Source: Paucibacter sp. Y2R2-4 (GTDB taxonomy: Bacteria; Pseudomonadota; Gammaproteobacteria; Burkholderiales; Burkholderiaceae_C). From it: a stretch of DNA of 64,000 nt. Below the pieces are notes generated by a model, which saw only the letters and a program-made list of their open reading frames with translations, made no database searches and had not been told where the DNA came from. Below are positions 1 through 64,000 of the stretch, in pieces (the first letter of the stretch is position 1; each line of letters opens with the position of its first letter). The stretch covers positions 620,001 to 684,000 of the forward strand of contig NZ_JAJIRO010000002.1 in assembly GCF_025717535.1 (NCBI RefSeq), read 5' to 3'. Both the position numbers and the translations under genes were made by a program.

Positions 1-242
1 GCCAACACCAACTCACCCTCCCGGGCAAGAACCTCGGCCAAGACTTCAGACTCCAAATCACGAAACGCGGCCTCGCCACTTCGATCAAAAAAAGTCTTGA
101 TCGACTCGCCGAGCCGCGTCTCGATTTCGGTGTCGGTATCGACAAAGCGCATGCCCAATTGCCGCGCCATCTGCCGTCCGACGGTGGACTTACCACCGCC
201 GGGCATGCCGACAAGAGAGATGACCTTCTTCAGCTCAGACAC
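1..242 (-). CDS. aroK: Shikimate kinase AroK, partial (C-terminus outside window)
   Basis: ATP-dependent 3-phosphorylation of shikimate in the cytoplasmic chorismate pathway. The 80 visible N-terminal residues contain the P-loop GMPGGGKST (about residues 12-20), then GRQMARQLG and the shikimate-binding segment FVDTDTEIE, followed by FFDRSGEAAFRDLE, all typical of AroK. The start is GTG at 242, six bases after the stop of the upstream lipoprotein gene, so the two are probably co-transcribed. In many proteobacteria aroK directly follows pilQ; here a large extra gene separates them. The gene runs off the left edge of the window. Identification is secure from the P-loop, the DTD motif and the pil context. 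Confidence 0.93.
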   Translation of the reverse strand, partial: MSELKKVISLVGMPGGGKSTVGRQMARQLGMRFVDTDTEIETRLGESIKTFFDRSGEAAFRDLESEVLAEVLAREGELVL

Positions 243-248
243 ACGTAC

Positions 249-2642
249 TCAATTGGGATTACTGCAATTGGTACTCTGACCGTAGGGGCTAATTCTGAAT
301 GGAGGATCCGCCTCATTCTTGATGATTTCAATAGGAACGATAGAAAGACGAGGTGTTCCTTTCAGCGTTCCCAAATTGTCGCCATCTGTAGCCAAACGGC
401 CAGTCCAGGCAGGCGGACTCAAAACCCCCGTAGCACTTACCCGAACAGAAAACTCCGTCCAACTGCCCATACTCTGAGGATATTCAACTCGGAGCACTGC
501 CACCCCGTTCGCATCAGTTTTCGTCGAACCGACCATGCTGATGGAAATATCAGACTTACGAGGATCCAACTGGCCGTTGCCATTCAAATCCTCACCAGTC
601 TCAATGGTTCCATTTCTAAAACCGATTCCAGCGGAACTATCTTCATTCAGGCAAATTGCCTGCTCAAACTTCACCCACTTTTTGGCTACATTGTCGTAAA
701 GATAGTAGCCCTTACGATAAGTGGGCATATCAACCAATGGTGACAACTGCACACCAGCTTTAGGATTGCCTGCCGAGTCAACCACCAGAACCACAAACTC
801 CTGCATATAGGTATTCTTACTGGCACCGGTCAAAACCAACTCATTCGTACCAATCGAAATGGAAACCGGCTGCTCAGTCACGGTCAGAGACACCACCAAC
901 TTTCGACTGGCAGGACACGTCGCAATTGTTTCCACCGTGTCATCTTTTGAATAGCAAGCATAGACCTTGACTTGGTCAGTTGGGCTCGATCGTTGGCCAG
1001 CAATAAAGCTAGACACCGCATTGCCACTTGCATCAGAAGTGATGACTTTGTCTTTGCCAGAGCTGATATCGCCATCAGTACCACCAATATTGTCACCAAA
1101 CCCCAAGCGAACGCGGACATTCGGGATGGGCTCACTCTTGTCCGAACGGAAAAGCAGCCTCAACTCTGCACGATTTTCAGTTCCACCCAATGCATTGACG
1201 GGAACGGACAAAGGCGCCGCTGTAAAAGTAGCAGAAGCAATATTGGTTGCTGCGGGAACGACGGCAATGGCACCATCCACCTGGATGGTACTCACCACCG
1301 AAGTGCCCCCCGCTTCAGCACGAATATCGACAGCACCCAAACCTGTCGCCGTGTACGTCAAACGGAACTTGCCTTGCAAATCAGACTTCAATGCCTGGCT
1401 CGCAGCTGGCGAAGGCGGATACACCACCGCATCCACTTCCGGCATCGGATTTGAATTCACGTCCGTCAGTGTGTAGTCAACCACCCCCACCTCGCCAGAC
1501 TTCAGGGTCGCCGGCTGTGGTGTGGCTTGAAGCTTCGCCCCTGTTACTTTAAAGGATTTACTCTGTTTCAACGAATCGCTGGTGGAGGTAACAGTTATCG
1601 TCCGGTTGGCGCGATCAGCGCCAATCAATACGGAAGCTTTAGCTTGCCCATTTCCATCAGTGACCAAATTCCCCGGAACCAGCACAGCGTTCTGGTCAAC
1701 CGAAAAGGTTACCTTAATCCCGGCCAGAGCATTGTTCGAACTATCCTTAGCGGTCGCCAATACATTAACAGTATCACTTCCAGAGTTCCCTACGGTACTC
1801 TTGTCTAACGCCAGAGTAAGTACGCTAGCTTTAGGAATTACGGCAACGGACTCAATTACGTTAAAAGACACTTCGCGAGACACTGTTCCACTAATGACTT
1901 TTATGGAAACTGGCCGGGAGCTCCTATTCGAACCCAAGCTAATATCTGCAACTAAATCTCCAGAAATAGCGTCAGTAGAAGTTTTCCCAGAAGCATTCAC
2001 AACAGCGCCATCACTGGAGATATCCAAGACTTGAAAAACAATCGGAGAGCCCCCAATCGAATTTCGATTTGCATCCAGAGAGGTTACTGTCAGTTTGACT
2101 GTTTCACTGGCATTATTTGGAATGCTGGTCTTATCTAGAACCAAACGCAGATCGGCGACTTTGCTTCCGTTCACACTGTCAACCACGTCAAAAGTCGCTG
2201 TCTTTTTGATTTGGCCACTGTTGACGGTGAGCTTGACCGTCCGACTGGTCTTGTCCAGAAGCTGAACGACCGCTGTAATCTTGCCGGCCTCTTTTGAGGT
2301 GACCTTTGCGGAGGGAGTCACAACTGCGCCCGCATCCACTTCGACCGTGACGGGAACCTCAACGCCAGTCAAAGCAGCATTACCTGTAGTCAAAGCGGTG
2401 ATGGTAAAGGTCACGCTCTCAAGTCCCGAATTGGGAACGGAAGCTTTGTCACTCACCACGGCCAAATCTACCAAGGCAGCCGGTGTCGTCGTTCCGTTAT
2501 TCGGGTCCTGAAAAATCGGCTTGCCCGCATCTCCACCGCCACCGCCGCCACAGGCGATCAAAGTGGCTGAAACCAATACAGCAAACACGGCTCGCGCGAA
2601 GCGCCGTCCGAATCTATCGATGTAATTACTACTGCTGCTCAT
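249..2642 (-). CDS. Large Ig-like (Big_1-type) repeat lipoprotein between pilQ and aroK
   Basis: A 797-residue predicted outer-membrane or surface lipoprotein. The N-terminus has a hydrophobic segment ending in the lipobox LIAC (Cys31) followed by a glycine run. The body is a series of roughly 100-residue beta-sandwich repeats with recurring patterns such as LDKTSIPN, SETVKLTV and GKTSTDA, resembling bacterial Ig-like group 1 (invasin/intimin) domains. Near the C-terminus DLNGNGQLD fits an EF-hand-like calcium loop. The ATG at 2642 is chosen over one 18 bases upstream because AGGAG lies nine bases before it. The gene looks richer in A+T than its neighbours, unlike the pil genes. Its place between pilQ and aroK suggests a pilus-associated or adhesive role, which is inference; no function is proven. 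Confidence 0.8.
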   Translation of the reverse strand: MSSSSNYIDRFGRRFARAVFAVLVSATLIACGGGGGGDAGKPIFQDPNNGTTTPAALVDLAVVSDKASVPNSGLESVTFTITALTTGNAALTGVEVPVTVEVDAGAVVTPSAKVTSKEAGKITAVVQLLDKTSRTVKLTVNSGQIKKTATFDVVDSVNGSKVADLRLVLDKTSIPNNASETVKLTVTSLDANRNSIGGSPIVFQVLDISSDGAVVNASGKTSTDAISGDLVADISLGSNRSSRPVSIKVISGTVSREVSFNVIESVAVIPKASVLTLALDKSTVGNSGSDTVNVLATAKDSSNNALAGIKVTFSVDQNAVLVPGNLVTDGNGQAKASVLIGADRANRTITVTSTSDSLKQSKSFKVTGAKLQATPQPATLKSGEVGVVDYTLTDVNSNPMPEVDAVVYPPSPAASQALKSDLQGKFRLTYTATGLGAVDIRAEAGGTSVVSTIQVDGAIAVVPAATNIASATFTAAPLSVPVNALGGTENRAELRLLFRSDKSEPIPNVRVRLGFGDNIGGTDGDISSGKDKVITSDASGNAVSSFIAGQRSSPTDQVKVYACYSKDDTVETIATCPASRKLVVSLTVTEQPVSISIGTNELVLTGASKNTYMQEFVVLVVDSAGNPKAGVQLSPLVDMPTYRKGYYLYDNVAKKWVKFEQAICLNEDSSAGIGFRNGTIETGEDLNGNGQLDPRKSDISISMVGSTKTDANGVAVLRVEYPQSMGSWTEFSVRVSATGVLSPPAWTGRLATDGDNLGTLKGTPRLSIVPIEIIKNEADPPFRISPYGQSTNCSNPN

Positions 2643-2730
2643 TTCTGCTAACTCCTGCATTGCCGGCGCTCGAGGACGCGGGCGCTCCCATGTGTCAGTG
2701 GATTTTGCTTCCTAGGCACTAAGTGCCATG

Positions 2731-2760
2731 CCAGAAAAAGGGGGTCGCAAGTGGGCTTGC
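2731..2760 (-). terminator. Weak terminator-like element after pilQ
   Basis: Just downstream of pilQ the minus-strand transcript can form a short hairpin (GCAAG, loop CCCA, CTTGC) followed after seven bases by a run of five T. A second small palindrome (GGCAC-TAA-GTGCC) sits at 2715-2727. The stem is short and the T-run is displaced, so termination would be partial at best. It is the only sign that the Ig-repeat gene may be transcribed apart from pilMNOPQ. Confidence 0.25.
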
Positions 2761-2766
2761 TTAAGG

Positions 2767-4995
2767 TCAACGAACCGTGGCTCGGTCATTCACGACCTTA
2801 GGGGTCAAGAAAATCAGCAACTCTGTCTTGATCGACGTGCGGGATTTGTTCTTGAACAGATTTCCCAAATAAGGCACGTCTCCGAGCAACGGGACCTTGG
2901 AAACGTCTTCACGCTCGTCCTGAGTAAAGATGCCGCCGATGACCACAGTGCCGCCGTTCTCAACCAAAACCTGGGTCTGCACATGCTTGGTGTTGATGGC
3001 AAAACCCTGAGGGGTCAGCGTGCCGCGACTGTCTTTATTGACGTCCACGTTCAAAATCACATTGCCCTCGGGCGTGATCTGAGGCGTGACTTCAAGCTTC
3101 AAATTGGCTTTGCGGAACTGAATCGAAGTCGCGCCGCTGGCCGTGGCCACTTGATAAGGCAGTTCTTCACCTTGCTCAATCAGGGCCTTCACTTGGTCTG
3201 CAGTGATGACCCGTGGGCTGGAGACGATCTTGCCCTTGCCATCCGACTCAAGCGCAGACAACTCCAAATTCAAGAAACGGTTGGCCGTGGCACTGAACAG
3301 CGACAAAGCGAAATTGGCCGCGTTAGCACCGCCGAAACTGTCGGAGGACACATTGGCTGGCAAATTGATGAACTGGGTGTTTGAAAAATCGTTCACCGGG
3401 TATTGCAAGGTGCTGTAGCCCACGCCGTTGTACTTACCACCCGCCACCACGTAGTTGCCGCCACCCACCGGGTAGCCGGGAATGCCGCCCTGCTGTCCGC
3501 GCAGATCATTGGCACCCAACTTAACACCCAAGGCACGGCCGAACTTGTCATCGGCCTCAACGATGCGGGCCTCGATCAAGACCTGGCGGACCGGGATGTC
3601 GATCTTGGCGATCATGGCCTGCACTTCCTCCAGCTTGGACGGAATATCGGTCACGAACAGCTGGTTGGTGCGGGTCTCAAAAATCACGCTGCCGCGTGGC
3701 GACAAGATGCGCGAGGGGTTCTGTGCCCCGCCGCTCGAACCGCCGGCGCTACCGCCGGAATTCTGGCCGCTGAGGCCTTTGGCTACTTCTTCAGCCTTGG
3801 TGTAATTAAGCTGAATCGACTGAGTGCGTACCGGCTCCAGCTGCGCAATCTGAGCCTTGGACTCCAAATCCAGTTTCTCTTTCGCGGCCAGTTCGTCCTT
3901 GGGTGCAATCCACAGCACATTGCCGGACTTGCGTAGACCCAAGCCCTTGGCTTGCATGATGATGTCCAAAGCCTGATCCCAGGGCACATCCTTCAGGCGC
4001 AGCGTCACGTTGCCGGTGACGGTGTCACTGGTGACCACGTTGAAATTGGTGAAGTCGGCAATCACCTGCAGCAAAGCGCGCACTTCAATGTTCTGGAAGT
4101 TCAGCGACAGCTTGTCACCCGCGTAGCCTGGGCCGGCCACCAATTTATTGGGATCCAACTTTTGCTGGCGCACTTCCAGCACGAACTGGTTATCACTTTG
4201 GTAGGCGCTGTGCTCCCAGGCGCCCTTGGGCTCTATCATCATGCGAACCCGATCACCCACCTGAGTCGTCGAGATGGATTGCACCGGGCTACCAAAGTCA
4301 GACACATCAAGCTTGCGGCGCAGGCTCGCAGGCACGCTGGAGCGCAAGAACTCCACCACCAAGTTTTGGCCTTGCTGCTGAATATCGACGCCGACTTGAT
4401 TGCTGGGCAGGCTGACCACAATGCGGCCGGCGCTGTCCTGGCCGCGACGGAAGTCAATGTCGCGGATTGATTGCAACTCGGCATTCAAACTCGGCGCAAA
4501 GTGGACCGGCTCATTGGCACCTTGAGGTGCAGTTGCGACCGCCGAGGGGGTTGCGCCCGGCGCGGTCTCCAACACCAACAACAAGGCATTGTCTTGAATC
4601 TCGGCCTTGAAGCCCGAAGGCTGGCGCAGATTCAAGACCACGCGGGTCCGCTCGCCCGCTTGAGCCACATTGGCGGAACGCAGATTGCCTTGATTGATTT
4701 CCACCAAGGAGCGGCCAATGCCGTTCACCACACCGGGCAGGTCAATCGCAATGCGCGGCGGCGACTGCACGGTGAAGCCCTTGGGCAACTCAGTCAAAGG
4801 TTGCGACATCTCAATCCGCACCACTTCGACGCCGGCTTGCTGCACGCTATTGATCGAACGGATAGCGGTTTGAGCAATGGCCGAACCGGCGGCAAACAAG
4901 CCCAGCGATAGAACCAAGCTCAAACCCGCTGCGCGCCAAAACTGGCCCCTGCCGAATTGGCCCATGCCTGAAGTCTCCTGCAATTGTTTCATCAT
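2767..4995 (-). CDS. pilQ: Type IV pilus secretin PilQ
   Basis: Outer-membrane secretin through which the type IV pilus exits. The 742-residue product has a signal peptide ending near residue 42 (GSAIAQ), AMIN-type peptidoglycan-binding domains in the first 280 residues, an STN/secretin N-domain around residues 300-360 (NIEVRALLQVIADFTNFNVV) and a C-terminal secretin domain with VLIEARIVEADD and VPLLGDVPYLGNLFK. A Ser/Gly-rich linker lies near residue 410. Length is normal for PilQ. The start overlaps pilP by four bases (ATGA), so it is the last gene of the translationally coupled pilMNOPQ operon. It should work with PilP as its lipoprotein partner. Confidence 0.97.
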   Translation of the reverse strand: MMKQLQETSGMGQFGRGQFWRAAGLSLVLSLGLFAAGSAIAQTAIRSINSVQQAGVEVVRIEMSQPLTELPKGFTVQSPPRIAIDLPGVVNGIGRSLVEINQGNLRSANVAQAGERTRVVLNLRQPSGFKAEIQDNALLLVLETAPGATPSAVATAPQGANEPVHFAPSLNAELQSIRDIDFRRGQDSAGRIVVSLPSNQVGVDIQQQGQNLVVEFLRSSVPASLRRKLDVSDFGSPVQSISTTQVGDRVRMMIEPKGAWEHSAYQSDNQFVLEVRQQKLDPNKLVAGPGYAGDKLSLNFQNIEVRALLQVIADFTNFNVVTSDTVTGNVTLRLKDVPWDQALDIIMQAKGLGLRKSGNVLWIAPKDELAAKEKLDLESKAQIAQLEPVRTQSIQLNYTKAEEVAKGLSGQNSGGSAGGSSGGAQNPSRILSPRGSVIFETRTNQLFVTDIPSKLEEVQAMIAKIDIPVRQVLIEARIVEADDKFGRALGVKLGANDLRGQQGGIPGYPVGGGNYVVAGGKYNGVGYSTLQYPVNDFSNTQFINLPANVSSDSFGGANAANFALSLFSATANRFLNLELSALESDGKGKIVSSPRVITADQVKALIEQGEELPYQVATASGATSIQFRKANLKLEVTPQITPEGNVILNVDVNKDSRGTLTPQGFAINTKHVQTQVLVENGGTVVIGGIFTQDEREDVSKVPLLGDVPYLGNLFKNKSRTSIKTELLIFLTPKVVNDRATVR

Positions 4996-5522
4996 CGTCC
5001 CTGCTCCTGAAGCTGGAGGGTACTGGTGCGTTCAATCCATTCGCCCGCCGCGTCTTGCACGACTTCCCGCAGGGTGATGTCTGTTTCTGTGATCTTCATC
5101 ACGCGTCCAAAATTCAAACCCAGATGGTCGCCAGACTTGACCTGATAAAGCAAGTTATCGGCTCGCAGCAAGGCATAGCGTTGATCCGAGCGGGTGATGC
5201 TGCCGACCATGGCCATGCTGTCCAGGGGGTAGGCTTCAAGCGGCTCGCGCCGGCGATTCATCTCGGCACTCAACAATGAGTTGGGTTGCGCCGCCTCTTG
5301 TTTGACCGCAACGCTGAGCTTTTGGGTGCTGTAGGGATCCACGCCCGCAGCAGCTTCATAGGGCTGCGGCAAGAACTTCTTTGGCGGCACCAGCGGCGTG
5401 ATGGTGGCGCGCGCTTCGCGGCGCTGCTGCTCCATCCATTGGCTGAGCTCATTGGTTTCGTCGGCACAGGCCGCCAGCAGGGTGGCAGCTAGCAGCATGA
5501 CGCCTACATTCAGCGGCTTCAC
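4992..5522 (-). CDS. pilP: Type IV pilus assembly lipoprotein PilP
   Basis: Periplasmic inner-membrane lipoprotein that links the PilM/N/O complex to the PilQ secretin. The 176-residue product has a lipoprotein signal with lipobox LAAC (Cys19), a flexible Pro-rich region (about 40-70) and the C-terminal beta-domain with YALLRADNLLYQVKSGDHLG and ITLREVVQDAAGEW, characteristic of PilP. It overlaps both pilO (5519-5522) and pilQ (4992-4995) by four bases, a sign of translational coupling. Length and position in the pilMNOPQ order leave little doubt. Confidence 0.95.
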   Translation of the reverse strand: MKPLNVGVMLLAATLLAACADETNELSQWMEQQRREARATITPLVPPKKFLPQPYEAAAGVDPYSTQKLSVAVKQEAAQPNSLLSAEMNRRREPLEAYPLDSMAMVGSITRSDQRYALLRADNLLYQVKSGDHLGLNFGRVMKITETDITLREVVQDAAGEWIERTSTLQLQEQGR

Positions 5523-6217
5523 TTCTTCGCTCCTGCAGCAGCCTTGGCCGCCGTCTTCTTCTGATCGGCCACTTCGACCGAATCCAAATAGCGGTAGGTT
5601 CGAGCGGTCGCTTCCATGCTCAGATTGCCGCTATTGGCATCTTTGCCGGTCGGCGTCACCACGCTCAGGTTGTGCAAAGTCACGATGCGAGACAAATTCG
5701 ACACATCCGCCGCGAAGGCGCCAATGTCGTGATAACGGCCCGACACGCGCAGAGAAATCGGCAGCTCAGCGTAATAGTCTTTGCGCTGTTCTTGGCCCGG
5801 GCGGAACAACTCGAACTGCAAGCCACGGCCCAAGCCGGCTTGGTTGATGTCAGACAACAGCGCGTCGATCTCGGCCTTGCCGGGCAACTGCTTTTCCAGC
5901 TGAGTCACGTATTCCTCAACCTGACTCTTTTGCTTACGCAACTCAGGCAGGTTGACGGCCTGCGCCAGCTTGCCCCTGAAGTCTTGCTTGAGTACAGGTT
6001 CACGAGCCCGCTCTGCGTCCAGAGCCGACTGCACATCGGACAGCAAGAACACCCAGCCCAGCACCATCACCAACACCGCCGAAGCGCAAAAAGCCGCCAG
6101 CTTAGGCAACAAGGGCCACTGGCCCGGCTCATTGGGATTCAGGCCACGGAACTGATCGGCCACGCCCTCAAACCAGCCGTTGAGGTCGAAATTGATAGAT
6201 ATTGCCTTGGTCGCCAT
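5519..6217 (-). CDS. pilO: Type IV pilus inner-membrane protein PilO
   Basis: Bitopic inner-membrane protein that dimerises with PilN in the pilus alignment subcomplex. The 232-residue product has one transmembrane helix near residues 43-62 (ASAVLVMVLGWVFLL), a coiled-coil segment (about 85-115, KSQVEEYVTQLEKQLPG) and the ferredoxin-like periplasmic domain with LPISLRVSGRYHDIGAFAADVSNL, a PilO hallmark. An Ala/Lys-rich tail ends the protein. It lies eight bases after pilN and overlaps pilP by four. Confidence 0.95.
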   Translation of the reverse strand: MATKAISINFDLNGWFEGVADQFRGLNPNEPGQWPLLPKLAAFCASAVLVMVLGWVFLLSDVQSALDAERAREPVLKQDFRGKLAQAVNLPELRKQKSQVEEYVTQLEKQLPGKAEIDALLSDINQAGLGRGLQFELFRPGQEQRKDYYAELPISLRVSGRYHDIGAFAADVSNLSRIVTLHNLSVVTPTGKDANSGNLSMEATARTYRYLDSVEVADQKKTAAKAAAGAKK

Positions 6218-6225
6218 ACTTGCCT

Positions 6226-6876
6226 TCAGGACTTGTTGGCTTCAGCAGCCCGCGAATTGCCGGCTACACCCGAGGCCGCAGCTCCAGGTTTGCCCGGGAC
6301 ATCGCTGGCTTCACGGTTCGGATCTTTGATCGTGACGCGCATAGAGAAGTCGAGCAGTCGCTTTTGATCACGCCCACTGGTACTCAGGTTTGCCACCTTG
6401 ATTTCCACCAGTTCAGGCTTTTCCAGCCACTCAGAAGAGCGAGAGGTGTTGCGCAAGAGCTCGGCAACACGCTCATTGGTTTGCGCAATGCCGTTAATCG
6501 TGACGACTTTGTCGGCCTGCCGGATGGCGGTCAGATAGACGCCCTCGGGCGTGTGGCGCGCCAATTCATTGAGCAATTGCACCGGCGTGTTGCGATCCGT
6601 CTGCAAGTCTTCTACTGCGCGTTGGCGCGATTTGAGCGACTCGATCTCGGCCTTCAAATTGGCAATGTCTTTGATCTGGTTGTCCAAGCGGCCAATTTCC
6701 AGGCTCAGGTATTGGTTTCGGCTTTGTTGCTCAGACGTCCAGTGCTGAAGCAAGGCATAAGTCAAGGCCACCAAGCCGGCGCCCACCAAAGCGGCGGCGC
6801 CCAAGCCCACAAAGAACTGCGCCTTGCGCCGCTTGCGTTTCTCTTCCCGGTAGGGAAGCAGGTTGATCAGGATCAC
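6226..6876 (-). CDS. pilN: Type IV pilus inner-membrane protein PilN
   Basis: Inner-membrane partner of PilM and PilO. The 216-residue product starts with the conserved INLLPYREEKRKRRK motif that binds the cytoplasmic PilM protein, followed by one transmembrane helix (about residues 23-45), a coiled-coil (RLDNQIKDIANLKAEIESLK) and the PilN domain (LLNELARHTPEGVYLTAI). The start overlaps the pilM stop by four bases. All features match the family. Confidence 0.96.
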   Translation of the reverse strand: MILINLLPYREEKRKRRKAQFFVGLGAAALVGAGLVALTYALLQHWTSEQQSRNQYLSLEIGRLDNQIKDIANLKAEIESLKSRQRAVEDLQTDRNTPVQLLNELARHTPEGVYLTAIRQADKVVTINGIAQTNERVAELLRNTSRSSEWLEKPELVEIKVANLSTSGRDQKRLLDFSMRVTIKDPNREASDVPGKPGAAASGVAGNSRAAEANKS

Positions 6877-7952
6877 TGGAAGAACCTCCGCATGGCCAAG
6901 CCGCAGGCGGTCAGGTAGGCCGGCGCCTCACGGCGCAGTTTGGGCTCGCGAATGGCAGAACCCAGCGCCATGTTCTCAAAAGGGTTGACCACCATGCAGG
7001 CAAAGCCAGTCAACTCGGTGACTCGCTCCTTCAGACCCGGCAAGGTGGCCGTGCCTCCAGCCAGCATCACATAGTGCACCTTGTGATGCGGCGTGCTGGT
7101 GAAGAAGTACTGCAAAGCCCGGCCGATTTCTTGCGACAGGCTGTCCACGAAGGGATTCAGCACGGCACTTGCGAAGTCTTCCGGCAAATCATTGGCCAAC
7201 TTCTTCTGCTCAGCCTCTTCGAATGAAAAACCATATTGGCGCGAAATCAGTTGGGTCAGTTGCGAACCCCCAAACGCCTGATCGCGGTCGTAAAGCATTT
7301 CGTCGTCACGCAGAACCTTCAGGCTGGTGGTGTCGGCACCAATTTCAAACAGCGCCACCAACGCATCCTTGCCCTCATTGGGCAAGTTGGCAATCAATCG
7401 GCCCATGGCCATGCGCGATGCATGCGACTCGATATCCAGAATCACCGGACGCAAACCTGCTGCTTCGGCCAGACCCTGGCGGTCTTGCACGCGGTCTTTG
7501 CGCGAGGCCGCGATCAAGACCTCCACATCGCCCACCGAAGTCGGGCTGGGTCCGATCACGCAGAAATCCAGGCTAACTTCATCCAGTGAGAAGGGAATGT
7601 ATTGATTGGCCTCGGCCTCGACCTGAATCTCCAGCTCTTCGTCCCGCAGACCTGCCGGCAACATGATCTTCTTGGTGATCACGGCGGACTGGGGCATGGC
7701 CAGCACCGCGTCACGGGTACGGCTGCCGCTGCGCGCGACGACGCGACGCACCGCATCGGCCACTTCATCGAATTTCTCGATTTGGCCATCGGTGATCCAG
7801 CCCTTTTCAAAAGGCTCGGTGGCAAAACGTTCCAGCACCATGTCGCCGTTGGCCGCTTGGCCCAACTCCACCAATTTGACGCTGGACGAACTGATATCCA
7901 AACCAATCATGGGCGGATGTTTTCGGCCCATCAGTACGTCAAGTATTCCCAC
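6873..7952 (-). CDS. pilM: Type IV pilus actin-like ATPase PilM
   Basis: Cytoplasmic actin-like (FtsA/MreB fold) ATP-binding protein that recruits PilN to the pilus machine. The 359-residue product carries the nucleotide-binding motifs IGLDISSSSVKLVEL near the start, FEIGADTTSLKVL in the middle and VMLAGGTATLPGLKERV near the C-terminus. The start is GTG at 7952, supported by GGGGGA eight bases upstream. It is the first gene of pilMNOPQ; the operon promoter is likely the sigma-70-like site at 7987-8015. The divergent neighbour is mrcA, the usual arrangement in proteobacteria. Confidence 0.96.
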   Translation of the reverse strand: MGILDVLMGRKHPPMIGLDISSSSVKLVELGQAANGDMVLERFATEPFEKGWITDGQIEKFDEVADAVRRVVARSGSRTRDAVLAMPQSAVITKKIMLPAGLRDEELEIQVEAEANQYIPFSLDEVSLDFCVIGPSPTSVGDVEVLIAASRKDRVQDRQGLAEAAGLRPVILDIESHASRMAMGRLIANLPNEGKDALVALFEIGADTTSLKVLRDDEMLYDRDQAFGGSQLTQLISRQYGFSFEEAEQKKLANDLPEDFASAVLNPFVDSLSQEIGRALQYFFTSTPHHKVHYVMLAGGTATLPGLKERVTELTGFACMVVNPFENMALGSAIREPKLRREAPAYLTACGLAMRRFFQ

Positions 7953-7986
7953 GACGCGAATCCCCCAACGTTTTTTCGCCGGACTG

Positions 7987-8015
7987 TTAATAAGTTACTT
8001 GAATGCTAGCAGCAA
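7987..8015 (-). promoter_or_regulatory. Likely sigma-70 promoter of pilMNOPQ
   Basis: On the minus strand, -35 TTGCTG and -10 TATTAA are separated by exactly 17 bases. The -10 ends about 35 bases before the GTG start of pilM, leaving room for the Shine-Dalgarno GGGGGA. Assigned by eye against the sigma-70 consensus. Confidence 0.55.
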
Positions 8016-8177
8016 AGCCCTTGCGCCCCTAAGGAAACAAGGTCACAGCCGGTAACACCACGTTGCGAAACATACACGGCGCTGCCCCATCGCTAAGGCC
8101 GGAAAAACACCGCGTTTCCGACTTCAGCCATTTCCTGTAGCGGCCAAGTTGAAAGCAGCGCGGGGTGGAGAGCTTTC

Positions 8178-8183
8178 TATAAT
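8178..8183 (+). promoter_or_regulatory. Candidate -10 box for mrcA
   Basis: A perfect TATAAT lies 22 bases before the mrcA start codon. The only -35-like hexamer nearby, TTGAAA at 8149-8154, is 23 bases away, too far for a standard promoter. So this is a -10-only call; transcription would begin just upstream of the GGAGG ribosome-binding site. Confidence 0.35.
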
Positions 8184-8205
8184 CCTTCGACCCCAGCGGA
8201 GGCCC

Positions 8206-10590
8206 ATGAGCGAAGCCAAAAAGAAAGTCCCTCGGAACTCAAATACCGAGTCTCGCCCCGAAACTCAAAAAACGGCCCTAGGCTGGGCAGGAAAGCTGAT
8301 CAGCTGGCTGCTCGGTCTGAGCTTGGCCGGCCTGTTTTCGGTGCTGCTCTTGGTCGCCTTGGCGCTGGCCATGGCCTACCCCAATTTGCCGGACATCAGT
8401 GGTCTGACCGATTACCGGCCCAAGTTGCCAATGCGTATCTTGTCGAATGATGGGCAATTGCTCGGGGAATTCGGCGAGGAGCGCCGCAACTACTTGACCA
8501 TCAAGGAAATCCCCAAGGTCATGCAGGACGCCGTGCTGGCGATTGAAGACGCGCGCTTTTATCAGCATGGCGGCGTTGACTACCTGGGCGTGATCCGTGC
8601 CGGCCTGGCCAATGTGGGTGAGTCCCGCAGCCAAGGTGCGTCCACCATCACCATGCAGGTGGCTCGCAACTTCTACTTGTCGACCGAGAAGACGCTAACC
8701 CGCAAGATTTACGAGATTTTGCTGGCCTTGAAGATCGAGAACGCCCTGAGCAAGGAGCAGATTCTCGAGATCTATATGAACCAGATTTTTCTGGGTCACC
8801 GGGCCTACGGTTTCGCGGCGGCCAGCGAGGTCTATTTCGGCAAACCGCTGCGCAATATCTCAATTGCCGAGGCGGCCATGCTGGCCGGCCTGCCCAAAGC
8901 GCCTTCAGCCTACAACCCAATCAACAACCCGCGCCGCGCCAATATCCGCCAGCAATACATCATCGAGCGCATGCTGGAAAATGGCTTCATCACGCCCGAG
9001 CAACGCGACAGCGCCAAGACCGAGGTGCTGCGCTATCGGCAGATGAGCGAGACCCCTTCGCATGCCGAGTTTGTGGCCGAAGCGGCACGGCAACTGATCT
9101 TCAGCCAATATGGCGACGAGGCCTACACCCGCGGCTTGAACGTCTACCTGACCCTGAAGGCCGACGAACAAAACGCCGCCTATCGCGCGTTGCGACGCGG
9201 CATCATGGATTACGAGCGGCGCCAGGTATACCGGGGCCCCGAAGCCTATGTGGACCTGCCGGCCACTCAGAAGGACCTGGACGCTCGCGTCGCAGAAGCC
9301 TTGGCCGATCATCCAGCCAATGATGAACTGCTGGCAGCGGTGGTGGTGGAAGCCGACCCGCGCAAGGTGGTCGCAGCCCTGCAAAGTGGCGAAACGCTGA
9401 CGCTCAGCGGCGAGGGCCTGAAGCCCGCTACCTCGGGCTTGTCCGACAAAGGCAACCCCAAGACACGCATCCGTCGCGGCGCCATCATCCGCGTGATCAA
9501 AGCGACCCGCGCCGGCAAAGATGAATGGACCATCACCCAACTGCCTGAGGTGGAAGGAGCGTTTGTGTCCATGGATCCGCGCAACGGCCAGATCCGCGCG
9601 CTGGTCGGCGGCTTTGACTACGCCAAGAACAAATTCAACCATGTGACCCAAGCCTGGCGCCAGCCGGGCTCCAGCTTCAAGCCCTTCATCTACTCCGCCG
9701 CGCTGGAAAAAGGCTTCACGCCCAGCACCGTGGTGAATGACGGACCTTTGTTCTTCAACGCCTCCAGCACCGGCAGCCAGCCCTGGGAGCCCAAGAACTA
9801 TGACGGCACCTTCGAGGGGCCCATGCCTTTGCGGCGCGCCTTGGCTCGGTCAAAAAACATGGTGTCGATCCGAATCTTGAATTCAATCGGCGTCCATTAC
9901 GCCCAAGATTGGCTGACCCGCTTTGGTTTCGAGGCCGAGAAACACCCTGCCTACCTGACCATGGCGCTCGGCGCAGGCTCGGTCACACCGATGCAGATGG
10001 CTCAAGGCTATGCGGTGTTTGCCAATGGCGGCCACCGGGTCAGCCCGCAGTTGATCGCCAAGATGACGGACAACAAAGGCCGCCTGCTTTACGAAGCACC
10101 GCAAACCGTGGTGGGCGAAGAGTCCCGCGTCATCGAGGCGCGCAATGCCTTCATGATGAGCAGCCTCTTGCAAGAAGTGACGCGCAGCGGCACGGCGGCC
10201 AAAGCACAGGCGCAACTCAAGCGCCCCGACATCTACGGCAAGACCGGCACCACCAACGACTCCATGGACGCCTGGTTCGCCGGCTACCAGCAAGAAGTGG
10301 TCGCCGTGGTGTGGATTGGTTATGACCAGCCCAAGAAGCTGGGCGACCGCGAGACCGGTGGCGGCCTTTCGCTGCCGGTGTGGATCGAGTACATGAGCTA
10401 TGCGCTGCGCAATATCGCCATTTCAGAGCCCAGCGCGCCTGAGGGCATCGTGCGCATCAACAACGAGTGGTACTACGATGAATACTCTGGCAAAGACGGC
10501 GTGCGCGAGTTGAGTCAGGACGAAACCACGATGCCGCAGGCGGCCAGTCCGGACGAGAAGAAGAGCATCATGGATCTCTTCAAGCGCTGA
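8206..10590 (+). CDS. mrcA: Penicillin-binding protein 1A (bifunctional PBP)
   Basis: Class A PBP that polymerises and cross-links peptidoglycan at the inner membrane. The 794-residue product has a basic cytoplasmic tail, a transmembrane anchor near residues 27-58, a GT51 glycosyltransferase domain (EDARFYQHGGVDYLG, with catalytic Glu) and a transpeptidase domain with SSFK (SxxK), SKN (SxN) and KTGTT (KTG) motifs in order. The start at 8206 is preferred to one 57 bases upstream because GGAGG lies at 8198-8202. The 3' end overlaps the convergent cyaY gene by 11 bases. Divergence from pilM is a widely conserved arrangement. Confidence 0.97.
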   Translation: MSEAKKKVPRNSNTESRPETQKTALGWAGKLISWLLGLSLAGLFSVLLLVALALAMAYPNLPDISGLTDYRPKLPMRILSNDGQLLGEFGEERRNYLTIKEIPKVMQDAVLAIEDARFYQHGGVDYLGVIRAGLANVGESRSQGASTITMQVARNFYLSTEKTLTRKIYEILLALKIENALSKEQILEIYMNQIFLGHRAYGFAAASEVYFGKPLRNISIAEAAMLAGLPKAPSAYNPINNPRRANIRQQYIIERMLENGFITPEQRDSAKTEVLRYRQMSETPSHAEFVAEAARQLIFSQYGDEAYTRGLNVYLTLKADEQNAAYRALRRGIMDYERRQVYRGPEAYVDLPATQKDLDARVAEALADHPANDELLAAVVVEADPRKVVAALQSGETLTLSGEGLKPATSGLSDKGNPKTRIRRGAIIRVIKATRAGKDEWTITQLPEVEGAFVSMDPRNGQIRALVGGFDYAKNKFNHVTQAWRQPGSSFKPFIYSAALEKGFTPSTVVNDGPLFFNASSTGSQPWEPKNYDGTFEGPMPLRRALARSKNMVSIRILNSIGVHYAQDWLTRFGFEAEKHPAYLTMALGAGSVTPMQMAQGYAVFANGGHRVSPQLIAKMTDNKGRLLYEAPQTVVGEESRVIEARNAFMMSSLLQEVTRSGTAAKAQAQLKRPDIYGKTGTTNDSMDAWFAGYQQEVVAVVWIGYDQPKKLGDRETGGGLSLPVWIEYMSYALRNIAISEPSAPEGIVRINNEWYYDEYSGKDGVRELSQDETTMPQAASPDEKKSIMDLFKR

Positions 10591-10945
10591 AGTTCAGCAC
10601 CTGACCAGCCTGGGCGCTGGCCTGTTCGGACAGCAGGTGCAGGAACTCGGCACTGCTTCGGGTGTCCAGCCACAGGCCTTCAACATAGCGGAAGTGATAG
10701 CCACCGGCACGCGTGGCCAGCCAAATTTCTTGCAGCGGCGCCTGCGTATTGATGATGATCTTGCTGCCGCCGGGCATGCTCAATTCCAGCAGACCGCCAC
10801 TGCGGTGGCTGTCAATGTCCACCACATCCGCATCCAACCAAGCGTCAACCTTGGCCTCGACTTGGTCCAGTGTGGCTCGGGCCTTGGCGAGGTAGTCCGC
10901 GTCAGAAAGGGGCGTAGCAGCTGGTGCCGGTGTTGAGGAGGACAT
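10580..10945 (-). CDS. cyaY: Frataxin-like iron donor CyaY
   Basis: Small cytoplasmic frataxin homologue that binds iron and modulates Fe-S cluster assembly by IscS. The 121-residue product has the acidic helix (LDQVEAKVDAWLDADVVDIDSH), the strand GGLLELSMPGGSKIIINTQAP and the motif EIWLATRAGGYHFRY with conserved Trp and aromatic residues. It ends inside the last codons of mrcA and is divergent from lptM with only 18 bases between the start codons, so the two promoters must overlap each other or the coding regions. Confidence 0.93.
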   Translation of the reverse strand: MSSSTPAPAATPLSDADYLAKARATLDQVEAKVDAWLDADVVDIDSHRSGGLLELSMPGGSKIIINTQAPLQEIWLATRAGGYHFRYVEGLWLDTRSSAEFLHLLSEQASAQAGQVLNFSA

Positions 10946-10963
10946 GGGCGATAAACTTCCGGA

Positions 10964-11203
10964 ATGATGAATACAAAGCGCGATCGCTTCAAACAGCCCG
11001 CAAGTGTAGGACGCGTAGTCCCAACCGCGCGCACCTCAGGGTCAAGCCTCGGCCTAAAGCTCGCTTGCTTGGCCCTCTTGGTGCTGAGCGCCGGCTGCGG
11101 TCAAAAAGGCCCGCTGACGCTCTCTAAAGCCGCACAAGCGGCGGCCACCACAGCGACTGGGTCCAAGCCAGCCGCGACCGCCGCCTCTTCGCCCGCCCCC
11201 TGA
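10964..11203 (+). CDS. lptM: LptM-type small lipoprotein (YifL family)
   Basis: A 79-residue lipoprotein with the lipobox LSAGC (Cys45) directly followed by GQKGPL, the signature of LptM/YifL, which assists maturation of the LptD-LptE LPS translocon. The tail is a low-complexity Ala/Thr/Pro stretch. The 30 residues before the hydrophobic signal are unusually long and basic; a shorter start would look more typical, but no good ATG exists nearer. In many proteobacteria this gene sits between cyaY and lysA; cyaY is present here but lysA is missing. Identity rests mainly on the CGQKGPL motif and on cyaY. Confidence 0.8.
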   Translation: MMNTKRDRFKQPASVGRVVPTARTSGSSLGLKLACLALLVLSAGCGQKGPLTLSKAAQAAATTATGSKPAATAASSPAP

Positions 11204-11231
11204 ACAGATTGCGTTGATGCAGCTTGGCGCC

Positions 11232-12223
<992 letters not shown>

Positions 12224-12227
<4 letters not shown>

Positions 12228-13210
12228 CGCACCGTCTCCACGCTGCTGCTGTGCAACCAGCAAGCCGCTTGCGTGCTGGCCGCTGCACTGAGCTCCGGTC
12301 GCTGGCTGCGGCAGCGATCAAAAGCTTGCGGGCAGCGCGGATTGAAGGCACAACCCTGCGGGATGGCATTCAATCGAGGCATGGCGCCGTCAATTTGCAG
12401 CAGGCGCTCACGATCTTCATCCATCGAAGGAATCGAGCCCATCAAACCGCGGGTGTAGGGGTGGGCGGGGTGATGAATCACCTCATGAACCCGCCCGATC
12501 TCGGCCACCCGGCCGGCATACAGCACTGCCACACGGTCACAGGTCTCGGCAATCACGCCCATATCGTGCGTGACCAGCATCACCGCCGCCCCCTGCTCCT
12601 TGCAGATGTTCTTCAGCAAAGAAATGATCTGGGCCTGGATGGACACATCCAGCGCCGTGGTGGGCTCATCGGCCACGATCAGTTTTGGGCTGGCTGCCAG
12701 AGCGAGCGCAATCACCACCCGTTGGCGCATGCCGCCGGAGAACTGGTGCGGATACTGATCGATGCGCGCCTCAGCGGCAGGGATGCCGGTTTGCTCCAGC
12801 AACTCGATGGCCCGCTTGCGCGCTTGTGCCTCACTCAGGCCCAGATGGGTCGTGATAGTTTCGATCAGCTGTCGCCCCACGGTGTAGAGCGGGTTCAAGG
12901 AGGTCAGTGGATCTTGGAAGATAGCGCCGATCTGGCGCCCACGAATCTTGCGCATCTGCTCATAGGGCAGATTGTCGATGCGCTTGCCTTCCAGCAAGAT
13001 TTCGCCGGAGGCGATGCGGCCGGGAGGGTCGAGTAAGCCGATGATGGCAGCGCCAGTCAGTGATTTGCCAGCGCCAGACTCGCCCACCACACCAAGAATT
13101 TCACCCGGCGCGATGTCGAAATTGATGTCATCCAGCGCCAGCAAGGTACCGCGCCGCGTCGGGAATTCGACCCGCAGATGGCGGACCTGAAGCAAAGGAG
13201 TGGTCGTCAT
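12224..13210 (-). CDS. dppD: Peptide ABC transporter ATPase (DppD/OppD type)
   Basis: First of two ATPases of the peptide importer. The 328-residue product has Walker [11 protein letters not shown]-loop [10 protein letters not shown], signature FSGGMRQR, Walker [13 protein letters not shown] and the C-terminal [15 protein letters not shown] motif of the Opp/Dpp family. Twenty bases separate it from dppC and four overlap dppF. The Walker A ends in Ser rather than Thr, which is acceptable for the fold. Confidence 0.92.
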
Positions 13211-13230
13211 GATCGTGTCGTGCCGCTTGC

Positions 13231-14208
13231 TCAGCGCAGTCGCGGGTTGAGGGCGTCGCGCAGCCAGTCGCCAAGCAAGTTAACGCTCAGGGCAATCAGC
13301 ACCAGCATGACGCCCGGCCAGATGGTGATCCACCATTCGCCGGAGAACAAAAAGTCATTGCCCACCCGGATCAAAGTCCCCAGCGATGGGCTGGTGGGCG
13401 GCACACCGACACCCAAAAAGGACAGGGTGGCTTCGGTGATGATGGCGGCCGCCACCTGAATGGTGGCCAAGACCAAGACCGGGCCCAGCACATTGGGCAA
13501 GACATGCTTGCGCATGATGCGAGCTGGTGAAACGCCGATCACGCGCGCCGCTTGCACGTACTCCTTGTTGCGCTCCACCAGCGTGGACCCTCGCACGGTC
13601 CGGGCGTACTGAACCCAGCCCGTCAGAGAAATCGCCAGAATCAGCACCAGAAAAGCCAGCGCATCATGCGCGTTAGGGAACATGGCCCGGCCGACGCCGT
13701 CAATCAACAAGGCCACCAAGATGGACGGAAAAGACAACATCACATCGCAAACCCGCATGATGAAGGCATCCACCTTGCCGCCCACAAAGCCAGCGAGCAA
13801 ACCCAGGCCGACGCCAATCAACATCGACAGCAAGACCGAGGCCAGGCCCACAAACAAAGATATTCGCGCGCCATACATCAGGGCAGAAAGGATGTCGCGC
13901 CCTTGGTCGTCAGTGCCCAACAAGTACTTGCGACTGCCACCTTCCATCCAAGCAGGCGGTAGGCGCGAATCCATCAACTCCAGCGAGGCCAAATCAAAGG
14001 GATTGTGAGGCGCAACCCACTCGGCAAACACCGCGCAGACGACGCAGACCAAAGCAATCACTGCGGCCAGAATCGCAACCGGTGAAGAGCGAAAAGAATG
14101 CCAGACATCGCCATCGAGAAACCTCGCAAGGGCTCCCGGTGATGCACTCGGACTTGGTGTTGAACTCATCAGGGCTGGTCTCAAGAATGCGGACTCAGGA
14201 GGATTCAA
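13231..14208 (-). CDS. dppC: Peptide ABC transporter permease (DppC type)
   Basis: Inner-membrane permease subunit. The 325-residue form has an N-terminal OppC_N region (AILAAVIALVCVVCAVFAEW), the LGTDDQGRDILS segment and the membrane-spanning domain with the EAA-like motif EYVQAARVIGVSPARIMRKH that contacts the ATPases. The start given here is TTG at 14208, which overlaps the dppB stop and has GAAGG about nine bases upstream; an ATG at 14169 would give 312 residues and is a real alternative. Function follows from the operon. Confidence 0.9.
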   Translation of the reverse strand: MNPPESAFLRPALMSSTPSPSASPGALARFLDGDVWHSFRSSPVAILAAVIALVCVVCAVFAEWVAPHNPFDLASLELMDSRLPPAWMEGGSRKYLLGTDDQGRDILSALMYGARISLFVGLASVLLSMLIGVGLGLLAGFVGGKVDAFIMRVCDVMLSFPSILVALLIDGVGRAMFPNAHDALAFLVLILAISLTGWVQYARTVRGSTLVERNKEYVQAARVIGVSPARIMRKHVLPNVLGPVLVLATIQVAAAIITEATLSFLGVGVPPTSPSLGTLIRVGNDFLFSGEWWITIWPGVMLVLIALSVNLLGDWLRDALNPRLR

Positions 14209-15182
14209 TGCGCCTTGCCTTCAACACGCAGGCGCGGATCAACGGCGAAGTAGAGCAAGTCCACCAAGAGATTGATGGTGACGAAAATGAAGGAGATCAA
14301 GCACAGATAGGCAGCCATCACGGGAATGTCCGCAAACTGCACCGCCTGGATAAAAAGCAAGCCCATACCCGGCCACTGAAACACCGTCTCGGTGATGATG
14401 GCAAAGGCGATCAGTGATCCGAGCTGCAGCCCCGTGATGGTGATGACAGGCACCAAAGTGTTTTTCAGCGCATGGCCAAAATAAACGCTGCGGTTGCTGA
14501 GTCCACGCGCGCGCGCAAATTTGATGTAGTCGGTGCGCAGCACCTCCAGCATCTCGGCACGCACCAAACGCATGATCAGCGTCAACTGAAACACCGACAG
14601 GGTGATCGCAGGCAAAAGGATGTGCCGCAAGCCATCTGCTGACAGCAGACCCGTGGTCCAAGACCCAAAGGCGATCACATCACCGCGACCAAAGCTGGGC
14701 AGCCATTTGAGCCAAACCGCGAAGATCAGGATCAGCAAAATGCCGATCAGAAATGTAGGCAAGGAAACACCCAATAGGGAGAGCATCATCAAAGCCTGAG
14801 AACTGGCTCGACCCCTGCGCAGCGCGGCGTACACGCCCAATGGAATGCCCAATCCCAGCGCAATCAATCCCGCGACCAAGGAGAGCTCCAAAGTTGCCGG
14901 CAAGCGTTCCACGATCAAGGTAGAAACCTTGCGCCCCTGCCGCAGGCTCAGCCCAAACTCACCCTGAGTCGCATTGGAAACAAAACGCGCGAACTGCACG
15001 GGAAAGGGCGCGTCCAGACCCAGGTCATGACGCAAAGCAATGCGCTGCTCCTCGGTGGCATCCTGACCCAGCAGATTGGTCACAGGGTCACCTACATACT
15101 GAAACAACATGAAGGCCATGAAGGCCACCGTGAGCATCACGATTAGCGCTTGAGCCAGGCGTCTGAGAATAAAAACTAGCAT
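14205..15182 (-). CDS. dppB: Peptide ABC transporter permease (DppB type)
   Basis: Inner-membrane permease, 325 residues, beginning FILRRLAQALIVMLTVAF as in DppB/OppB proteins, with the conserved periplasmic stretch GQDATEEQRIALRHDLGLD and the EAA-like loop RTDYIKFARARGLSNRSVYFGHALKN. It heads the dppBCDF operon. No periplasmic substrate-binding gene lies on either side: 15183-15363 is non-coding and the next gene encodes an unrelated DUF3047 lipoprotein. The binding protein must be elsewhere. Confidence 0.93.
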   Translation of the reverse strand: MLVFILRRLAQALIVMLTVAFMAFMLFQYVGDPVTNLLGQDATEEQRIALRHDLGLDAPFPVQFARFVSNATQGEFGLSLRQGRKVSTLIVERLPATLELSLVAGLIALGLGIPLGVYAALRRGRASSQALMMLSLLGVSLPTFLIGILLILIFAVWLKWLPSFGRGDVIAFGSWTTGLLSADGLRHILLPAITLSVFQLTLIMRLVRAEMLEVLRTDYIKFARARGLSNRSVYFGHALKNTLVPVITITGLQLGSLIAFAIITETVFQWPGMGLLFIQAVQFADIPVMAAYLCLISFIFVTINLLVDLLYFAVDPRLRVEGKAH

Positions 15183-15363
15183 GTACAGGTCAAACGTTAG
15201 CTGCCCAGGGTACGACGCCGAGCATCGGCAGCCACGAGATCAGAGAAGTAGCGGGTGTGCCGAACCATTTCGGCGCACCGGTAAGCTGCGACATGATGGC
15301 GAATACAGGAGCGACCCACAAACGGGTAAGCCCTGAGGGCTTGATCGGCTAGCAACGAACGTT

Positions 15364-16119
15364 TCAGAGTTGCAAGCTGCCCGCCAGTGTCTGCCCTGCA
15401 TCGTCTTTCAACAAGACACTTCCGTAGCAAGCCGTGCTTCGGCTACCGGTGTTGTCGCCATCGGTCATCAAGGCCATAGAAACCAAGCGGCCTGGCACCT
15501 CGCCAAAAGCGTTTTGAAAATCAGCCGAAACATCGCGCTGCAGGCTTTGCCAGGCACCCTTGCCGCGGCCGCCACTACCGACAACGATCTTGCGGATGCG
15601 GTCGCTGCGCGCGCTGATCACCACGGTTTCAACATCAGCCCTGGCATCCCACACATACATCAGCGTGGCATAGGGCGGCATCTCGCCGGTCAGAGCCTGA
15701 GCCAATTCAAACTGCAAGCGGTTGCGCATTGAAAGCTTGGCCTCATCGCCCGCAAAGCCAAGGACGAGACGCGCCGGCGCATCATCGGTGTCAGGATGAG
15801 TCACCGTGGCACTGGGTTCAACGCCCTGTATCCACCAATCAAATTGAACGCGCCCGAGCTGACTCGAGTCAATATCCAAGGCCCGACGGAGCAAGCTGAC
15901 GGATTGGGCGGCTTGAGCAAGGACGCAGGGTCGCCCTGCTCGCTGCGCAAGCGAATAATGAGTCAAGCGCTTTCCTGGCAGTGGCCGCGCAGACCATTCT
16001 GCCAGCGGCTCTGGCATCGATGCCACCGCCTCCAACGCATCAGGCAACTTGGATGTAGTGCACGCACCCAAACCGAGAGCAAGTAGCAGATTCAGCAAAG
16101 TGATACGACTGCAATTCAT
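15364..16119 (-). CDS. DUF3047 family lipoprotein
   Basis: A 251-residue protein with a short signal peptide and lipobox LGAC (Cys20). The body matches the DUF3047 pattern: SLLRRALDID then FDWWIQG near residues 70-100, a central ARLVLGFAGD and LMYVWDARADVETVVISARSDRIRKIVV, and the late SMALMTDGDNTGSRSTACYGSVLL. The function of the family is unknown; an envelope location is indicated by the lipobox. It stands alone between the porin terminator and the dpp operon, with 181 bases before dppB, so it is probably monocistronic. Confidence 0.75.
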   Translation of the reverse strand: MNCSRITLLNLLLALGLGACTTSKLPDALEAVASMPEPLAEWSARPLPGKRLTHYSLAQRAGRPCVLAQAAQSVSLLRRALDIDSSQLGRVQFDWWIQGVEPSATVTHPDTDDAPARLVLGFAGDEAKLSMRNRLQFELAQALTGEMPPYATLMYVWDARADVETVVISARSDRIRKIVVGSGGRGKGAWQSLQRDVSADFQNAFGEVPGRLVSMALMTDGDNTGSRSTACYGSVLLKDDAGQTLAGSLQL

Positions 16120-16211
16120 GCTGCGGCCATCAAGTCAAAAAAATAGAACAGGCCATCACCATCATGCCGACATTCAAGTGAAGCTCAATTGCAGGCAAAT
16201 GGCTAGAGCCA

Positions 16212-16240
16212 ATAAAAAAGCCACCCGAAGGTGGCTTTTT
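16212..16240 (-). terminator. Rho-independent terminator of the porin gene
   Basis: Stem GCCACC / GGTGGC with CGAA tetraloop at 16220-16235, flanked by an A-run (16212-16219) and five T (16236-16240). It can therefore act in both directions; the porin on the minus strand, which ends 45 bases away, is the obvious client. Confidence 0.85.
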
Positions 16241-16284
16241 ACTTTGCGGCAAGGCCAAACAGGCCCTGCTTGGCGTAGCTTGGA

Positions 16285-17304
16285 TTAGAAGCTGTGACGC
16301 ACGCCGAAGTCGACACCACCCGACTTGCCGCTAACGACCACAGCTGGGTTGTTGCCGTTCAGCGAGAAGCTGGCGTTGCCGCCGTTTTCGATGTACGAAA
16401 CGGTGGTGTACAGAGCTGTACGCTTGGACAGGTTATGGACATAACCTGCGGCTGCCTGACCGGCCTTGCCGGTCAGAGCCTTGGCGGCGCCGCCCTTGTC
16501 GTACTCGGCGTAAGTGCCCGACACCCAAACCAAGCCCGAACCGAACACCGGAGCAGACACAGACAGGTTGTAGATGTCTTGCGTGTGTGCGGTGAACTTA
16601 GTCTGCGAGTATGTACCCATGACCTTGGCGATGCCGAAGTCATAAGAACCACCCAACACGGTCAGCTTGAACTTGTCGTTCACACCGAATTCGGTGTAAG
16701 CAGCGGCGACGTTGAAAGCGCCGGCCTTGTAGCCCACGCGGCCACCAATGCTCTTGTTGAAGGCGTTGGTGCCTTCGCCTGCGGCGATGTCCACACCACC
16801 GTACACGCCACCCAGATTTGCGGGCAGGGTGTAAGCGATTTGGTTGTCGCTGCGGCTCATGTCAACCGAAGTGCCCAGCTTGCTGTGCAGGTTGAAAGCG
16901 GAACCCAGACCAGTAGCAGCCACCGGGTCAAAGTCTTCGATTGCCAGCTTGGTCACAGTCTTGAAACGGCCCAGGCGAACTTCGCCCATGCTGTCGGAGA
17001 TCAGGCTCACGGTCGAGCGACGAGCCCAGAAGCCGGTCGAAGAACCGCCAGCGCCGGAGTCAGTTGCGACTTCGCTTTCCAGCCAGAAGCCAGCCTTCAG
17101 GCCGCCACCCAGATCTTCAACGCCACGCACGCCGAAACGGCTGGTGGTGTTACCGCTGGAAGCCAGGCTGTAAACATGCTTGCCATTGGCTTCGGTGTAA
17201 CGAGCAGCAGCATCGACCACGCCGAACAGGGTCACCGACGATTGAGCAGCAGCAACGCCAGCGAACGAGCCGAGAACGGCCAGTGCAACAATAGATTTTT
17301 TCAT
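16285..17304 (-). CDS. Gram-negative general porin (Burkholderiales OmpC-like trimeric porin)
   Basis: Outer-membrane 16-strand beta-barrel for diffusion of small solutes. The 339-residue precursor has a signal peptide (KKSIVALAVLGSFAGVAAAQ) followed by SSVTLFGVVDAAARY, the typical start of betaproteobacterial porins, then SSRFGVRG-like and WLESEV segments, AAAYTEFG strands and a terminal Phe (DFGVRHSF) needed for BAM recognition. Loop 3 is expected near RLGRFKTVTK...DFDPV. A good Shine-Dalgarno (AGGAG, six bases before ATG) and a strong terminator suggest high expression. Ion selectivity cannot be assigned. Confidence 0.93.
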   Translation of the reverse strand: MKKSIVALAVLGSFAGVAAAQSSVTLFGVVDAAARYTEANGKHVYSLASSGNTTSRFGVRGVEDLGGGLKAGFWLESEVATDSGAGGSSTGFWARRSTVSLISDSMGEVRLGRFKTVTKLAIEDFDPVAATGLGSAFNLHSKLGTSVDMSRSDNQIAYTLPANLGGVYGGVDIAAGEGTNAFNKSIGGRVGYKAGAFNVAAAYTEFGVNDKFKLTVLGGSYDFGIAKVMGTYSQTKFTAHTQDIYNLSVSAPVFGSGLVWVSGTYAEYDKGGAAKALTGKAGQAAAGYVHNLSKRTALYTTVSYIENGGNASFSLNGNNPAVVVSGKSGGVDFGVRHSF

Positions 17305-17622
17305 TCGATACTCCTAAAAATTCAACGAGGTCCCAATCTGCAAGCCCCTCATCGGAGCCCATCGGGCCAACCCCCTCAGTGGAAGTTGCCGTATTGCACC
17401 AGACGAAAGCGGCTTTTGCGAGACAGGCGCAAATAAATCAGGGTTTGCGTTGTTGACATACAACGAAAATCCCGCATCACAAATGCTTCACAAAGTCTAT
17501 TACAAGAATGCAAGCACAGATCGATAGACCTCCCTCGCGACTTCATGGCCGGGCAACTGCCAGCCATCTTATCTAAACTGCCGATACGCCGAGTGTTCAA
17601 ATTGCCAGTGCAGCCATCATCA
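17305..17622. other. Divergent regulatory region between porin and coq7
   Basis: About 318 bases without a gene, serving porin (minus) and coq7 (plus). It contains the palindrome CGTTGT-TGACAT-ACAACG at 17448-17465, of the size of a dimeric regulator site, whose centre includes a TTGACA hexamer (17453-17458) on the plus strand. No matching -10 at 17 bases is convincing. An open frame in phase with coq7 extends upstream to 17545 but is probably untranslated. Confidence 0.45.
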
Positions 17623-18270
17623 ATGCCCGACCCTTCTTCCCGCTCACACTTGGATCGCCTGCTTGCCAGCATCGACCACGGAATGCGAACCATTTTTGCC
17701 GCACCCCAGGCGGCGCGCCCCGCGCCACCAAGCCAGGCGGAAACCCCTGAACAGCTGAGTCAGGAGCAAAAGCAATTGTCGATTGCCCTGATGCGCGTCA
17801 ATCATGTGGGCGAAGTGTGCGCGCAAGCCCTTTACCAATCTCAAGCCCTGCTGACCCGAAGCCCTAGTTTGCGAGCGCACTTCATTCATGCCGCCAAGGA
17901 AGAAGTCGACCATTTAGCCTGGACCCGCAAACGCATTGATGATCTAGGCGGGCGAATCAGTCATTTGACACCGCTGTGGTACGGCGGAGCCTTCGCCATC
18001 GGAAGCCTGGCGGCGCTGGCCGGTGACCGCTACAGCCTCGGCTTTGTCGTAGAGACTGAAAGACAGGTGGAGCAGCACCTGGCTTCACATTTGGATCGAT
18101 TGCCTGAAGAAGACCAAACATCGCGCGCCATCGTGCACCAAATGAAGGTCGAAGAAGCCCGGCATGCCGATGAGGCTCAGGCTGCCGGCGCCCAGGCCTT
18201 GCCTGCGCCAGCCAAAGCGCTGATGCGTTTAAGCGCCAAACTGATGACGCGCACTGCACATTACATTTGA
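17623..18270 (+). CDS. coq7: 2-polyprenyl-3-methyl-6-methoxy-1,4-benzoquinone monooxygenase (Coq7)
   Basis: Di-iron membrane-associated hydroxylase of ubiquinone biosynthesis. The product (215 residues from 17623) has the paired carboxylate ligands of the ferritin-like fold: Glu in NHVGEVCAQ, the EVDH motif, Glu in VVETERQVEQH and the final EARH motif, in the expected order. LTPLWYGGAFAIGSLAALAGD is the hydrophobic membrane-contact region. A start at 17545 would add 26 residues with no family similarity, so the downstream ATG, giving MPDPSSRSHLDRLL, is preferred although its Shine-Dalgarno is poor. Confidence 0.93.
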   Translation: MPDPSSRSHLDRLLASIDHGMRTIFAAPQAARPAPPSQAETPEQLSQEQKQLSIALMRVNHVGEVCAQALYQSQALLTRSPSLRAHFIHAAKEEVDHLAWTRKRIDDLGGRISHLTPLWYGGAFAIGSLAALAGDRYSLGFVVETERQVEQHLASHLDRLPEEDQTSRAIVHQMKVEEARHADEAQAAGAQALPAPAKALMRLSAKLMTRTAHYI

Positions 18271-18310
18271 GGCAAACCCGCCACGAGAGTTGGGCTTCCC
18301 AAGGCCTCTA

Positions 18311-18733
18311 TCAGCCCTCGACCAATTCGACCGAAGTCGTGATGGTCGCCGTCTTGCCCAACATGATGCTGGCCGAGCAGTATTTTTCGTGCGACATAGC
18401 CACCGCCCGTTCGACCACCTCTTGCTTCAAGCCCTTGCCGGTGACGACAAAGTGCATGTGAATGGCGGTAAAGACCTTGGGCTCGACCTCAGCCCGTTCG
18501 GCACTGAGCTTGACTTGGCAGCCGCGCACATCATGGCGCCCCCGCTTCAAGATCAAGACCACGTCATAGGCGGTGCAGCCGCCTGTACCGGCCAACACGG
18601 TTTCCATCGGCCGCGGCGCGAGGTTGTGCCCCCCACCCTCGGGCGCTCCATCCATATTCAATAAGTGCCCGCTGCCCGTCTCGGCAACGAAAGCCATGCC
18701 CTGGGCGCCCATCCAATTGATCGTGCATTCCAT
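18311..18733 (-). CDS. OsmC family protein
   Basis: Small OsmC/YhfA-type alpha/beta protein; better-studied members reduce organic hydroperoxides with two cysteines. Both are visible, in TGGCTAYDVV and HEKYCSASIML, along with the central helix and the sheet HMHFVVTG. The start at 18733 gives 140 residues (MECTINWMG) with GGAG nine bases upstream; an ATG at 18763 adds ten residues and cannot be excluded. Convergent with coq7, 40 bases apart. Whether this copy is a peroxidase or a YhfA-like protein of unknown role is open. Confidence 0.88.
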   Translation of the reverse strand: MECTINWMGAQGMAFVAETGSGHLLNMDGAPEGGGHNLAPRPMETVLAGTGGCTAYDVVLILKRGRHDVRGCQVKLSAERAEVEPKVFTAIHMHFVVTGKGLKQEVVERAVAMSHEKYCSASIMLGKTATITTSVELVEG

Positions 18734-18804
18734 ACGGTCCGACTCCAAAAAGTTCTGCGCCATTCCCTCTCTTAGGGGGTGGAGCCCAATTCACAGCAAA
18801 TTTA

Positions 18805-18834
18805 TTGCAGTGCAGCATTACTTGCAGCTAAAAT
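18805..18834 (+). promoter_or_regulatory. Sigma-70-like promoter for the RNA unit upstream of ilvA
   Basis: TTGCAG (18805-18810) and TAAAAT (18829-18834) are separated by 18 bases. No plus-strand gene lies just downstream before the terminator at 18931-18963, so this promoter would make a short RNA or an ilvA leader. Confidence 0.45.
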
Positions 18835-18840
18835 TCTACC

Positions 18841-18963
18841 CAAGCGAATCAATTCAAAGATATTGCAAACCGCAAGCCCTTTTTCTTGAAACGCACCGTT
18901 TGTCTCCTCCACCGCCTCCATGGTGGATTCAGCCCGAGCTTGCAAAAGCTTGGGCTTTTTTTT
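18841..18963 (+). ncRNA. Candidate small RNA or ilvA leader ending in an intrinsic terminator
   Basis: A stretch of roughly 120 bases lies between a promoter-like site (18805-18834) and a textbook terminator, and codes for no evident protein. It contains a hairpin TCCACC...GGTGGA (18908-18927) next to two unpaired CCTCC-like, anti-Shine-Dalgarno stretches, a feature of many trans-acting sRNAs. Alternatively it is the leader of ilvA, with the terminator as a regulatory switch, because ilvA starts only 101 bases later and I see no better promoter there. No leader peptide with its own stop codon is visible. No known family recognised. Confidence 0.4.
18931..18963 (+). terminator. Rho-independent terminator upstream of ilvA
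   Basis: Eleven-base stem (AGCCCGAGCTT with AAGCTTGGGCT, one G-T pair), loop GCAA, then a run of eight T. It points along the plus strand, yet the only plus-strand gene upstream, coq7, ends about 660 bases earlier with the antisense osmC in between. It therefore ends a separate RNA or acts as an attenuator. Confidence 0.8.
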
Positions 18964-19064
18964 GGGCTTTTTGATGCCGCTCGGGCTCGAAACCGGCCGG
19001 CAGGCCCGCTCGCAATGCCCTCGCTTATCATGTTGCGCTGCAATAGATTGGCATTGGAGATTTC

Positions 19065-20672
19065 ATGGCTGGCCCCGCTCGAGCAAAGAAAAACAAGGTC
19101 GAAAACAAAACCGCCCGCGCCAAACGGCCCGCTCGCCCCGCCCTCCCCGCCTTGATTCCCAGTGATAACAGCTATCTGCAGAAGATTCTGAATGCGCGCG
19201 TCTATGAAGCCGCCAAGGAAACGTCGCTCACACCCGCCAAGAATCTCTCGAAGCGCCTAGGCAACAAGGTCTGGCTCAAGCGCGAGGATGAGCAAGCAGT
19301 TTTCAGCTTCAAGCTGCGCGGCGCCTATAACAAGATGGCGCATTTGAGCGCCGAGCAACTGGCCCGCGGGGTCATTTGCGCTTCAGCCGGCAACCACGCT
19401 CAAGGCGTTGCTTTCTCAGCCAAAAAGCTCGGTTGCCGCGCCGTCATCGTGATGCCGGCCACCACGCCCAAACTCAAAATCGACGGTGTCCATGGCCTGG
19501 GAGGCGAAGTCGTGCTGCACGGCGAGAGCTACTCGGACGCCTACGCCCATGCGCTAGAGCTGGAAAAAGCCCAAGGCCTGACCTTTGTCCATCCCTTCGA
19601 TGACCCAGACGTGATCGCCGGCCAAGGCACCATCGCGATGGAGATCTTGCGCCAACACCAGGGCCCGATCGACGCCATCTTTTGCGCCATCGGCGGCGGC
19701 GGTCTGATTTCCGGCGTGGCCGCCTACATCAAGGCCGTGCGCCCCGAGATCAAGGTCATCGGCGTGCAGACGCGTGACTCTGACGCCATGGTGCGCTCGG
19801 TGCGCGCCGGTAAACGGGTGCAACTGAATGACGTCGGCCTGTTCTCCGATGGCACGGCCGTCAAACTGGTGGGCGAAGAGACCTTCCGCATCACCCGAGA
19901 GCTGGTGGATGACTTTGTGCTGGTGGACACCGACGCCGTCTGCGCCGCCATCAAAGATGTGTTTGAAGACACCCGCAGCATTCTGGAGCCCGCCGGCGGT
20001 CTGGGCGTAGCCGCCGTCAAACAATATGTGGCTGAGCATGGCTGCAAAGGCCAGACCTTTGTCGCCATCACCTGCGGCGCCAATATGAATTTTGATCGGC
20101 TGCGCTTTGTGGCCGAGCGGGCCGAGGTGGGCGAACATCGCGAGGCGCTGTTCGCGATCACCATCCCCGAGGAGCGCGGCAGCTTCAAACGCTTTTGCGA
20201 ACTGCTGGGACCACGCAATGTGACCGAGTTCAATTACCGGATTTCGGACGCTAACAAAGCCCATGTCTTCGTTGGCGTGGCGACTCAAAAGCGCGAAGAG
20301 TCGCTCAAACTGGCCAAGGCCTTCGCCAAGCAAGGCTTCGAAACCGTCGATTTGACCGACAACGAGTTGGCCAAACAGCATATCCGCCATATGGTTGGCG
20401 GCCGCACTGAGCTGGCGCGCGACGAGCGGCTGTATCGCTTCATCTTCCCCGAGCGCCCAGGCGCCTTGATGAAGTTCTTGTCCTCAATGCACCCCGACTG
20501 GAACATCAGTCTGTTCCACTACCGCAATCAGGGCGCCGATTACGGCCGCATCTTGGTAGGCATCCAGGTGCCGCGCGGCGACAGCGCGGCGCTGCGCGAC
20601 TTTTTGGCTTCGCTGAATTACCCCTTTGAGGACGAGTCCAACAATCCGGTCTACAAGCTCTTTCTGCGCTGA
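19065..20672 (+). CDS. ilvA: Threonine ammonia-lyase, biosynthetic (IlvA)
   Basis: PLP enzyme converting threonine to 2-oxobutanoate, first step of isoleucine synthesis. The 535-residue product has the PLP lysine in FSFKLRGAYNKM, the SAGNHAQG loop, the phosphate-binding GGGGL and two C-terminal ACT-like regulatory domains (about residues 355-440 and 450-530: IPEERGSFKRFCELLG and FPERPGALMKFL), which give isoleucine feedback. The first 28 residues are an extra Lys/Arg/Ala-rich tail absent from most family members. ATG at 19065 has GGAG five bases upstream. The terminator 101 bases before the start suggests regulated read-through. Confidence 0.96.
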   Translation: MAGPARAKKNKVENKTARAKRPARPALPALIPSDNSYLQKILNARVYEAAKETSLTPAKNLSKRLGNKVWLKREDEQAVFSFKLRGAYNKMAHLSAEQLARGVICASAGNHAQGVAFSAKKLGCRAVIVMPATTPKLKIDGVHGLGGEVVLHGESYSDAYAHALELEKAQGLTFVHPFDDPDVIAGQGTIAMEILRQHQGPIDAIFCAIGGGGLISGVAAYIKAVRPEIKVIGVQTRDSDAMVRSVRAGKRVQLNDVGLFSDGTAVKLVGEETFRITRELVDDFVLVDTDAVCAAIKDVFEDTRSILEPAGGLGVAAVKQYVAEHGCKGQTFVAITCGANMNFDRLRFVAERAEVGEHREALFAITIPEERGSFKRFCELLGPRNVTEFNYRISDANKAHVFVGVATQKREESLKLAKAFAKQGFETVDLTDNELAKQHIRHMVGGRTELARDERLYRFIFPERPGALMKFLSSMHPDWNISLFHYRNQGADYGRILVGIQVPRGDSAALRDFLASLNYPFEDESNNPVYKLFLR

Positions 20673-20808
20673 ATCGAGCAAATTTCTGGCCACCTAGGCA
20701 CGCCGATCCGCCTTGAAAAGGGGATTTGCGGATGGGCAGCGCCCAGGCTTGAATCCAAAATAGCCGCTTTTCCACCCCGCACCACGAATCGCGTCCGCTC
20801 CCGCCACC

Positions 20809-21903
20809 ATGTCGCTGCAACAGTCCCTGATTTCGCCGACGGCCAATCCCGAGCTGGAAAAAGCCTTGCGGGACCGGGTCGACCGTCATGCTGCCATCGC
20901 CGGCGGATTGGGTGAGTTGGAGCCCTTAGCGGTGCGGCTGGGCCTGGTGCAAAACACTTTGACGCCGCGCTTTCGCGACCCGGTCTTGGCCCTTTTTGCA
21001 GCAGATCACGGCTTGGCGGTTGACAGCATTGGCAGCCAATGGGGCCGCAGCACCAAAGAGCAAGCCCAGCTCGCCCTGCAAAACCGCCTGCCGGTCTCGG
21101 TGTTTGCGCGCATCCAGGGCCTGCAATTGGCGGTGGTGGACTGCGGCATTGCCGAAACGCTGAGCCCGCACGCCAAACTGCTCTCGCGCAAGATCGCGCA
21201 TGGCACGCGCAATGCTCGCGTTGGCCCGGCCATGAGCTTGGAGCAAGCCCATGCCGGCGTGCGCGTGGGCATGGAGATCGCCGACAAATTGGCCGGCAAT
21301 GTCTTGGCCTGCGCCGGCATGGGACAAGGCTCGGCTGAAAGCGCGGCCTTGGTCTTGTCTCGATTGGTGAACGTGCCGGTGCGCGACTTTGTGATTTCCG
21401 GCCCGGACATGCGACAAGATGATCTCGCCCATTTGCTGGCCGTACTGCAAGGCGCTCAATCACGGCACCGCGAAGTTACCGACCCCATGGAAGTGTTGGC
21501 CGCATTCGGCGGCTTTGAAATCGCGGTGATGGTGGGCGCGATGTTGGTGTCAGCCTCCAAGCGTCATCTGATCATCGTGGACGGCATCAGCGCCTGTGCC
21601 GCGCTGAAGGTTGCAGCCCGGATCGCCACCCCGGTCACCGATTACGCCGTCTTTTGCCGCAGCCACGTACACCGTGGCTTGGACGAAGCGCTGGCCTTGT
21701 TCCACGCCTCAGCCTTGTTGGAATTGGGCATGGATAGCGCCGATGGCACCGGAGCCGCCTTGGCTTGGCCCATGATTCGCAGTGCGGCCGCCTTGCTCAC
21801 CGATCTGCATGAGATTGTCGAGCCCAGCCCCAGCCAAATCGCCGCCAACCCTGAGCCTTCAGGGCCGCAAACGAACAACAGCTTGCCAGCTCGCGCGCTT
21901 TGA
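20809..21903 (+). CDS. CobT-like nicotinate-nucleotide:dimethylbenzimidazole phosphoribosyltransferase homologue
   Basis: A 364-residue protein of the CobT fold, which in cobalamin synthesis transfers ribose phosphate from nicotinate mononucleotide to the lower-ligand base. Recognisable segments include LFAADHGLAVDSIGSQWG, VVDCGIAE, GMGQGSAESAALVLSRL, the conserved EVLAAFGGFEIAVMVGAML and VDGISACAAL. In canonical CobT the late motif reads GEGTGAA and its Glu is the catalytic base; here it reads SADGTGAA, with Asp at that place. No other cobalamin gene or B12 riboswitch is nearby. It is 136 bases after ilvA. It may be a divergent subfamily with a different base or substrate. Confidence 0.75.
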   Translation: MSLQQSLISPTANPELEKALRDRVDRHAAIAGGLGELEPLAVRLGLVQNTLTPRFRDPVLALFAADHGLAVDSIGSQWGRSTKEQAQLALQNRLPVSVFARIQGLQLAVVDCGIAETLSPHAKLLSRKIAHGTRNARVGPAMSLEQAHAGVRVGMEIADKLAGNVLACAGMGQGSAESAALVLSRLVNVPVRDFVISGPDMRQDDLAHLLAVLQGAQSRHREVTDPMEVLAAFGGFEIAVMVGAMLVSASKRHLIIVDGISACAALKVAARIATPVTDYAVFCRSHVHRGLDEALALFHASALLELGMDSADGTGAALAWPMIRSAAALLTDLHEIVEPSPSQIAANPEPSGPQTNNSLPARAL

Positions 21904-21913
21904 TCGAAGCCCT

Positions 21914-22522
21914 TCAGCGAGCCGGAGGTCCCGAAGGATCGCTCAAGGGCACGGCCGCAGGCGTGTTGCCATAAGGTGCATCTTGGCCTGCAGGAGGCAA
22001 TGGCGGGGGCAGCGGCAAAGCACCTCCCAGCACCACGGCCGAGGGTTGTGCAGCCTGCAAAGCGCCGGTCGCTGCAGGCGCTAGCGCCGTCATTTGCAGC
22101 GTGAAGCTGGCAATGCCTGCATCACCCAAAGTGGCAGATCGCCCATCCACCTTCAACAAGCGCAGATTGCCATCCACCAAGGCGCCCACTCGAACGGTGC
22201 GGGCCACACCGTCAACAGAGATCAGCGCCACACCTTCGCCGGCGTGGGGGCTTCGGTTGGTCTTGGGTGCCACCACGCCCAGCAGCTTGAAACGGCTCTC
22301 CGCAGGCGGCGCCTCGGCCTCTACAGCCGCGGGTGCCGCAGCGCCGAACAAGCGCGTCAGGTCGGCTTGCAAACCTTGTCGTTCGACGGCGGGCAAGGCC
22401 TGTGGCGGCGTGGCCAAGGGTTTGGCCAGTAGCTGAATCAGCCAATAGCCGCCGCTCAAGCCCAGCAAGCCCCACACTACAAAAGCAAACATTCGTGCAA
22501 GCATCGGCAGATTATGATTCAT
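21914..22522 (-). CDS. gspC: Type II secretion system protein GspC (short form)
   Basis: Inner-membrane protein that couples the assembly platform to the GspD secretin. The 202-residue product has an N-terminal transmembrane helix (about 12-30) and the periplasmic homology region FKLLGVVAPKTN...GVALISVDGVARTVRVGALVDGNLRLLKVDG (about 75-135). The C-terminal part is Pro/Ala-rich; no PDZ domain, present in the longest GspC proteins, is seen. The gene is divergent from gspG with 53 bases between the start codons, so expression of C may be set separately from G to F. Confidence 0.85.
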   Translation of the reverse strand: MNHNLPMLARMFAFVVWGLLGLSGGYWLIQLLAKPLATPPQALPAVERQGLQADLTRLFGAAAPAAVEAEAPPAESRFKLLGVVAPKTNRSPHAGEGVALISVDGVARTVRVGALVDGNLRLLKVDGRSATLGDAGIASFTLQMTALAPAATGALQAAQPSAVVLGGALPLPPPLPPAGQDAPYGNTPAAVPLSDPSGPPAR

Positions 22523-22575
22523 GCGCCGCGCTACCCACGAGCTGCGGCGTTATTGCAACCAGGTCGCCACGATTT

Positions 22576-23043
22576 ATGCCCACAAAAGTTCAGCTTTCTT
22601 TGAGCACGCCCTCTTCCTTCGGTCTGCGCCAAGGTTTGTCGCGAGGCTTCACCCTGATCGAGTTGCTGGTTGTGTTGGTCATCATCGGCGTGTTGGCCGC
22701 CTTGGTGGTGCCTAATGTGCTGGACCGGGCCGACGAAGCCCGCGTCACGGCGGCCCGCACCGACGTCAACAATCTGATGCAGGCCCTCAAGCTGTACAAG
22801 CTCGACAACCAACGCTACCCCAGCCAAGAGCAAGGCCTGGACGCCCTGGTGCGCAAGCCCACGGCTGGCACGCCGCCGCCGAACTGGAAGCCGTACATCG
22901 AAAAACTGCCGATGGACCCTTGGAAGAACCCCTACCAATATGCCAACCCAGGCATCAAGGGTGAGATCGACGTCTACAGCTTCGGCGCCGACGGCCGCGC
23001 CGGAGGCGAAGGCAATGACGCCGACATCGGCTCCTGGCAATAA
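22576..23043 (+). CDS. gspG: Type II secretion major pseudopilin GspG
   Basis: Main subunit of the periplasmic pseudopilus. The 155-residue product has a prepilin leader cut at RG-FTLIELLVVLVIIGVLAALV (Glu5 present), a long N-terminal helix and the C-terminal calcium-binding domain ending in SFGADGRAGGEGNDADIGSW. Length and motif match GspG. ATG at 22576 begins the plus-strand gsp operon. Prepilin peptidase (gspO/pilD) is not in this window and must act from elsewhere. Confidence 0.97.
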   Translation: MPTKVQLSLSTPSSFGLRQGLSRGFTLIELLVVLVIIGVLAALVVPNVLDRADEARVTAARTDVNNLMQALKLYKLDNQRYPSQEQGLDALVRKPTAGTPPPNWKPYIEKLPMDPWKNPYQYANPGIKGEIDVYSFGADGRAGGEGNDADIGSWQ

Positions 23044-23515
23044 AAGCCTCCTCGGCAGCGCGCCGGTGGCCAAGCGCAGCGCGCAAGGCTTCACGCTGAT
23101 CGAACTGCTGGTGGTGGTGGCCTTGATCGCCATCGCCACGGCCACGATCAGCTTGTCGCTGCGCGATCCGGCAGCCGTACAACTAGAGCGCGAAGCTGAA
23201 CGCCTGGCCGCCTTGTTCGAGACCGCCCGCGCCGAAAGCCGTGCCGCGGGCTTGGCCGTGACCTGGCGGCCGGTGCAAGACGACAGCCAAGATCAGTTCC
23301 GCTTCAGCGGACTACCGACTCGCATCCATTTGCCACAGCGCTGGCTGGGCGATGCGGTGGCAGTGCAGATCGCCGGCGCGCGCCAAATCACCTTAGGGCC
23401 GGAGCCCATGATTGGCGCCCAAAAAGTGCAGCTCAGCCTGGGTCAGCAACATCTCGTGCTGAGCACGGATGGGCTGTCGGCGTTTGAAGTCTTGCCCGCT
23501 GCCCCTGCGCCCTGA
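23015..23515 (+). CDS. gspH: Type II secretion minor pseudopilin GspH
   Basis: Minor pseudopilin with the class III signal QG-FTLIELLVVVALIAIATATI near residue 25 followed by a GspH-type beta-rich domain (VTWRPVQDDSQDQFRFSGL). From the ATG at 23015 it has 166 residues and overlaps the end of gspG by 29 bases; GAAGG just upstream supports this start. It overlaps gspI by one base (TGATG), indicating coupling. Confidence 0.9.
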   Translation: MTPTSAPGNKSLLGSAPVAKRSAQGFTLIELLVVVALIAIATATISLSLRDPAAVQLEREAERLAALFETARAESRAAGLAVTWRPVQDDSQDQFRFSGLPTRIHLPQRWLGDAVAVQIAGARQITLGPEPMIGAQKVQLSLGQQHLVLSTDGLSAFEVLPAAPAP

Positions 23516-23898
23516 TGAAGAGCTGCTCCCGCTTTCGCGCTGCACACGCGGCTGGCTTCACCTTGATCGAAGTCTTGGTAGCCATGACCATCGTCGCCAT
23601 CGCCTTGAGCGCGGGCATCAAGGCGGCCGGCGCACTCAGCGATAACGCCGACCGTCTGCGCAGCATCAGCGCAGCCCAATGGTGTGCCGAGAATCAGTTG
23701 ACCGAGTTGCGCCTGTCCAAACAATTCCCCGGCGTGGGCGACTCCGATTTCAGCTGCGAGCAGTTTGGCCGCAGCTATGCCGGCCGCATCACCGTTCGTC
23801 CAACGCCTAACCCGAACTTTCGCCGGGTCGATGCCGTCGTGCTGAACGAGGCGGGACAACAGCAGTTGTTGCTGTCCACCATCATGGGACGCTTCTGA
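23515..23898 (+). CDS. gspI: Type II secretion minor pseudopilin GspI
   Basis: Minor pseudopilin that with GspJ and GspK forms the pseudopilus tip. The 127-residue product has a short basic leader, cleavage site AG-FTLIEVLVAMTIVAIALSAGI and the conserved AQWCAENQLTELRL and late VVLNEAGQQQLLL segments of the family. Start codon overlaps the gspH stop by one base; gspJ follows after one base. Confidence 0.93.
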   Translation: MKSCSRFRAAHAAGFTLIEVLVAMTIVAIALSAGIKAAGALSDNADRLRSISAAQWCAENQLTELRLSKQFPGVGDSDFSCEQFGRSYAGRITVRPTPNPNFRRVDAVVLNEAGQQQLLLSTIMGRF

Positions 23899-23899
23899 G

Positions 23900-24565
23900 A
23901 TGAGCTTGTCCTCACAAGTTCGATCCCGAGGCTTCACCTTGATCGAGGTGCTGGTCGCCCTGGTAGTGATGGCCATCATGTCCATCATGGCCTGGCGCGG
24001 TCTCGACGCTTTGATGAAAAGCCGCGAAGTGGCTCAGACCCATATCGACCAGAGCGCGAGGCTGCAAACCGTGATTGCGCAGTGGGAGCAAGACCTGCGC
24101 TCGGTGCAAGACCCGGGCCGAGCCGATGCCTTGAGCTTTGACGGCGCCAGCCTGCGTTTGATTCGCCAGCATGCGCAAGGCTTGCAAGTGGTCAGTTGGA
24201 GCGTACGCAGCGGCGCGCTCTACCGCTGGGAGAGCAAACCCGCGCAAACCGCGGCGGCGCTCGACGACAGCGTGCAGCGCGCCACTCAGCTGCTGGCGCA
24301 AGACAGCGGCCAATTGCGAGCGCTTGAAGGCATCAGCGGCTGGCAACTCTATTGCTATCGCGGCAACAGCTGGAGCAATTGCTTGTCCACCGGCAATGTG
24401 CAAACTGCAGCGCCGCCAGCGTCTGCAGCTTCCGGCGTGCCGCCACCCAGCACACAGCAGCGCCAAGCGCTGCCCAGCGGAGTTCGCATGGTGATGCAGT
24501 TTGCGCCCAGCAGCGGCTTCAACGGCGCCCTGACCCGCCAGATCGAACTGGTGACCACGCCATGA
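23900..24565 (+). CDS. gspJ: Type II secretion minor pseudopilin GspJ
   Basis: Tip pseudopilin, 221 residues. The class III signal RG-FTLIEVLVALVVMAIMSIMAW is followed by RGLDALMKSREVAQ and WEQDLRSVQD, then LRLIRQHAQGLQVVSWSVRSGALYRWES, all GspJ hallmarks. The 3' end overlaps gspK by four bases (ATGA). Confidence 0.93.
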   Translation: MSLSSQVRSRGFTLIEVLVALVVMAIMSIMAWRGLDALMKSREVAQTHIDQSARLQTVIAQWEQDLRSVQDPGRADALSFDGASLRLIRQHAQGLQVVSWSVRSGALYRWESKPAQTAAALDDSVQRATQLLAQDSGQLRALEGISGWQLYCYRGNSWSNCLSTGNVQTAAPPASAASGVPPPSTQQRQALPSGVRMVMQFAPSSGFNGALTRQIELVTTP

Positions 24566-25614
24566 AGCGCGCTTTGAACAGCCCGTTCAAGCGCTCGAAG
24601 CAAGCCGGTGCGGCCCTGCTGACGGCCATGATCATCGTCACCTTGGTGGCCAGCTTGGCCTCGGCCATGGTGTGGCGCCAGTACCGGGCGGTGCAGATCG
24701 AAGCCGCCGAACGCGCCCGCGCCCAGGCCGCTTGGATTCTGCAAGGTTCGCTCGATTGGGCCCGATTGATCCTGCGCGAGGACGCGATCGAGAACCAACG
24801 CGTCGCTGCTCGCGGTGAACAGCCCATGGATCACTTGGGTGAGGTCTGGGCTGTGCCATTGGCCGAAGCTCGCTTGTCGACCTTTTTGGCGGCAGAAAAA
24901 AGCAATGCCGAAGACGGGCCGGAGGCCTTTCTTTCCGGCAGCCTGGAAGACGCCCAAGCGCGCTACAACCTGCGCAATTTGCTCAGCGCCGGCCCGCTGC
25001 CGGCCCTGGAGAAACGCGTGCTCGAGCGCCTGTGCACCAGCGCCTCCGCCCCGCCGGGCACGGCCGATCTGATCATCAAGCAATTGCGGGCGGCTTTCGA
25101 TGTGCCATCCTCGCCGCAAGGCGGCGCCAGCGCCCCCAACCCAGGCCCTGCCACAGCCTCCAACAGCACTGAAGCCGACAAAGGCGAAGCCCCATTGCAG
25201 CCCAAGACTCTGGATCAAATGACTTGGCTGGGCCTGAGCTTGGACACAGTAGAGCGGCTGCGGCCGCTGCTGATCCTCTTGCCTTCGCCGACCCCGGTGA
25301 ACCTGAACACCGCGCCGCGCGACGTCATCGCCGCGCTTTTTGACAATATGGATCTGGCCTCGGCCGAGCGTCTGGTGCAAGCTCGCCAATCCAATCCATT
25401 GAAAACCATTCAAGACGCGGCCGCCTACTTCCCGCCCAATGTGGTCCTGAGCGCCGACCGGGCGGCCACCACCTCCTCGTTTTTCATCGTCAAAGGCCGA
25501 CTGCGGCTGGAAGAGCGGGTGCTGGAAGAGCGATCCCTGATACAAAGGCGCGGCCGCGACATGGTGGTGCTGGACCGGCAGCGCGTCAGCCAAAGCACAG
25601 ACGGCAAGCCCTAA
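24562..25614 (+). CDS. gspK: Type II secretion minor pseudopilin GspK
   Basis: Large tip pseudopilin, 350 residues from the ATG at 24562, which overlaps the gspJ stop. The N-terminus AGAALLTAMIIVTLVASLASAMVWRQYR is the prepilin signal of GspK (no Glu5, as usual for this subunit). SLEDAQARYNLRNLL, VNLNTAPRDVIAALFDNM and the helix-hairpin-like RLVQARQSNPLKTIQDAA match the family. A longer open frame upstream in the same phase is not used. A gap of 109 bases separates it from gspL, with a TAGAAT -10-like hexamer but no convincing -35. Confidence 0.92.
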   Translation: MKRALNSPFKRSKQAGAALLTAMIIVTLVASLASAMVWRQYRAVQIEAAERARAQAAWILQGSLDWARLILREDAIENQRVAARGEQPMDHLGEVWAVPLAEARLSTFLAAEKSNAEDGPEAFLSGSLEDAQARYNLRNLLSAGPLPALEKRVLERLCTSASAPPGTADLIIKQLRAAFDVPSSPQGGASAPNPGPATASNSTEADKGEAPLQPKTLDQMTWLGLSLDTVERLRPLLILLPSPTPVNLNTAPRDVIAALFDNMDLASAERLVQARQSNPLKTIQDAAAYFPPNVVLSADRAATTSSFFIVKGRLRLEERVLEERSLIQRRGRDMVVLDRQRVSQSTDGKP

Positions 25615-25723
25615 TGCGCCGCCACTTGCTGTGAAAGCGCTGCAAATACCTGTCCTAAGTGATTGATTTCAGAACATTGCCTCATTGCCTGCCTCCTAGA
25701 ATGCGCCAGCAACGAACACCGTT

Positions 25724-26998
25724 ATGAGTACTCTGCTCCTCTTTTTGCCTGCGCGCAGCCGCCTGCAGGCCCAAGGCCGCGCCTCGCCGTCACTCGACAG
25801 CCTGAGCAGCGGCGCTTCCGCTCGCGAGTACGACTACCTGCTCAGCAATGACGGTCTCAACATCCACTCGCAGGGCAGTCGCACAGCGGCCAAATTGCCG
25901 CATGCCGACCAAGTGATCGCGATTGCCGCCGAGTCCGATGTGTCCTGGCAGCGCGTCACCCTGCCACGCGCCGGTCGGCAGATGCGCTCGGCCCTGGCCG
26001 GCATGTTGGAAGAATCGCTGCTGGAAGACCCGGACGGCCTGCACTTCGCCATCGAGCCCGAGGCCGTGGGCGGCGACACCGCCTGGGTCGCCATCACCTC
26101 GCGCGCCTGGCTGCAGCAGCACCTGACTGAATTGGAAGGTGCCCAGGTCTTTGTGGACCGCATCGCCCCCTTGAGCTGGCCCGACGCCCCCCCGCGCGGG
26201 CATTTTTACGAGACCGGCGTGGAAGCCAACCCGATCGGCCTGCGCTGGAGCCATCCCGAAGGGGTCACCAGCTTGCCTGTCAACGGCAGCCTGCCGCGCC
26301 AGCTTTTTCCCGCATCCTTGGTGCAACTGAGTCAATGGAGTGCCGCACCTGCCGTGGCCGCTCAGGCTGAACGCTGGCTGGGCACCTCGGTGCAGGTGCT
26401 AGCGCCCAATCAACGGGCATTGGCCTTGATCGATGGCCCCTGGAATCTGCGTCAGTTTGAACTGGCACCGCGCACCCGCGGCCTGCGTGCGCTGCGCAAC
26501 TTCTTGCGCGGCCTGATGCGGCGCAATTGGCGGCCGGTACGCTGGGGCTTGGCGGGCCTGGTCGCCGTGCATCTCCTCGGCTTGAACCTCTTGGCCTGGC
26601 AGCAAAGCCAGCAGATCAAGGCCCGCCGTTTGGCCCTGGACAGCACGCTGACGCAAGCCTTCCCGCAGGTGCGCGCGATCCGCGACGCGCCCATCCAGAT
26701 GCAAAGAGAAGCCGACGTCTTGCGCGCCGCCGCCGGCCGCGCCAGCGATCAAGACCTTGAAACCTTGTTGGCCGCCGCCGCCATTGCCTGGCCCGCCGAG
26801 CGCGGCCCGCTGGATGCGCTGAGCTTCGAGACTGGCCGTCTACAGCTGAACGCCACAGGGTGGAGTGAAGCGCAGATTCAACAGTTCCGCACCCAGTTGC
26901 GCAGCGAAGGCTGGCAGCTCGAAACCCAAGATGGCCGCCTGACGGTCAGCCGCGCGGCCCGCAATTCCGCGCCGGAAGCCAAGGGCAGAACATCATGA
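25724..26998 (+). CDS. gspL: Type II secretion inner-membrane protein GspL
   Basis: Bitopic protein that binds the GspE ATPase on the cytoplasmic side and GspM in the membrane. The 424-residue product has an actin-like cytoplasmic domain (LPHADQVIAIAAESDVSWQRVTLPRAGR, then LAGMLEESLLEDPDGLHFAI), a single transmembrane helix near residue 275-295 (WGLAGLVAVHLLGLNLLAW) and a periplasmic ferredoxin-like domain. It overlaps gspM by four bases. Confidence 0.92.
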   Translation: MSTLLLFLPARSRLQAQGRASPSLDSLSSGASAREYDYLLSNDGLNIHSQGSRTAAKLPHADQVIAIAAESDVSWQRVTLPRAGRQMRSALAGMLEESLLEDPDGLHFAIEPEAVGGDTAWVAITSRAWLQQHLTELEGAQVFVDRIAPLSWPDAPPRGHFYETGVEANPIGLRWSHPEGVTSLPVNGSLPRQLFPASLVQLSQWSAAPAVAAQAERWLGTSVQVLAPNQRALALIDGPWNLRQFELAPRTRGLRALRNFLRGLMRRNWRPVRWGLAGLVAVHLLGLNLLAWQQSQQIKARRLALDSTLTQAFPQVRAIRDAPIQMQREADVLRAAAGRASDQDLETLLAAAAIAWPAERGPLDALSFETGRLQLNATGWSEAQIQQFRTQLRSEGWQLETQDGRLTVSRAARNSAPEAKGRTS

Positions 26999-27507
26999 CA
27001 AGCCCAAGCAAGACGGCCCAATGGCAAGCCCTCAAAACCCAGGCCAAAGCGCATTGGGAGGGCTTGGGCGAACGTGAACGTCTGGCCCTACAACTGGTCG
27101 CCTGGATACTGGGCGCCTTGCTGATCTGGTTGCTGGCGGTCAAACCCGGCCTGCGCACGCTGCGCCAAGCCCCCGAACAAATGGCCACGCTGGAAGCCCA
27201 GCTGCAAGACATGCAGGCCTTGGCCCTGGAAGTGCGCGAATTGCGCGCCACCCCCACCGTGCCTGCGGCCTTGGCGGTGCAGGCTCTGCAAGCCGCCAGC
27301 GAACATCTGGGCCCCGGCGCCAAGCTGAGCCTGAACGGCGACCGCGCGATTTTGAATCTGAACGGTATCTCCGCGCCGGCCCTGCAAGCCTGGTTGGGCG
27401 AGGTGCGCAGCGCCGCCCGCGCCAAGCCGCTGGAGGCCAAGCTGCAGCGCGGGCCGAATGGCTATAGCGGCTCCATTGTGTTGAGCTTGAATGGAGCCAC
27501 GCCATGA
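26995..27507 (+). CDS. gspM: Type II secretion inner-membrane protein GspM
   Basis: Small bitopic membrane protein, partner of GspL. The 170-residue product has a cytoplasmic helix, the motif WEGLGERERLALQLVAWILGALLIWLLAVKPGL including the transmembrane helix, and a periplasmic domain. Four-base overlaps with gspL and gspN show tight coupling. Sequence conservation in GspM is low, so order in the operon adds to the call. Confidence 0.9.
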   Translation: MTSPSKTAQWQALKTQAKAHWEGLGERERLALQLVAWILGALLIWLLAVKPGLRTLRQAPEQMATLEAQLQDMQALALEVRELRATPTVPAALAVQALQAASEHLGPGAKLSLNGDRAILNLNGISAPALQAWLGEVRSAARAKPLEAKLQRGPNGYSGSIVLSLNGATP

Positions 27508-28436
27508 GCGCCGCCTTCTCCTCTGCCCGAAACTGGTTCAAGCGCGGCAAGTCCGCCGATTTGGGCGCGCCGCTGACCGAAATGGGCGCCACCCAATGGC
27601 AAGACTCGCGCCAAGTCGAGCCCGCCTGGCGCGGCCGCAGCAATGCCGCCATGCGCTGGAGCGTGGCGGGCGCGGTGCTGGGCGTCTTGCTGTCCCTGAT
27701 CGTGTTCGCCCCGGCCAGTTGGCTGGCCCATGGCTTGGCCAGCGCGAGTCAAGGGCATTTGTTGATTACCGACACCCGCGGCAGCATCTGGAACGGCAGC
27801 GGTGTGCTGGTGCTGACCGGCGGCGCCGACAGCCGCGATGCCAGCCAATTGCCGGGCCGCCTGCGCTGGTCCATGGGCCTCAAGGGATTCGGGCTGCAGC
27901 TGCGCGCATCGCAAGACTGCTGCATCAATGGCGAGCTTCAAATGCAGATCCAACCCGGCTGGGGCCGCTTTGAGATCAGCTTGTCCAGCCATGCCGACTG
28001 GCTGGCGCGTTATCCCGCCGCATGGTTGGCGGGCCTGGGCACCCCCTGGAACACCTTGCAGCTGGGTGGCTCGCTGCGCCTGGCAACGCGCGACTTCCGG
28101 CTCGAATGGGTGCAGGGCCGTTGGCGGCAGTTTGGTCAGCTGGACTTGGACCTGATCAATCTGTCCTCCCGCATCAGTACCTTGGCGCCGCTGGGCAGCT
28201 ACCGCTTCAGCTTGGCGCCCGAGTCCAATGATCCGAGTAAATCTGGCGTCAGCAAAATGACGCTGAGCACGCTGGATGGCGCCTTGCTGCTGTCCGGCCA
28301 AGGCAGTATTGCGGCCGGCAAGGCCCGCTTTTTGGGCGAAGCCAGCGCGGCGCCAGGCCGCGAAGCCGCCCTGAGCAATCTTCTGAATATCATCGGGCGG
28401 CGCCAAGGCGCGCGCTCCGTCATTTCGATTGGATGA
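27504..28436 (+). CDS. gspN: Type II secretion system protein GspN
   Basis: Accessory inner-membrane protein of T2SS, 310 residues. One transmembrane helix lies near residues 55-80 (AVLGVLLSLIVFAPASWLA), followed by a periplasmic part with the GspN-typical DTRGSIWNGSGVLVLTGG and AAWLAGLGTPWNTLQLGG segments. It sits between gspM and gspD with four-base overlaps on each side. Its exact role in secretion is not settled even in model systems. Confidence 0.88.
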   Translation: MSAAFSSARNWFKRGKSADLGAPLTEMGATQWQDSRQVEPAWRGRSNAAMRWSVAGAVLGVLLSLIVFAPASWLAHGLASASQGHLLITDTRGSIWNGSGVLVLTGGADSRDASQLPGRLRWSMGLKGFGLQLRASQDCCINGELQMQIQPGWGRFEISLSSHADWLARYPAAWLAGLGTPWNTLQLGGSLRLATRDFRLEWVQGRWRQFGQLDLDLINLSSRISTLAPLGSYRFSLAPESNDPSKSGVSKMTLSTLDGALLLSGQGSIAAGKARFLGEASAAPGREAALSNLLNIIGRRQGARSVISIG

Positions 28437-30664
28437 GCATGAACAAGCGCCCACGCATTGAGCGCCCTGCACGGCAGGCCAGCCCCACTTTGGCCGGCGT
28501 TCTGGCCCTGTCGGTCTTGGCCAGCCCGGTGCTGGCGCAGACTGACAGCAACCGCGCCAACAACCGCGCCCACAGCCCGGCGCTGAAGTCCGGCACGCCG
28601 GTGACCCTGAATTTCGTCAATGCCGACATCGAAGCGGTGACCCGCGCCATCGGCGTGATGCTGGACCGGCAGTTCATCATCGACCCGCGCGTCAAGGGCC
28701 AGATCACGCTTTACAGCGAACAGCCCTTGAGCGTGCGCGAGGCCTATCTGAACTACTTGGCCGCCCTGCGTGGCCTGGGCTTCACCGTGGTGGAAAACAC
28801 CGGCATGCTCAAAGTGGTGCCCGAGGCCGATGCCAAGCTGCAGGCCGGCGCGGTAGCGGTCGGCTCCAGCAGCGCACGCGGCGACCAGATCATCACGCAG
28901 ATCTTCCGCCTCAACCACGAGAACGCCAACAACTTGGTGTCCGTGCTGCGGCCCCTGATCAGCCCCAACAACACCATCAATGCCAACCCAGGCAACAACA
29001 GCCTGGTGATCACCGACTACGCCGAGAACCTGCAGCGCCTGGGTCGCATCATTGCGACCATGGACACGCCGGGCAATACCGATATCGAGATCGTGCCGCT
29101 CAAACATGCGGTGGCCTCGGATCTGGCGGCGCTGGTGCAAAAGCTGGCGGCTGGCGGTGCGGCCAATGCCGCCGCAGCGGTACCGGGCCAGGCCAGCGGC
29201 GGCATCTCGGTCTTGGTCGACCCTCGCAGCAATGCTTTGATCTTGCGCGCCAGCAATCCAGCCACTTTGGCCGCCACCCGCGCCATGGTCGAAAAGCTCG
29301 ACCAGCCCTCGATCGACGGCGCCAGCAATATCCGCGTCGTCTACTTGAAGAACGCCGATGCCACCAAGCTGGCCACGGTCTTGCGCGCGGCTTTTGCGGC
29401 CGGCAATTCAGCAGCGGCTGGCGGTAACAGCAACAGCAGCTCAAGCAGCAGCGCCAACAACAACTCGCTGGGCGGCGCCCCGCTGAGCGGCAGCAACTCG
29501 GGCAATAACAGCAGCGGCACGTCCACGGCCTCGTCCAGCCCGGTCTCAGCTTCCCAAGGCCCTTCGACCGGTGGCTTTGTGCAGGCCGACCCGGCCACCA
29601 ATTCTTTGATCATCACCGCGCCCGAGCCGCTCTACCGCCAAATTCGCGCGGTCATCGACCAGCTCGATTCGCGCCGCGCGCAGATCTATGTGGAGACCAT
29701 GATCGTCAAGGTCGATGCCAGCAAGTCCGGCCAGTTCGGCGTGCAATGGCAGAACCTGTTCGGTGGCAAGGGCGACAGCAATATCCCCGGCCTCGGCACC
29801 AATTTCGGCACAGGCCTGGGCAATATCATCAACGGCAGTGCGGCTGCAGCAGGCGGCAAGACCGGCATCGCCACAGCCCTTGCCAGCGCCGCTGTGCCGC
29901 AGGGCCTGAACATCGGCTTCTTGAAAAAGGTCGGCGATTTCTACACCCTGGGCGCAATTGCCAACTTCCTCGAAGGCCAGGCCGGCGCCAACATCCTCTC
30001 CACCCCGAATCTGGTGGCGCTGGACAATGAAGAAGCCAAAATCGTCATCGGCCAGAACGTGCCCTTCCTGACCGGTTCTTACTCCAACACCGGCGGTTCG
30101 GGCTCAATCAATCCCTTCCAGACCATTGACCGCAAAGACGTGGGCCTGACCCTGCGCATCCGCAGCCAGATTGGCGAAAGCGGCACGGTGCGCATGACGG
30201 TCTACCAAGAGAACTCCTCGGTGGTGGACGGCAAGTCCAGCAGCGCCGGCCCGACCACCGACAAGAGCTCGATCGAAACCACGGTGGTGGTGGACGATGG
30301 CCAGATCATTGTGCTGGGCGGCCTGATGAAGGACGAGTACAGCGACGGTGAAGACAAGGTCCCCGGCCTGGGCAGCATCCCGATTCTGGGCAGCCTGTTC
30401 AAGAGCGAAAACCGCAAGCGGGTGAAGACCAATCTGATGGTCTTCTTGCGCCCAGTAGTGATGCGCAATCAGGCCACGGCGGACCAGCTGACGCTGGACC
30501 GCTATGAGTCCATCCGCGCCTTGCAACAAAACTCACAGCCGGGCCAAAGCTTGGTACTGCCGAATACCGGCGCACCGGTCTTGCCGCCTTCACCGGCCAC
30601 TCCGGCGGGCGGCCAGAGCGAGGCCGGCGCCAAGACTCCACTGGCACCCATCGCGCCTCAGTAA
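28433..30664 (+). CDS. gspD: Type II secretion outer-membrane secretin GspD
   Basis: Forms the outer-membrane channel. The 743-residue precursor has a signal peptide (LALSVLASPVLAQ), N0 domain (VTLNFVNADIEAVTRAIGVMLDRQFIIDP), N1-N3 KH-like domains with a long Ser/Asn/Gly-rich insert in N3 (about residues 325-375), and the secretin domain with VYVETMIVKVDAS-like, GANILSTPNLVALDNEEAKIVIG and VPGLGSIPILGSLF motifs. The C-terminal tail is Pro/Ala-rich, perhaps the pilotin-binding S-domain; no pilotin gene is seen nearby. Confidence 0.96.
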   Translation: MSMNKRPRIERPARQASPTLAGVLALSVLASPVLAQTDSNRANNRAHSPALKSGTPVTLNFVNADIEAVTRAIGVMLDRQFIIDPRVKGQITLYSEQPLSVREAYLNYLAALRGLGFTVVENTGMLKVVPEADAKLQAGAVAVGSSSARGDQIITQIFRLNHENANNLVSVLRPLISPNNTINANPGNNSLVITDYAENLQRLGRIIATMDTPGNTDIEIVPLKHAVASDLAALVQKLAAGGAANAAAAVPGQASGGISVLVDPRSNALILRASNPATLAATRAMVEKLDQPSIDGASNIRVVYLKNADATKLATVLRAAFAAGNSAAAGGNSNSSSSSSANNNSLGGAPLSGSNSGNNSSGTSTASSSPVSASQGPSTGGFVQADPATNSLIITAPEPLYRQIRAVIDQLDSRRAQIYVETMIVKVDASKSGQFGVQWQNLFGGKGDSNIPGLGTNFGTGLGNIINGSAAAAGGKTGIATALASAAVPQGLNIGFLKKVGDFYTLGAIANFLEGQAGANILSTPNLVALDNEEAKIVIGQNVPFLTGSYSNTGGSGSINPFQTIDRKDVGLTLRIRSQIGESGTVRMTVYQENSSVVDGKSSSAGPTTDKSSIETTVVVDDGQIIVLGGLMKDEYSDGEDKVPGLGSIPILGSLFKSENRKRVKTNLMVFLRPVVMRNQATADQLTLDRYESIRALQQNSQPGQSLVLPNTGAPVLPPSPATPAGGQSEAGAKTPLAPIAPQ

Positions 30665-30697
30665 GCCAACCACCGCACCGAGCTCCAGAGTCCGCGC

Positions 30698-32122
30698 ATG
30701 GCCGCCATCCGACATCCCCTGCCCTATGCCTTCGCCAAGGCCAACTCCGTGCTGCTGGAAGACGACGGCAACAGCCTGGTCTTGTGGGCGCCGCCCGAGG
30801 TCAGCCTCGCCACCTTGTCCGAGGTGCAACGTCTTTACGCCCTGGATCGTCTGGAGCAAGAAGCCCGCAGCACGCTGAGCGAGCGCATCAATGCCGCCTA
30901 CGCCGGCAGTGAGTCCAGCGCCGCCGTGGTGATTGGCGAGGTGGAAAGTGCGGTGGACCTGTCGCGCATGATGCAGGACCTGCCGGCCGTTGAAGACCTG
31001 CTGGAAGCGGCCAATGATGCGCCCATCATCCGCATGCTGAATGCCTTGTTGACGCAGGCGGCCAAAGACGGCGCCAGCGACATCCACATCGAGCCCTACG
31101 AGCGAGCCAGTTCGGTGCGCTTCCGGGTTGACGGCACGCTGCGTGAGGTGGTGCAACCCAACCGAGGTCTGCATGCAGCCCTGATCTCGCGCCTGAAGAT
31201 CATGGCCGAGCTGGACATTGCCGAGAAACGCTTGCCGCAAGACGGCCGCATCTCGCTGCGCATTGGCGGCCGCGCCATCGATGTGCGGGTCTCCACCCTG
31301 CCCAGCGCCCATGGCGAACGCGCGGTGCTGCGTCTGCTCGACAAGAGCGAATCGAAGTTCACGCTCGAAGGATTGGGCATGAGCGGCGATGTACTCTCCA
31401 GCTTCAAGCGCCTGGTGCAGCAACCGCACGGCATCGTGCTGGTCACCGGTCCCACCGGCTCGGGCAAGACCACCAGCCTCTACGCTTCGCTGCAGACGGT
31501 GGACACCGGCACCACCAATGTGCTGACGGTGGAGGACCCGATCGAATACGAGCTCTCTGGCATCGGCCAGACGCAGGTGAATGCCAAGATCGAGCTGACC
31601 TTTGCCAAGGCCTTGCGCGCCATCCTGCGCCAAGACCCGGACGTCATCATGATCGGCGAAATCCGCGACCATGAGACCGCTCAAATTGCCATCCAGGCCT
31701 CACTGACCGGCCACTTGGTGCTGGCCACCTTGCACACCAATGACGCGCCCAGCGCGGTGACGCGTCTGACCGATATGGGCATCGAGCCCTTCTTGCTCAG
31801 CTCCAGCTTGCTGGGCGTGCTCGCGCAACGCTTGGTTCGCAAGTTATGCCCGCAATGCCGCCGCTTCGACGACTTGGGCAAATACCACCCAGTCGGCTGC
31901 GAGGCTTGCGCCCACACCGGCTACAAAGGCCGCACCGGCGTGTATGAATTGATGGTGGCGAATGATCAGGTGCGTGGACTGATCCACCAGCAAGCGCCTG
32001 AAAGCGTCTTGCTGGCAGCCGCCCAAGCGGCCGGCCTGCGTTCGATGCGCGAAGACGGCGCTCGCCTGGTGGCGGCCGGCATCACCTCAGAAGAAGAAGT
32101 CTTGCGCGTCACGCGCGAGTAG
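30698..32122 (+). CDS. gspE: Type II secretion ATPase GspE
   Basis: Cytoplasmic hexameric ATPase that drives pseudopilus assembly. The 474-residue product has an N1E-like domain, Walker [11 protein letters not shown], the Asp box EDPIEYE, Walker [13 protein letters not shown], the His box and the Zn-binding CPQC...CEAC cluster near residues 383-409 that separates GspE from pilus retraction ATPases. It follows gspD by 33 bases and precedes gspF by 17. Confidence 0.96.
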
Positions 32123-32139
32123 CCGGGACAGAACTCGCC

Positions 32140-33351
32140 ATGCCCGCTTACAAGTACGAAGCGCTGAACGCCGGGGGTCGCCCCAGCAACGGCCTGATCG
32201 AGGCCGACACGCCGCGCGCGGCCCGTGCCTTGCTGCGCGCCCAGGGTCTGGTGCCGCTGAGCATGCAAACGGTGCAGCAACACGGGCAGCAAAGCGGCAG
32301 CCGTTTTGCCCGACGCGTCTTCAGCCCCACCGCCTTGGCCGTCTGGACCCGGCAGTTGGCCGGTTTGGTCGGCTCGGGCCTGCCGATCGAACGCTCGCTG
32401 ACGGCCCTGGCCGACGAATGCGAAGACAACCGACAACGTGAGTTGCTTTCGCAGCTGAAAGCCGAAGTCAACGCCGGCGCCACCTTCGCCCATGCCTTGG
32501 CCAGCGCCCCGCGCGAGTTCGACGAGGTGTATTGCGGCGTGGTCGCGGCCGGCGAGCAGAGCGGAGCTCTGGGCCTGGTGTTGGAGAAGCTGGCGGACGA
32601 CTTGGAAGAACGCCAAGACTTGCGCGGCAAGCTCTTTGGCGCCATGGCCTACCCGGCCATCGTCTCGCTAATTTCGGTGCTGATCGTGATTTTTCTGGTC
32701 ACTTATGTGGTGCCGCAAATCGCCACGGTGTTCACCAACTCCAAACGCGCCCTGCCCTTCTTGACGGTGGCCATGCTGGCCATCAGCGCCTTTGTGCGGC
32801 AGTGGGGCTGGCTGATGCTTTTGGTGTTGATCGGTGGGGGCGTAGCGCTCGGCCAAGCCTTGAAGGGCGAGGCCTTCAGGCAGCGCTTTGACTCTGCTGT
32901 GCTGGGCGTGCCGCTGTTGGGCCGACTGACGCGCGGCTATAACGCGGCTCGCTTTGCCAGCACCCTGGCCATGCTGGCCGGCGCCGGCGTGCCGATCTTG
33001 AAGGCCTTGCAGGCCGCAGCCGAAACGCTGTCCAACCGCGCCATGCGCGCCGATGCGCTGGATGCCCTGGTGCAGGTGCGCGAAGGCGCTCCGCTGGGCA
33101 ATGCGCTGGCCGGCAAGAAGCGCTTCCCCGGCATCCTGGCCATGTTTGCGCGCCTGGGTGAGCAGACGGGCCAGTTGCCGCAGATGCTGGAGCGCGCCGC
33201 CAAGCAACTCAGCGTCGAGGTGCAGCGCCGCTCGATGGCCGCTGCCACCATGCTGGAGCCGATTCTGATTGTGGTGATGGGTGCCATCGTCTTGATGATT
33301 GTGCTGGCGGTGCTGATGCCAATCATTCAGCTGAACACCTGGGTGAAATAG
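32140..33351 (+). CDS. gspF: Type II secretion inner-membrane platform protein GspF
   Basis: Polytopic platform protein, 403 residues, with two GspF repeats (about 72-195 and 275-395), each holding FxRQLAxLxxxGLPIxRSL-like and EQSGALGLVLEKLADDLE / EQTGQLPQMLERAAKQL motifs, and three transmembrane segments (about 172-195, 220-240, 372-395). Last gene of the gspGHIJKLMNDEF operon. After it come inverted repeats without a T-run (33353-33464). Confidence 0.95.
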   Translation: MPAYKYEALNAGGRPSNGLIEADTPRAARALLRAQGLVPLSMQTVQQHGQQSGSRFARRVFSPTALAVWTRQLAGLVGSGLPIERSLTALADECEDNRQRELLSQLKAEVNAGATFAHALASAPREFDEVYCGVVAAGEQSGALGLVLEKLADDLEERQDLRGKLFGAMAYPAIVSLISVLIVIFLVTYVVPQIATVFTNSKRALPFLTVAMLAISAFVRQWGWLMLLVLIGGGVALGQALKGEAFRQRFDSAVLGVPLLGRLTRGYNAARFASTLAMLAGAGVPILKALQAAAETLSNRAMRADALDALVQVREGAPLGNALAGKKRFPGILAMFARLGEQTGQLPQMLERAAKQLSVEVQRRSMAAATMLEPILIVVMGAIVLMIVLAVLMPIIQLNTWVK

Positions 33352-33352
33352 A

Positions 33353-33464
33353 TGCCCCCGGCCCATGGGTACTTGGGCCGCCCCCAGTGGGGGCCCGATG
33401 GCGGTCGGGCCAGGCCCGACCGCCATCGCTCAAGTCCTTCTTGGGGCGGCCCGGCGAAGGACTT
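33353..33464. repeat. Cluster of nested inverted repeats (REP/BIME-like) after gspF
   Basis: The gap after gspF is nearly all inverted repeat. A 15-base arm GATGGCGGTCGGGCC (33397-33411) is followed after one A by its exact complement (to 33427). AAGTCCTT (33433-33440) pairs with AAGGACTT (33457-33464), and a shorter CCCCC-AGT-GGGGG hairpin lies at about 33381-33393. There is no T-run, so it is not a standard terminator. It resembles dispersed intergenic palindromes of Burkholderiales; copy number in this genome cannot be seen here. Confidence 0.6.
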
Positions 33465-33484
33465 GATTACGGAGCGCCCGACAC

Positions 33485-34381
33485 ATGCCTGCCAATCTTG
33501 ACGGACAACTGGTGGTGGCGATCTCCTCGCGAGCCCTGTTCGATTTCGAAGAAGAAAACGAGCTCTTCGAAGCCGAGGATGACCGCGCCTATATGGCCCT
33601 GCAAGAAGCCCGGCTCGATCTGCCGGCCAAGCCGGGGGTGGCTTTTTCGCTGGTCAACAAGCTGCTGGCTTTCAACACGCCCGAGCAAGCACGGGTGGAG
33701 ATCGTGGTGCTGTCGCGCAATGACCCGGTTTCGGGCATGCGGGTATTCCGCTCGGCCAAGCATTACGGCCTGGGCATTCAGCGCGGCGTGTTCACCCGCG
33801 GCGAGTCACCCTGGCGATATCTGCGTCCGCTGAACGCGCAGCTATTCCTGTCAGCCAATGAAGCCGATGTGCGCTCAGCCCTGGCTGCTGGCGTGGCGGC
33901 GGCGCGTGTGCTGCCCCTGTCCGCCAAGGCCTCGGCCGAACACCCGGATGAGTTGCGTATCGCCTTTGACGGCGACGCGGTGCTGTTCTCCGACGAGGCC
34001 GAACGCGTGTTCCAAAGCGAAGGTCTGAGCGCCTTTCAGTCGCATGAAAGCGCGCATGCCAATATCCCATTGGCCGCGGGCCCCTTCAAGCCGGTACTGG
34101 AGGCCTTGCAGGGCCTGCAGCGTCAGCCCGGCGGCGGAATGCGGGTGCGCACTGCCCTGGTCACTGCACGCAGCGCACCAGCACATGAGCGAGCCATTCG
34201 CACACTGATGGATTGGCGCATCGAGGTCGATGAGGCCATGTTCCTCGGCGGCTTGGCCAAGGGCGAATTCCTGCGCGAGTTTGAGCCCGACTTTTTCTTC
34301 GACGACCAAGCCGGTCACATCGCCAGCGCTGCGGCCCATGTGCCTGCCGGCCATGTCAGCTCAGGGGTGAGCAACCCCTAA
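33485..34381 (+). CDS. Cytosolic 5'-nucleotidase family protein
   Basis: A 298-residue protein of the 5-nucleotidase family (PF06189), related to animal cytosolic 5'-nucleotidase I, which removes phosphate from nucleoside monophosphates. Conserved segments are LVVAISSRALFDFEEEN at the N-terminus, VEIVVLSRNDPVSGMRVFRS, the HAD-like LRIAFDGDAVLFSDEAERVF with its Asp pair, and LVTARSAPAHERAIRTL followed by EPDFFFDDQ. No signal peptide. It lies between the repeat cluster and a tricorn-like protease gene and is probably independent of gsp. Substrate preference unknown. Confidence 0.85.
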   Translation: MPANLDGQLVVAISSRALFDFEEENELFEAEDDRAYMALQEARLDLPAKPGVAFSLVNKLLAFNTPEQARVEIVVLSRNDPVSGMRVFRSAKHYGLGIQRGVFTRGESPWRYLRPLNAQLFLSANEADVRSALAAGVAAARVLPLSAKASAEHPDELRIAFDGDAVLFSDEAERVFQSEGLSAFQSHESAHANIPLAAGPFKPVLEALQGLQRQPGGGMRVRTALVTARSAPAHERAIRTLMDWRIEVDEAMFLGGLAKGEFLREFEPDFFFDDQAGHIASAAAHVPAGHVSSGVSNP

Positions 34382-34484
34382 TTCCCAAAACGAGCGGCGC
34401 AAGGCCGACTGCAAGCATCAACGGGCGAAGCGCCTCACAAAGACGCACGCTCCCCATTTCCCACAAGGACGAGAGACAAAACCA

Positions 34485-37400
34485 ATGAAGCTCCTACAAG
34501 CTGCGTTAGTCACGGCCATCAGCGCGGCCCTGCTCAATATGAGCGCACATAGCGCCCCGCTCAGCCAAGCGCAGAGCGCCGGCCCGAGCGCAGGCTTTTA
34601 CCGCCAGCCCGCCCTGCATGGCGAACAGCTGGTTTTGGTGGCCGAGGGCGATCTCTGGCGGGTTGCCGCCAGCGGCGGCCGGGCTGAACGGCTGACAACC
34701 CATTTGGGCAACGAGACCATGCCTGCGGTTTCACCCGACGGTCGATGGCTGGCCTTTGTGGCCCAGTACGACGGGCCGGGCGATGTCTATCTGATGCCCA
34801 TGCAAGGTGGCGTGCCCAAGCGCATGACTTGGAACGCTGCGGCCCAGAAGGTCTGGGGCTTCAGCGCCCAAGGCGAACTGCTGCTCAGTGGCCCTGCACA
34901 AGATGGTCGCCCGGTCAGCCAGCTTTATGCCATCGACATCCAAAGCGGTCAGCGGCGCGCGCTGCCCGTGGGCCAAGCCAGCGATGGCGCGCTGAGTGCC
35001 GACGGTCGCCAGCTCTATTTCACTCGCAACGGCTTGCAAAGCGACAACGCCAAGCAATACCGTGGCGGCGCAAGAGCGCGGCTTTGGGCCCTGGACCTGA
35101 ACGCCCAAACCGAAGCCCGCCCCTTGCTGACCGAAGGCGCCAATGACTCACGTCCCATGCCCTATCAGCTGGCCGACGGGTCGGCGCGTATTGCCTTTTT
35201 GTCGGACCGGGACGGCACGGTGAACCTGTGGTCGGTCAACGCGCAAGGCCAAGACCTGCGTCAACACAGCCGCTTCAAGGGCTGGGACATCCGCCACGCC
35301 TCCATCAGCGGCAATAAGGTCAGCGTGTCCGTGGGCGCAGACATTCATGTGCTGGATCTGGCCGAGACGCAAGCCAGCGAAGGCCAAAAGCTGGCCATCC
35401 AACTGAGCGGTGACTTTGCCCAGCAGCGCGAGCGCTGGGTCAAGAAGCCACAGGATTTTCTGACTCACACCGCCCTGGCCCCCAATGGCGAACGGGTGCT
35501 GCTGAGCAGCCGCGGCCATTTGGCCACCCAAGGCACCGGCGCCCTGCGCCGCGCCGAGTTGCCGCAGCCTGCTGATGGCCGCTGCCTGCAAGCCGCCTTC
35601 AGCGCCGACAGCCTGCAGGTCTTTGCTATCTGCGACTTCAGCGGTGAACGTGAGATCTGGCGCTTTGCCGCCAATGGCCTGAGCCCAGCGCAGCAAATCA
35701 CGCGAGACGCTCCAGCCATGCGTACCCAGTTGCAGCCCTCGCCCGACGGCCGCCATCTGGCCCATGTGGACAAAGAAGGGCGGCTGTTCCTGACCGAGCT
35801 CAAATCCGGCACAAGCCAGCTGATCGCCCATGACCAGCGCAGTGCCAGCATCAATCACCTGAGCTGGTCGCCTGACGGCCAAGTGCTGGCCTTCACTCAG
35901 CCCTTGCGCAATAACAACCGCGAGCAGATCCAGCTGCATGACTTGAAGACGGGCAAGACCCACACCGTCAGCAGCGACCGTTATGACAGCGAGGCGCCCG
36001 CCTTCAGCTCGGACGGCCGCTGGCTGTACTTCATCTCCAAGCGCAACTTTGAAGTCAGCGTCAACACCAGTCCCTGGGGCGACCGCAATATGGGTCCCAC
36101 CTTTGACCGACGCGCCAAGCTTTATGCCCTGGCCTTGCAGCCCGGTTTGCGCTTCCCTTTCGCCGCCAAGGATGAACTGACACCAGCCGAGGGCGGCACC
36201 GACGGGAAAGAAGGCAAAGAAGGTAAGAGCGAAGCCAAACCCGAAGGCAAGGCGGAGGCCAAACCCAAGAATGCGGCGGACGGAAAAGCCGAGAACAAGG
36301 TCGAGGCCAAGCCCGCCATTGTTTGGGCCGGCCTGAACGAACGGCTGTTTGAAGTGCCACTGCCAGCTGGCAACTACAGCGCCTTGCGCACCGAAGGCAA
36401 GCGGCTCTGGTTCTTGGACAGCGAAAGTGGCGCCGACCGCAAGCCTGCTTTGAAGTCTCTTGCGATTGACCGTTTGGGCGGCAAGGCCGAAACCGTGGCC
36501 GAGGACGTCAAAAGCTTCGAACTCAGCGCCGACGGCAAAAAGTTGATGCTGGTGAAGAACCCAGCTGGGCCCGGCGTGGCATCGGAAATCTTGCTGGTCG
36601 AAGCGGCGCCGAAATTGCCGGCTGAGGCCGCCAAGTTCCAGATCAAATGGAGCGACTGGCAGATCGCCATCGACCCCAAGGCGGAATGGCGCCAGATGTT
36701 TGCCGACGCGTGGCGCATGCAGCGCGACCATTTCTACGACAAGGCCATGCACGGCGTCGATTGGGTGGCCACGCGTGCCAAGTACGCCCCCTTGGTCGAA
36801 CGGGTGACCGACCGGGCCGAGTTGGCCGAACTGATGGCACAGATGGCCGGGGAGCTCAGTGCCTTGCACAGCCAGGTGGGCGCCAGCGATGTGCGCACAA
36901 CGCCGGAAGAGCCAGGCTTGGCGGGCCTAGGCGCACGACTGTCTCGCCATGCCAAGGGCTGGCGCATCGATCACATCTACCTCAGCGACCCTGAGCTGCC
37001 AAACGACTTATCGCCACTGGCCGCGGCGGGTTTGAACATCCAAGTGGGCGACGTGATTACCGCCATCAACGGACGCAAGACCACCGAGGCCACGGACCTG
37101 GCCGAACTCTTGCGAGGCCATGCCGGCAAGCAAGTGCTTTTGCAGTTGATCAAGGCGGATGGCAAGGAGATTCAGCAGGTGGTGAGCCCGGTTGCGCAGC
37201 GTCGCGAACAACAACTGCGCTACGGCGACTGGCGCTACTCACGCGCTCGCGCGGTCGAAAAGGCTTCGGACGGCCGCATCGGTTACCTGCATCTGCGCGC
37301 CATGGGCAAAGACGATATCGCTGACTTTGTGCGCGAGTTCTATGCGCAGTCGGACCGCGAAGGCCTGATCATCGACGTGCGCTTCAATGGCGGCGGCAGC

Positions 37401-37889
37401 ATCGACAGCTGGATTCTGGAAAAGCTGATGCGCCGCAGCTGGGCTTTCTGGCAGAGCCGCTCGCCCGAGGGCGCGCCGCCTTACGCCAATATGCAAGAGG
37501 CCTTCCGCGGCCATTTGGTGGTGCTGGCCAATGAAGAAACCTATTCCGACGGCGAAACCTTTGCCGAAGGCATCAAGCGCTTGGGCCTGGGGCCGGTGAT
37601 TGGCAAGACCACCTCGGGCGCGGGTGTGTGGTTGTCGGATCAGAACCGCCTGCTCGATAACGGCATCATGCGCGCCGCTGAGAGCGGCCAGATCAGTGCA
37701 GACGGGCAGTTCTTGATCGAAGGCGTGGGCGTGAAGCCTGATATCGAGGTGGACAACCCGCCACGCGCCAGCTTCCTCGGCGGCGATGCGCAGTTGGACG
37801 CGGCCATCGCTCTGCTGAAAAAAGCCATGACGGACAAGCCCCTGCAAGCCGTTAAGCCCGGCGCTTATCCAAGGCCACTGAAGCAGTAA
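34485..37889 (+). CDS. Secreted tricorn-like S41 protease with TolB-type beta-propeller
   Basis: A 1134-residue exported peptidase. After a signal peptide (AALLNMSAHSAP) come two sets of WD40/PD40 propeller repeats (VSPDGRWLAFVAQYDG, LSWSPDGQVLAFTQ, FSSDGRWLYFISKRN), a Lys/Glu/Ala-rich linker near residues 575-605, a C1-like helical region, a PDZ domain (about 840-905, GLNIQVGDVITAINGRKTTEATDLAELL) and the S41 catalytic domain with FNGGGSIDSWIL and NEETYSDGETFAEG, in which Ser is the likely nucleophile. The Ser-His pair of archaeal tricorn reads LSALHS here, keeping His. Probably degrades peptides in the periplasm or outside. Flanked by a strong terminator. Confidence 0.88.
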   Translation: MKLLQAALVTAISAALLNMSAHSAPLSQAQSAGPSAGFYRQPALHGEQLVLVAEGDLWRVAASGGRAERLTTHLGNETMPAVSPDGRWLAFVAQYDGPGDVYLMPMQGGVPKRMTWNAAAQKVWGFSAQGELLLSGPAQDGRPVSQLYAIDIQSGQRRALPVGQASDGALSADGRQLYFTRNGLQSDNAKQYRGGARARLWALDLNAQTEARPLLTEGANDSRPMPYQLADGSARIAFLSDRDGTVNLWSVNAQGQDLRQHSRFKGWDIRHASISGNKVSVSVGADIHVLDLAETQASEGQKLAIQLSGDFAQQRERWVKKPQDFLTHTALAPNGERVLLSSRGHLATQGTGALRRAELPQPADGRCLQAAFSADSLQVFAICDFSGEREIWRFAANGLSPAQQITRDAPAMRTQLQPSPDGRHLAHVDKEGRLFLTELKSGTSQLIAHDQRSASINHLSWSPDGQVLAFTQPLRNNNREQIQLHDLKTGKTHTVSSDRYDSEAPAFSSDGRWLYFISKRNFEVSVNTSPWGDRNMGPTFDRRAKLYALALQPGLRFPFAAKDELTPAEGGTDGKEGKEGKSEAKPEGKAEAKPKNAADGKAENKVEAKPAIVWAGLNERLFEVPLPAGNYSALRTEGKRLWFLDSESGADRKPALKSLAIDRLGGKAETVAEDVKSFELSADGKKLMLVKNPAGPGVASEILLVEAAPKLPAEAAKFQIKWSDWQIAIDPKAEWRQMFADAWRMQRDHFYDKAMHGVDWVATRAKYAPLVERVTDRAELAELMAQMAGELSALHSQVGASDVRTTPEEPGLAGLGARLSRHAKGWRIDHIYLSDPELPNDLSPLAAAGLNIQVGDVITAINGRKTTEATDLAELLRGHAGKQVLLQLIKADGKEIQQVVSPVAQRREQQLRYGDWRYSRARAVEKASDGRIGYLHLRAMGKDDIADFVREFYAQSDREGLIIDVRFNGGGSIDSWILEKLMRRSWAFWQSRSPEGAPPYANMQEAFRGHLVVLANEETYSDGETFAEGIKRLGLGPVIGKTTSGAGVWLSDQNRLLDNGIMRAAESGQISADGQFLIEGVGVKPDIEVDNPPRASFLGGDAQLDAAIALLKKAMTDKPLQAVKPGAYPRPLKQ

Positions 37890-37891
37890 TG

Positions 37892-37917
37892 AAAAAGGGA
37901 GGCTGCGGCCTCCCTTT
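37892..37917 (+). terminator. Bidirectional terminator between the tricorn protease and tyrS
   Basis: Ten-base stem AAAGGGAGGC / GCCTCCCTTT with TGCG loop (37894-37917), with an A-run on one side and TTT on the other. It separates the convergent protease (plus) and tyrS (minus) genes. Confidence 0.8.
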
Positions 37918-37949
37918 CTACTTCCCGCGCCTTACGCGCAAAAAGCCGG

Positions 37950-39215
37950 TCAACTCAAGATCACGCGCGCGAATTTGCGCTTGCCCACTTGCAGGACAAC
38001 GGTGCCAGCCTCCACTTTCAGCGCCTTGTCGCTGATGACGACTCCGTCAATGCGAACGCCGCCCTGTTCAATCATGCGGGTGCCCTCGCCATTGGAGGCC
38101 ACCAAGCCGGCCGATTTCAACAAGCTTGGCAAGCCCATAGGCGCACCACTCAGAGTCACTTCAGGAATCTCATCCGGAATGCCGCCTTTGGCGCGGTTGT
38201 TGAAGTCGGCCTCGGCTTCATCCGCAGCTTGAGCGCTGTGGAAGCGAGCCGTGATTTCCTTGGCCAGCATGACCTTGGCATCCTTGGGGTTGCGGCCGCC
38301 GTCGATCTCACGCTTGAGCGCGGCAATCGCATCGCTGCTTTGGAAGCTCAGCAGATTGAACCACTTCCACATCAAGTCATCGCTGATCGACAAAACCTTG
38401 GCAAACATGGTGTTGGCCGGCTCGCTGATGCCGATGTAATTGTTTTTAGACTTGGACATCTTCTCTACGCCGTCCAAGCCTTCCAGCAGCGGCATGGTCA
38501 AGATGCACTGCGGCGACTGACCGTATTCCTGCTGCAGATGGCGGCCCATCAGCAAGTTGAACTTCTGGTCAGTGCCACCCAACTCCAAATCGCTCTTCAA
38601 GGCCACCGAGTCATAGCCCTGCATCAGCGGGTAGAGGAACTCATGCACCGAGATCGGCGTTTGCGCGGCGAAGCGCTTGGTGAAGTCGTCGCGCTCCATC
38701 ATGCGAGCCACGGTGTACTTGGCGGCCAGCTGAATCATGCCGCGCGCGCCCAGCGGGTCGCTCCACTCGGAGTTGTAGCGGATCTCGGTCTTGCTCTCGT
38801 CCAGCACCAGCTTGGCCTGGGCGTAATAGGTCTCGGCGTTGGCCTTGATCTGCTCGGCCGTCAGCGGCGGGCGGGTGGCGTTGCGGCCGGACGGATCGCC
38901 GATCATGGAAGTGAAGTCGCCGATCAGAAAGATCACCTGGTGGCCCAGGTCCTGCAGCTGGCGCATCTTGTTCAGCACCACGGTGTGGCCGATGTGGATG
39001 TCGGGGGCTGTGGGGTCCAGGCCCAGCTTGATGCGCAGCGGCACGCCGGTGGCCTCGGATTTGGCCAGCTTTTGCAACCAGTCCGCCTCGGGCAGCAGCT
39101 CGTCACAAGCACGCAAAGAGACCGCCATCGCCTCGCGCACTTTGTCGGTGATCGGATAGCTGGGCTTGGCCGAGCTTGGGGGATTGACAGGCGCGGGCGT
39201 TTGCTTTTCGGTCAT
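37950..39215 (-). CDS. tyrS: Tyrosyl-tRNA synthetase
   Basis: Class I aminoacyl-tRNA synthetase charging tRNA-Tyr in the cytoplasm. The 421-residue product has the HIGH motif ([17 protein letters not shown]), the KMSKS loop ([12 protein letters not shown]) and a C-terminal S4 RNA-binding domain ([23 protein letters not shown], about 355-415). The arrangement of HIGH and KMSKS spacing is that of the TyrS-2 (TyrZ-like) subfamily. It is divergent from the M23 peptidase gene, a common arrangement in beta- and gammaproteobacteria. Confidence 0.96.
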
Positions 39216-39266
39216 GACAAGAGGCTGGGCTCGGGTAAAGCCTTGATTTATCGGGTTTTCTAGACG

Positions 39267-39293
39267 TTGACGCGGCGATTGACTCTGTATACT
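39267..39293 (+). promoter_or_regulatory. Candidate promoter of the M23 peptidase-anmK unit
   Basis: TTGACG (39267-39272) and TATACT (39288-39293) on the plus strand are separated by 15 bases, slightly short of the optimum. It would give a leader of about 140 bases before the start at 39440. Confidence 0.4.
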
Positions 39294-39334
39294 CGCGCCT
39301 AGTTTTCGATGACACCCCCCATAAGTTGGTGAGA

Positions 39335-39415
39335 TGTCGCGAAAAGATCAATTCTAGTGGACGCGATTCATGGCATTCGCGACACATTTGTCAGACGCCC
39401 GGCCAAGCAGGCGTC
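39335..39415 (+). other. Structured 5' leader before the M23 peptidase
   Basis: Two inverted repeats lie in the predicted leader: TGTCGCGAA (39335-39343) with TTCGCGACA (39376-39384), and GACGCC (39394-39399) with GGCGTC (39410-39415). Neither is followed by a T-run. They could form a folded leader that affects translation or mRNA stability. No known riboswitch recognised. Confidence 0.35.
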
Positions 39416-39439
39416 AAAACAAGAAGAACTTGGGATTTG

Positions 39440-40831
39440 ATGAGCGTGACTGACCGGATGAACGATGTGAAACAGGCTCTGGCGCGAGCCGAAGCCTTTG
39501 CCGCCCGCCATCCCCGTGCCTTGACGGGTACTGTGGTCGGCCTGCTCAGCGGCTTTGCCGTGACGGCTTTTGGTATCGCCCCCCTGGCCCCCGATGCCCG
39601 CGACCTGCCCCAGAGCACCGTCGTTGAAGCTAGCCAAACCCACGATCTTGAAGAACAGCTGGCCGCCTTGGCCGAGCACAAGATTGGCCTGAGCCGCAGC
39701 GAATTGACCCGCAGCAGCGACACGGTGGAAAGCCTCTTCAAACGCCTCGGCGCTTTTGACCCAGCGGCGGCTCAGTTCCTGCGCACCGATCCTTTGGCCA
39801 AACGTGTCTTGCAAGGCCGCGCCGGCAAGTCGGTGCAATTGGTGGCCGATGCCTCGGGCAATGTGCAGACATTGGTCGCCCGCTTCCCCTCCGACAAGGC
39901 CGAGCAGCAATCCACGCATTTCAGCCGACTCAGCATCACCCGCAGCGGCAAGACCTTCAGCTCCAAGCTGGAAACTGCCGAGTTGCAAGCCCAGATTCGC
40001 CTCGGCAGCGGGTCCATCCAGACCTCGCTGTTCGCCGCGACCGATGAAGCCCGCATCCCTGACGCCATCGCTTCGCAGATGGCCGATATGTTCTCCGGCG
40101 AAATCGACTTCCACCGCGAGCTTCGCAAGGGCGATCGCTTCTCGGTCGTTTACGAAAGTCTGACCGCAGACGGCGAAGCCGTCACCTGGGACAACGGCGC
40201 CAGCGGCCGCGTCATTGCCGGCGAGTTCGTCAACAACGGCCGCAGCCATTCGGCAGTTTGGTTCAAAGACAGCGCCACCGGCAAGGGCAGCTTCTATGGC
40301 TTTGACGGCCAGAGCAAGCGCCGCGCTTTCTTGGCCAGCCCTATGGAGTTCTCGCGCATCACCTCCGGTTTCGCGATGCGCTTCCACCCGATTCACCAGA
40401 CTTGGCGCGCCCACCTCGGCGTGGACTACGGCGCACCGACCGGCACGCCGGTCCGAACCGTTGGCGATGGCTTGGTTGAGTTTGCCGGCTGGCAAAACGG
40501 CTTCGGCAATGTGGTCCATGTGCGCCACAACGGCGACCGCACCACGGTCTACGCCCACCTGAGCCGCATCGACGTAAAGAAGGGCCAGCGCATTGAGCAA
40601 GGGCAAAAGCTGGGCGCTGTTGGCGCCACCGGCTGGGCCACAGGCCCGCATCTGCACTTCGAATTCCGCGTCAAGGGCGCCCACCAAGACCCCCGCGTAA
40701 TCGCTCGCGCCTCCGAGGCCGTGACCTTGCCGAACTACGCACGCGCGCAGTTCAAGCAGACCGTCGCCAGCGTTCAGTCCCAATTGCAGGTGGCACAGAC
40801 CATGGACGGCGGCGTCAGCGGCGCCGATTGA
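39440..40831 (+). CDS. M23 family murein DD-endopeptidase (MepM-like)
   Basis: Zinc metallopeptidase that cuts peptidoglycan cross-links in the periplasm. From the ATG at 39440 it has 463 residues: a cytoplasmic N-terminus, one membrane anchor or signal (GTVVGLLSGFAVTAFGIAPL), an OapA/LysM-like domain (about 70-160) and a C-terminal M23 domain with the metal motifs HLGVDYGAP (HxxxD) and GPHLHFEFRV (HxH). Neighbouring anmK recycles anhydro-MurNAc released by wall turnover, which fits. An upstream in-phase frame to 39326 is unlikely to be translated because it lies within the structured leader. Confidence 0.9.
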   Translation: MSVTDRMNDVKQALARAEAFAARHPRALTGTVVGLLSGFAVTAFGIAPLAPDARDLPQSTVVEASQTHDLEEQLAALAEHKIGLSRSELTRSSDTVESLFKRLGAFDPAAAQFLRTDPLAKRVLQGRAGKSVQLVADASGNVQTLVARFPSDKAEQQSTHFSRLSITRSGKTFSSKLETAELQAQIRLGSGSIQTSLFAATDEARIPDAIASQMADMFSGEIDFHRELRKGDRFSVVYESLTADGEAVTWDNGASGRVIAGEFVNNGRSHSAVWFKDSATGKGSFYGFDGQSKRRAFLASPMEFSRITSGFAMRFHPIHQTWRAHLGVDYGAPTGTPVRTVGDGLVEFAGWQNGFGNVVHVRHNGDRTTVYAHLSRIDVKKGQRIEQGQKLGAVGATGWATGPHLHFEFRVKGAHQDPRVIARASEAVTLPNYARAQFKQTVASVQSQLQVAQTMDGGVSGAD

Positions 40832-40873
40832 GGCGACGACTGAGGCGACTTACTCGTTCAGCCCAAAGCACAC

Positions 40874-41998
40874 ATGCCCAGGCCGCGTGACCTCTTCATC
40901 GGCCTGATGTCTGGCACCTCGCTGGACGGCGTCGACGGCATCATCGCTCGCTTTCCAGAAGCCGGCGGCGGCATGCAGGTCTTGAACCACTTGCACCAGC
41001 CCTTCTCCGGCGCCTTGCGAGATGAATTGCTGACTCTGAACAGCCCGGGCGAGAACGAGCTGCATCGCAGCGCTCTGGCCGCGACCGCCGTCGCTCGCAG
41101 CTATGCCGATCTGGTCGCTCAGTTGCTAGAGCTGAGTGAGCTGCCCAACACGGCCATCACCGCCATTGGCGCGCATGGCCAGACAGTCCGGCATCGCCCG
41201 GGCGAGTTCGATGGCTGCGGCTATACCGTGCAACTGCTCAATGGCGCCCTGCTGGCCGAACAGAGCGGCATCGCCGTGGTGTGTGATTTACGCAACCGCG
41301 ATGTCGCCGCAGGCGGCCAGGGCGCACCCTTGGTGCCCGCTTTTCATCGCGCCCAGTTTGGACGATTGGAACGCGACGTCGCCGTCCTGAATATTGGCGG
41401 CATCAGCAATATCAGCCTACTGGAACGCACGGGTGGCACGCTGGGCTTTGACTGCGGCCCCGGCAACTGTTTGATGGACTTATGGGTCGCCGAGCATTTA
41501 GGCCACGCCTATGACGCCGCTGGCGCCTGGGCCGCGAGCGGGCGAGTCGTGCCAGACCTGCTCAGCCAGATGTTGGCCGAGCCCTTCTTTGCGCTGGCGC
41601 CACCCCGCAGCACGGGGCGCGACTTGTTCAACCGCGACTGGTTACAAGCGCAAATCGCTTCTTCAGGCCCGCACGCCGCACAGGACGTACAAGCCACTTT
41701 GCTTGAGCTGACAGCGCATGGCGTGGTGGACAGCCTTCGCAGGCATGCCGTTTCCACCCAAGATCTGCTGGTCTGCGGCGGCGGCGCTCTCAATGCCCAC
41801 CTGATGCAGCGGCTGCAAGCCCTGCTACCCGGCATCAAGGTCTTGCCGACCGACGCCCGCGGCCTGCCCGCCATGCAAGTGGAAGCGGCCGCCTTCGCCT
41901 GGCTGGCCATGCGCCATGTGCGCGGTCTGCCCGGCAATTTGGCTGCCGCCACCGGCGCGGCAGGCCCACGACTCCTTGGCGCCCTCTATCCCGCCTGA
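40874..41998 (+). CDS. anmK: Anhydro-N-acetylmuramic acid kinase
   Basis: Cleaves and phosphorylates 1,6-anhydro-MurNAc to MurNAc-6-phosphate in cell-wall recycling. The 374-residue product starts with FIGLMSGTSLDGVDGIIARF, has GAHGQTVRHRP, the catalytic region VCDLRNRDVAAGGQGAPLVPAFH, NIGGISNISLL and the second ATP-binding motif DLLVCGGGALNAHLMQRL, all diagnostic. It follows the M23 peptidase after 42 bases, so the two are probably one unit. A terminator follows. Confidence 0.97.
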   Translation: MPRPRDLFIGLMSGTSLDGVDGIIARFPEAGGGMQVLNHLHQPFSGALRDELLTLNSPGENELHRSALAATAVARSYADLVAQLLELSELPNTAITAIGAHGQTVRHRPGEFDGCGYTVQLLNGALLAEQSGIAVVCDLRNRDVAAGGQGAPLVPAFHRAQFGRLERDVAVLNIGGISNISLLERTGGTLGFDCGPGNCLMDLWVAEHLGHAYDAAGAWAASGRVVPDLLSQMLAEPFFALAPPRSTGRDLFNRDWLQAQIASSGPHAAQDVQATLLELTAHGVVDSLRRHAVSTQDLLVCGGGALNAHLMQRLQALLPGIKVLPTDARGLPAMQVEAAAFAWLAMRHVRGLPGNLAAATGAAGPRLLGALYPA

Positions 41999-42016
41999 AC
42001 CTCAGCTTCAGCCATG

Positions 42017-42046
42017 AAAAAAGCCACCAGAAGCTGGTGGCTTTTT
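42017..42046 (+). terminator. Bidirectional terminator between anmK and erpA
   Basis: Nine-base perfect stem AGCCACCAG / CTGGTGGCT with three-base loop, preceded by six A and followed by TTTTT (42042-42046). Serves the convergent anmK (plus) and erpA (minus). Confidence 0.88.
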
Positions 42047-42065
42047 GCTGAGAGAAAAACTCTCG

Positions 42066-42440
42066 TCACACAGAGAAGCTCGAACCGCAACCACAGGTCG
42101 TGGTGGCATTCGGATTCTTGATCACGAACTGAGCCCCTTGCAGGTCTTCTTTGTAGTCGATTTCGGCACCCGCTAAGTACTGCAAACTCATGGCGTCGAT
42201 CAGCAGGGTGACGCCATTTTTGTTCATTTGGGTGTCGTCTTCGTTGACGGCTTCGTCGAAGGTAAATCCGTACTGGAAACCCGAGCACCCGCCGCCCTGC
42301 ACGAACACGCGCAGCTTCAATTCTGGGTTGCCTTCTTCAGCGACCAAGTCACGCACCTTGTCGGCCGCGCTGTCAGTGAAGACCAGGGGTACCGGCATGT
42401 CATCCACGGGCGACGACGAAGACTCAAGAACTGCGCTCAT
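42066..42440 (-). CDS. erpA: Iron-sulfur cluster insertion protein ErpA
   Basis: A-type carrier delivering Fe-S clusters to apoproteins such as IspG/IspH. The 124-residue product has the three conserved cysteines, one in [13 protein letters not shown] and two in the C-terminal CGCGSSF. The N-terminal 18 residues are a variable acidic/Ser tail. An IscR-like inverted repeat lies about 50 bases upstream of the start (42489-42505), which would fit Fe-S-responsive control. It follows rpsI on the same strand but is separated by the rpsI terminator. Confidence 0.95.
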
Positions 42441-42488
42441 ATTTATTCCCGATGGTTAGGCTCTAGACCCGTATTGTCCACATAAAAC

Positions 42489-42505
42489 CCGAGTAATGCA
42501 GTCGG
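42489..42505 (-). promoter_or_regulatory. IscR type 1-like operator upstream of erpA
   Basis: The minus strand reads CCGACTGCATTACTCGG, an inverted repeat that matches the IscR type 1 core YYGACTRWWWYAGTCRR at 15 of 17 positions by my count. The location before a Fe-S assembly gene supports it. The call is by eye; no iscR gene is visible in the window. Confidence 0.45.
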
Positions 42506-42584
42506 GTGATTGCAAGACCCCAAAACATCCACTGGCAATTTCGATCCAACGGCCAGCGATCTCGACAGGAGCGATGCAGAAAGT

Positions 42585-42609
42585 AAAAAGGCCGCTCGAA
42601 AGCGGCCTT
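42585..42609 (-). terminator. Rho-independent terminator of rplM-rpsI
   Basis: Nine-base perfect stem AAGGCCGCT / AGCGGCCTT with CGAA-type loop (42588-42609); on the minus strand it runs into a five-T tract. Located 53 bases after the rpsI stop. Confidence 0.85.
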
Positions 42610-42661
42610 CCAGCGTGGCCTCGCCCACCCGAAGGTGGCAAGGACCAACAGCCAAGATCGA

Positions 42662-43054
42662 TCAGCGCTTGCTGAACTGCTTCCGGCGACGAGCGCCGTG
42701 CAGACCGACCTTCTTACGCTCAACTTCACGAGCATCGCGAGTCACGAAGCCTGCGCGGCTCAGTTCGGGCTTCAGCGTTGCATCGTAGTCGATCAGAGCG
42801 CGGGTGATGCCGTGACGCAGGGCGCCGGCTTGACCCGACTCACCACCACCGTGCACGTTCACCTTGATGTCAAAGGTCTCGCCATGATTCGTCAACAGCA
42901 GAGGCTGCTTGGCGATCATGATCGAGGTCTGACGACCGAAATAGTCAGCAATGGCCTTGCCATTGACGACGATTTGGCCCGTGCCCTTCTTGATGAAGAC
43001 GCGTGCCACCGACGACTTGCGGCGGCCTGTACCGTAGTTCCAGTTTCCGATCAT
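42662..43054 (-). CDS. rpsI: 30S ribosomal protein S9
   Basis: Ribosomal protein of the small subunit head whose C-terminal tail contacts P-site tRNA. The product begins [19 protein letters not shown] and ends [14 protein letters not shown], both universal signatures; 130 residues is the standard length. Two ATG codons stand in tandem; the second (43054) is chosen because AGGA lies six bases before it. Seven-base spacing after rplM, the normal L13-S9 operon. Confidence 0.98.
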
Positions 43055-43063
43055 CATCGTTCC

Positions 43064-43492
43064 TTAGATTTCCAGAGCCTTGGGCTGCTGAGCGGTATGC
43101 GGGTGGGTGTCACCAGCGTAAACCTTCAGCTTCTTCACCATGGCATAGCCCAGCGGACCCTTGGGCAGCATGCCCTTGACAGCCTTTTCCAGGGCGCGAC
43201 CTGGGTGCTTGGCTTGCATGTCCTTGAACTTGGTGGCGTAGATGCCGCCCGGGAAACCCGAGTGACGGTAGTACACCTTGTCATTGGCTTTGTTGCCAGT
43301 GACGCGCAGCTTTTCTGCGTTGATGATGACGATGTAATCGCCGGTATCCACGTGAGGCGTATAAATGGCCTTGTGCTTGCCGCGCAAACGGAGTGCCACT
43401 TCGCTGGCAACACGTCCGAGCACCTTGTCGGTGGCGTCAATCACAAACCACTCGTGCGTCACTTCTGCCGGCTTGGCGCTGAAGGTCTTCAT
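43064..43492 (-). CDS. rplM: 50S ribosomal protein L13
   Basis: Early-assembly protein of the large subunit. The 142-residue product has the hallmarks [47 protein letters not shown] and [24 protein letters not shown]. Length equals the usual 142. It heads rplM-rpsI. In some bacteria the L13 mRNA leader is a binding site for L13; the 230-base leader implied by the promoter candidate at 43722 would allow this but I see no defined structure. Confidence 0.98.
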
Positions 43493-43836
43493 GAGTTACT
43501 TTCGAATGCTGGCTTCCTAGAGAAAGCTTAGCGGTCGGATGGCTGAATCAGGCCTTTGCACCGATCTTGTTCAGATCATTTGTTCGCTCGGTTCCGCTTA
43601 TTGTGAGCAAGACCTCCACGGTTTTAGCCAAAAAGGCTTGCACCGAAATTTCTTACTCTCGCGGCCTCTCGCGTCAGGCACAAAGACTTCTTCCCCGCAG
43701 CCAAATACGGGAAAGCCGATTATTCTAGCAGCAAGTCCGCCAATAAGAGAAGCCTTATCTCCGGACGCCCAGAGACGGGGCTGGGGCACCCAAGTTAAAA
43801 TCAGGGTTATTACGTACATTGATGGCAAGGCCTCCG
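43493..43836. other. Intergenic region between rplM and the GNAT gene
   Basis: About 344 bases without a convincing gene. It carries the probable rplM promoter (43722-43730, minus). A minus-strand open frame at 43598-43828 lacks a Shine-Dalgarno and family resemblance and overlaps this promoter, so it is not called. No RNA gene recognised. Confidence 0.5.
43722..43730 (-). promoter_or_regulatory. Candidate extended -10 promoter for rplM-rpsI
   Basis: On the minus strand TGCTAGAAT fits an extended -10 (TGn plus TAGAAT). There is no good -35 at the right distance. It would give a leader of about 220 bases before rplM. Confidence 0.3.
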
Positions 43837-44574
43837 ATGAAATCCACGTCCGACCCGCTCAGTTCGCCCGCCGCGGCCGAGCCCAGCCCAACGGCTCCCT
43901 CTAGTGCTTGGGGACCGGCGGCCGCACTCGGTCGGCTTTCATCCTGGGTGCCCATTCGCTCCCTGGCTCGGCGCCACCGCAAGCGCATTGCCCAGCATTT
44001 GCTCAGCCTGAATGAACGCGACCGCTATCTGCGCTTTGGCTACCCGGCGTCTGATGAGCAAATCAGCCGCTACGCCATGGCCATTGACTTCGAGCGCGAC
44101 GAAGTCCTGGGCGTCTTCAACCGCAAGCTCGAGCTGGTGGTGATGGCGCACCTGGCCTATGCCCCCAAGCCCCAAAGAGCCGGGCAACCGGCGATGGCCG
44201 AGTTCGGCGTCTCGGTGTTGCCGCAGGTTCGTGGACGGGGCTTTGGCGCGCGCTTGTTTGAGCGCGCCGCCCTGCACGCCCGCAATCGCGGCATCGACAC
44301 CTTGTTCATCCACGCACTGAGCGAGAACGTCGCCATGCTGAAGATCGCCCGCAATGCGGGCGCCACGGTGGAACGCGATGGCTCGGAGTCCGAGGCTTGG
44401 CTGCGCCTACCGCCAGACACCGTCTCCTCCCATGTGGGCGAGGCCATCGAGCGGCATATGGCGGAATTGGACTTCCAGTTCAAACGCCATGTGCGCGTCA
44501 TCGGCGACATCATCGATGGCGTGGCCGAGGTCAAAGCCAAGTTTGAAGAAGCCGGCAAGGCGGCAAAACAATAG
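43837..44574 (+). CDS. GNAT family N-acetyltransferase
   Basis: A 245-residue acetyltransferase of unknown substrate. After a Pro/Ala/Ser-rich tail (first 40 residues) the GNAT core includes FGVSVLPQVRGRGFGARLFERAALHARNRG, with the acetyl-CoA pyrophosphate loop (RxxGxG/A), and LSENVAMLKIARNAGATVERDG. The segment RIAQHLLSLNERDRYLRFGYPASDEQI resembles proteins annotated as stress-related GNATs. A C-terminal helical extension follows residue 195. ATG at 43837 is chosen because AAGG lies six bases upstream; an ATG at 43822 is possible. Monocistronic by its spacing. Confidence 0.82.
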   Translation: MKSTSDPLSSPAAAEPSPTAPSSAWGPAAALGRLSSWVPIRSLARRHRKRIAQHLLSLNERDRYLRFGYPASDEQISRYAMAIDFERDEVLGVFNRKLELVVMAHLAYAPKPQRAGQPAMAEFGVSVLPQVRGRGFGARLFERAALHARNRGIDTLFIHALSENVAMLKIARNAGATVERDGSESEAWLRLPPDTVSSHVGEAIERHMAELDFQFKRHVRVIGDIIDGVAEVKAKFEEAGKAAKQ

Positions 44575-44737
44575 CTAGACATTCACCCAAGAGTCGCCCA
44601 AGTGACTCAAAAAGAATCGCCGCCACCCCACTCAGACCGGGGGTAGCACCTGAGTTTGCTGTCACCGAACTGCGCTACATTGAGTTCATAAGCGCTGCAA
44701 TACAGGCGCAATTCAAACTTATGGGCTGTCGAGGGAC

Positions 44738-45595
44738 ATGCAAACAACCATTCCTTGGGTGATCGCGCTGCTTGCTGGCTTTGCCATGCTGGCTTTCGCT
44801 GTGTATTGGGCGCTGCGTCGGCCCGCGCCGACCAGCAAGCCCCTGCCCACCGAATGGTCCTTGACCGCTCGGCCGGTGTTCAATGCCGAGGAGCGTCGGG
44901 TTTACCGCCTGCTCAAAGAGGCCCTGCCCCATCACGTCATCCTGGCCAAGCTGCCGCTGGTGCGTTTTTGCCAGCCCACCGAGGCCAGCGAGGTGCGCTA
45001 CTGGTTTGAACTGCTGGGCGCCATTCATGTGACCTTCGCCATCTGCAGCCCGAATGGCCGGGTGCTGGCCGCAGTCGACTTGGACGGCGAGCGCAGCATC
45101 TCCAGCCGCAGCCTGCAGATCAAACAATCGGTACTGGGCGCCTGCCGCGTGCGCTATCTGCGCTGCTCGATTGACAACCTGCCCAGCGCCGCCGAACTGC
45201 AACTGCTGGTGCCCTTCACCAACAGCAGCGCGCGTGGCCCGCAGCCCGCGCCCCCCCCGAGTTCCACCGCCGCGGCACGCTCCGCCATTCAACGCGCAGC
45301 AGCACGCAGCAGTGCCACGACCACCTCCGGCAAGGCTTCTGCCGGTCGCCATGGCCTGTGGCAAGACTCTGCCGTGTTCCACGATTCTTTTTTCGCGCCT
45401 GACAGCCGCTTTGACACCGCGGCCGGCAGCGAATTGCCACGAGCAGGGCGGCCCGCAGGCGCAAACAGCTTTCAAGGGCTGACTTCCTTTGTGGAACCCA
45501 TGAATGTGGACTCTCACTTCCCGGACGAAGCCCCCAATGACATCGTCGGCATGGTGGTGGATTCACCGCGCTACGGCGGTCGCTTGCCGCGCTGA
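44738..45595 (+). CDS. Membrane-anchored DUF2726 protein
   Basis: A 285-residue protein with one N-terminal transmembrane helix (about 6-25), then a DUF2726 domain (about 50-150: FNAEERRVYRLLKEALPHHVILAKLPLVRFC and ICSPNGRVLAAVDLDGE), a fold related to restriction-endonuclease-like proteins in which VDLD could be the metal-binding acidic pair. The C-terminal half is low complexity (Ala/Ser/Pro) and probably disordered, ending in SPRYGGRLPR. No operon partner; a terminator follows directly. Function unknown. Confidence 0.7.
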   Translation: MQTTIPWVIALLAGFAMLAFAVYWALRRPAPTSKPLPTEWSLTARPVFNAEERRVYRLLKEALPHHVILAKLPLVRFCQPTEASEVRYWFELLGAIHVTFAICSPNGRVLAAVDLDGERSISSRSLQIKQSVLGACRVRYLRCSIDNLPSAAELQLLVPFTNSSARGPQPAPPPSSTAAARSAIQRAAARSSATTTSGKASAGRHGLWQDSAVFHDSFFAPDSRFDTAAGSELPRAGRPAGANSFQGLTSFVEPMNVDSHFPDEAPNDIVGMVVDSPRYGGRLPR

Positions 45596-45651
45596 GCGAA
45601 TGGGCTGAATCGGCTGCGTCGCAACATCAAGCGGCGCAGCAAGCGATACTG

Positions 45652-45690
45652 CGGCGCCGGACCGAACAAGGTCCGGCGCCGTTTTTCTTT
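45652..45690 (+). terminator. Strong terminator between the DUF2726 gene and srkA
   Basis: Twelve-base perfect stem CGGCGCCGGACC / GGTCCGGCGCCG with loop GAACAA (45652-45681), followed by TTTTTCTTTT. It ends the DUF2726 transcript, but its T-run stops only about ten bases before the srkA ATG. Confidence 0.9.
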
Positions 45691-45699
45691 TCTCAGCCC

Positions 45700-46770
45700 A
45701 TGAATCCAGACCTGGACCGCAGCTTCGGTGCGCTGACGCCCGAATTCATGCTGGACGCGCTCGACGCGGCTGGCTTGTTCGGCGACGGCCGCATGCTGCA
45801 ACTGAACTCCTACGAAAACCGGGTGCTGCAAGTGCATCTGGAAGATGGCCGCATTGCCGTCGCCAAGTTCTACCGCCCCGGCCGCTGGAGCGATGCCCAA
45901 ATCTTGGAAGAGCACCAGTTTGCGCGCGAGCTGGCCGAGGCCGAGGTGCCCGTCGCAGCCCCCTGGACGCTCAGCGACGCCAAAGCACAGCTGAGGCTGG
46001 CGGGCGACCCAGCAACACTGGCCCATTTTGGCGACCAGCGCTTTGCCGTCACGCCGCGCCAAGGCGGCCGCGCGCCCGAGTTGGAAGATCGCGAGGTCTT
46101 GAGCTGGATCGGCCGCCTGCTCGGCCGTTTGCACAATGTCGGGCGCCAGCGCCCGTTTGAGCACCGCTTGAGCTGGGTAGGCGAGCAGCCGGGCCAGCTC
46201 GCTCGAACTTTGCTGCTCGACTTGGACTGCATACCGATCGAAGTGCTGCCGGCCTGGGATGCCATGGTGCAAGCCTGCCTGGCCCGCATCCAGCAAATCT
46301 TTGATGCCATTCCAGACTTGCAAACGCTGCGCCTGCACGGTGACTGCCACCCCGGCAACATCCTCTGGACGCCCGACCATGGCCCGCATTTCGTCGACCT
46401 GGACGATGCGGTCACCGGTCCGGCAGTACAGGACTTGTGGATGCTCTTGTCAGGCGACGAAGTGGCGGCGCGCCAGCAATTGATGTGGATCTTGGACGGC
46501 TATGAAACCGTCGCTGAGTTCGACCGCCGCGAACTGAACCTGATCGAACCCTTGCGTACCTTGCGCATGATTCATCACAGCGCCTGGCTGGCCAAACGAT
46601 GGAACGACCCGGCCTTCCCGCTGGCCTTCCCTTGGTTCGGCAGCTCCAACTATTGGCATGACCAAGTCGCCAAACTGGGCGAACAACTGGAGGCCATGCG
46701 GCCCAAGGACGAGCGGCCGCTGGACGATTTCCGCGACGATGACGTGCAGTTCGACGAAGGCTTCAAGTAA
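45700..46770 (+). CDS. srkA: Stress response serine/threonine kinase SrkA (YihE/RdoA)
   Basis: Aminoglycoside-phosphotransferase-like kinase that in E. coli protects against envelope stress and programmed death. The 356-residue product aligns over its full length: LQLNSYENRVLQVHLEDG, VAKFYRPGRWSDAQILEEHQFA (with the ATP-binding Lys), catalytic LRLHGDCHPGNILW (HGDxxxxN), and FVDLDDAVTGPAVQDLWMLL (metal Asp). The end ...QFDEGFK is also typical. The ATG has no good Shine-Dalgarno and lies right after a strong terminator, so how it is transcribed is unclear. A terminator follows. Confidence 0.93.
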   Translation: MNPDLDRSFGALTPEFMLDALDAAGLFGDGRMLQLNSYENRVLQVHLEDGRIAVAKFYRPGRWSDAQILEEHQFARELAEAEVPVAAPWTLSDAKAQLRLAGDPATLAHFGDQRFAVTPRQGGRAPELEDREVLSWIGRLLGRLHNVGRQRPFEHRLSWVGEQPGQLARTLLLDLDCIPIEVLPAWDAMVQACLARIQQIFDAIPDLQTLRLHGDCHPGNILWTPDHGPHFVDLDDAVTGPAVQDLWMLLSGDEVAARQQLMWILDGYETVAEFDRRELNLIEPLRTLRMIHHSAWLAKRWNDPAFPLAFPWFGSSNYWHDQVAKLGEQLEAMRPKDERPLDDFRDDDVQFDEGFK

Positions 46771-46791
46771 TCGCTTAGCCCAACAGACATA

Positions 46792-46828
46792 GAAAAAGCC
46801 CCGCAGCTTCGCAGCTGTCGGGGCTTTT
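46792..46828 (+). terminator. Bidirectional terminator between srkA and htpG
   Basis: Long stem AAAAGCCCCGCAGCT pairing with AGCTGTCGGGGCTTTT, one bulged base, short loop, flanked by A and T tracts. Serves the convergent srkA (plus) and htpG (minus) genes. Confidence 0.85.
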
Positions 46829-46849
46829 GTTCGAAGTGAGGGCTAAGTC

Positions 46850-48730
46850 TTAGGCCAGCAGCATCGCGTTGACGCGCTTCACATAGGCCGCCGGGTCTTC
46901 CAAATGGCCGCCTTCGGCCAGCACCGCCTGATCAAAGATCACGTTCGCCAAATCATCGAATTGCGTCGAGGCTTCCAGCTTCTTGACCAGGGCGTGCTCG
47001 GCGTTGATCTCCAAGGTCGGCAGCGAGGTCGGCGCGGCTTGGCCGGCTTGCTTGAGCAGGCGGGCCAGATGACCGCTCATATCGCCCTCTTCCACCACGA
47101 TACAGGCAGGCGAGTCGACCAAGCGGGTGGAGACGCGCACATCCTTGGCGCGCTCTTTCAGCGCTTCTTTCAGACGGTCCAGCAGCGGCTTGAAGGTTTC
47201 GGCCGCTTCTTCGGCCTTCTTCTTCTCGTCTTCGTCCTGCAGCTTGCCCAGGTCGATGGCGCCCTTGGCCACTGATTGCAGGCTCTTGCCTTCGAACTCG
47301 TACAGATGCGAGAGCATCCACTCGTCGACGCGGTCGACCAGCAGCAACACCTCGATGCCCTTCTTGCGGAAGATCTCCAGCTGCGGGCTGTTCTTGGCGG
47401 CACTGAGCGAGTCGGCGGTGATGTAGTAAATCGCTTCTTGGTCTTCCTTGGCGCGCTTCAGGTAGTCGACCAACGAGACGCCTTCGTCGGCGTGCGTCGA
47501 GGCAAAGCGCAAGAGCTTGGCCAAGCGCTCTTGGTTGGCATGGTCCTCGCCCACACCTTCCTTCAAGACCGAACCGAAGTCCTTCCAGAAGTCGGCGTAC
47601 TTGGCGCGCTCGGCGGCGTCTTCGCTGTCGGCCAGTGACTCCAGCATGCCCAGCACGCGCTTGGTCGAGCCTTCGCGGATCGCCTTCACATCGCGGCTTT
47701 CCTGCAGCAACTCGCGGCTGACGTTGAGCGGCAGGTCGGCCGAGTCGATCACGCCCTTGACGAAGCGCAGGTAGACCGGCATCAGCGCCTCGGCATCATC
47801 CATGATGAAGACGCGCTTGACGTAAAGCTTGACGCCGCCGCGTTTGTCGCGGTTCCACAAGTCGAACGGGGCCTTCTTGGGGATGTAGAGCAGCTGCGTG
47901 TACTCGCTGCGGCCTTCCACCCGGTTGTGGGTGTGGGCCAGCGGCGCTTCGGTGTCGTAGCTGATCTGCTTGTAGAACTCGTCGTACTGCTCTTGCGTGA
48001 CTTCGCTCTTGGAACGCGACCACAGGGCCGAGGCCTTGTTGACCGACTCCCATTCGTCTTTCATCACCTGCTTGGCGGCCTCAGCGTCCCACTCTTCCTT
48101 CTTCATCAGAATGGGCAGCGAGATGTGGTCGGAGTATTTGCTGATCACCGATTTCAGGCGCCAAGTCTTGAGGAACTCGTCCTCGCCTTCGCGCAGATGC
48201 AAGATCACATCGGTGCCACGGCCGGCCTTGGTGATGGCTTCGACTTCGTAGTCGCCGGTGCCTTCCGAGGTCCAGCGCACGCCGGCTTCGGCGGCCACGC
48301 CAGCACGGCGGGTTTCCACCGTGATGCGGTCGGCGACGATGAAGCCGGAGTAGAAGCCCACGCCGAACTGACCGATCAGGTTGGCGTCCTTTTTCTGGTC
48401 GCCTTCCAACTTGGCCATGAATTCGCGCGTGCCGCTCTTGGCGATCGTGCCGAGGTGGGCAATCGCCTCTTCCTCGCTCATGCCAATGCCGTTGTCGCTG
48501 ATGGTGACGGTGCGGGCGGCTTCGTCGAAGGAAACACGCACCTCCAGGTTCGGCGTGTCCTCAAACAGCGCGGCATTGTCCAGCGCCTCGAAGCGCAGCT
48601 TGTCGCAAGCGTCGGAGGCGTTGGACACCAACTCGCGCAGGAAGATTTCCTTGTTGGAATAGAGCGAATGGGTGACGAGGTGCAGGATCTGCTTGACCTC
48701 GGCCTGGAAGGCATGGGTTTGCTTTGTCAT
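46850..48730 (-). CDS. htpG: Molecular chaperone HtpG (Hsp90)
   Basis: Cytoplasmic Hsp90 homologue. From the ATG at 48730 it has 626 residues: N-terminal GHKL ATPase ([45 protein letters not shown]), middle domain ([22 protein letters not shown]) and C-terminal dimerisation domain. All nucleotide-binding residues (Asn in SNASD, Asp in DNGIG) are present. An upstream ATG at 48748 would add six residues and lacks support. A good sigma-32 promoter lies at 48838-48865, so heat-shock induction is expected. Confidence 0.97.
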
Positions 48731-48837
48731 GTCTGAAGCTCTTCTCAAAAAACAAAATCGTCGATGGCGGGTCGCCTGGCTCTGCTGAAAGCCTGAGAGT
48801 CAAGGCCAACCCGGCCGACCTTGCGGTCGTGAGCACG

Positions 48838-48865
48838 ATGTGGGGCCAAGTGGCGGGGCTTCAAG
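48838..48865 (-). promoter_or_regulatory. Sigma-32 (RpoH) heat-shock promoter of htpG
   Basis: On the minus strand CTTGAAG is followed after 13 bases by CCCCACAT, close to the RpoH consensus CTTGAAA-N13-CCCCATnT. It lies about 108 bases before the htpG start. The gene class makes the call more credible. Confidence 0.65.
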
Positions 48866-48911
48866 ACCCCTGCCGCTACAAGGTGAAAAGCACAGGCACT
48901 CAGCTGCGAAA

Positions 48912-49592
48912 ATGTCGCCCATGAGTTCCCGCCCCCAGTCCCCCCAAGAATCCCTCACCCCCAAGGCCCGCATTGTTTTGTACTGGATGGACCTGGCCGG
49001 CGTGGCCGTGTTCGCCATCAGCGGCGCCTTGGCGGCCATGCAAGCCCGGCTCGATCTGTTTGGCGTCTTGGTTTTGGCCGCCATCACCGCCATCGGCGGC
49101 GGCACGCTGCGCGACCTGCTCTTGGGCCGCCACCCGATTTTCTGGATGCGCGACACCCGCTATATCAAGGTCATTGGCCTGACCGCCTTGTTCACCGCCT
49201 TGCTTGCGAATAGCTGGGGCCATTTGCTGGCCACTGGCAATGGCGCTTTGGTGATTGCCGATACCTTGGGCTTGGCCTTGTTTGCCCTGTGCGGCGCCGA
49301 GATTGCCGAAGAGGCCGGCAAGTCGCGTTTGGTCGTGGTGCTGCTGGGCACCATCACCGCCAGCGGCGGCGGCGTGATGCGCGACCTTTTGACCAGCCAA
49401 GTGCCCCTGCTGCTGCGGCGCGATATTTACGCCAGCGCCGCGATCGGCGGCATTGCCGGCTATCTGGCGCTGCGGGCCCTGGGCCTGCCGCGCCAAGCCG
49501 CCTTTATCGCCGGCATGTTGATGGTGGTGGCGCTACGTCTGGCGGCACTGCGCTACGGCTGGCAACTGCCGGCGCCGCAGCTGAGCTCTTAG
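48912..49592 (+). CDS. Trimeric intracellular cation channel (TRIC/YicG family) membrane protein
   Basis: A 226-residue protein with about seven transmembrane helices in two homologous halves, each with a Gly-rich signature: ISGALAAMQARLDLFGVLVLAAITAIGGGTLRDLLLG and CGAEIAEEAGKSRLVVVLLGTITASGGGVMRDLL. These repeats (UPF0126) form prokaryotic TRIC channels that conduct monovalent cations. Start at 48912 or nine bases further; the open frame also extends upstream to 48840 over the divergent htpG promoter and is not expected to be used. Confidence 0.88.
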   Translation: MSPMSSRPQSPQESLTPKARIVLYWMDLAGVAVFAISGALAAMQARLDLFGVLVLAAITAIGGGTLRDLLLGRHPIFWMRDTRYIKVIGLTALFTALLANSWGHLLATGNGALVIADTLGLALFALCGAEIAEEAGKSRLVVVLLGTITASGGGVMRDLLTSQVPLLLRRDIYASAAIGGIAGYLALRALGLPRQAAFIAGMLMVVALRLAALRYGWQLPAPQLSS

Positions 49593-49602
49593 GAACCCGA
49601 GC

Positions 49603-49914
49603 TCAGTAGCTCAGCGTGCGCTTGGCCACATCCACCCGCAGCAAGGCTTTGCTGAGCGCCCCGCTGGTGGCGCGCGCATAGTCCAAAGCCCAGGCCGGGT
49701 CTGAAAAAGCCACCGGCCCGGCCGCAGCCGCCACCCCCAAGATCTTGTCGGCCAACAAGACCTTGCCCGAGCCGCGCATCGGCTCGCACTCGTACTTGAC
49801 GTACTGCTCATCCAGCCATAGCCGTGAGGCCTCGAAGCTCAAAACCTCGCCGGCGTCCACCACCAGATCGAACTGTTGCACCGGACTGAACACGACCTTC
49901 ACTTCACTGCGCAT
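49603..49914 (-). CDS. Conserved hypothetical small protein
   Basis: A 103-residue protein I do not recognise. It has no signal peptide or membrane segment. It is mixed alpha/beta with the distinctive stretch SRLWLDEQYVKYECEPMRGSGKVLLADKILG and an Ala-rich centre (GVAAAAGPVAFSDPAWAL). Codon use is like its neighbours. It lies downstream of aroG on the same strand, beyond tandem repeats, and ends ten bases from the convergent TRIC gene. Probably a real gene by base composition and by ATG position; function unknown. Confidence 0.55.
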   Translation of the reverse strand: MRSEVKVVFSPVQQFDLVVDAGEVLSFEASRLWLDEQYVKYECEPMRGSGKVLLADKILGVAAAAGPVAFSDPAWALDYARATSGALSKALLRVDVAKRTLSY

Positions 49915-49959
49915 CGCGGGCCTTTCGTGAATGAGAGCGGCTCGATTCTGGCGCAGAAC

Positions 49960-50082
49960 TCAAGCGAGCGCAGCTTTGATGGCAGCCTTCCTCAGGAGCG
50001 CGCCGCCTTGACGGCAGCCTTCCTCAGGAGCGCGCCGCCTTGACGGCAGCCTTCCTCAGGAGCGCGCCGCCTTGACGGCAGC
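49960..50082. repeat. 32-bp tandem repeats derived from the 3' end of aroG
   Basis: Three near-identical 32-bp units (from 49978, 50010 and 50042) plus a partial one to 50082 and a degenerate one from 49960. Each unit contains the last codons of aroG and its TGA stop; the stop triplets are at 50056, 50024, 49992 and 49960, exactly 32 bases apart. The true aroG stop is in the unit starting at 50042. There are no spacers, so it is not a CRISPR. Confidence 0.9.
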
Positions 50083-51183
50083 GCTGAGCACCTCCAAAGC
50101 CTCGAGCGAATCATCCCAGCCCAAGCAAGCATCGGTGATGCTCTTGCCGTACTCCAGCTTGCTCGCGTCGTCCTTGCCCGGGGTGAACTTTTGTGCGCCG
50201 TCGTGCAAATGGCTTTCCACCATCACGCCAAAAATGTTCTTGCCGCCGGCCACGATTTGCGCGCCCACATCGCGCGCCACTTCCAGCTGGCGCAGATGCT
50301 GCTTGGAGCTGTTGGCATGCGAGCAGTCCACCATCAGCGTGGTGTCGAGCTTGGCAGCGGCCAAGTCCTTGCAAGCTGCGGCCACGCTTTCGGCGTCGTA
50401 ATTGGGCGCTTTGCCGCCGCGCAGGATGACGTGGCAGTCCTTATTGCCCTTGGTCTCAACAATGGCGACTTGACCATTCTTGTGCACGGACAAGAAATGG
50501 TGGCCGCGAGCCGCTGCTTGAATGGCATCGGTGGCGATCTTGATATTGCCATCGGTGCCGTTCTTGAAGCCGATCGGTGCCGACAGGCCCGACGCCAGTT
50601 CGCGGTGCACCTGGCTCTCGGTGGTGCGTGCACCGATAGCGCCCCAGGAAATCAGGTCGCCGATGTACTGCGGCGAGATCACATCCAAGAACTCCGAACC
50701 CGCCGGCATGCCCAGCCGATTGATCTCCAACAGCAGCTGACGCGCGATACGCAGGCCCTCGTCGATGCGGTAGCTTTCGTCCAGATAGGGGTCATTGATC
50801 AAACCCTTCCAGCCGACCGTGGTGCGCGGCTTTTCGAAGTAGACCCGCATGACGATCTCCAGCGTGTCGGCGTACTTCTCTCGCTGCACCATCAATCGGC
50901 GTGCGTATTCCAGCGCCGCTGAGGGGTCATGGATAGAGCAAGGGCCAATGATCACCAGCAGGCGATCATCCTTGCGCTGCATGATTTTGCGAATGCTGTG
51001 GCGCGTGCTGGCGATCAGCTGCTCCATCGGCGTGCCACGGATCGGGAAGAAACGAATCAGGTGCTCTGGTGGCGGCAGCGGTGTGATGTCGACGATGCGT
51101 TCGTCATCGGTCGCACTGGTCTTGTCCTCTTGCGAGTACCAGCGTTCGGCCTGAATCTCCGGTTTGGCGGACTTGGCATTCAT
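50056..51183 (-). CDS. aroG: 3-deoxy-7-phosphoheptulonate (DAHP) synthase, class I
   Basis: Condenses phosphoenolpyruvate and erythrose-4-phosphate, first step of aromatic amino acid synthesis. The 375-residue product has the family motifs DRLLVIIGPCSIHDPSAALEYA, MRVYFEKPRTTVGWKGLINDP, AGSEFLDVISPQYIGDLISWGAIGARTTESQ, GFKNGTDGNIKIA and VDCSHANSSK with metal-binding Cys/His/Glu/Asp. Which aromatic amino acid inhibits it cannot be read with certainty, but the Phe-rich leader upstream (51314-51391) suggests a phenylalanine-controlled enzyme. The C-terminal codons and stop lie inside a 32-bp tandem repeat. Confidence 0.96.
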   Translation of the reverse strand: MNAKSAKPEIQAERWYSQEDKTSATDDERIVDITPLPPPEHLIRFFPIRGTPMEQLIASTRHSIRKIMQRKDDRLLVIIGPCSIHDPSAALEYARRLMVQREKYADTLEIVMRVYFEKPRTTVGWKGLINDPYLDESYRIDEGLRIARQLLLEINRLGMPAGSEFLDVISPQYIGDLISWGAIGARTTESQVHRELASGLSAPIGFKNGTDGNIKIATDAIQAAARGHHFLSVHKNGQVAIVETKGNKDCHVILRGGKAPNYDAESVAAACKDLAAAKLDTTLMVDCSHANSSKQHLRQLEVARDVGAQIVAGGKNIFGVMVESHLHDGAQKFTPGKDDASKLEYGKSITDACLGWDDSLEALEVLSAAVKAARS

Positions 51184-51242
51184 GGGCTAACTCTCACTTT
51201 CCGTGGTCTGGATTCGGTTTCAGATGAAGCAGCGCTCAGACG

Positions 51243-51276
51243 AAAAAAAACCGCCGGGTGGTGGACCCGGCGGTTT
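51243..51276 (-). terminator. Attenuator terminator in the aroG leader
   Basis: In the minus-strand RNA, AACCGCCGGGT pairs perfectly with ACCCGGCGGTT across loop CCACC and runs into eight T. It lies between the Phe-rich leader peptide and aroG, 59 bases before the aroG start, so it must be bypassed for aroG to be expressed. An upstream segment (51333-51340, ACCGGCGG inside the leader codons) can pair with its 5' arm as an antiterminator. Confidence 0.85.
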
Positions 51277-51313
51277 CTAGAGATTTGTGCGCTTTGCTTG
51301 ATGCTTATCCTGC

Positions 51314-51391
51314 TTACGCTCTCGCCTCTCGGCCGCCGGTGCGGTTAGAGAACCAAAAAAAGCTAAAGAAATAAGTCTTTGGCGAGTGCAT
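51314..51391 (-). CDS. Phenylalanine-rich leader peptide of aroG (attenuator)
   Basis: A 25-codon open frame with ATG at 51391 and TAA at 51316-51314. Codons 7-14 encode Tyr-Phe-Phe-Ser-Phe-Phe-Trp-Phe: five Phe plus Tyr and Trp in eight residues, the pattern of regulatory leaders such as E. coli PheL. After the Phe codons come TGGREARA and the stop. The antiterminator strand (51333-51340) lies at codons 18-20, where a ribosome stalled at Phe8-Phe12 leaves it free and a ribosome at the stop covers it. Short CTCGCC (51381-51386) and GGCGAG (51321-51326) can also pair. The Shine-Dalgarno is weak. I could not find a clear promoter in the 74 bases after tldD. Confidence 0.8.
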   Translation of the reverse strand: MHSPKTYFFSFFWFSNRTGGREARA

Positions 51392-51465
51392 GGCTTTGAA
51401 TGTAGCACGCGATTCTTGCAAGCCGCCGCCGGGCTGCGGCCTTGCAACAACAGTCATGGCTGCGA

Positions 51466-52938
51466 TCAGGCAGTGCCGCCGACAGTCAAACCGTCGATGC
51501 GCAAGGTCGGCTGACCCACGCCCACCGGCACGCTCTGGCCCTCTTTGCCGCAGACGCCAACACCCGTATCCAGCTGCATATCGTTGCCAATCATGCTGAC
51601 GCGAGTGAGGGCTTCCGGGCCGCTGCCAATGATGGTGGCACCCTTGACCGGATACTGGATCTTGCCGTTCTCGACCCAGAAGGCTTCGCTGGCCGAGAAG
51701 ACAAACTTGCCGGATGTGATATCCACTTGGCCGCCGCCGAAGTTGGTGGCGTAGATGCCGCGCTTGATGCTGGCGACGATCTCTTGCGGGTCTTTGTCGC
51801 CGCCCAACATATAGGTGTTGGTCATGCGCGGCATCGGCGTGTGGGCATAGCTTTCGCGGCGACCGTTGCCGGTCGGGGGCACCTTCATCAGACGCGCATT
51901 CATCGCGTCTTGGATATAGCCCTTCAAGATGCCGTCCTCGATCAGCACATTGCGCTGCGAGGCACAACCCTCGTCGTCGACGTTGAGCGAACCACGGCGA
52001 TCCGGCAGCGTGCCGTCGTCCAGGACCGTGACGCCCTTGGCCGCCACCCGCTGGCCAATGCGGCCGGCAAACGCGCTCGAGCCCTTGCGGTTGAAGTCGC
52101 CTTCCAGGCCGTGGCCGATCGCTTCATGCAAGAGCACCCCAGGCCAGCCAGGGCCGAGCACGACCGTCATTTCGCCAGCCGGCACCGGGCGCGACTCCAG
52201 ATTCGTCAAGGCCGCAGTGACCGCTTGGTCAACATAGCTGGCAATCATTTCATCGGTGAAATAGGCCAGTCCGAAACGGCCACCGCCGCCACCGCTGCCA
52301 ACCTCGCGGCGGCCATTGCTCTCCGCAATCACCGTCACGCTCAGGCGCACCAGCGGGCGCACATCGGCAGCTAAGGTGCCATCGGCACGGGCCACCAAGA
52401 CCACATCATGTTCGGCGGCCAAGCCGGCCATCACCTGAGCCACGCGCGGGTCTTTGGCGCGAGCCATGCGCTCGGCGCGCTCCAGCAGGGCCACCTTCTC
52501 GGTGCTGTCCAAGCTTGCAATAGGGTCGGCGGCGCCATACAGCGAGCGACTGGCCGAGACCGTCGGCTGGCTGGGCACCTTGACGCGGCGGCTTTGCCCG
52601 GCGGCTGCAATCGCGCGCACCGTCAAAGCAGCATCGATGATGGCCGCCTCAGAGATATCGTCAGAGTAGGCGAAGGCCGTTTTCTCGCCCGCCACCGCGC
52701 GCACACCCACGCCCTGGTCGATGCTGAAACTGCCGCTCTTGACGATGCCTTCTTCCAGACTCCAGCCCTCGGCGCGCGTGGTCTGGAAGTACAGATCAGC
52801 GTCATCGACCCGGTGTTCGGTGATCAGTCGCAAGGCTTTGGTCAAGACCGCCTCGCTGAGGCCGTAAGGCTCCAGCAATTGGCTGCGGGCCGCCGCCAGG
52901 CGGGCAAGAGTGGGTTCGCGAGAAATCATGCGAGCCAT
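51466..52938 (-). CDS. tldD: Metalloprotease TldD
   Basis: Subunit of the TldD/TldE protease, which degrades or processes peptides such as microcin B17 and CcdA in E. coli. The 490-residue product has the zinc motif HEAIGHGLEGD (HExxxH), the preceding VLGPGWPGVLL, and C-terminal glycine-rich beta segments (VDITSGKFVFSASEAFWVENGKI, VGVCGKEGQSVPVGVGQPTLRI). Start ATG at 52938 or the one nine bases on. The partner gene tldE (pmbA) is not in the window. It stands upstream of the aroG leader on the same strand, so read-through into the attenuator is possible. Confidence 0.95.
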   Translation of the reverse strand: MARMISREPTLARLAAARSQLLEPYGLSEAVLTKALRLITEHRVDDADLYFQTTRAEGWSLEEGIVKSGSFSIDQGVGVRAVAGEKTAFAYSDDISEAAIIDAALTVRAIAAAGQSRRVKVPSQPTVSASRSLYGAADPIASLDSTEKVALLERAERMARAKDPRVAQVMAGLAAEHDVVLVARADGTLAADVRPLVRLSVTVIAESNGRREVGSGGGGGRFGLAYFTDEMIASYVDQAVTAALTNLESRPVPAGEMTVVLGPGWPGVLLHEAIGHGLEGDFNRKGSSAFAGRIGQRVAAKGVTVLDDGTLPDRRGSLNVDDEGCASQRNVLIEDGILKGYIQDAMNARLMKVPPTGNGRRESYAHTPMPRMTNTYMLGGDKDPQEIVASIKRGIYATNFGGGQVDITSGKFVFSASEAFWVENGKIQYPVKGATIIGSGPEALTRVSMIGNDMQLDTGVGVCGKEGQSVPVGVGQPTLRIDGLTVGGTA

Positions 52939-52998
52939 TGTAGGAGCGGTGGCGCCTCAGCGCCGTCTGCCGCTGAGTCCCCTTGTGCCCGGCAGGGC

Positions 52999-53877
52999 TC
53001 AAGCGGAGAAAGCCACCGCCAGCGCGTCAAACACCAAGCGCAAGCGCGGCGTGTCGCGCAACTCCCGGTGCGCGGTCAGCCACATGGGCAGGGCCGGAAT
53101 TTGGATTTCCGGCAGGACCTGCACCAAGTCTGGCTCGCGAGCCGCCAGCGCCAGCGCCCCCACGGCCAGCCCCATGCCGGCGCGCATGGCCTCCCACACC
53201 ACCACCTGGTTGTCGCAGCGAAAGCCAAAGAAATCCGGCTGGACCACAAAGCCTGCCGCCGCAAAGCCGCGCAACATCTGCTCATTGCGGTCATAGCCCA
53301 ACCACTGATGGCTGAGCACGGTCGCCATGGTCGGCATGCCTTGACGCGCCACATAGTCTCGATGCGCAAACACCCCCACCGGCCACTCACCCAATTTGCG
53401 TGCCACCAAGGTGGCTTGCTCGGGCCTCACCATGCGCAGCGCGATATCGGCGCTGCGCTCGAGCAGGTTTTCCACCTCGTTGCTGGCCACCAGCTCGATC
53501 TGGATTTCTGGGTACCGGCGGCGCAAGTCGCTCAGCACCGGGGGCAGGAAGTAAGCGCAGACGATTTCGCTGGCCGTCAAGCGCACCGTGCCGGCCAAAG
53601 ACTGATCCTGGGCGGAAAGAGCCAACGCTAACTCTTGCGCGCCCTCCCGCATGCGCTGGGCCGCTGGCAGCAAGGCCTGGCCGGCAGGAGTCAAGCTCAA
53701 GCCCCTGGCGTGGCGCTCAAACAAGCTCTGACCCAAGGCCGCTTCCAGCGCGGCCAATTGCCGGCTCAAGGTCGGCTGGCTTTGGCCCAAAACAGGCGCG
53801 GCGCGATTCAAAGAGCCGGTTTCGGCCAGCACCAAAAAGGTTTGCAACAAAGACCAGTCAAGTGAATTCGCGCGCAT
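52999..53877 (-). CDS. LysR-family transcriptional regulator
   Basis: A 292-residue regulator with the N-terminal winged helix-turn-helix (residues 8-66, FLVLAETGSLNRAAPVLGQSQPTLSRQLAALEAALG) and a C-terminal LysR effector domain (about 90-290, LAGTVRLTASEIVCAYFLPPVLSDLRRRYPEIQIEL). It is divergent from a reductase/epimerase gene with a perfect palindrome two bases before its own start (53880-53899), so it probably represses itself and controls the neighbour. Effector unknown. Confidence 0.92.
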   Translation of the reverse strand: MRANSLDWSLLQTFLVLAETGSLNRAAPVLGQSQPTLSRQLAALEAALGQSLFERHARGLSLTPAGQALLPAAQRMREGAQELALALSAQDQSLAGTVRLTASEIVCAYFLPPVLSDLRRRYPEIQIELVASNEVENLLERSADIALRMVRPEQATLVARKLGEWPVGVFAHRDYVARQGMPTMATVLSHQWLGYDRNEQMLRGFAAAGFVVQPDFFGFRCDNQVVVWEAMRAGMGLAVGALALAAREPDLVQVLPEIQIPALPMWLTAHRELRDTPRLRLVFDALAVAFSA

Positions 53878-53879
53878 TC

Positions 53880-53899
53880 GCTATTCAAACATGAATAGC
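53880..53899. promoter_or_regulatory. LysR-type operator palindrome
   Basis: Perfect inverted repeat GCTATTCA-AACA-TGAATAGC; its centre fits the T-N11-A pattern of LysR regulators (ATTC...GAAT). It abuts the regulator start codon and lies 92 bases from the divergent gene at 53992. Confidence 0.6.
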
Positions 53900-53991
53900 C
53901 GCAATACAAAACCTTGACTTCCGCAATCCTGCCCCGGCGCGGACACTGGCCTCATCGACACCGCTAGCGCCCTGGCGCAAGACCCAAAGTC

Positions 53992-54993
53992 ATGAATCCA
54001 AGCCTTTCTTCCCCGAACAAGACCGTCCTTATTCTTGGTGCTGCCGGGCGGCTCGGGCTCTGCTTGGTGCAAGCCTTTTCGAGCGCTGGCTGGCAGGTGC
54101 TGGCCCAGGCACGCAAGCCTTTGCCCCCCAAGTTCGCAGCTTTGGCGGGCGTCCAAGCCTTGCACTGTGATGCGCTCGACCGCGAGGCTTTGCGGATCGG
54201 TGGCCAAGGCGCGCAGGTGCTCATCAATGCCTTGAACCCGCCCTACACCGAATGGGATGAATTGCTGCTGCCGCTGGCTGCGGCGGCTCAAGACACAGCC
54301 CTGGCCTTGAACGCCCTGCTGATCTTGCCCGGCAATGTCTACAACTTCGGCAATCAGCTTCCTGCGCTTTTGCTGGAGCAAGGGCGCACCGCCGAGCAAG
54401 CCAACACGCCCAAGGCCGGGCTGCGGATTGAGCTGGAAGCGCGCATGGCAGCCGCGGCGCCGCAGCTGCGTTCGGTGGTGCTGCGAGCCGGTGACTTTTT
54501 TGGCGGGCCTGGGCGTGGCTCTTGGTTTGACTTGGCCTTGGTCAGCCGCATCCACAAGGGTCAGGTCGTCCACCCCGGCCCCTTGGACTTGCCCCATGCC
54601 TGGGCCTATCTGCCCGACTTGGCGGATTGCTTTGTGCGTGTGGCGGAGCACCATGCAGAGATCAGCGGCCATCAGCGCCTGCATTTCAGCGGCCACACCC
54701 TGGAGGGTCAGGTCTTGCATCAAGCCTTGGAGCAGGCTTGGGGCCGGCCGCTCCAGGCAAGTCGTTTGCCCTGGGGACTGATTCGCCTCGGCGCTCCCTT
54801 TGTGGCCAGCTGGCGCGCCATTGCCGAGATGCGCTATCTCTGGCAAAGACCGCACCGCTTGGACGACCGCGAACTGCGCGAACTGATCGGCGAGCCGCCG
54901 CACACCCCCTTGCTCAAAGCCGTGCAAGACAGTCTGCAAGCCCTGGGCATCAACACCCCTACCCGCCCAGCAGCCCAGGAGGTACTGGCGTGA
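53992..54993 (+). CDS. NAD(P)-dependent epimerase/reductase (extended SDR-like)
   Basis: A 333-residue Rossmann protein with the nucleotide-binding motif ILGAAGRLGLCLVQAF near residues 13-28 and the conserved LLILPGNVYNFGNQLP, where Tyr of VYNFG may be catalytic, plus VVLRAGDFFGGPGRGSWFD and PHAWAYLPDLADCFVRVAE typical of the NAD-dependent epimerase family. The substrate is unknown. It overlaps the next gene by four bases (GTGA) and is under likely control of the divergent LysR protein. Confidence 0.82.
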   Translation: MNPSLSSPNKTVLILGAAGRLGLCLVQAFSSAGWQVLAQARKPLPPKFAALAGVQALHCDALDREALRIGGQGAQVLINALNPPYTEWDELLLPLAAAAQDTALALNALLILPGNVYNFGNQLPALLLEQGRTAEQANTPKAGLRIELEARMAAAAPQLRSVVLRAGDFFGGPGRGSWFDLALVSRIHKGQVVHPGPLDLPHAWAYLPDLADCFVRVAEHHAEISGHQRLHFSGHTLEGQVLHQALEQAWGRPLQASRLPWGLIRLGAPFVASWRAIAEMRYLWQRPHRLDDRELRELIGEPPHTPLLKAVQDSLQALGINTPTRPAAQEVLA

Positions 54994-55484
54994 GCGGACC
55001 TGTGATTTGCGAGCGCATGACGGCGCAGCTCGAGGGAGATTACGTGGTCTTCTTGATCGGCATGCGCATCAACAAACCCTGGCGGGTTCACAAATGGTGG
55101 CCGGTGGCCAGCGCCATGCCCCGCATGTTGCGTGAACTGCAGGCGCAACCCAACTCGGGTCTGCTGAATGCCGAGATGTGGTTCTCGCGCACCCTCATCC
55201 TGGTGCAGTACTGGCGTTCGATGGAACAACTGCTGGCCTACGCCAAGGACAAGCAGTCCGAACATCTGCCGGCCTGGAAGGCTTTCAACAAAGCCGTGGG
55301 CAGCGATGGCTCGGTGGGCATCTGGCATGAGACCTATGCTGTTCGCCCCGGCGGCTTTGAAAACATCTACGTGAATATGCCGGCCTTTGGCCTGGGCCGT
55401 GCCGGGGTCCTGACGCCCGCCAAAGGTCGCCTAGCAAGTGCGGAACAACGCATGGCTGCAGGGCACGCTGAAGGCTCAGCCTGA
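54990..55484 (+). CDS. DUF4188 family (monooxygenase-like) protein
   Basis: A 164-residue protein beginning with GTG at 54990, overlapping the stop of the SDR gene, so the pair is translationally coupled. Family features are VVFLIGMRINKPWRVHKWWPVASAMPRMLREL, the central SRTLILVQYWRSMEQLLAYAKD and HLPAWKAFNKAVGSDGSVGIWHETY, which give a ferredoxin-like dimeric alpha/beta fold similar to small monooxygenases. A role in a LysR-controlled redox or detoxification step with the SDR enzyme is inferred from context only. Confidence 0.8.
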   Translation: MSGPVICERMTAQLEGDYVVFLIGMRINKPWRVHKWWPVASAMPRMLRELQAQPNSGLLNAEMWFSRTLILVQYWRSMEQLLAYAKDKQSEHLPAWKAFNKAVGSDGSVGIWHETYAVRPGGFENIYVNMPAFGLGRAGVLTPAKGRLASAEQRMAAGHAEGSA

Positions 55485-55649
55485 AGGCCTTCTCGTAACT
55501 TCACAAAATGTTACGCAAGCGCCGTCATCCAAGCCGAGGACCCTGGACGTTGAACCTGCAACGCGACACAGCGGCAAGCAAGAACCCAGTTGCCCACCCG
55601 CTGTTCGTGCCCTGGCAATAACGCCCTGACTTCGAGATTGGATGGATAG

Positions 55650-55982
55650 ATGTTCATGAACACGATCGCCCGCAGCTTCACCGTCTTGGCCATTGCCGCA
55701 CTGAGCAGCTGGGCTCAGGCGGGCAGCAACACACCCCAGATTGACCAAAGAGAAGCCAAACAGCAGGCCCGCATCGCCGAAGGCGCCAACTCAGGCGCGC
55801 TGACGGCCAAAGAAACCCAACATCTGGAGCGTGAACAGGCCCGTATCAACAAGGTCGAAACCACGGCCAAGGCCGATGGCACGGTGACTCACAAAGAGCG
55901 CCAAAAGCTGCACGCCATGCAAGACAAGGCCAGCCGCGACATTCAACATGCCAAGCACAACGGCAAGGTCGCCGGGCAATAA
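55650..55982 (+). CDS. Small secreted Lys/Glu-rich helical protein of unknown function
   Basis: A 110-residue protein with a signal peptide (residues 1-24, SFTVLAIAALSSWAQA) and a highly charged, likely all-helical mature part with two similar segments: REAKQQARIAEGANSGALTAKETQHLEREQARINKVE and TTAKADGTVTHKERQKLHAMQDKASRDI. The second contains an EF-hand-like DGTVT. Such repeats occur in short periplasmic proteins of Burkholderiales; function unknown. Preceded by 165 non-coding bases and followed by a terminator, so monocistronic. Confidence 0.72.
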   Translation: MFMNTIARSFTVLAIAALSSWAQAGSNTPQIDQREAKQQARIAEGANSGALTAKETQHLEREQARINKVETTAKADGTVTHKERQKLHAMQDKASRDIQHAKHNGKVAGQ

Positions 55983-56028
55983 GAACGCTCAAGGCCTGAT
56001 GTCTATCGCCTCTTAGCCAATGCCCCCA

Positions 56029-56070
56029 AAGCCCGTTTCGAAACTAGTCGTCGAAGCGGGCTTCTTTTTT
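56029..56070 (+). terminator. Terminator of the small secreted gene, overlapping the rsmI 3' end
   Basis: Thirteen-base stem (56029-56041 with 56051-56063, one G-U pair) followed by C and six T (56065-56070). The right arm and the T-run lie inside the last codons of the convergent rsmI gene. Confidence 0.8.
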
Positions 56071-56943
56071 CTGCGCCAGCGCCCATTCATACAGGGCATT
56101 GCGAGGCGCGCCACTGATCTCGGCGGCCAGACCGACGGCCTGCTTCAAGGGCAAGTCCGCCAGCAGCAAGCGCAGCACCCGCAGCGCTTCGGCGGGCAAC
56201 TCAGCTTCGCCCGGCGAGGCCGCTTTCTGCGCATGCAAGACCAGCACAAACTCGCCGCGCTCACGCTGCGCATCCGCCGCCAACCAGGCCGGCAGACTGG
56301 CTGCAGCGGCGCTGTGAACTGTCTCAAACTGCTTGGTCAGCTCGCGGCAGACCGTCACCGTCTGCGCCGGGCAAAGCTCGGCCAGCAAGTCAATCAAGGC
56401 CTTGATGCGATGCGGCGCCTCAAACAGCACCTGGCTGCGGGCACTGCCACACAGGGCTTGCAAAGCACTGCGGCGCTCCGCCGCCTTGGTCGGCAAGAAG
56501 CCGGCGAACTCAAAGCCCTCGGCCACCACATCGCCCGCCACGCTGAGCGCCGTGACCGTGCTGCTGACGCCAGGCACAGGAAAGACCCGCAAGCCAGCCT
56601 TTGCCACGGCCGCCACCAAGACGGCGCCCGGGTCCGAAATCGCCGGCGTACCGGCATCGCTGATGTAGGCAATGCGCTCACCGGCCTGCAAGCGCGCAAT
56701 CAGCGCCTCACTGGCCTCATGCTCGTTGTGCTGATGCAGTTTGATCAAGGGCTTGTGCAAGCCCAGATGCCTCAAAAGCCCGGCGCTGACACGGGTGTCC
56801 TCGCAAGCCACAGCGTCCACCAAAGCCAAAACATGGACGGCCCGCAAGGTGATGTCGGCCAAATTACCGATCGGCGTGGCCACCACATAGAGCGTGGCTG
56901 CGGGATACTGCTGAGCACCGGCCGCAGCGGCGGCCGCCTGCAT
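56044..56943 (-). CDS. rsmI: 16S rRNA (cytidine1402-2'-O)-methyltransferase RsmI
   Basis: SAM-dependent methyltransferase acting on the decoding centre. From the ATG at 56943 it has 299 residues with LYVVATPIGNLADITLRAV, VACEDTRVSAGLLRHLG, YISDAGTPAISDPGAVLV, FPVPGVSSTVTALSVAG and GFLPTKAAERRSAL, all RsmI hallmarks of the tetrapyrrole methylase fold. Longer frames upstream overlap the divergent yraN and are unlikely; a TTG 18 bases or so upstream is possible. It clusters with yraN, diaA and dolP as in E. coli, but lpoA is absent. Confidence 0.94.
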   Translation of the reverse strand: MQAAAAAAGAQQYPAATLYVVATPIGNLADITLRAVHVLALVDAVACEDTRVSAGLLRHLGLHKPLIKLHQHNEHEASEALIARLQAGERIAYISDAGTPAISDPGAVLVAAVAKAGLRVFPVPGVSSTVTALSVAGDVVAEGFEFAGFLPTKAAERRSALQALCGSARSQVLFEAPHRIKALIDLLAELCPAQTVTVCRELTKQFETVHSAAAASLPAWLAADAQRERGEFVLVLHAQKAASPGEAELPAEALRVLRLLLADLPLKQAVGLAAEISGAPRNALYEWALAQKKEARFDD

Positions 56944-56962
56944 CAGCAGGGAGGCGTCGGCA

Positions 56963-57346
56963 ATGTTGTTCAAAAAGGCTTCTCCCCAAGGGCTTGGATC
57001 GGCGGCAGAAGACCGTGCGCTGCAGTATTTGCAGCAGCAAGGTCTGCGCCTGGTGGAGCGCAATTATCAGGTGGCGGCCGGCCCCAGCGCGCGGGCCGGA
57101 GAGGTCGACCTGATTCTGCGCGACCCGCAGGACGGCAGCTTGGTGTTTTGCGAGGTGCGCGCGCGCGCCGACCGCTCGCATGGTGGGGCGGCGGCCAGCG
57201 TCGGTCCCGCCAAGCAGCGGCGCTTGATTTATGCCGCCCAGCATTACCTGCTGCGACACGCCAGCCCGCCGCCCTGCAGATTCGATGTGGTGGCCATCGA
57301 TGGGGTCGAGATCGAGTGGATTCAGGCCGCTTTCGAAGCCAGCTAA
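56963..57346 (+). CDS. yraN: YraN family (UPF0102) endonuclease-like protein
   Basis: A 127-residue protein of the restriction-endonuclease-like fold: GLGSAAEDRALQYLQQQGLRLVERNYQ, then RAGEVDLILRDPQDGSLVFCEVRARAD, where Glu, Asp and the ExK-like EVR form the putative metal site (Arg in place of the usual Lys), and RRLIYAAQHYL. Preceded by GGGAGG. Divergent from rsmI with 19 bases between starts. Biological role still unclear. Confidence 0.9.
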   Translation: MLFKKASPQGLGSAAEDRALQYLQQQGLRLVERNYQVAAGPSARAGEVDLILRDPQDGSLVFCEVRARADRSHGGAAASVGPAKQRRLIYAAQHYLLRHASPPPCRFDVVAIDGVEIEWIQAAFEAS

Positions 57347-57402
57347 GCCCCGAGTTAGCCTTGAAACCGGCCTCGATCAGCGCTGAACTATGATTCCGCC
57401 CC

Positions 57403-57975
57403 ATGCTTGAGCAACGCATCCAACAACAATTCTTCGAGAGCGCCGACCTGTTCTACCAGGTCGCCGAGAACCTTTCACGCCCGGTCTCCAGTGCCGCCCA
57501 GATGCTGATGGACGGCATCACCAGCGGGGGGCGGGTGCTGTGCTGCGGCTTTGGCCAATCGTCGTTGGACGCGGTTTATATGGCCGCCTTGCTGGTGGGC
57601 CGCTTCGAGCAAGACCGCCCTGGTCTGGCCGCCTGGAGCCTGGACGCGCAGGCCAATGGCTGCACCGCCGAGGAGGCTTTGACCCGCCAGGTGCAAGCCC
57701 ACGGTCACCCTGGTGATTTGCTGCTCTTGTTCGATGCCCAGCCGACTTTGAGCGCGGCCTGGCAGCCAGTCTTGGAGGCGGCGCACGCCCAAGACATGAG
57801 CATCATTGCCCTGACCGGCGGGCTGCAAGACGAAATGCGCGCCTTGCTGCGCGACACCGATGTGCAGATCCGCATTCAGCACAGCCGCGTGGCCCGCGTG
57901 GCCGAAGCTCAACGTTTGCTGGCTCATTGCTTGTGCGATGCGGTGGATGTGCAGTTGCTCGGCGCCAGCGAATAA
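57403..57975 (+). CDS. diaA: SIS-domain protein, DiaA/GmhA type
   Basis: A 190-residue sugar-isomerase-domain protein. The context (rsmI, yraN, then a BON lipoprotein) is that of DiaA, which promotes DnaA assembly at oriC; the related GmhA is a sedoheptulose-7-phosphate isomerase. Visible features: FFESADLFYQVAENLSRPVSSAAQMLMDGITSGGRVLCCGFGQSSLDA and MSIIALTGGLQDEMRALL. The usual SASDA-like loop (GNGGSAA) of GmhA reads GFGQSSL, so isomerase activity is doubtful. Named by context. Confidence 0.75.
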   Translation: MLEQRIQQQFFESADLFYQVAENLSRPVSSAAQMLMDGITSGGRVLCCGFGQSSLDAVYMAALLVGRFEQDRPGLAAWSLDAQANGCTAEEALTRQVQAHGHPGDLLLLFDAQPTLSAAWQPVLEAAHAQDMSIIALTGGLQDEMRALLRDTDVQIRIQHSRVARVAEAQRLLAHCLCDAVDVQLLGASE

Positions 57976-58015
57976 GCCTTTTTGAATTTGCCTCTGACAG
58001 GATGACAGGACCGAT

Positions 58016-58702
58016 ATGACTTTGACGAACTCCAAGACGAACACCATCCCCAGCAAGCGCTTGCTGGCTGCCATCCTGTGCGCCGCGCTCTTCAGCAGCG
58101 CCTGCGCGCCCTTGGTGATTGGCGGCGCGATGGTGGGGGGCGCCTTGGTGGCTACCGACCGCCGCACCTCCGGCACCCAGGTGGAAGACAAGGGCATCGA
58201 GGTCAAGGCCGCTTCGCGCATCAAGGGTCAGATCAGCGAAAACGCCCACGTCACCGTCAGCAGCTATAACCGCCTGGTTCTGCTGACCGGTGAAGTGCCG
58301 ACCGAGGCCGATCGCGCCAAGCTGGAAAGCCTGGTCAGCGGTGTCGAAAACGTGCGCAGCGTGCTGAATGAGACAACCGTGATGCCGGCCGCCTCGCTGA
58401 GCAGCCGCTCCAACGATGTGTTGATTTCCAGCAAGATCAAGGCCAGCCTGGTCGATGCTCCTGAGCTGATCTCAAACGCTTTTTATGTGGTGGTGGAGCG
58501 CGGCACCGTCTTCCTGATGGGTCGAGTCACCGAGCGTGAAGCCGCCCGCGCCGCCGCCATTACACGCAGCATCAGCGGCGTGCAAAAGGTGGTCCGCGCC
58601 TTCGACATCATCAGCGAAGAAGAGCTGGCGCGCATCCTTCCTGCGCCCGCACCTGCGCCGACACCCGCAACTGCGACAGAACCGAAGCCTGTCGCCCCTT
58701 GA
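58016..58702 (+). CDS. dolP: BON-domain outer-membrane lipoprotein (DolP/YraP-like)
   Basis: A 228-residue lipoprotein (lipobox SSAC, Cys30) with two BON domains (about 67-130 and 138-205: GQISENAHVTVSSYNRLVLLTGEVPTEADRAKLESLVSGVENVRSVLNE and VVVERGTVFLMGRVTEREAARAAAITRSISGVQKVVRAF). DolP in E. coli supports BAM activity and membrane integrity. A Pro/Ala tail ends the protein. It follows diaA by 40 bases, as in E. coli. A hairpin overlaps its 3' flank. Confidence 0.88.
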   Translation: MTLTNSKTNTIPSKRLLAAILCAALFSSACAPLVIGGAMVGGALVATDRRTSGTQVEDKGIEVKAASRIKGQISENAHVTVSSYNRLVLLTGEVPTEADRAKLESLVSGVENVRSVLNETTVMPAASLSSRSNDVLISSKIKASLVDAPELISNAFYVVVERGTVFLMGRVTEREAARAAAITRSISGVQKVVRAFDIISEEELARILPAPAPAPTPATATEPKPVAP

Positions 58703-58708
58703 GGCAAA

Positions 58709-58728
58709 GCTGAGTCCGGCGACTCAGC
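58709..58728. terminator. Hairpin between dolP and the GlxR-like gene
   Basis: Perfect eight-base stem GCTGAGTC / GACTCAGC with CGGC loop between two convergent genes, overlapping the stop of the minus-strand one. It lacks a T-run in both directions, so terminator function is uncertain. Confidence 0.35.
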
Positions 58729-59617
58729 TGAGTCGCTTGATCAGGCTGGAGGTGTCGAGACGTCCGCCGCCTGCGGCTTGCACATCGGCATAGAACTGGT
58801 CCACCACCGCCGTCACTGGCAGGCGCGCGCCATTGCGGCGCGCCTCGTCCAGCACCAGACCCAGGTCCTTGCGCATCCAGTCGACCGCAAAGCCGAAGTT
58901 GAACTGGCCGTCCACCATGGTCTTGCCTCGGTTGTCCATCTGCCAGCTTTGCGCCGCGCCTTTGCCGATGACATCCAGCACCTGCTTCATATCCAGCCCG
59001 GCCTTGCCGCCAAAGGCAATCGCCTCCGCCAAGCCCTGCACCAGGCCCGCGATGCAGATCTGATTCACCATCTTGGCCAATTGGCCGGCACCCGATTCAC
59101 CCACCCGCGTCACCGCCTTGGCAAAAGCCAAAGCCACCGGTTGAATCTGCGCGAAGGGTTCGGCGTCACCGCCGCACATCACGGTGAGCGCGCCATTGAC
59201 CGCACCGGCTTGGCCGCCAGACACCGGTGCGTCGACAAAGTGCAAGCCCTGTTCAAGCGCTGAGGCAAACAGCTCTCGCGCCACCTCGGCCGAGGCGGTG
59301 GTGTGATCGACAAACACCGCGCCGGGCTTCATGCCAGCGAAAGCTCCGCTGGAGCCCAAGACCACCGAGCGCAGATCATCATCATTGCCGACGCAGGCAA
59401 ACACGATATCGGCGCCCGCCGCTGCCTCGGCAGGCGTGGCGGCTGAACTGCCGCCGTAATCGCTCACCCATGCTGCTGCTTTGCTGGCCGTGCGGTTGTA
59501 GACCGTGACCGCATGCCCGGCTCGCTGCAAATGCCCAGCCATGGGGTAGCCCATCACGCCCAGACCCAGAAAAGCCAGCTTCAGCGGCGCAATGGCCTCA
59601 TAAGTTCGGGTGCTCAT
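58724..59617 (-). CDS. NAD(P)-dependent beta-hydroxyacid dehydrogenase (GlxR/3-HIBADH family)
   Basis: A 297-residue oxidoreductase with the Rossmann signature LAFLGLGVMGYPMAGHLQRAGHAVTVYNRT (residues 13-42), the substrate motif DAPVSGGQAGAVNG and the catalytic Lys in GAGQLAKMVNQICIAGLVQGLAEAI. This is the beta-hydroxyacid dehydrogenase family (tartronate semialdehyde, 3-hydroxyisobutyrate or succinic semialdehyde reductase); the precise substrate cannot be told. Fifteen bases after it comes pilU on the same strand, in the wrong order for a shared promoter with catabolic genes. Confidence 0.85.
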   Translation of the reverse strand: MSTRTYEAIAPLKLAFLGLGVMGYPMAGHLQRAGHAVTVYNRTASKAAAWVSDYGGSSAATPAEAAAGADIVFACVGNDDDLRSVVLGSSGAFAGMKPGAVFVDHTTASAEVARELFASALEQGLHFVDAPVSGGQAGAVNGALTVMCGGDAEPFAQIQPVALAFAKAVTRVGESGAGQLAKMVNQICIAGLVQGLAEAIAFGGKAGLDMKQVLDVIGKGAAQSWQMDNRGKTMVDGQFNFGFAVDWMRKDLGLVLDEARRNGARLPVTAVVDQFYADVQAAGGGRLDTSSLIKRLS

Positions 59618-59632
59618 AAAAGAAAGTCGTCC

Positions 59633-60769
59633 TCAAACAATCGTGAAATGTTCGGTGCCGGAGGACAGATCCTCCGAGCGAGCGCGCTCGCTATTGAGCT
59701 TGATCTGCAAGCGCAGGTCATTCAGCGAGTCGGCATTGCGCAGCGCGTCTTCGTAAGTGACTTTGCCTACCTCGTAAAGATCAAACAAGGCCTGGTCAAA
59801 GGTCTGCATGCCTTGCTCGCGAGAGCGCTTCATGATCTCTTTGATCTCGCCCACTTCGCCCTTGAAGATCAGGTCGGAGATCAGCGGCGAGTTCAGCATG
59901 ATCTCCACCGCCGCCACCCGGCCCTTGCCTTCGCGACGCGGCAGCAAACGCTGCGACACCAGCGCGCGCAGGTTCAATGACAGGTCCATCAGCAACTGGC
60001 CACGCCGTTCTTCGGGGAAGAAGTTGATGATGCGGTCCAGCGCCTGATTGGCGCTGTTGGCGTGCAAAGTGGCCATGCACAAATGGCCGGTTTCAGCGAA
60101 GGCCACCGCATGCTCCATGGTCTCGCGGTCGCGCACCTCGCCCATCAGAATCACGTCCGGCGCTTGGCGCAGCGTGTTCTTCAGCGCTTGATCCCAGCTG
60201 TCGGTGTCGATGCCAACTTCGCGCTGGGTGACAATGCAGTTCTTGTGCGGATGGACGAACTCGATCGGGTCTTCGATCGTGATGATGTGGCCGTAGGTGG
60301 TGGTGTTGCGCTCATCGATCATGGCCGCCAACGAGGTGCTCTTGCCGGAGCCGGTGGCGCCCACCACGATCACCAAACCCCGCTTGGCCTGCACCACTTG
60401 ACGCAGCACCGGCGGCAAATCCAGCGAGCTGATGGTGGGTACATCGGCCGGAATCGTCCGCAAAACCAGGCCAACCGAACCCTGCTGAATAAAAGCGTTA
60501 GCCCGGAAGCGCCCAACGCCTTGCGGAGAGATCGCGAAGTTGCACTCTTTGCTGCGCTCGAACTCGGCCGCCTGCTTGTCGTTCATGATGGCCCGCGCCA
60601 ATTGCAGCGTGTGCTGCCCGGTCAGCGGCTGCGGCGAGACCTTGGTGACCTTGCCGTCCACCTTGATGGCGGGCGGGAAATCGGCCGTCAGAAACAAGTC
60701 CGAGCCCTTGCGCGAAATCATCAGGCGCAAGAGGTCGTTGATAAATTTGGTGGCCTGATCGCGTTCCAT
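59633..60769 (-). CDS. pilU: Type IV pilus retraction ATPase PilU
   Basis: PilT paralogue that aids pilus retraction. The 378-residue product has a PAS-like N-domain with GSDLFLTADFPPAIKVDG, Walker A VGATGSGKSTS, Asp box EDPIEFVHPHKNCIVTQRE, Walker B VILMGEVRDRETME and the His box HLCMATLHANSANQALDRIINFFPEERR typical of PilU (extra C-terminal tail after DLRLQIKLNSERARSEDLS). It follows pilT by 87 bases that contain two strong hairpins. Confidence 0.95.
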   Translation of the reverse strand: MERDQATKFINDLLRLMISRKGSDLFLTADFPPAIKVDGKVTKVSPQPLTGQHTLQLARAIMNDKQAAEFERSKECNFAISPQGVGRFRANAFIQQGSVGLVLRTIPADVPTISSLDLPPVLRQVVQAKRGLVIVVGATGSGKSTSLAAMIDERNTTTYGHIITIEDPIEFVHPHKNCIVTQREVGIDTDSWDQALKNTLRQAPDVILMGEVRDRETMEHAVAFAETGHLCMATLHANSANQALDRIINFFPEERRGQLLMDLSLNLRALVSQRLLPRREGKGRVAAVEIMLNSPLISDLIFKGEVGEIKEIMKRSREQGMQTFDQALFDLYEVGKVTYEDALRNADSLNDLRLQIKLNSERARSEDLSSGTEHFTIV

Positions 60770-60806
60770 GGGGGTCCTGAGCAGTGAATTCGCTGGGAAA
60801 TTTTGC

Positions 60807-60872
60807 CGTCACTCACGTGGCTTGCGCCACATGAGTGACGTCGAACTTTCCGGGCTTTAGCCCGGAAAGTTC
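60807..60872. other. Two strong hairpins between pilT and pilU
   Basis: Hairpin one: 15-base arms at 60807-60821 and 60826-60840 with loop TTGC and one mismatch. Hairpin two: perfect 13-base arms at 60843-60855 and 60860-60872 with loop TTTA, where one arm is the end of the pilT coding sequence. No T-run follows on either strand. They may protect or process the pilT-pilU mRNA and reduce pilU expression. Confidence 0.7.
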
Positions 60873-61900
60873 TCCGGGAACTTGGCTTTGGAGCGGGCTT
60901 CGGCGGGGGAGATGATGTTGCGACGGACCAAGTCGGTCAGGTTCTGATCCAAGGTCTGCATGCCTTGGCTGTTGCCCGTTTGAATGGCGGAATACATCTG
61001 TGCCACCTTGTTCTCGCGAATCAGGTTTCGAATCGCGGAATTGCCCAGCATGATTTCATGCGCGGCCACACGGCCCGAACCATCCTTCAGCTTGCAAAGA
61101 CTCTGCGAGATCACCGCCACCAAAGACTCAGACACCATGGCCCGCACCATCTCTTTTTCGGCCGCAGGGAAGACGTCCACGATACGGTCCACCGTCTTGG
61201 CGGCGGAGCTGGTGTGCAAGGTGCCAAAGACCAAGTGGCCGGTTTCAGCGGCGGTCAGGGCCAAGCGAATCGTTTCCAAGTCGCGCATTTCACCCACCAG
61301 CACCGCGTCCGGGTCTTCACGCAGCGCCGACTTCAGGGCGTTGGCAAAACTCATGGTGTGCGGCCCGACCTCGCGCTGATTGATCAGGCTCTTCTTGGAC
61401 TCATGCACAAACTCGATCGGGTCTTCGATGGTGAGGATGTGACCGTACTCGTTTTCGTTCAGGTGATTGACCATGCCAGCCAAGGTCGTGGACTTGCCCG
61501 AACCGGTTGGGCCCGTCACCAAGACCAGGCCGCGCGGCCGCAAGGCCAGCTCGGCAAAGATCTTGGGCGCATTCAACTGCTCCAAGGACAAGATCTTGCT
61601 GGGAATGGTTCGGAACACAGCGCCGGCGCCACGGTTTTGGTTGAAGGCATTGACGCGAAAGCGCGCCAGGCCCTGGATCTCAAAAGAGAAGTCCACCTCC
61701 AGCGCTTCTTCGTAAATTTTGCGCTGCGAGTCGTTCATGATGTCGTACACCATGTCGTGCACGTCTTTGTGCTCCAGCGCCTCGACATTGATGCGCCGCA
61801 CATCCCCATGCACCCGGATCATCGGAGGCAAGCCGGCCGAGAGGTGCAAGTCAGAGGCCTTGTTCTTGACCGAGAATGCCAACAGTTGAGTGATGTCCAT
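60857..61900 (-). CDS. pilT: Type IV pilus retraction ATPase PilT
   Basis: Hexameric ATPase that depolymerises the pilus for twitching motility and DNA uptake. The 347-residue product has the N-domain NKASDLHLSAGLPPMIRVHGD, Walker A GPTGSGKSTT, Asp box EDPIEFVHESKKSLINQRE, Walker B AVLVGEMRDLETIRLAL, His box GHLVFGTLHTSSAAKTVDRIVDVFPA and the AIRNLIRENK motif needed for retraction. The stop lies within a perfect hairpin. Divergent from yggS, as in many proteobacteria. Confidence 0.97.
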   Translation of the reverse strand: MDITQLLAFSVKNKASDLHLSAGLPPMIRVHGDVRRINVEALEHKDVHDMVYDIMNDSQRKIYEEALEVDFSFEIQGLARFRVNAFNQNRGAGAVFRTIPSKILSLEQLNAPKIFAELALRPRGLVLVTGPTGSGKSTTLAGMVNHLNENEYGHILTIEDPIEFVHESKKSLINQREVGPHTMSFANALKSALREDPDAVLVGEMRDLETIRLALTAAETGHLVFGTLHTSSAAKTVDRIVDVFPAAEKEMVRAMVSESLVAVISQSLCKLKDGSGRVAAHEIMLGNSAIRNLIRENKVAQMYSAIQTGNSQGMQTLDQNLTDLVRRNIISPAEARSKAKFPENFPG

Positions 61901-61926
61901 TTTTTCCAGGCAGAGGGCTGAAAGCC

Positions 61927-61956
61927 ATTATGGCGACGATCGCCGAGAACATACAA
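61927..61956 (-). promoter_or_regulatory. Candidate pilT promoter inside the yggS start
   Basis: On the minus strand TTGTAT and CATAAT are 18 bases apart, with the -10 covering the yggS ATG. It would start transcription about 20 bases before pilT. Found by eye; moderate match to consensus. Confidence 0.4.
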
Positions 61957-62628
61957 GAACAGCACAGGCGCATCGCTGCGGCCTGTGCTTTGGCCGGACG
62001 GCCTGTGCAAAGTGTCACATTGCTGGTGGTCAGCAAGACCTTTCCGGGCAGCGCTGTGCGGGAGGCTGTGGCCGCCGGTGAACGCTGCTTTGGCGAGAAT
62101 TATGTCCAGGAAGGCTTGGACAAAATCGCCGAATTGGCCGATCTACGCGGCGCTATTGAGTGGCATCTGATCGGGCCGCTGCAAAGCAATAAGACGCGGC
62201 CGGTTGCCGAAACTTTTGACTGGGTGCACAGCGTCGATCGTTTGAAGACGGCGCAGCGCCTGTCCGAGCAGCGCCCGGCCCATTTGCCTCCCTTGAACAT
62301 TTGCTTGCAAGTCAATATCAGCGGCGAGGCCAGCAAGAGCGGCGTCAGCGCGGCCGACTTGCCGGCGCTGGCGGCCGCCGTGGCGGACCTGCCGCGCCTG
62401 CGCCTGCGCGGCCTGATGGCCATCCCCGAGCCCGCCGCTGACTTCGAATCTCAGCGTCAGCCGCACCGAGCCCTGGCCGCCCTGCATCAGCAGTTGCAAG
62501 CCCGCCTTGGTGCGCAGTTCGACACCTTGTCGATGGGCATGAGTGCCGATCTGGAGGCTGCAGTAGCAGAAGGCGCCAGCTTGGTGCGCGTCGGCTCGGC
62601 CATCTTTGGTGCCCGCCAGGCTCGCTGA
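61930..62628 (+). CDS. yggS: YggS family pyridoxal-phosphate homeostasis protein
   Basis: PLP-binding protein (COG0325/PLPBP) that balances vitamin B6 and amino acid pools. The 232-residue product is an alanine-racemase-like barrel with the PLP Lys in LLVVSKTFPGSAVREAVAAGERCFGENYVQE, then WHLIGPLQSNKTRPVAETFDWVHSVDRLK, LQVNISGEASKSGVS, LRGLMAIPEP and LSMGMSADLEAAVAEGASLVRVGSAIFG. All match the family. The gene is divergent from pilT with 29 bases between. Confidence 0.95.
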   Translation: MATIAENIQEQHRRIAAACALAGRPVQSVTLLVVSKTFPGSAVREAVAAGERCFGENYVQEGLDKIAELADLRGAIEWHLIGPLQSNKTRPVAETFDWVHSVDRLKTAQRLSEQRPAHLPPLNICLQVNISGEASKSGVSAADLPALAAAVADLPRLRLRGLMAIPEPAADFESQRQPHRALAALHQQLQARLGAQFDTLSMGMSADLEAAVAEGASLVRVGSAIFGARQAR

Positions 62629-62646
62629 TTTCCTAGGACTCGACTG

Positions 62647-63360
62647 ATGAACTTGCTTCGCCTGCGCCGCTGGGCGCTGATCACGGGTTTTTTGAGCCTG
62701 CTCGGGCTGCAAGCCCAACAACTGCACGCCGCCCCCGGCTTTGAGGACACGATTGCACAGCGCGCCCAGGCCTGCACCTTGTGCCACGGCAAAGAGGGCC
62801 GGGCCGCGGCCGATGGCTATTACCCACGTCTGGCCGGCAAGCCTCAGGGCTATCTTTACAAACAGTTGCTCAATTTTCGCGACGGCCGGCGCCATTACGG
62901 CCCGATGAGCGAGCTGATCGAGCCCTTGAGCGACGCCTACCTGAACGAGCTGGCCGGCTACTTTGCGCAGCTGAGCCTGCCCTACCCGCCCAGCCAGCCG
63001 CCCGGCTTGCCCCAAAGCGCGCTGGCCCAGGGTCAAAAATTGATCTTGAACGGTGACCCAGTGCGCAAGCTGCCGGCCTGCGTGCAATGTCATGGCCAAG
63101 CGCTGACCGGTGTGCAGCCCTTCATTCCTGGCCTGCTGGGCTTGCCGCGAGACTATTTGAACGGGCAGTTAGGCGCCTGGCGCAGCGGTCTTCGGCACGC
63201 CGTTGCGCCCGACTGCATGGCCCAGATCGCCAAGTTGCTGACGACTGAAGAGATCAATGCCATCTCGCATTTCCTGGCCGGGCAGAACCTGGCTCCGAAT
63301 GCCAAGCCCGCTGCAGCCTTGCCAGCGCCGCTGCCCATGAGCTGTGGAGGTCTGCAATGA
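62647..63360 (+). CDS. Diheme cytochrome c (c4/c553-like)
   Basis: A 237-residue periplasmic cytochrome with a signal peptide (residues 1-29, ending LQAQQLHA) and two heme c motifs, CTLCH near residue 38 and CVQCH near residue 146, each in a cytochrome c domain (YYPRLAGKPQGYLYKQLLNFRDGRRHYGPM and IPGLLGLPRDYLNGQLGAWRSGLRH). Met ligands are present after each domain. The last four bases overlap the next cytochrome gene (ATGA), so the two are one unit, probably feeding electrons to a terminal oxidase from a dehydrogenase encoded beyond the window. Confidence 0.88.
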   Translation: MNLLRLRRWALITGFLSLLGLQAQQLHAAPGFEDTIAQRAQACTLCHGKEGRAAADGYYPRLAGKPQGYLYKQLLNFRDGRRHYGPMSELIEPLSDAYLNELAGYFAQLSLPYPPSQPPGLPQSALAQGQKLILNGDPVRKLPACVQCHGQALTGVQPFIPGLLGLPRDYLNGQLGAWRSGLRHAVAPDCMAQIAKLLTTEEINAISHFLAGQNLAPNAKPAAALPAPLPMSCGGLQ

Positions 63361-64000
63361 AAAGCAAGACCGCTCGCTGGCTCTTGATCGCGCTGCTGGG
63401 CCTGGGGTGCTTGGGCGGCTTGGCGCTGTACAGCCTCAATCATTTGGATGAAGGTGCACAGCAAGCCGCCAGCCGCCAAGAATCGAGCGCCAGCCTGGTG
63501 CAACGCGGCGAGTACCTGGCACGCGTGGGCAACTGCATGGGCTGCCACACCGCACGCGGCGGCGCGCCCTATGCGGGCGGCCGCGCCATCCCCACGCCCT
63601 TCGGCAGCGTGTTCGCGCCCAATCTGACGCCGGACGCTGACACCGGCCTGGGACGCTGGAACGAGGCTCAGTTTTGGGCCGCACTTCACAACGGCCGCGC
63701 CCCTGATGGGCGGCTCTACACGCCGGCCTTTCCCTTCAGCAACTACAGCTTGCTCACACGCGAAGACGCCAAGGCCTTGTTTGCCTATTTGCACAGCTTG
63801 CCGGCCGTTGCTCAGCCCAATCGCGCCCATGAACTGCGCTTCCCATACAACACACAAGCCGCCATGGCAGTGTGGCGTGCGCTCTATTTCCGGCCGGCGG
63901 TCTATAACCCTGAGCCCCAACAGAGTGCCGAGTGGAACCGCGGCGCCTATTTGAGCCAAGGCCTGGGCCACTGCAATGCCTGCCATGCCACGCGCAACGC
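63357..64000 (+). CDS. Membrane-anchored diheme (or multiheme) cytochrome c, partial
   Basis: The first 214 residues of a cytochrome c. An N-terminal anchor (WLLIALLGLGCLGGLALYSL) precedes a heme domain with CMGCH (near residue 60), then NLTPDADTGLGRWNEAQFWAALHNGRAPDGRLYTPAFPFSNYSLLT, and a second CNACH near residue 208. The pattern of GLGRW...LHNGRAPDG and FPY resembles cytochrome subunits of membrane alcohol or gluconate dehydrogenases. Runs off the right edge of the window. Start ATG overlaps the preceding stop. Confidence 0.85.
   Translation, partial: MKSKTARWLLIALLGLGCLGGLALYSLNHLDEGAQQAASRQESSASLVQRGEYLARVGNCMGCHTARGGAPYAGGRAIPTPFGSVFAPNLTPDADTGLGRWNEAQFWAALHNGRAPDGRLYTPAFPFSNYSLLTREDAKALFAYLHSLPAVAQPNRAHELRFPYNTQAAMAVWRALYFRPAVYNPEPQQSAEWNRGAYLSQGLGHCNACHATRN

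Follow-up and report, generated by a model that had tools for sequence, protein, structure and literature searches.

DAHP synthase catalyzes the first step of aromatic amino acid synthesis, and DAHP leads to Phe, Tyr, and Trp alike. In Escherichia coli, aroG is under the control of TyrR; to our knowledge, how DAHP synthase is adjusted at the transcript level in bacteria without TyrR is not settled. Among leader-controlled genes of the pathway, the pheL-pheA attenuator of enterobacteria, represented in Rfam by the Phe_leader family, has a Phe-rich leader ORF and alternative antiterminator and terminator structures controlled by ribosome position, and in E. coli the run in pheL consists of Phe codons only. 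For the trpL-trpE(G) attenuator of Sinorhizobium meliloti, the relevant section of PMC7298713 describes a leader ATG that coincides with the RNA 5′ end, a short terminated transcript (rnTrpL), and a peptide (peTrpL); as described there, this system provides a precedent for attenuation by a leaderless ORF. At the protein level, the TyrR repressor governs aromatic synthesis genes in gammaproteobacteria, and both TyrR and TrpR were reported to be absent from the other proteobacterial classes (relevant section of PMC5343134).

The window, a stretch of 64,000 nucleotides from Paucibacter sp. Y2R2-4, carries a leader and terminator unit on the minus strand between tldD (51466-52938) and aroG (50056-51183). 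The product of aroG, the putative regulated gene, is a DAHP synthase of 375 amino acids that scored 525 bits against TIGR00034 (aroFGH; cut-off, 173; E value, 5.9e-158) and 536 bits against the narrower AroG model NF006723, which is below the cut-off of 568 for that model. On the 3′ side of aroG, a 103-amino-acid ORF (49603-49914, minus strand) had no NCBIfam or Pfam match at an E value of ≤0.001.

All parts of the unit are likewise on the minus strand. The leader ORF, MHSPKTYFFSFFWFSNRTGGREARA (51314-51391; ATG at 51391, TAA at 51316-51314), has 25 codons followed by a stop and is predicted to be leaderless. As a first-pass annotation of this DNA had stated, codons 7 to 14 (51350-51373) read TAT TTC TTT AGC TTT TTT TGG TTC (YFFSFFWF), and these are the proposed control codons. 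The terminator stem noted there as perfect over 11 bases was also present: the 5′ arm AACCGCCGGGT (region 3; 51275-51265) and the 3′ arm ACCCGGCGGTT (region 4; 51259-51249) form 11 pairs, followed by a T8 tract (51250-51243) of which the first two T lie within the stem. The annotation had further described ACCGGCGG (51340-51333) as complementary to the 5′ arm. Complementarity was found between CCGGCGG (region 2; 51339-51333), the 5′ segment of the predicted antiterminator, and CCGCCGG (51273-51267), giving a helix of 7 rather than 8 bp. Two elements had been overlooked, namely, a second antiterminator segment, AGAGG (51325-51329), predicted by folding to pair with TCTCT (51279-51283), and an extended −10 promoter element, TGCTACATT (51399-51407), close to the leader ATG.

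Compared with pheL-pheA, the target here is aroG rather than pheA, Tyr and Trp codons are mixed with those for Phe, the leader is probably leaderless, and inspection of the sequences of relatives by eye revealed no conserved 1:2 protector hairpin within the leader ORF. A search of positions 49500 to 53000 against Rfam at an E value of ≤5 returned no Phe_leader match, and the sole hit was to the unrelated RF02609 (14.8 bits against a gathering score of 191). The likeness to S. meliloti trpL-trpE(G) is one of layout, a leaderless attenuator ORF (predicted here) and a short terminated transcript, whereas the amino acid, gene, and lineage differ. Judged from its sequence, the aroG leader would work like the pheL and trpL attenuators. 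The main defining features tested were present: a run of end-product codons in a short ORF, an intrinsic terminator between the leader and the structural gene, and, from conservation and folding, an antiterminator having one arm in common with the terminator and beginning just past the control codons. Based on its parts, their conservation, and the folds, the unit would be a ribosome-mediated transcription attenuator of aroG, with a predicted regulatory response, and we place the probability of this reading at roughly 0.87.

An aromatic-rich ORF preceded aroG in 62 of the best 80 aroG relatives (the named loci) from a collection of 84,980 species genomes. Leader starts in these 62 loci were chosen by eye, and detection used aromatic-content rules, so that less aromatic-rich leaders could escape. 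Of the 18 named loci without a clear leader, L024 lacks upstream sequence, L025 is divergent, and 16 show none; leader-free loci included those of Polynucleobacter, Thauera, Azoarcus, Rhodocyclus, and Methylotenera and the Cupriavidus copies L034 and L037. A covariance model built from 55 sequences and run on 399 Burkholderiales genomes matched 107 of them at an E value of ≤1.2e-7, in 14 families (anonymous labels), and every one of these 107 strong hits was located directly 5′ of aroG, while three weaker hits (L195 to L197) were not. At an E value of ≤0.01 there were matches in 253 genomes, and the weak ones, mostly short and terminator-like, were not counted as members. With a broader model, 110 genomes were recovered at an E value of ≤1e-6, comprising the same 107 and three of one genus in which the match lay before another gene. 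Run on 370 genomes of the class, this model gave seven hits; four were outside the order (families f60 and f65), and all four preceded aroG. The negative control consisted of 34 genomes that gave no strong hit; a search for AroG was positive in 24 of them, and none of the 30 loci compared had a leader together with a matching terminator.

A tree of 91 AroG proteins required 12 changes of the leader label, five of them forced by well-supported branches, compared with 29.6 in shuffles; as its bootstrap is unsettled and long branches were flagged, no claim of a single origin is drawn from it. The statistics below refer to 161 loci, made up of 61 named loci (window included) and 100 survey loci. 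Left out were L083, a copy of the window, and L176, L188, and L193, which had been assigned a wrong start codon; L004, which has a terminator without GGCGG, was excluded from GGCGG-dependent counts, and L071 is off the automatic terminator list although its terminator is visible. Among the 60 matches listed in a search for AroG on plasmids, there was no Ralstonia copy. In the Paucibacter genome itself, a single strong full-length copy of the unit scored 95.4 bits, and the second-best full-length span reached 17.1 bits (E value, 0.2). A second DAHP synthase encoded in this genome (L002:1501 onward; C5:468550-469611) is 58% identical to AroG and had no comparable leader within 420 bases upstream.

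The extended −10 element in the window lies 7 nt 5′ of the leader ATG without a −35 match, and the predicted transcription start (51392 or 51391) falls at this ATG. No σ70-like promoter was identified by a consensus scan of positions 50000 to 52600, an extended −10 without a −35 being beyond the reach of such a scan. In 77 of the 161 loci, the sequence TGNTANNNT was found 6 to 8 nt upstream of the leader ATG, and elsewhere in the 100 nt upstream it occurred 14 times; the looser pattern TANNNT was present 5 to 9 nt before the ATG in 92 of 161 loci compared with 43 of 966 control offsets. A −10 box 6 to 8 nt before the ATG would start transcription at the ATG itself, making the mRNA probably leaderless. 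A Shine-Dalgarno-like 4-mer was located upstream of only 8 of 161 leaders compared with 70 of 93 aroG genes, a comparison that allowed several aroG start codons and therefore favors aroG. The close −10 box was absent from all 38 loci in six of the 14 families (f3, f7, f10, f19, f29, and f31). By eye, the f7 and f31 leaders, which are similar to the leaders of Oxalobacteraceae and Burkholderia, appear to begin farther upstream, again with no Shine-Dalgarno sequence. In the window and the other loci with a close −10 box, the leader mRNA is thus probably leaderless.

The aromatic content of the leader was compared with that of 3,290 ATG-started frames of 15 to 35 codons in 464 kb of the same genome, covering both strands of the window and 20 other stretches and thus part of the genome. 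A single frame, the present leader, had at least six aromatic residues in a 9-residue window, and seven frames had at least five. The aromatic leader is real and far above chance expectation. Across the 161 loci, Phe, Tyr, and Trp made up 72.7% of the in-frame residues of the run, whereas the two remaining frames gave 24.4% and 19.7%; the 9-codon stretch had been picked at the in-frame maximum, which biases the comparison toward frame 0. In 61 loci, aromatic codons occupied 51 to 98% per position at 13 to 36 nt before GGCGG, 33% at 10 to 12 nt, and 0 to 2% closer to it. With the footprint of the ribosome and its reach beyond the A site as the yardstick, this border fits the distance at which a stalled ribosome would leave the segment free.

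The sequence GG[CT]GG was found 3′ of the last aromatic codon in 156 of the 161 loci (61 of 62 in the named-locus count). Its reading frame varied, with 101, 46, and 9 loci in the three frames, so that it encoded, for example, the residues TGG or PGG when read as GGC GGN and LAD or TAA when read as G GCG G. These counts indicate that the aromatic run is conserved as amino acids and the GGYGG segment that follows it as RNA, the pattern required by attenuation. The terminator 5′ arm is common to both predicted structures. When the 3′ arm was omitted, region 2 was predicted to pair with the 5′ arm in all 153 loci folded (the 161 minus eight without a recognized motif), and when folding was restricted to the RNA left exposed by a ribosome on the stop codon, the terminator formed in all 153. 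With both structures allowed, the terminator state was more stable by a median of 3.4 kcal/mol, as a kinetic switch needs, and the antiterminator was favored in 20 of the 153 loci. In the window, the folded antiterminator was bipartite, AGAGG and TCTCT forming the second helix, and GAGAG was visible in many relatives.

The CCGCC core of the terminator was almost invariant (alignment A2). Changes on both sides were seen in 4 of 10 terminator pairs (52 such cells) and 2 of 7 antiterminator pairs (25 such cells), and for neither helix did any of 500 shuffles have as many double-sided cells; the shuffles take no account of relatedness, and there is little variation in the GGCGG:CCGCC core. The number of double-sided pairs was equaled or exceeded in 26 (terminator) and 430 (antiterminator) of 500 shuffles and the number of further pair types in 443 and 452, respectively; these two measures are the least inflated by relatedness, and they are unexceptional. 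At the variable antiterminator pair (columns 77/167), a standard pair was present in 58 of 82 sequences, and the three strands, which covaried in the majority of sequences, read C:G:C in 29, T:A:T in 21, and a mismatch or wobble in at least one of the pairings in 32, of 82; a separate count of this position adds one A:T:A. Overall, the relatives keep the aromatic codons and the alternative pairing, as the first-pass annotation would lead one to expect, and compensatory changes give moderate support for both helices.

As an attenuator, the unit would be transcribed from the leader ATG or from a position no more than about 1 nt away, and its ORF would be translated as leaderless mRNA. When charged tRNA-Phe, tRNA-Tyr, or tRNA-Trp is scarce, the ribosome would stall within codons 7 to 14, leaving CCGGCGG and AGAGG free to pair with CCGCCGG and TCTCT; the antiterminator would then occupy the terminator 5′ arm, and RNA polymerase would continue into aroG. 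When aromatic amino acids are plentiful, the ribosome would pass codons 7 to 14 and reach the stop, leaving no time for the antiterminator to form, and the 11-bp terminator with its T8 tract would end transcription. The leaderless start, the stalling, the dominant tRNA, and the regulatory response are what we infer from these parts. Lacking an evident protector hairpin, the leader would by default adopt the antiterminator, and termination would depend on a ribosome crossing region 2 at the right time. It had been proposed that the complementary segment within the leader lies under a ribosome that has reached the stop codon. The distance from GGYGG to the stop had a median of 21 nt, so a ribosome at the stop would shield the AGAGG helix rather than GGCGG, which, by the usual footprint, would be covered at its edge at most. 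The attenuation reading of the annotation as a whole gained support from the conserved codons, the alternative pairing, and the position of the strong hits before aroG (107/107).

The hairpin could instead be the ordinary terminator of tldD, with a constitutive aroG promoter and an aromatic ORF that is incidental. While tldD does lie upstream in the window and in the flank of 49 of the 62 named leader loci, it was not found within the flank (up to 2.5 kb) in 13; these 13 loci carry the leader nonetheless, so that the unit belongs with aroG. The consensus scan described above offered no σ70-like promoter for such an arrangement, and fixed spacing is seen for the ORF and GGCGG and, in many loci, for the −10 box as well. 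Together with the absence of the leader-terminator combination from all 30 aroG-family loci in genomes without a strong hit, these observations make a tldD terminator extremely improbable. Sequence-specific arrest of the nascent peptide, sensing a free metabolite rather than tRNA charging, would account for the regular aromatic pattern and for the likeness of peptides within families. However, Phe, Tyr, and Trp interchange inside the run, and the codons after it change frame between lineages, which an arrest peptide would hardly tolerate, and we regard this mechanism as very improbable. In addition to attenuation, the terminated leader RNA or its peptide might have a function in trans comparable to that of rnTrpL and peTrpL in S. 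meliloti, where the layout is alike in having a leaderless attenuator ORF and a short terminated RNA (relevant section of PMC7298713). The great variation in leader length and in the 3′ part of the unit speaks against a trans function, which, drawn from analogy, seems improbable.

A narrower alternative within ribosome-mediated attenuation is that the switch obeys tRNA-Phe, the Tyr and Trp codons having arisen by drift. The unit had originally been labeled a Phe leader, which is apt in that Phe accounted for the largest share of the run (689 of 1,244 residues), and a response to Phe alone would agree with the lowering of aroG-lacZ expression by Phe in Ralstonia solanacearum (relevant section of PMC6379268). 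Yet Tyr (278) and Trp (96) were frequent, while the other single-base neighbors of Phe codons were scarce (Leu, 2; Ile, 1; Val, 2; Cys, 6; Ser, 26), the counts coming from related loci and hence not from independent events. Trp codons are two base changes from Phe codons. Among the peptides of the named loci, 60 of 61 contained Tyr and 49 of 61 contained Trp. Because Tyr and Trp are frequent where the other neighbors of Phe codons are scarce, their codons seem to have been selected and kept; the leader is therefore not clearly Phe-only, and a switch that hears Phe alone appears doubtful. The leader probably senses all three aromatic amino acids, and as DAHP feeds all three, a three-way sensor makes sense.

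R. solanacearum belongs to the family Burkholderiaceae. In that species, aroG1- and aroG2-lacZ fusions carrying the promoter region rose 10- to 20-fold on deletion of the other aroG, and 1 mM Phe then cut them 2- to 3-fold, from 702 to 316 and from 1072 to 353 units, an incomplete repression (PMC6379268, Table 2). In the wild type the effect of Phe was small, with aroG1 falling from 47 to 40 and aroG2 from 49 to 41 units, and the relevant section reports Phe-dependent aroG expression without naming a regulator (PMC6379268). On the assumption of a leader in that species, these data fit, by analogy, an attenuator that also hears Tyr and Trp; other regulators fit too. The helix-turn-helix of TyrR (TIGR04381) had no match in the Paucibacter genome, while the E. 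coli control was positive. TyrR control and the aroG leader share the pathway and the kind of signal, but TyrR is a protein repressor acting at the promoter. We lean slightly toward the view that a single leaderless ORF reads the charging of tRNA-Phe, tRNA-Tyr, and tRNA-Trp, that shortage of any one induces aroG, and that this arrangement stands in for TyrR across much of Burkholderiales and in certain other families of gammaproteobacteria.

The first-pass annotation knew of no Phe leader of aroG in Burkholderiales, and a search of the open literature likewise found none described; supplements, attenuator web lists, and subscription papers are possible sources. None was described in the relevant sections of PMC2965389, PMC5760752, PMC4603805, PMC5688073, PMC5343134, PMC7298713, PMC1173090, PMC8632094, and PMC6379268. 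Both Table S3 of PMC5688073, with 82 "short 5′UTRs" of Burkholderia cenocepacia, and the predicted attenuators of the Merino list, to which PMC1173090 refers, may already include the aroG leader. A conserved attenuator would provide a testable account of how a large and ecologically important group adjusts DAHP synthase. It would also be a natural means of sensing three amino acids simultaneously and would give the leaderless attenuator ORF a second lineage and pathway beside S. meliloti trpL.

Three further arrangements were observed among the loci. In Polynucleobacter (L027 to L029) and a betaproteobacterium (L051), the aroG match begins approximately 20 to 25 bases past the apparent end of tldD, and the leader missing from these loci was probably lost. 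In family f27, three genomes of one genus (L198:201 onward, L200:201 onward, and L225) carry a related-looking unit that does not precede aroG. It consists of a leader such as MITFSAVFNAYFYWYRSSRRLQG, a GGCGG segment, and a terminator, 5′ of a gene for a protein of approximately 205 amino acids, for which no Pfam or NCBIfam match was found with the L200 protein; in L225 the unit is on the reverse strand, with the leader at approximately 401 of the reverse complement. Finally, the Comamonadaceae leader MRTTVRYHFWHFHIQHLTGAGVANA (L025:2317 onward) has His codons among fewer aromatic ones and a changed region 2, and it could be read as a decaying or re-tuned copy.
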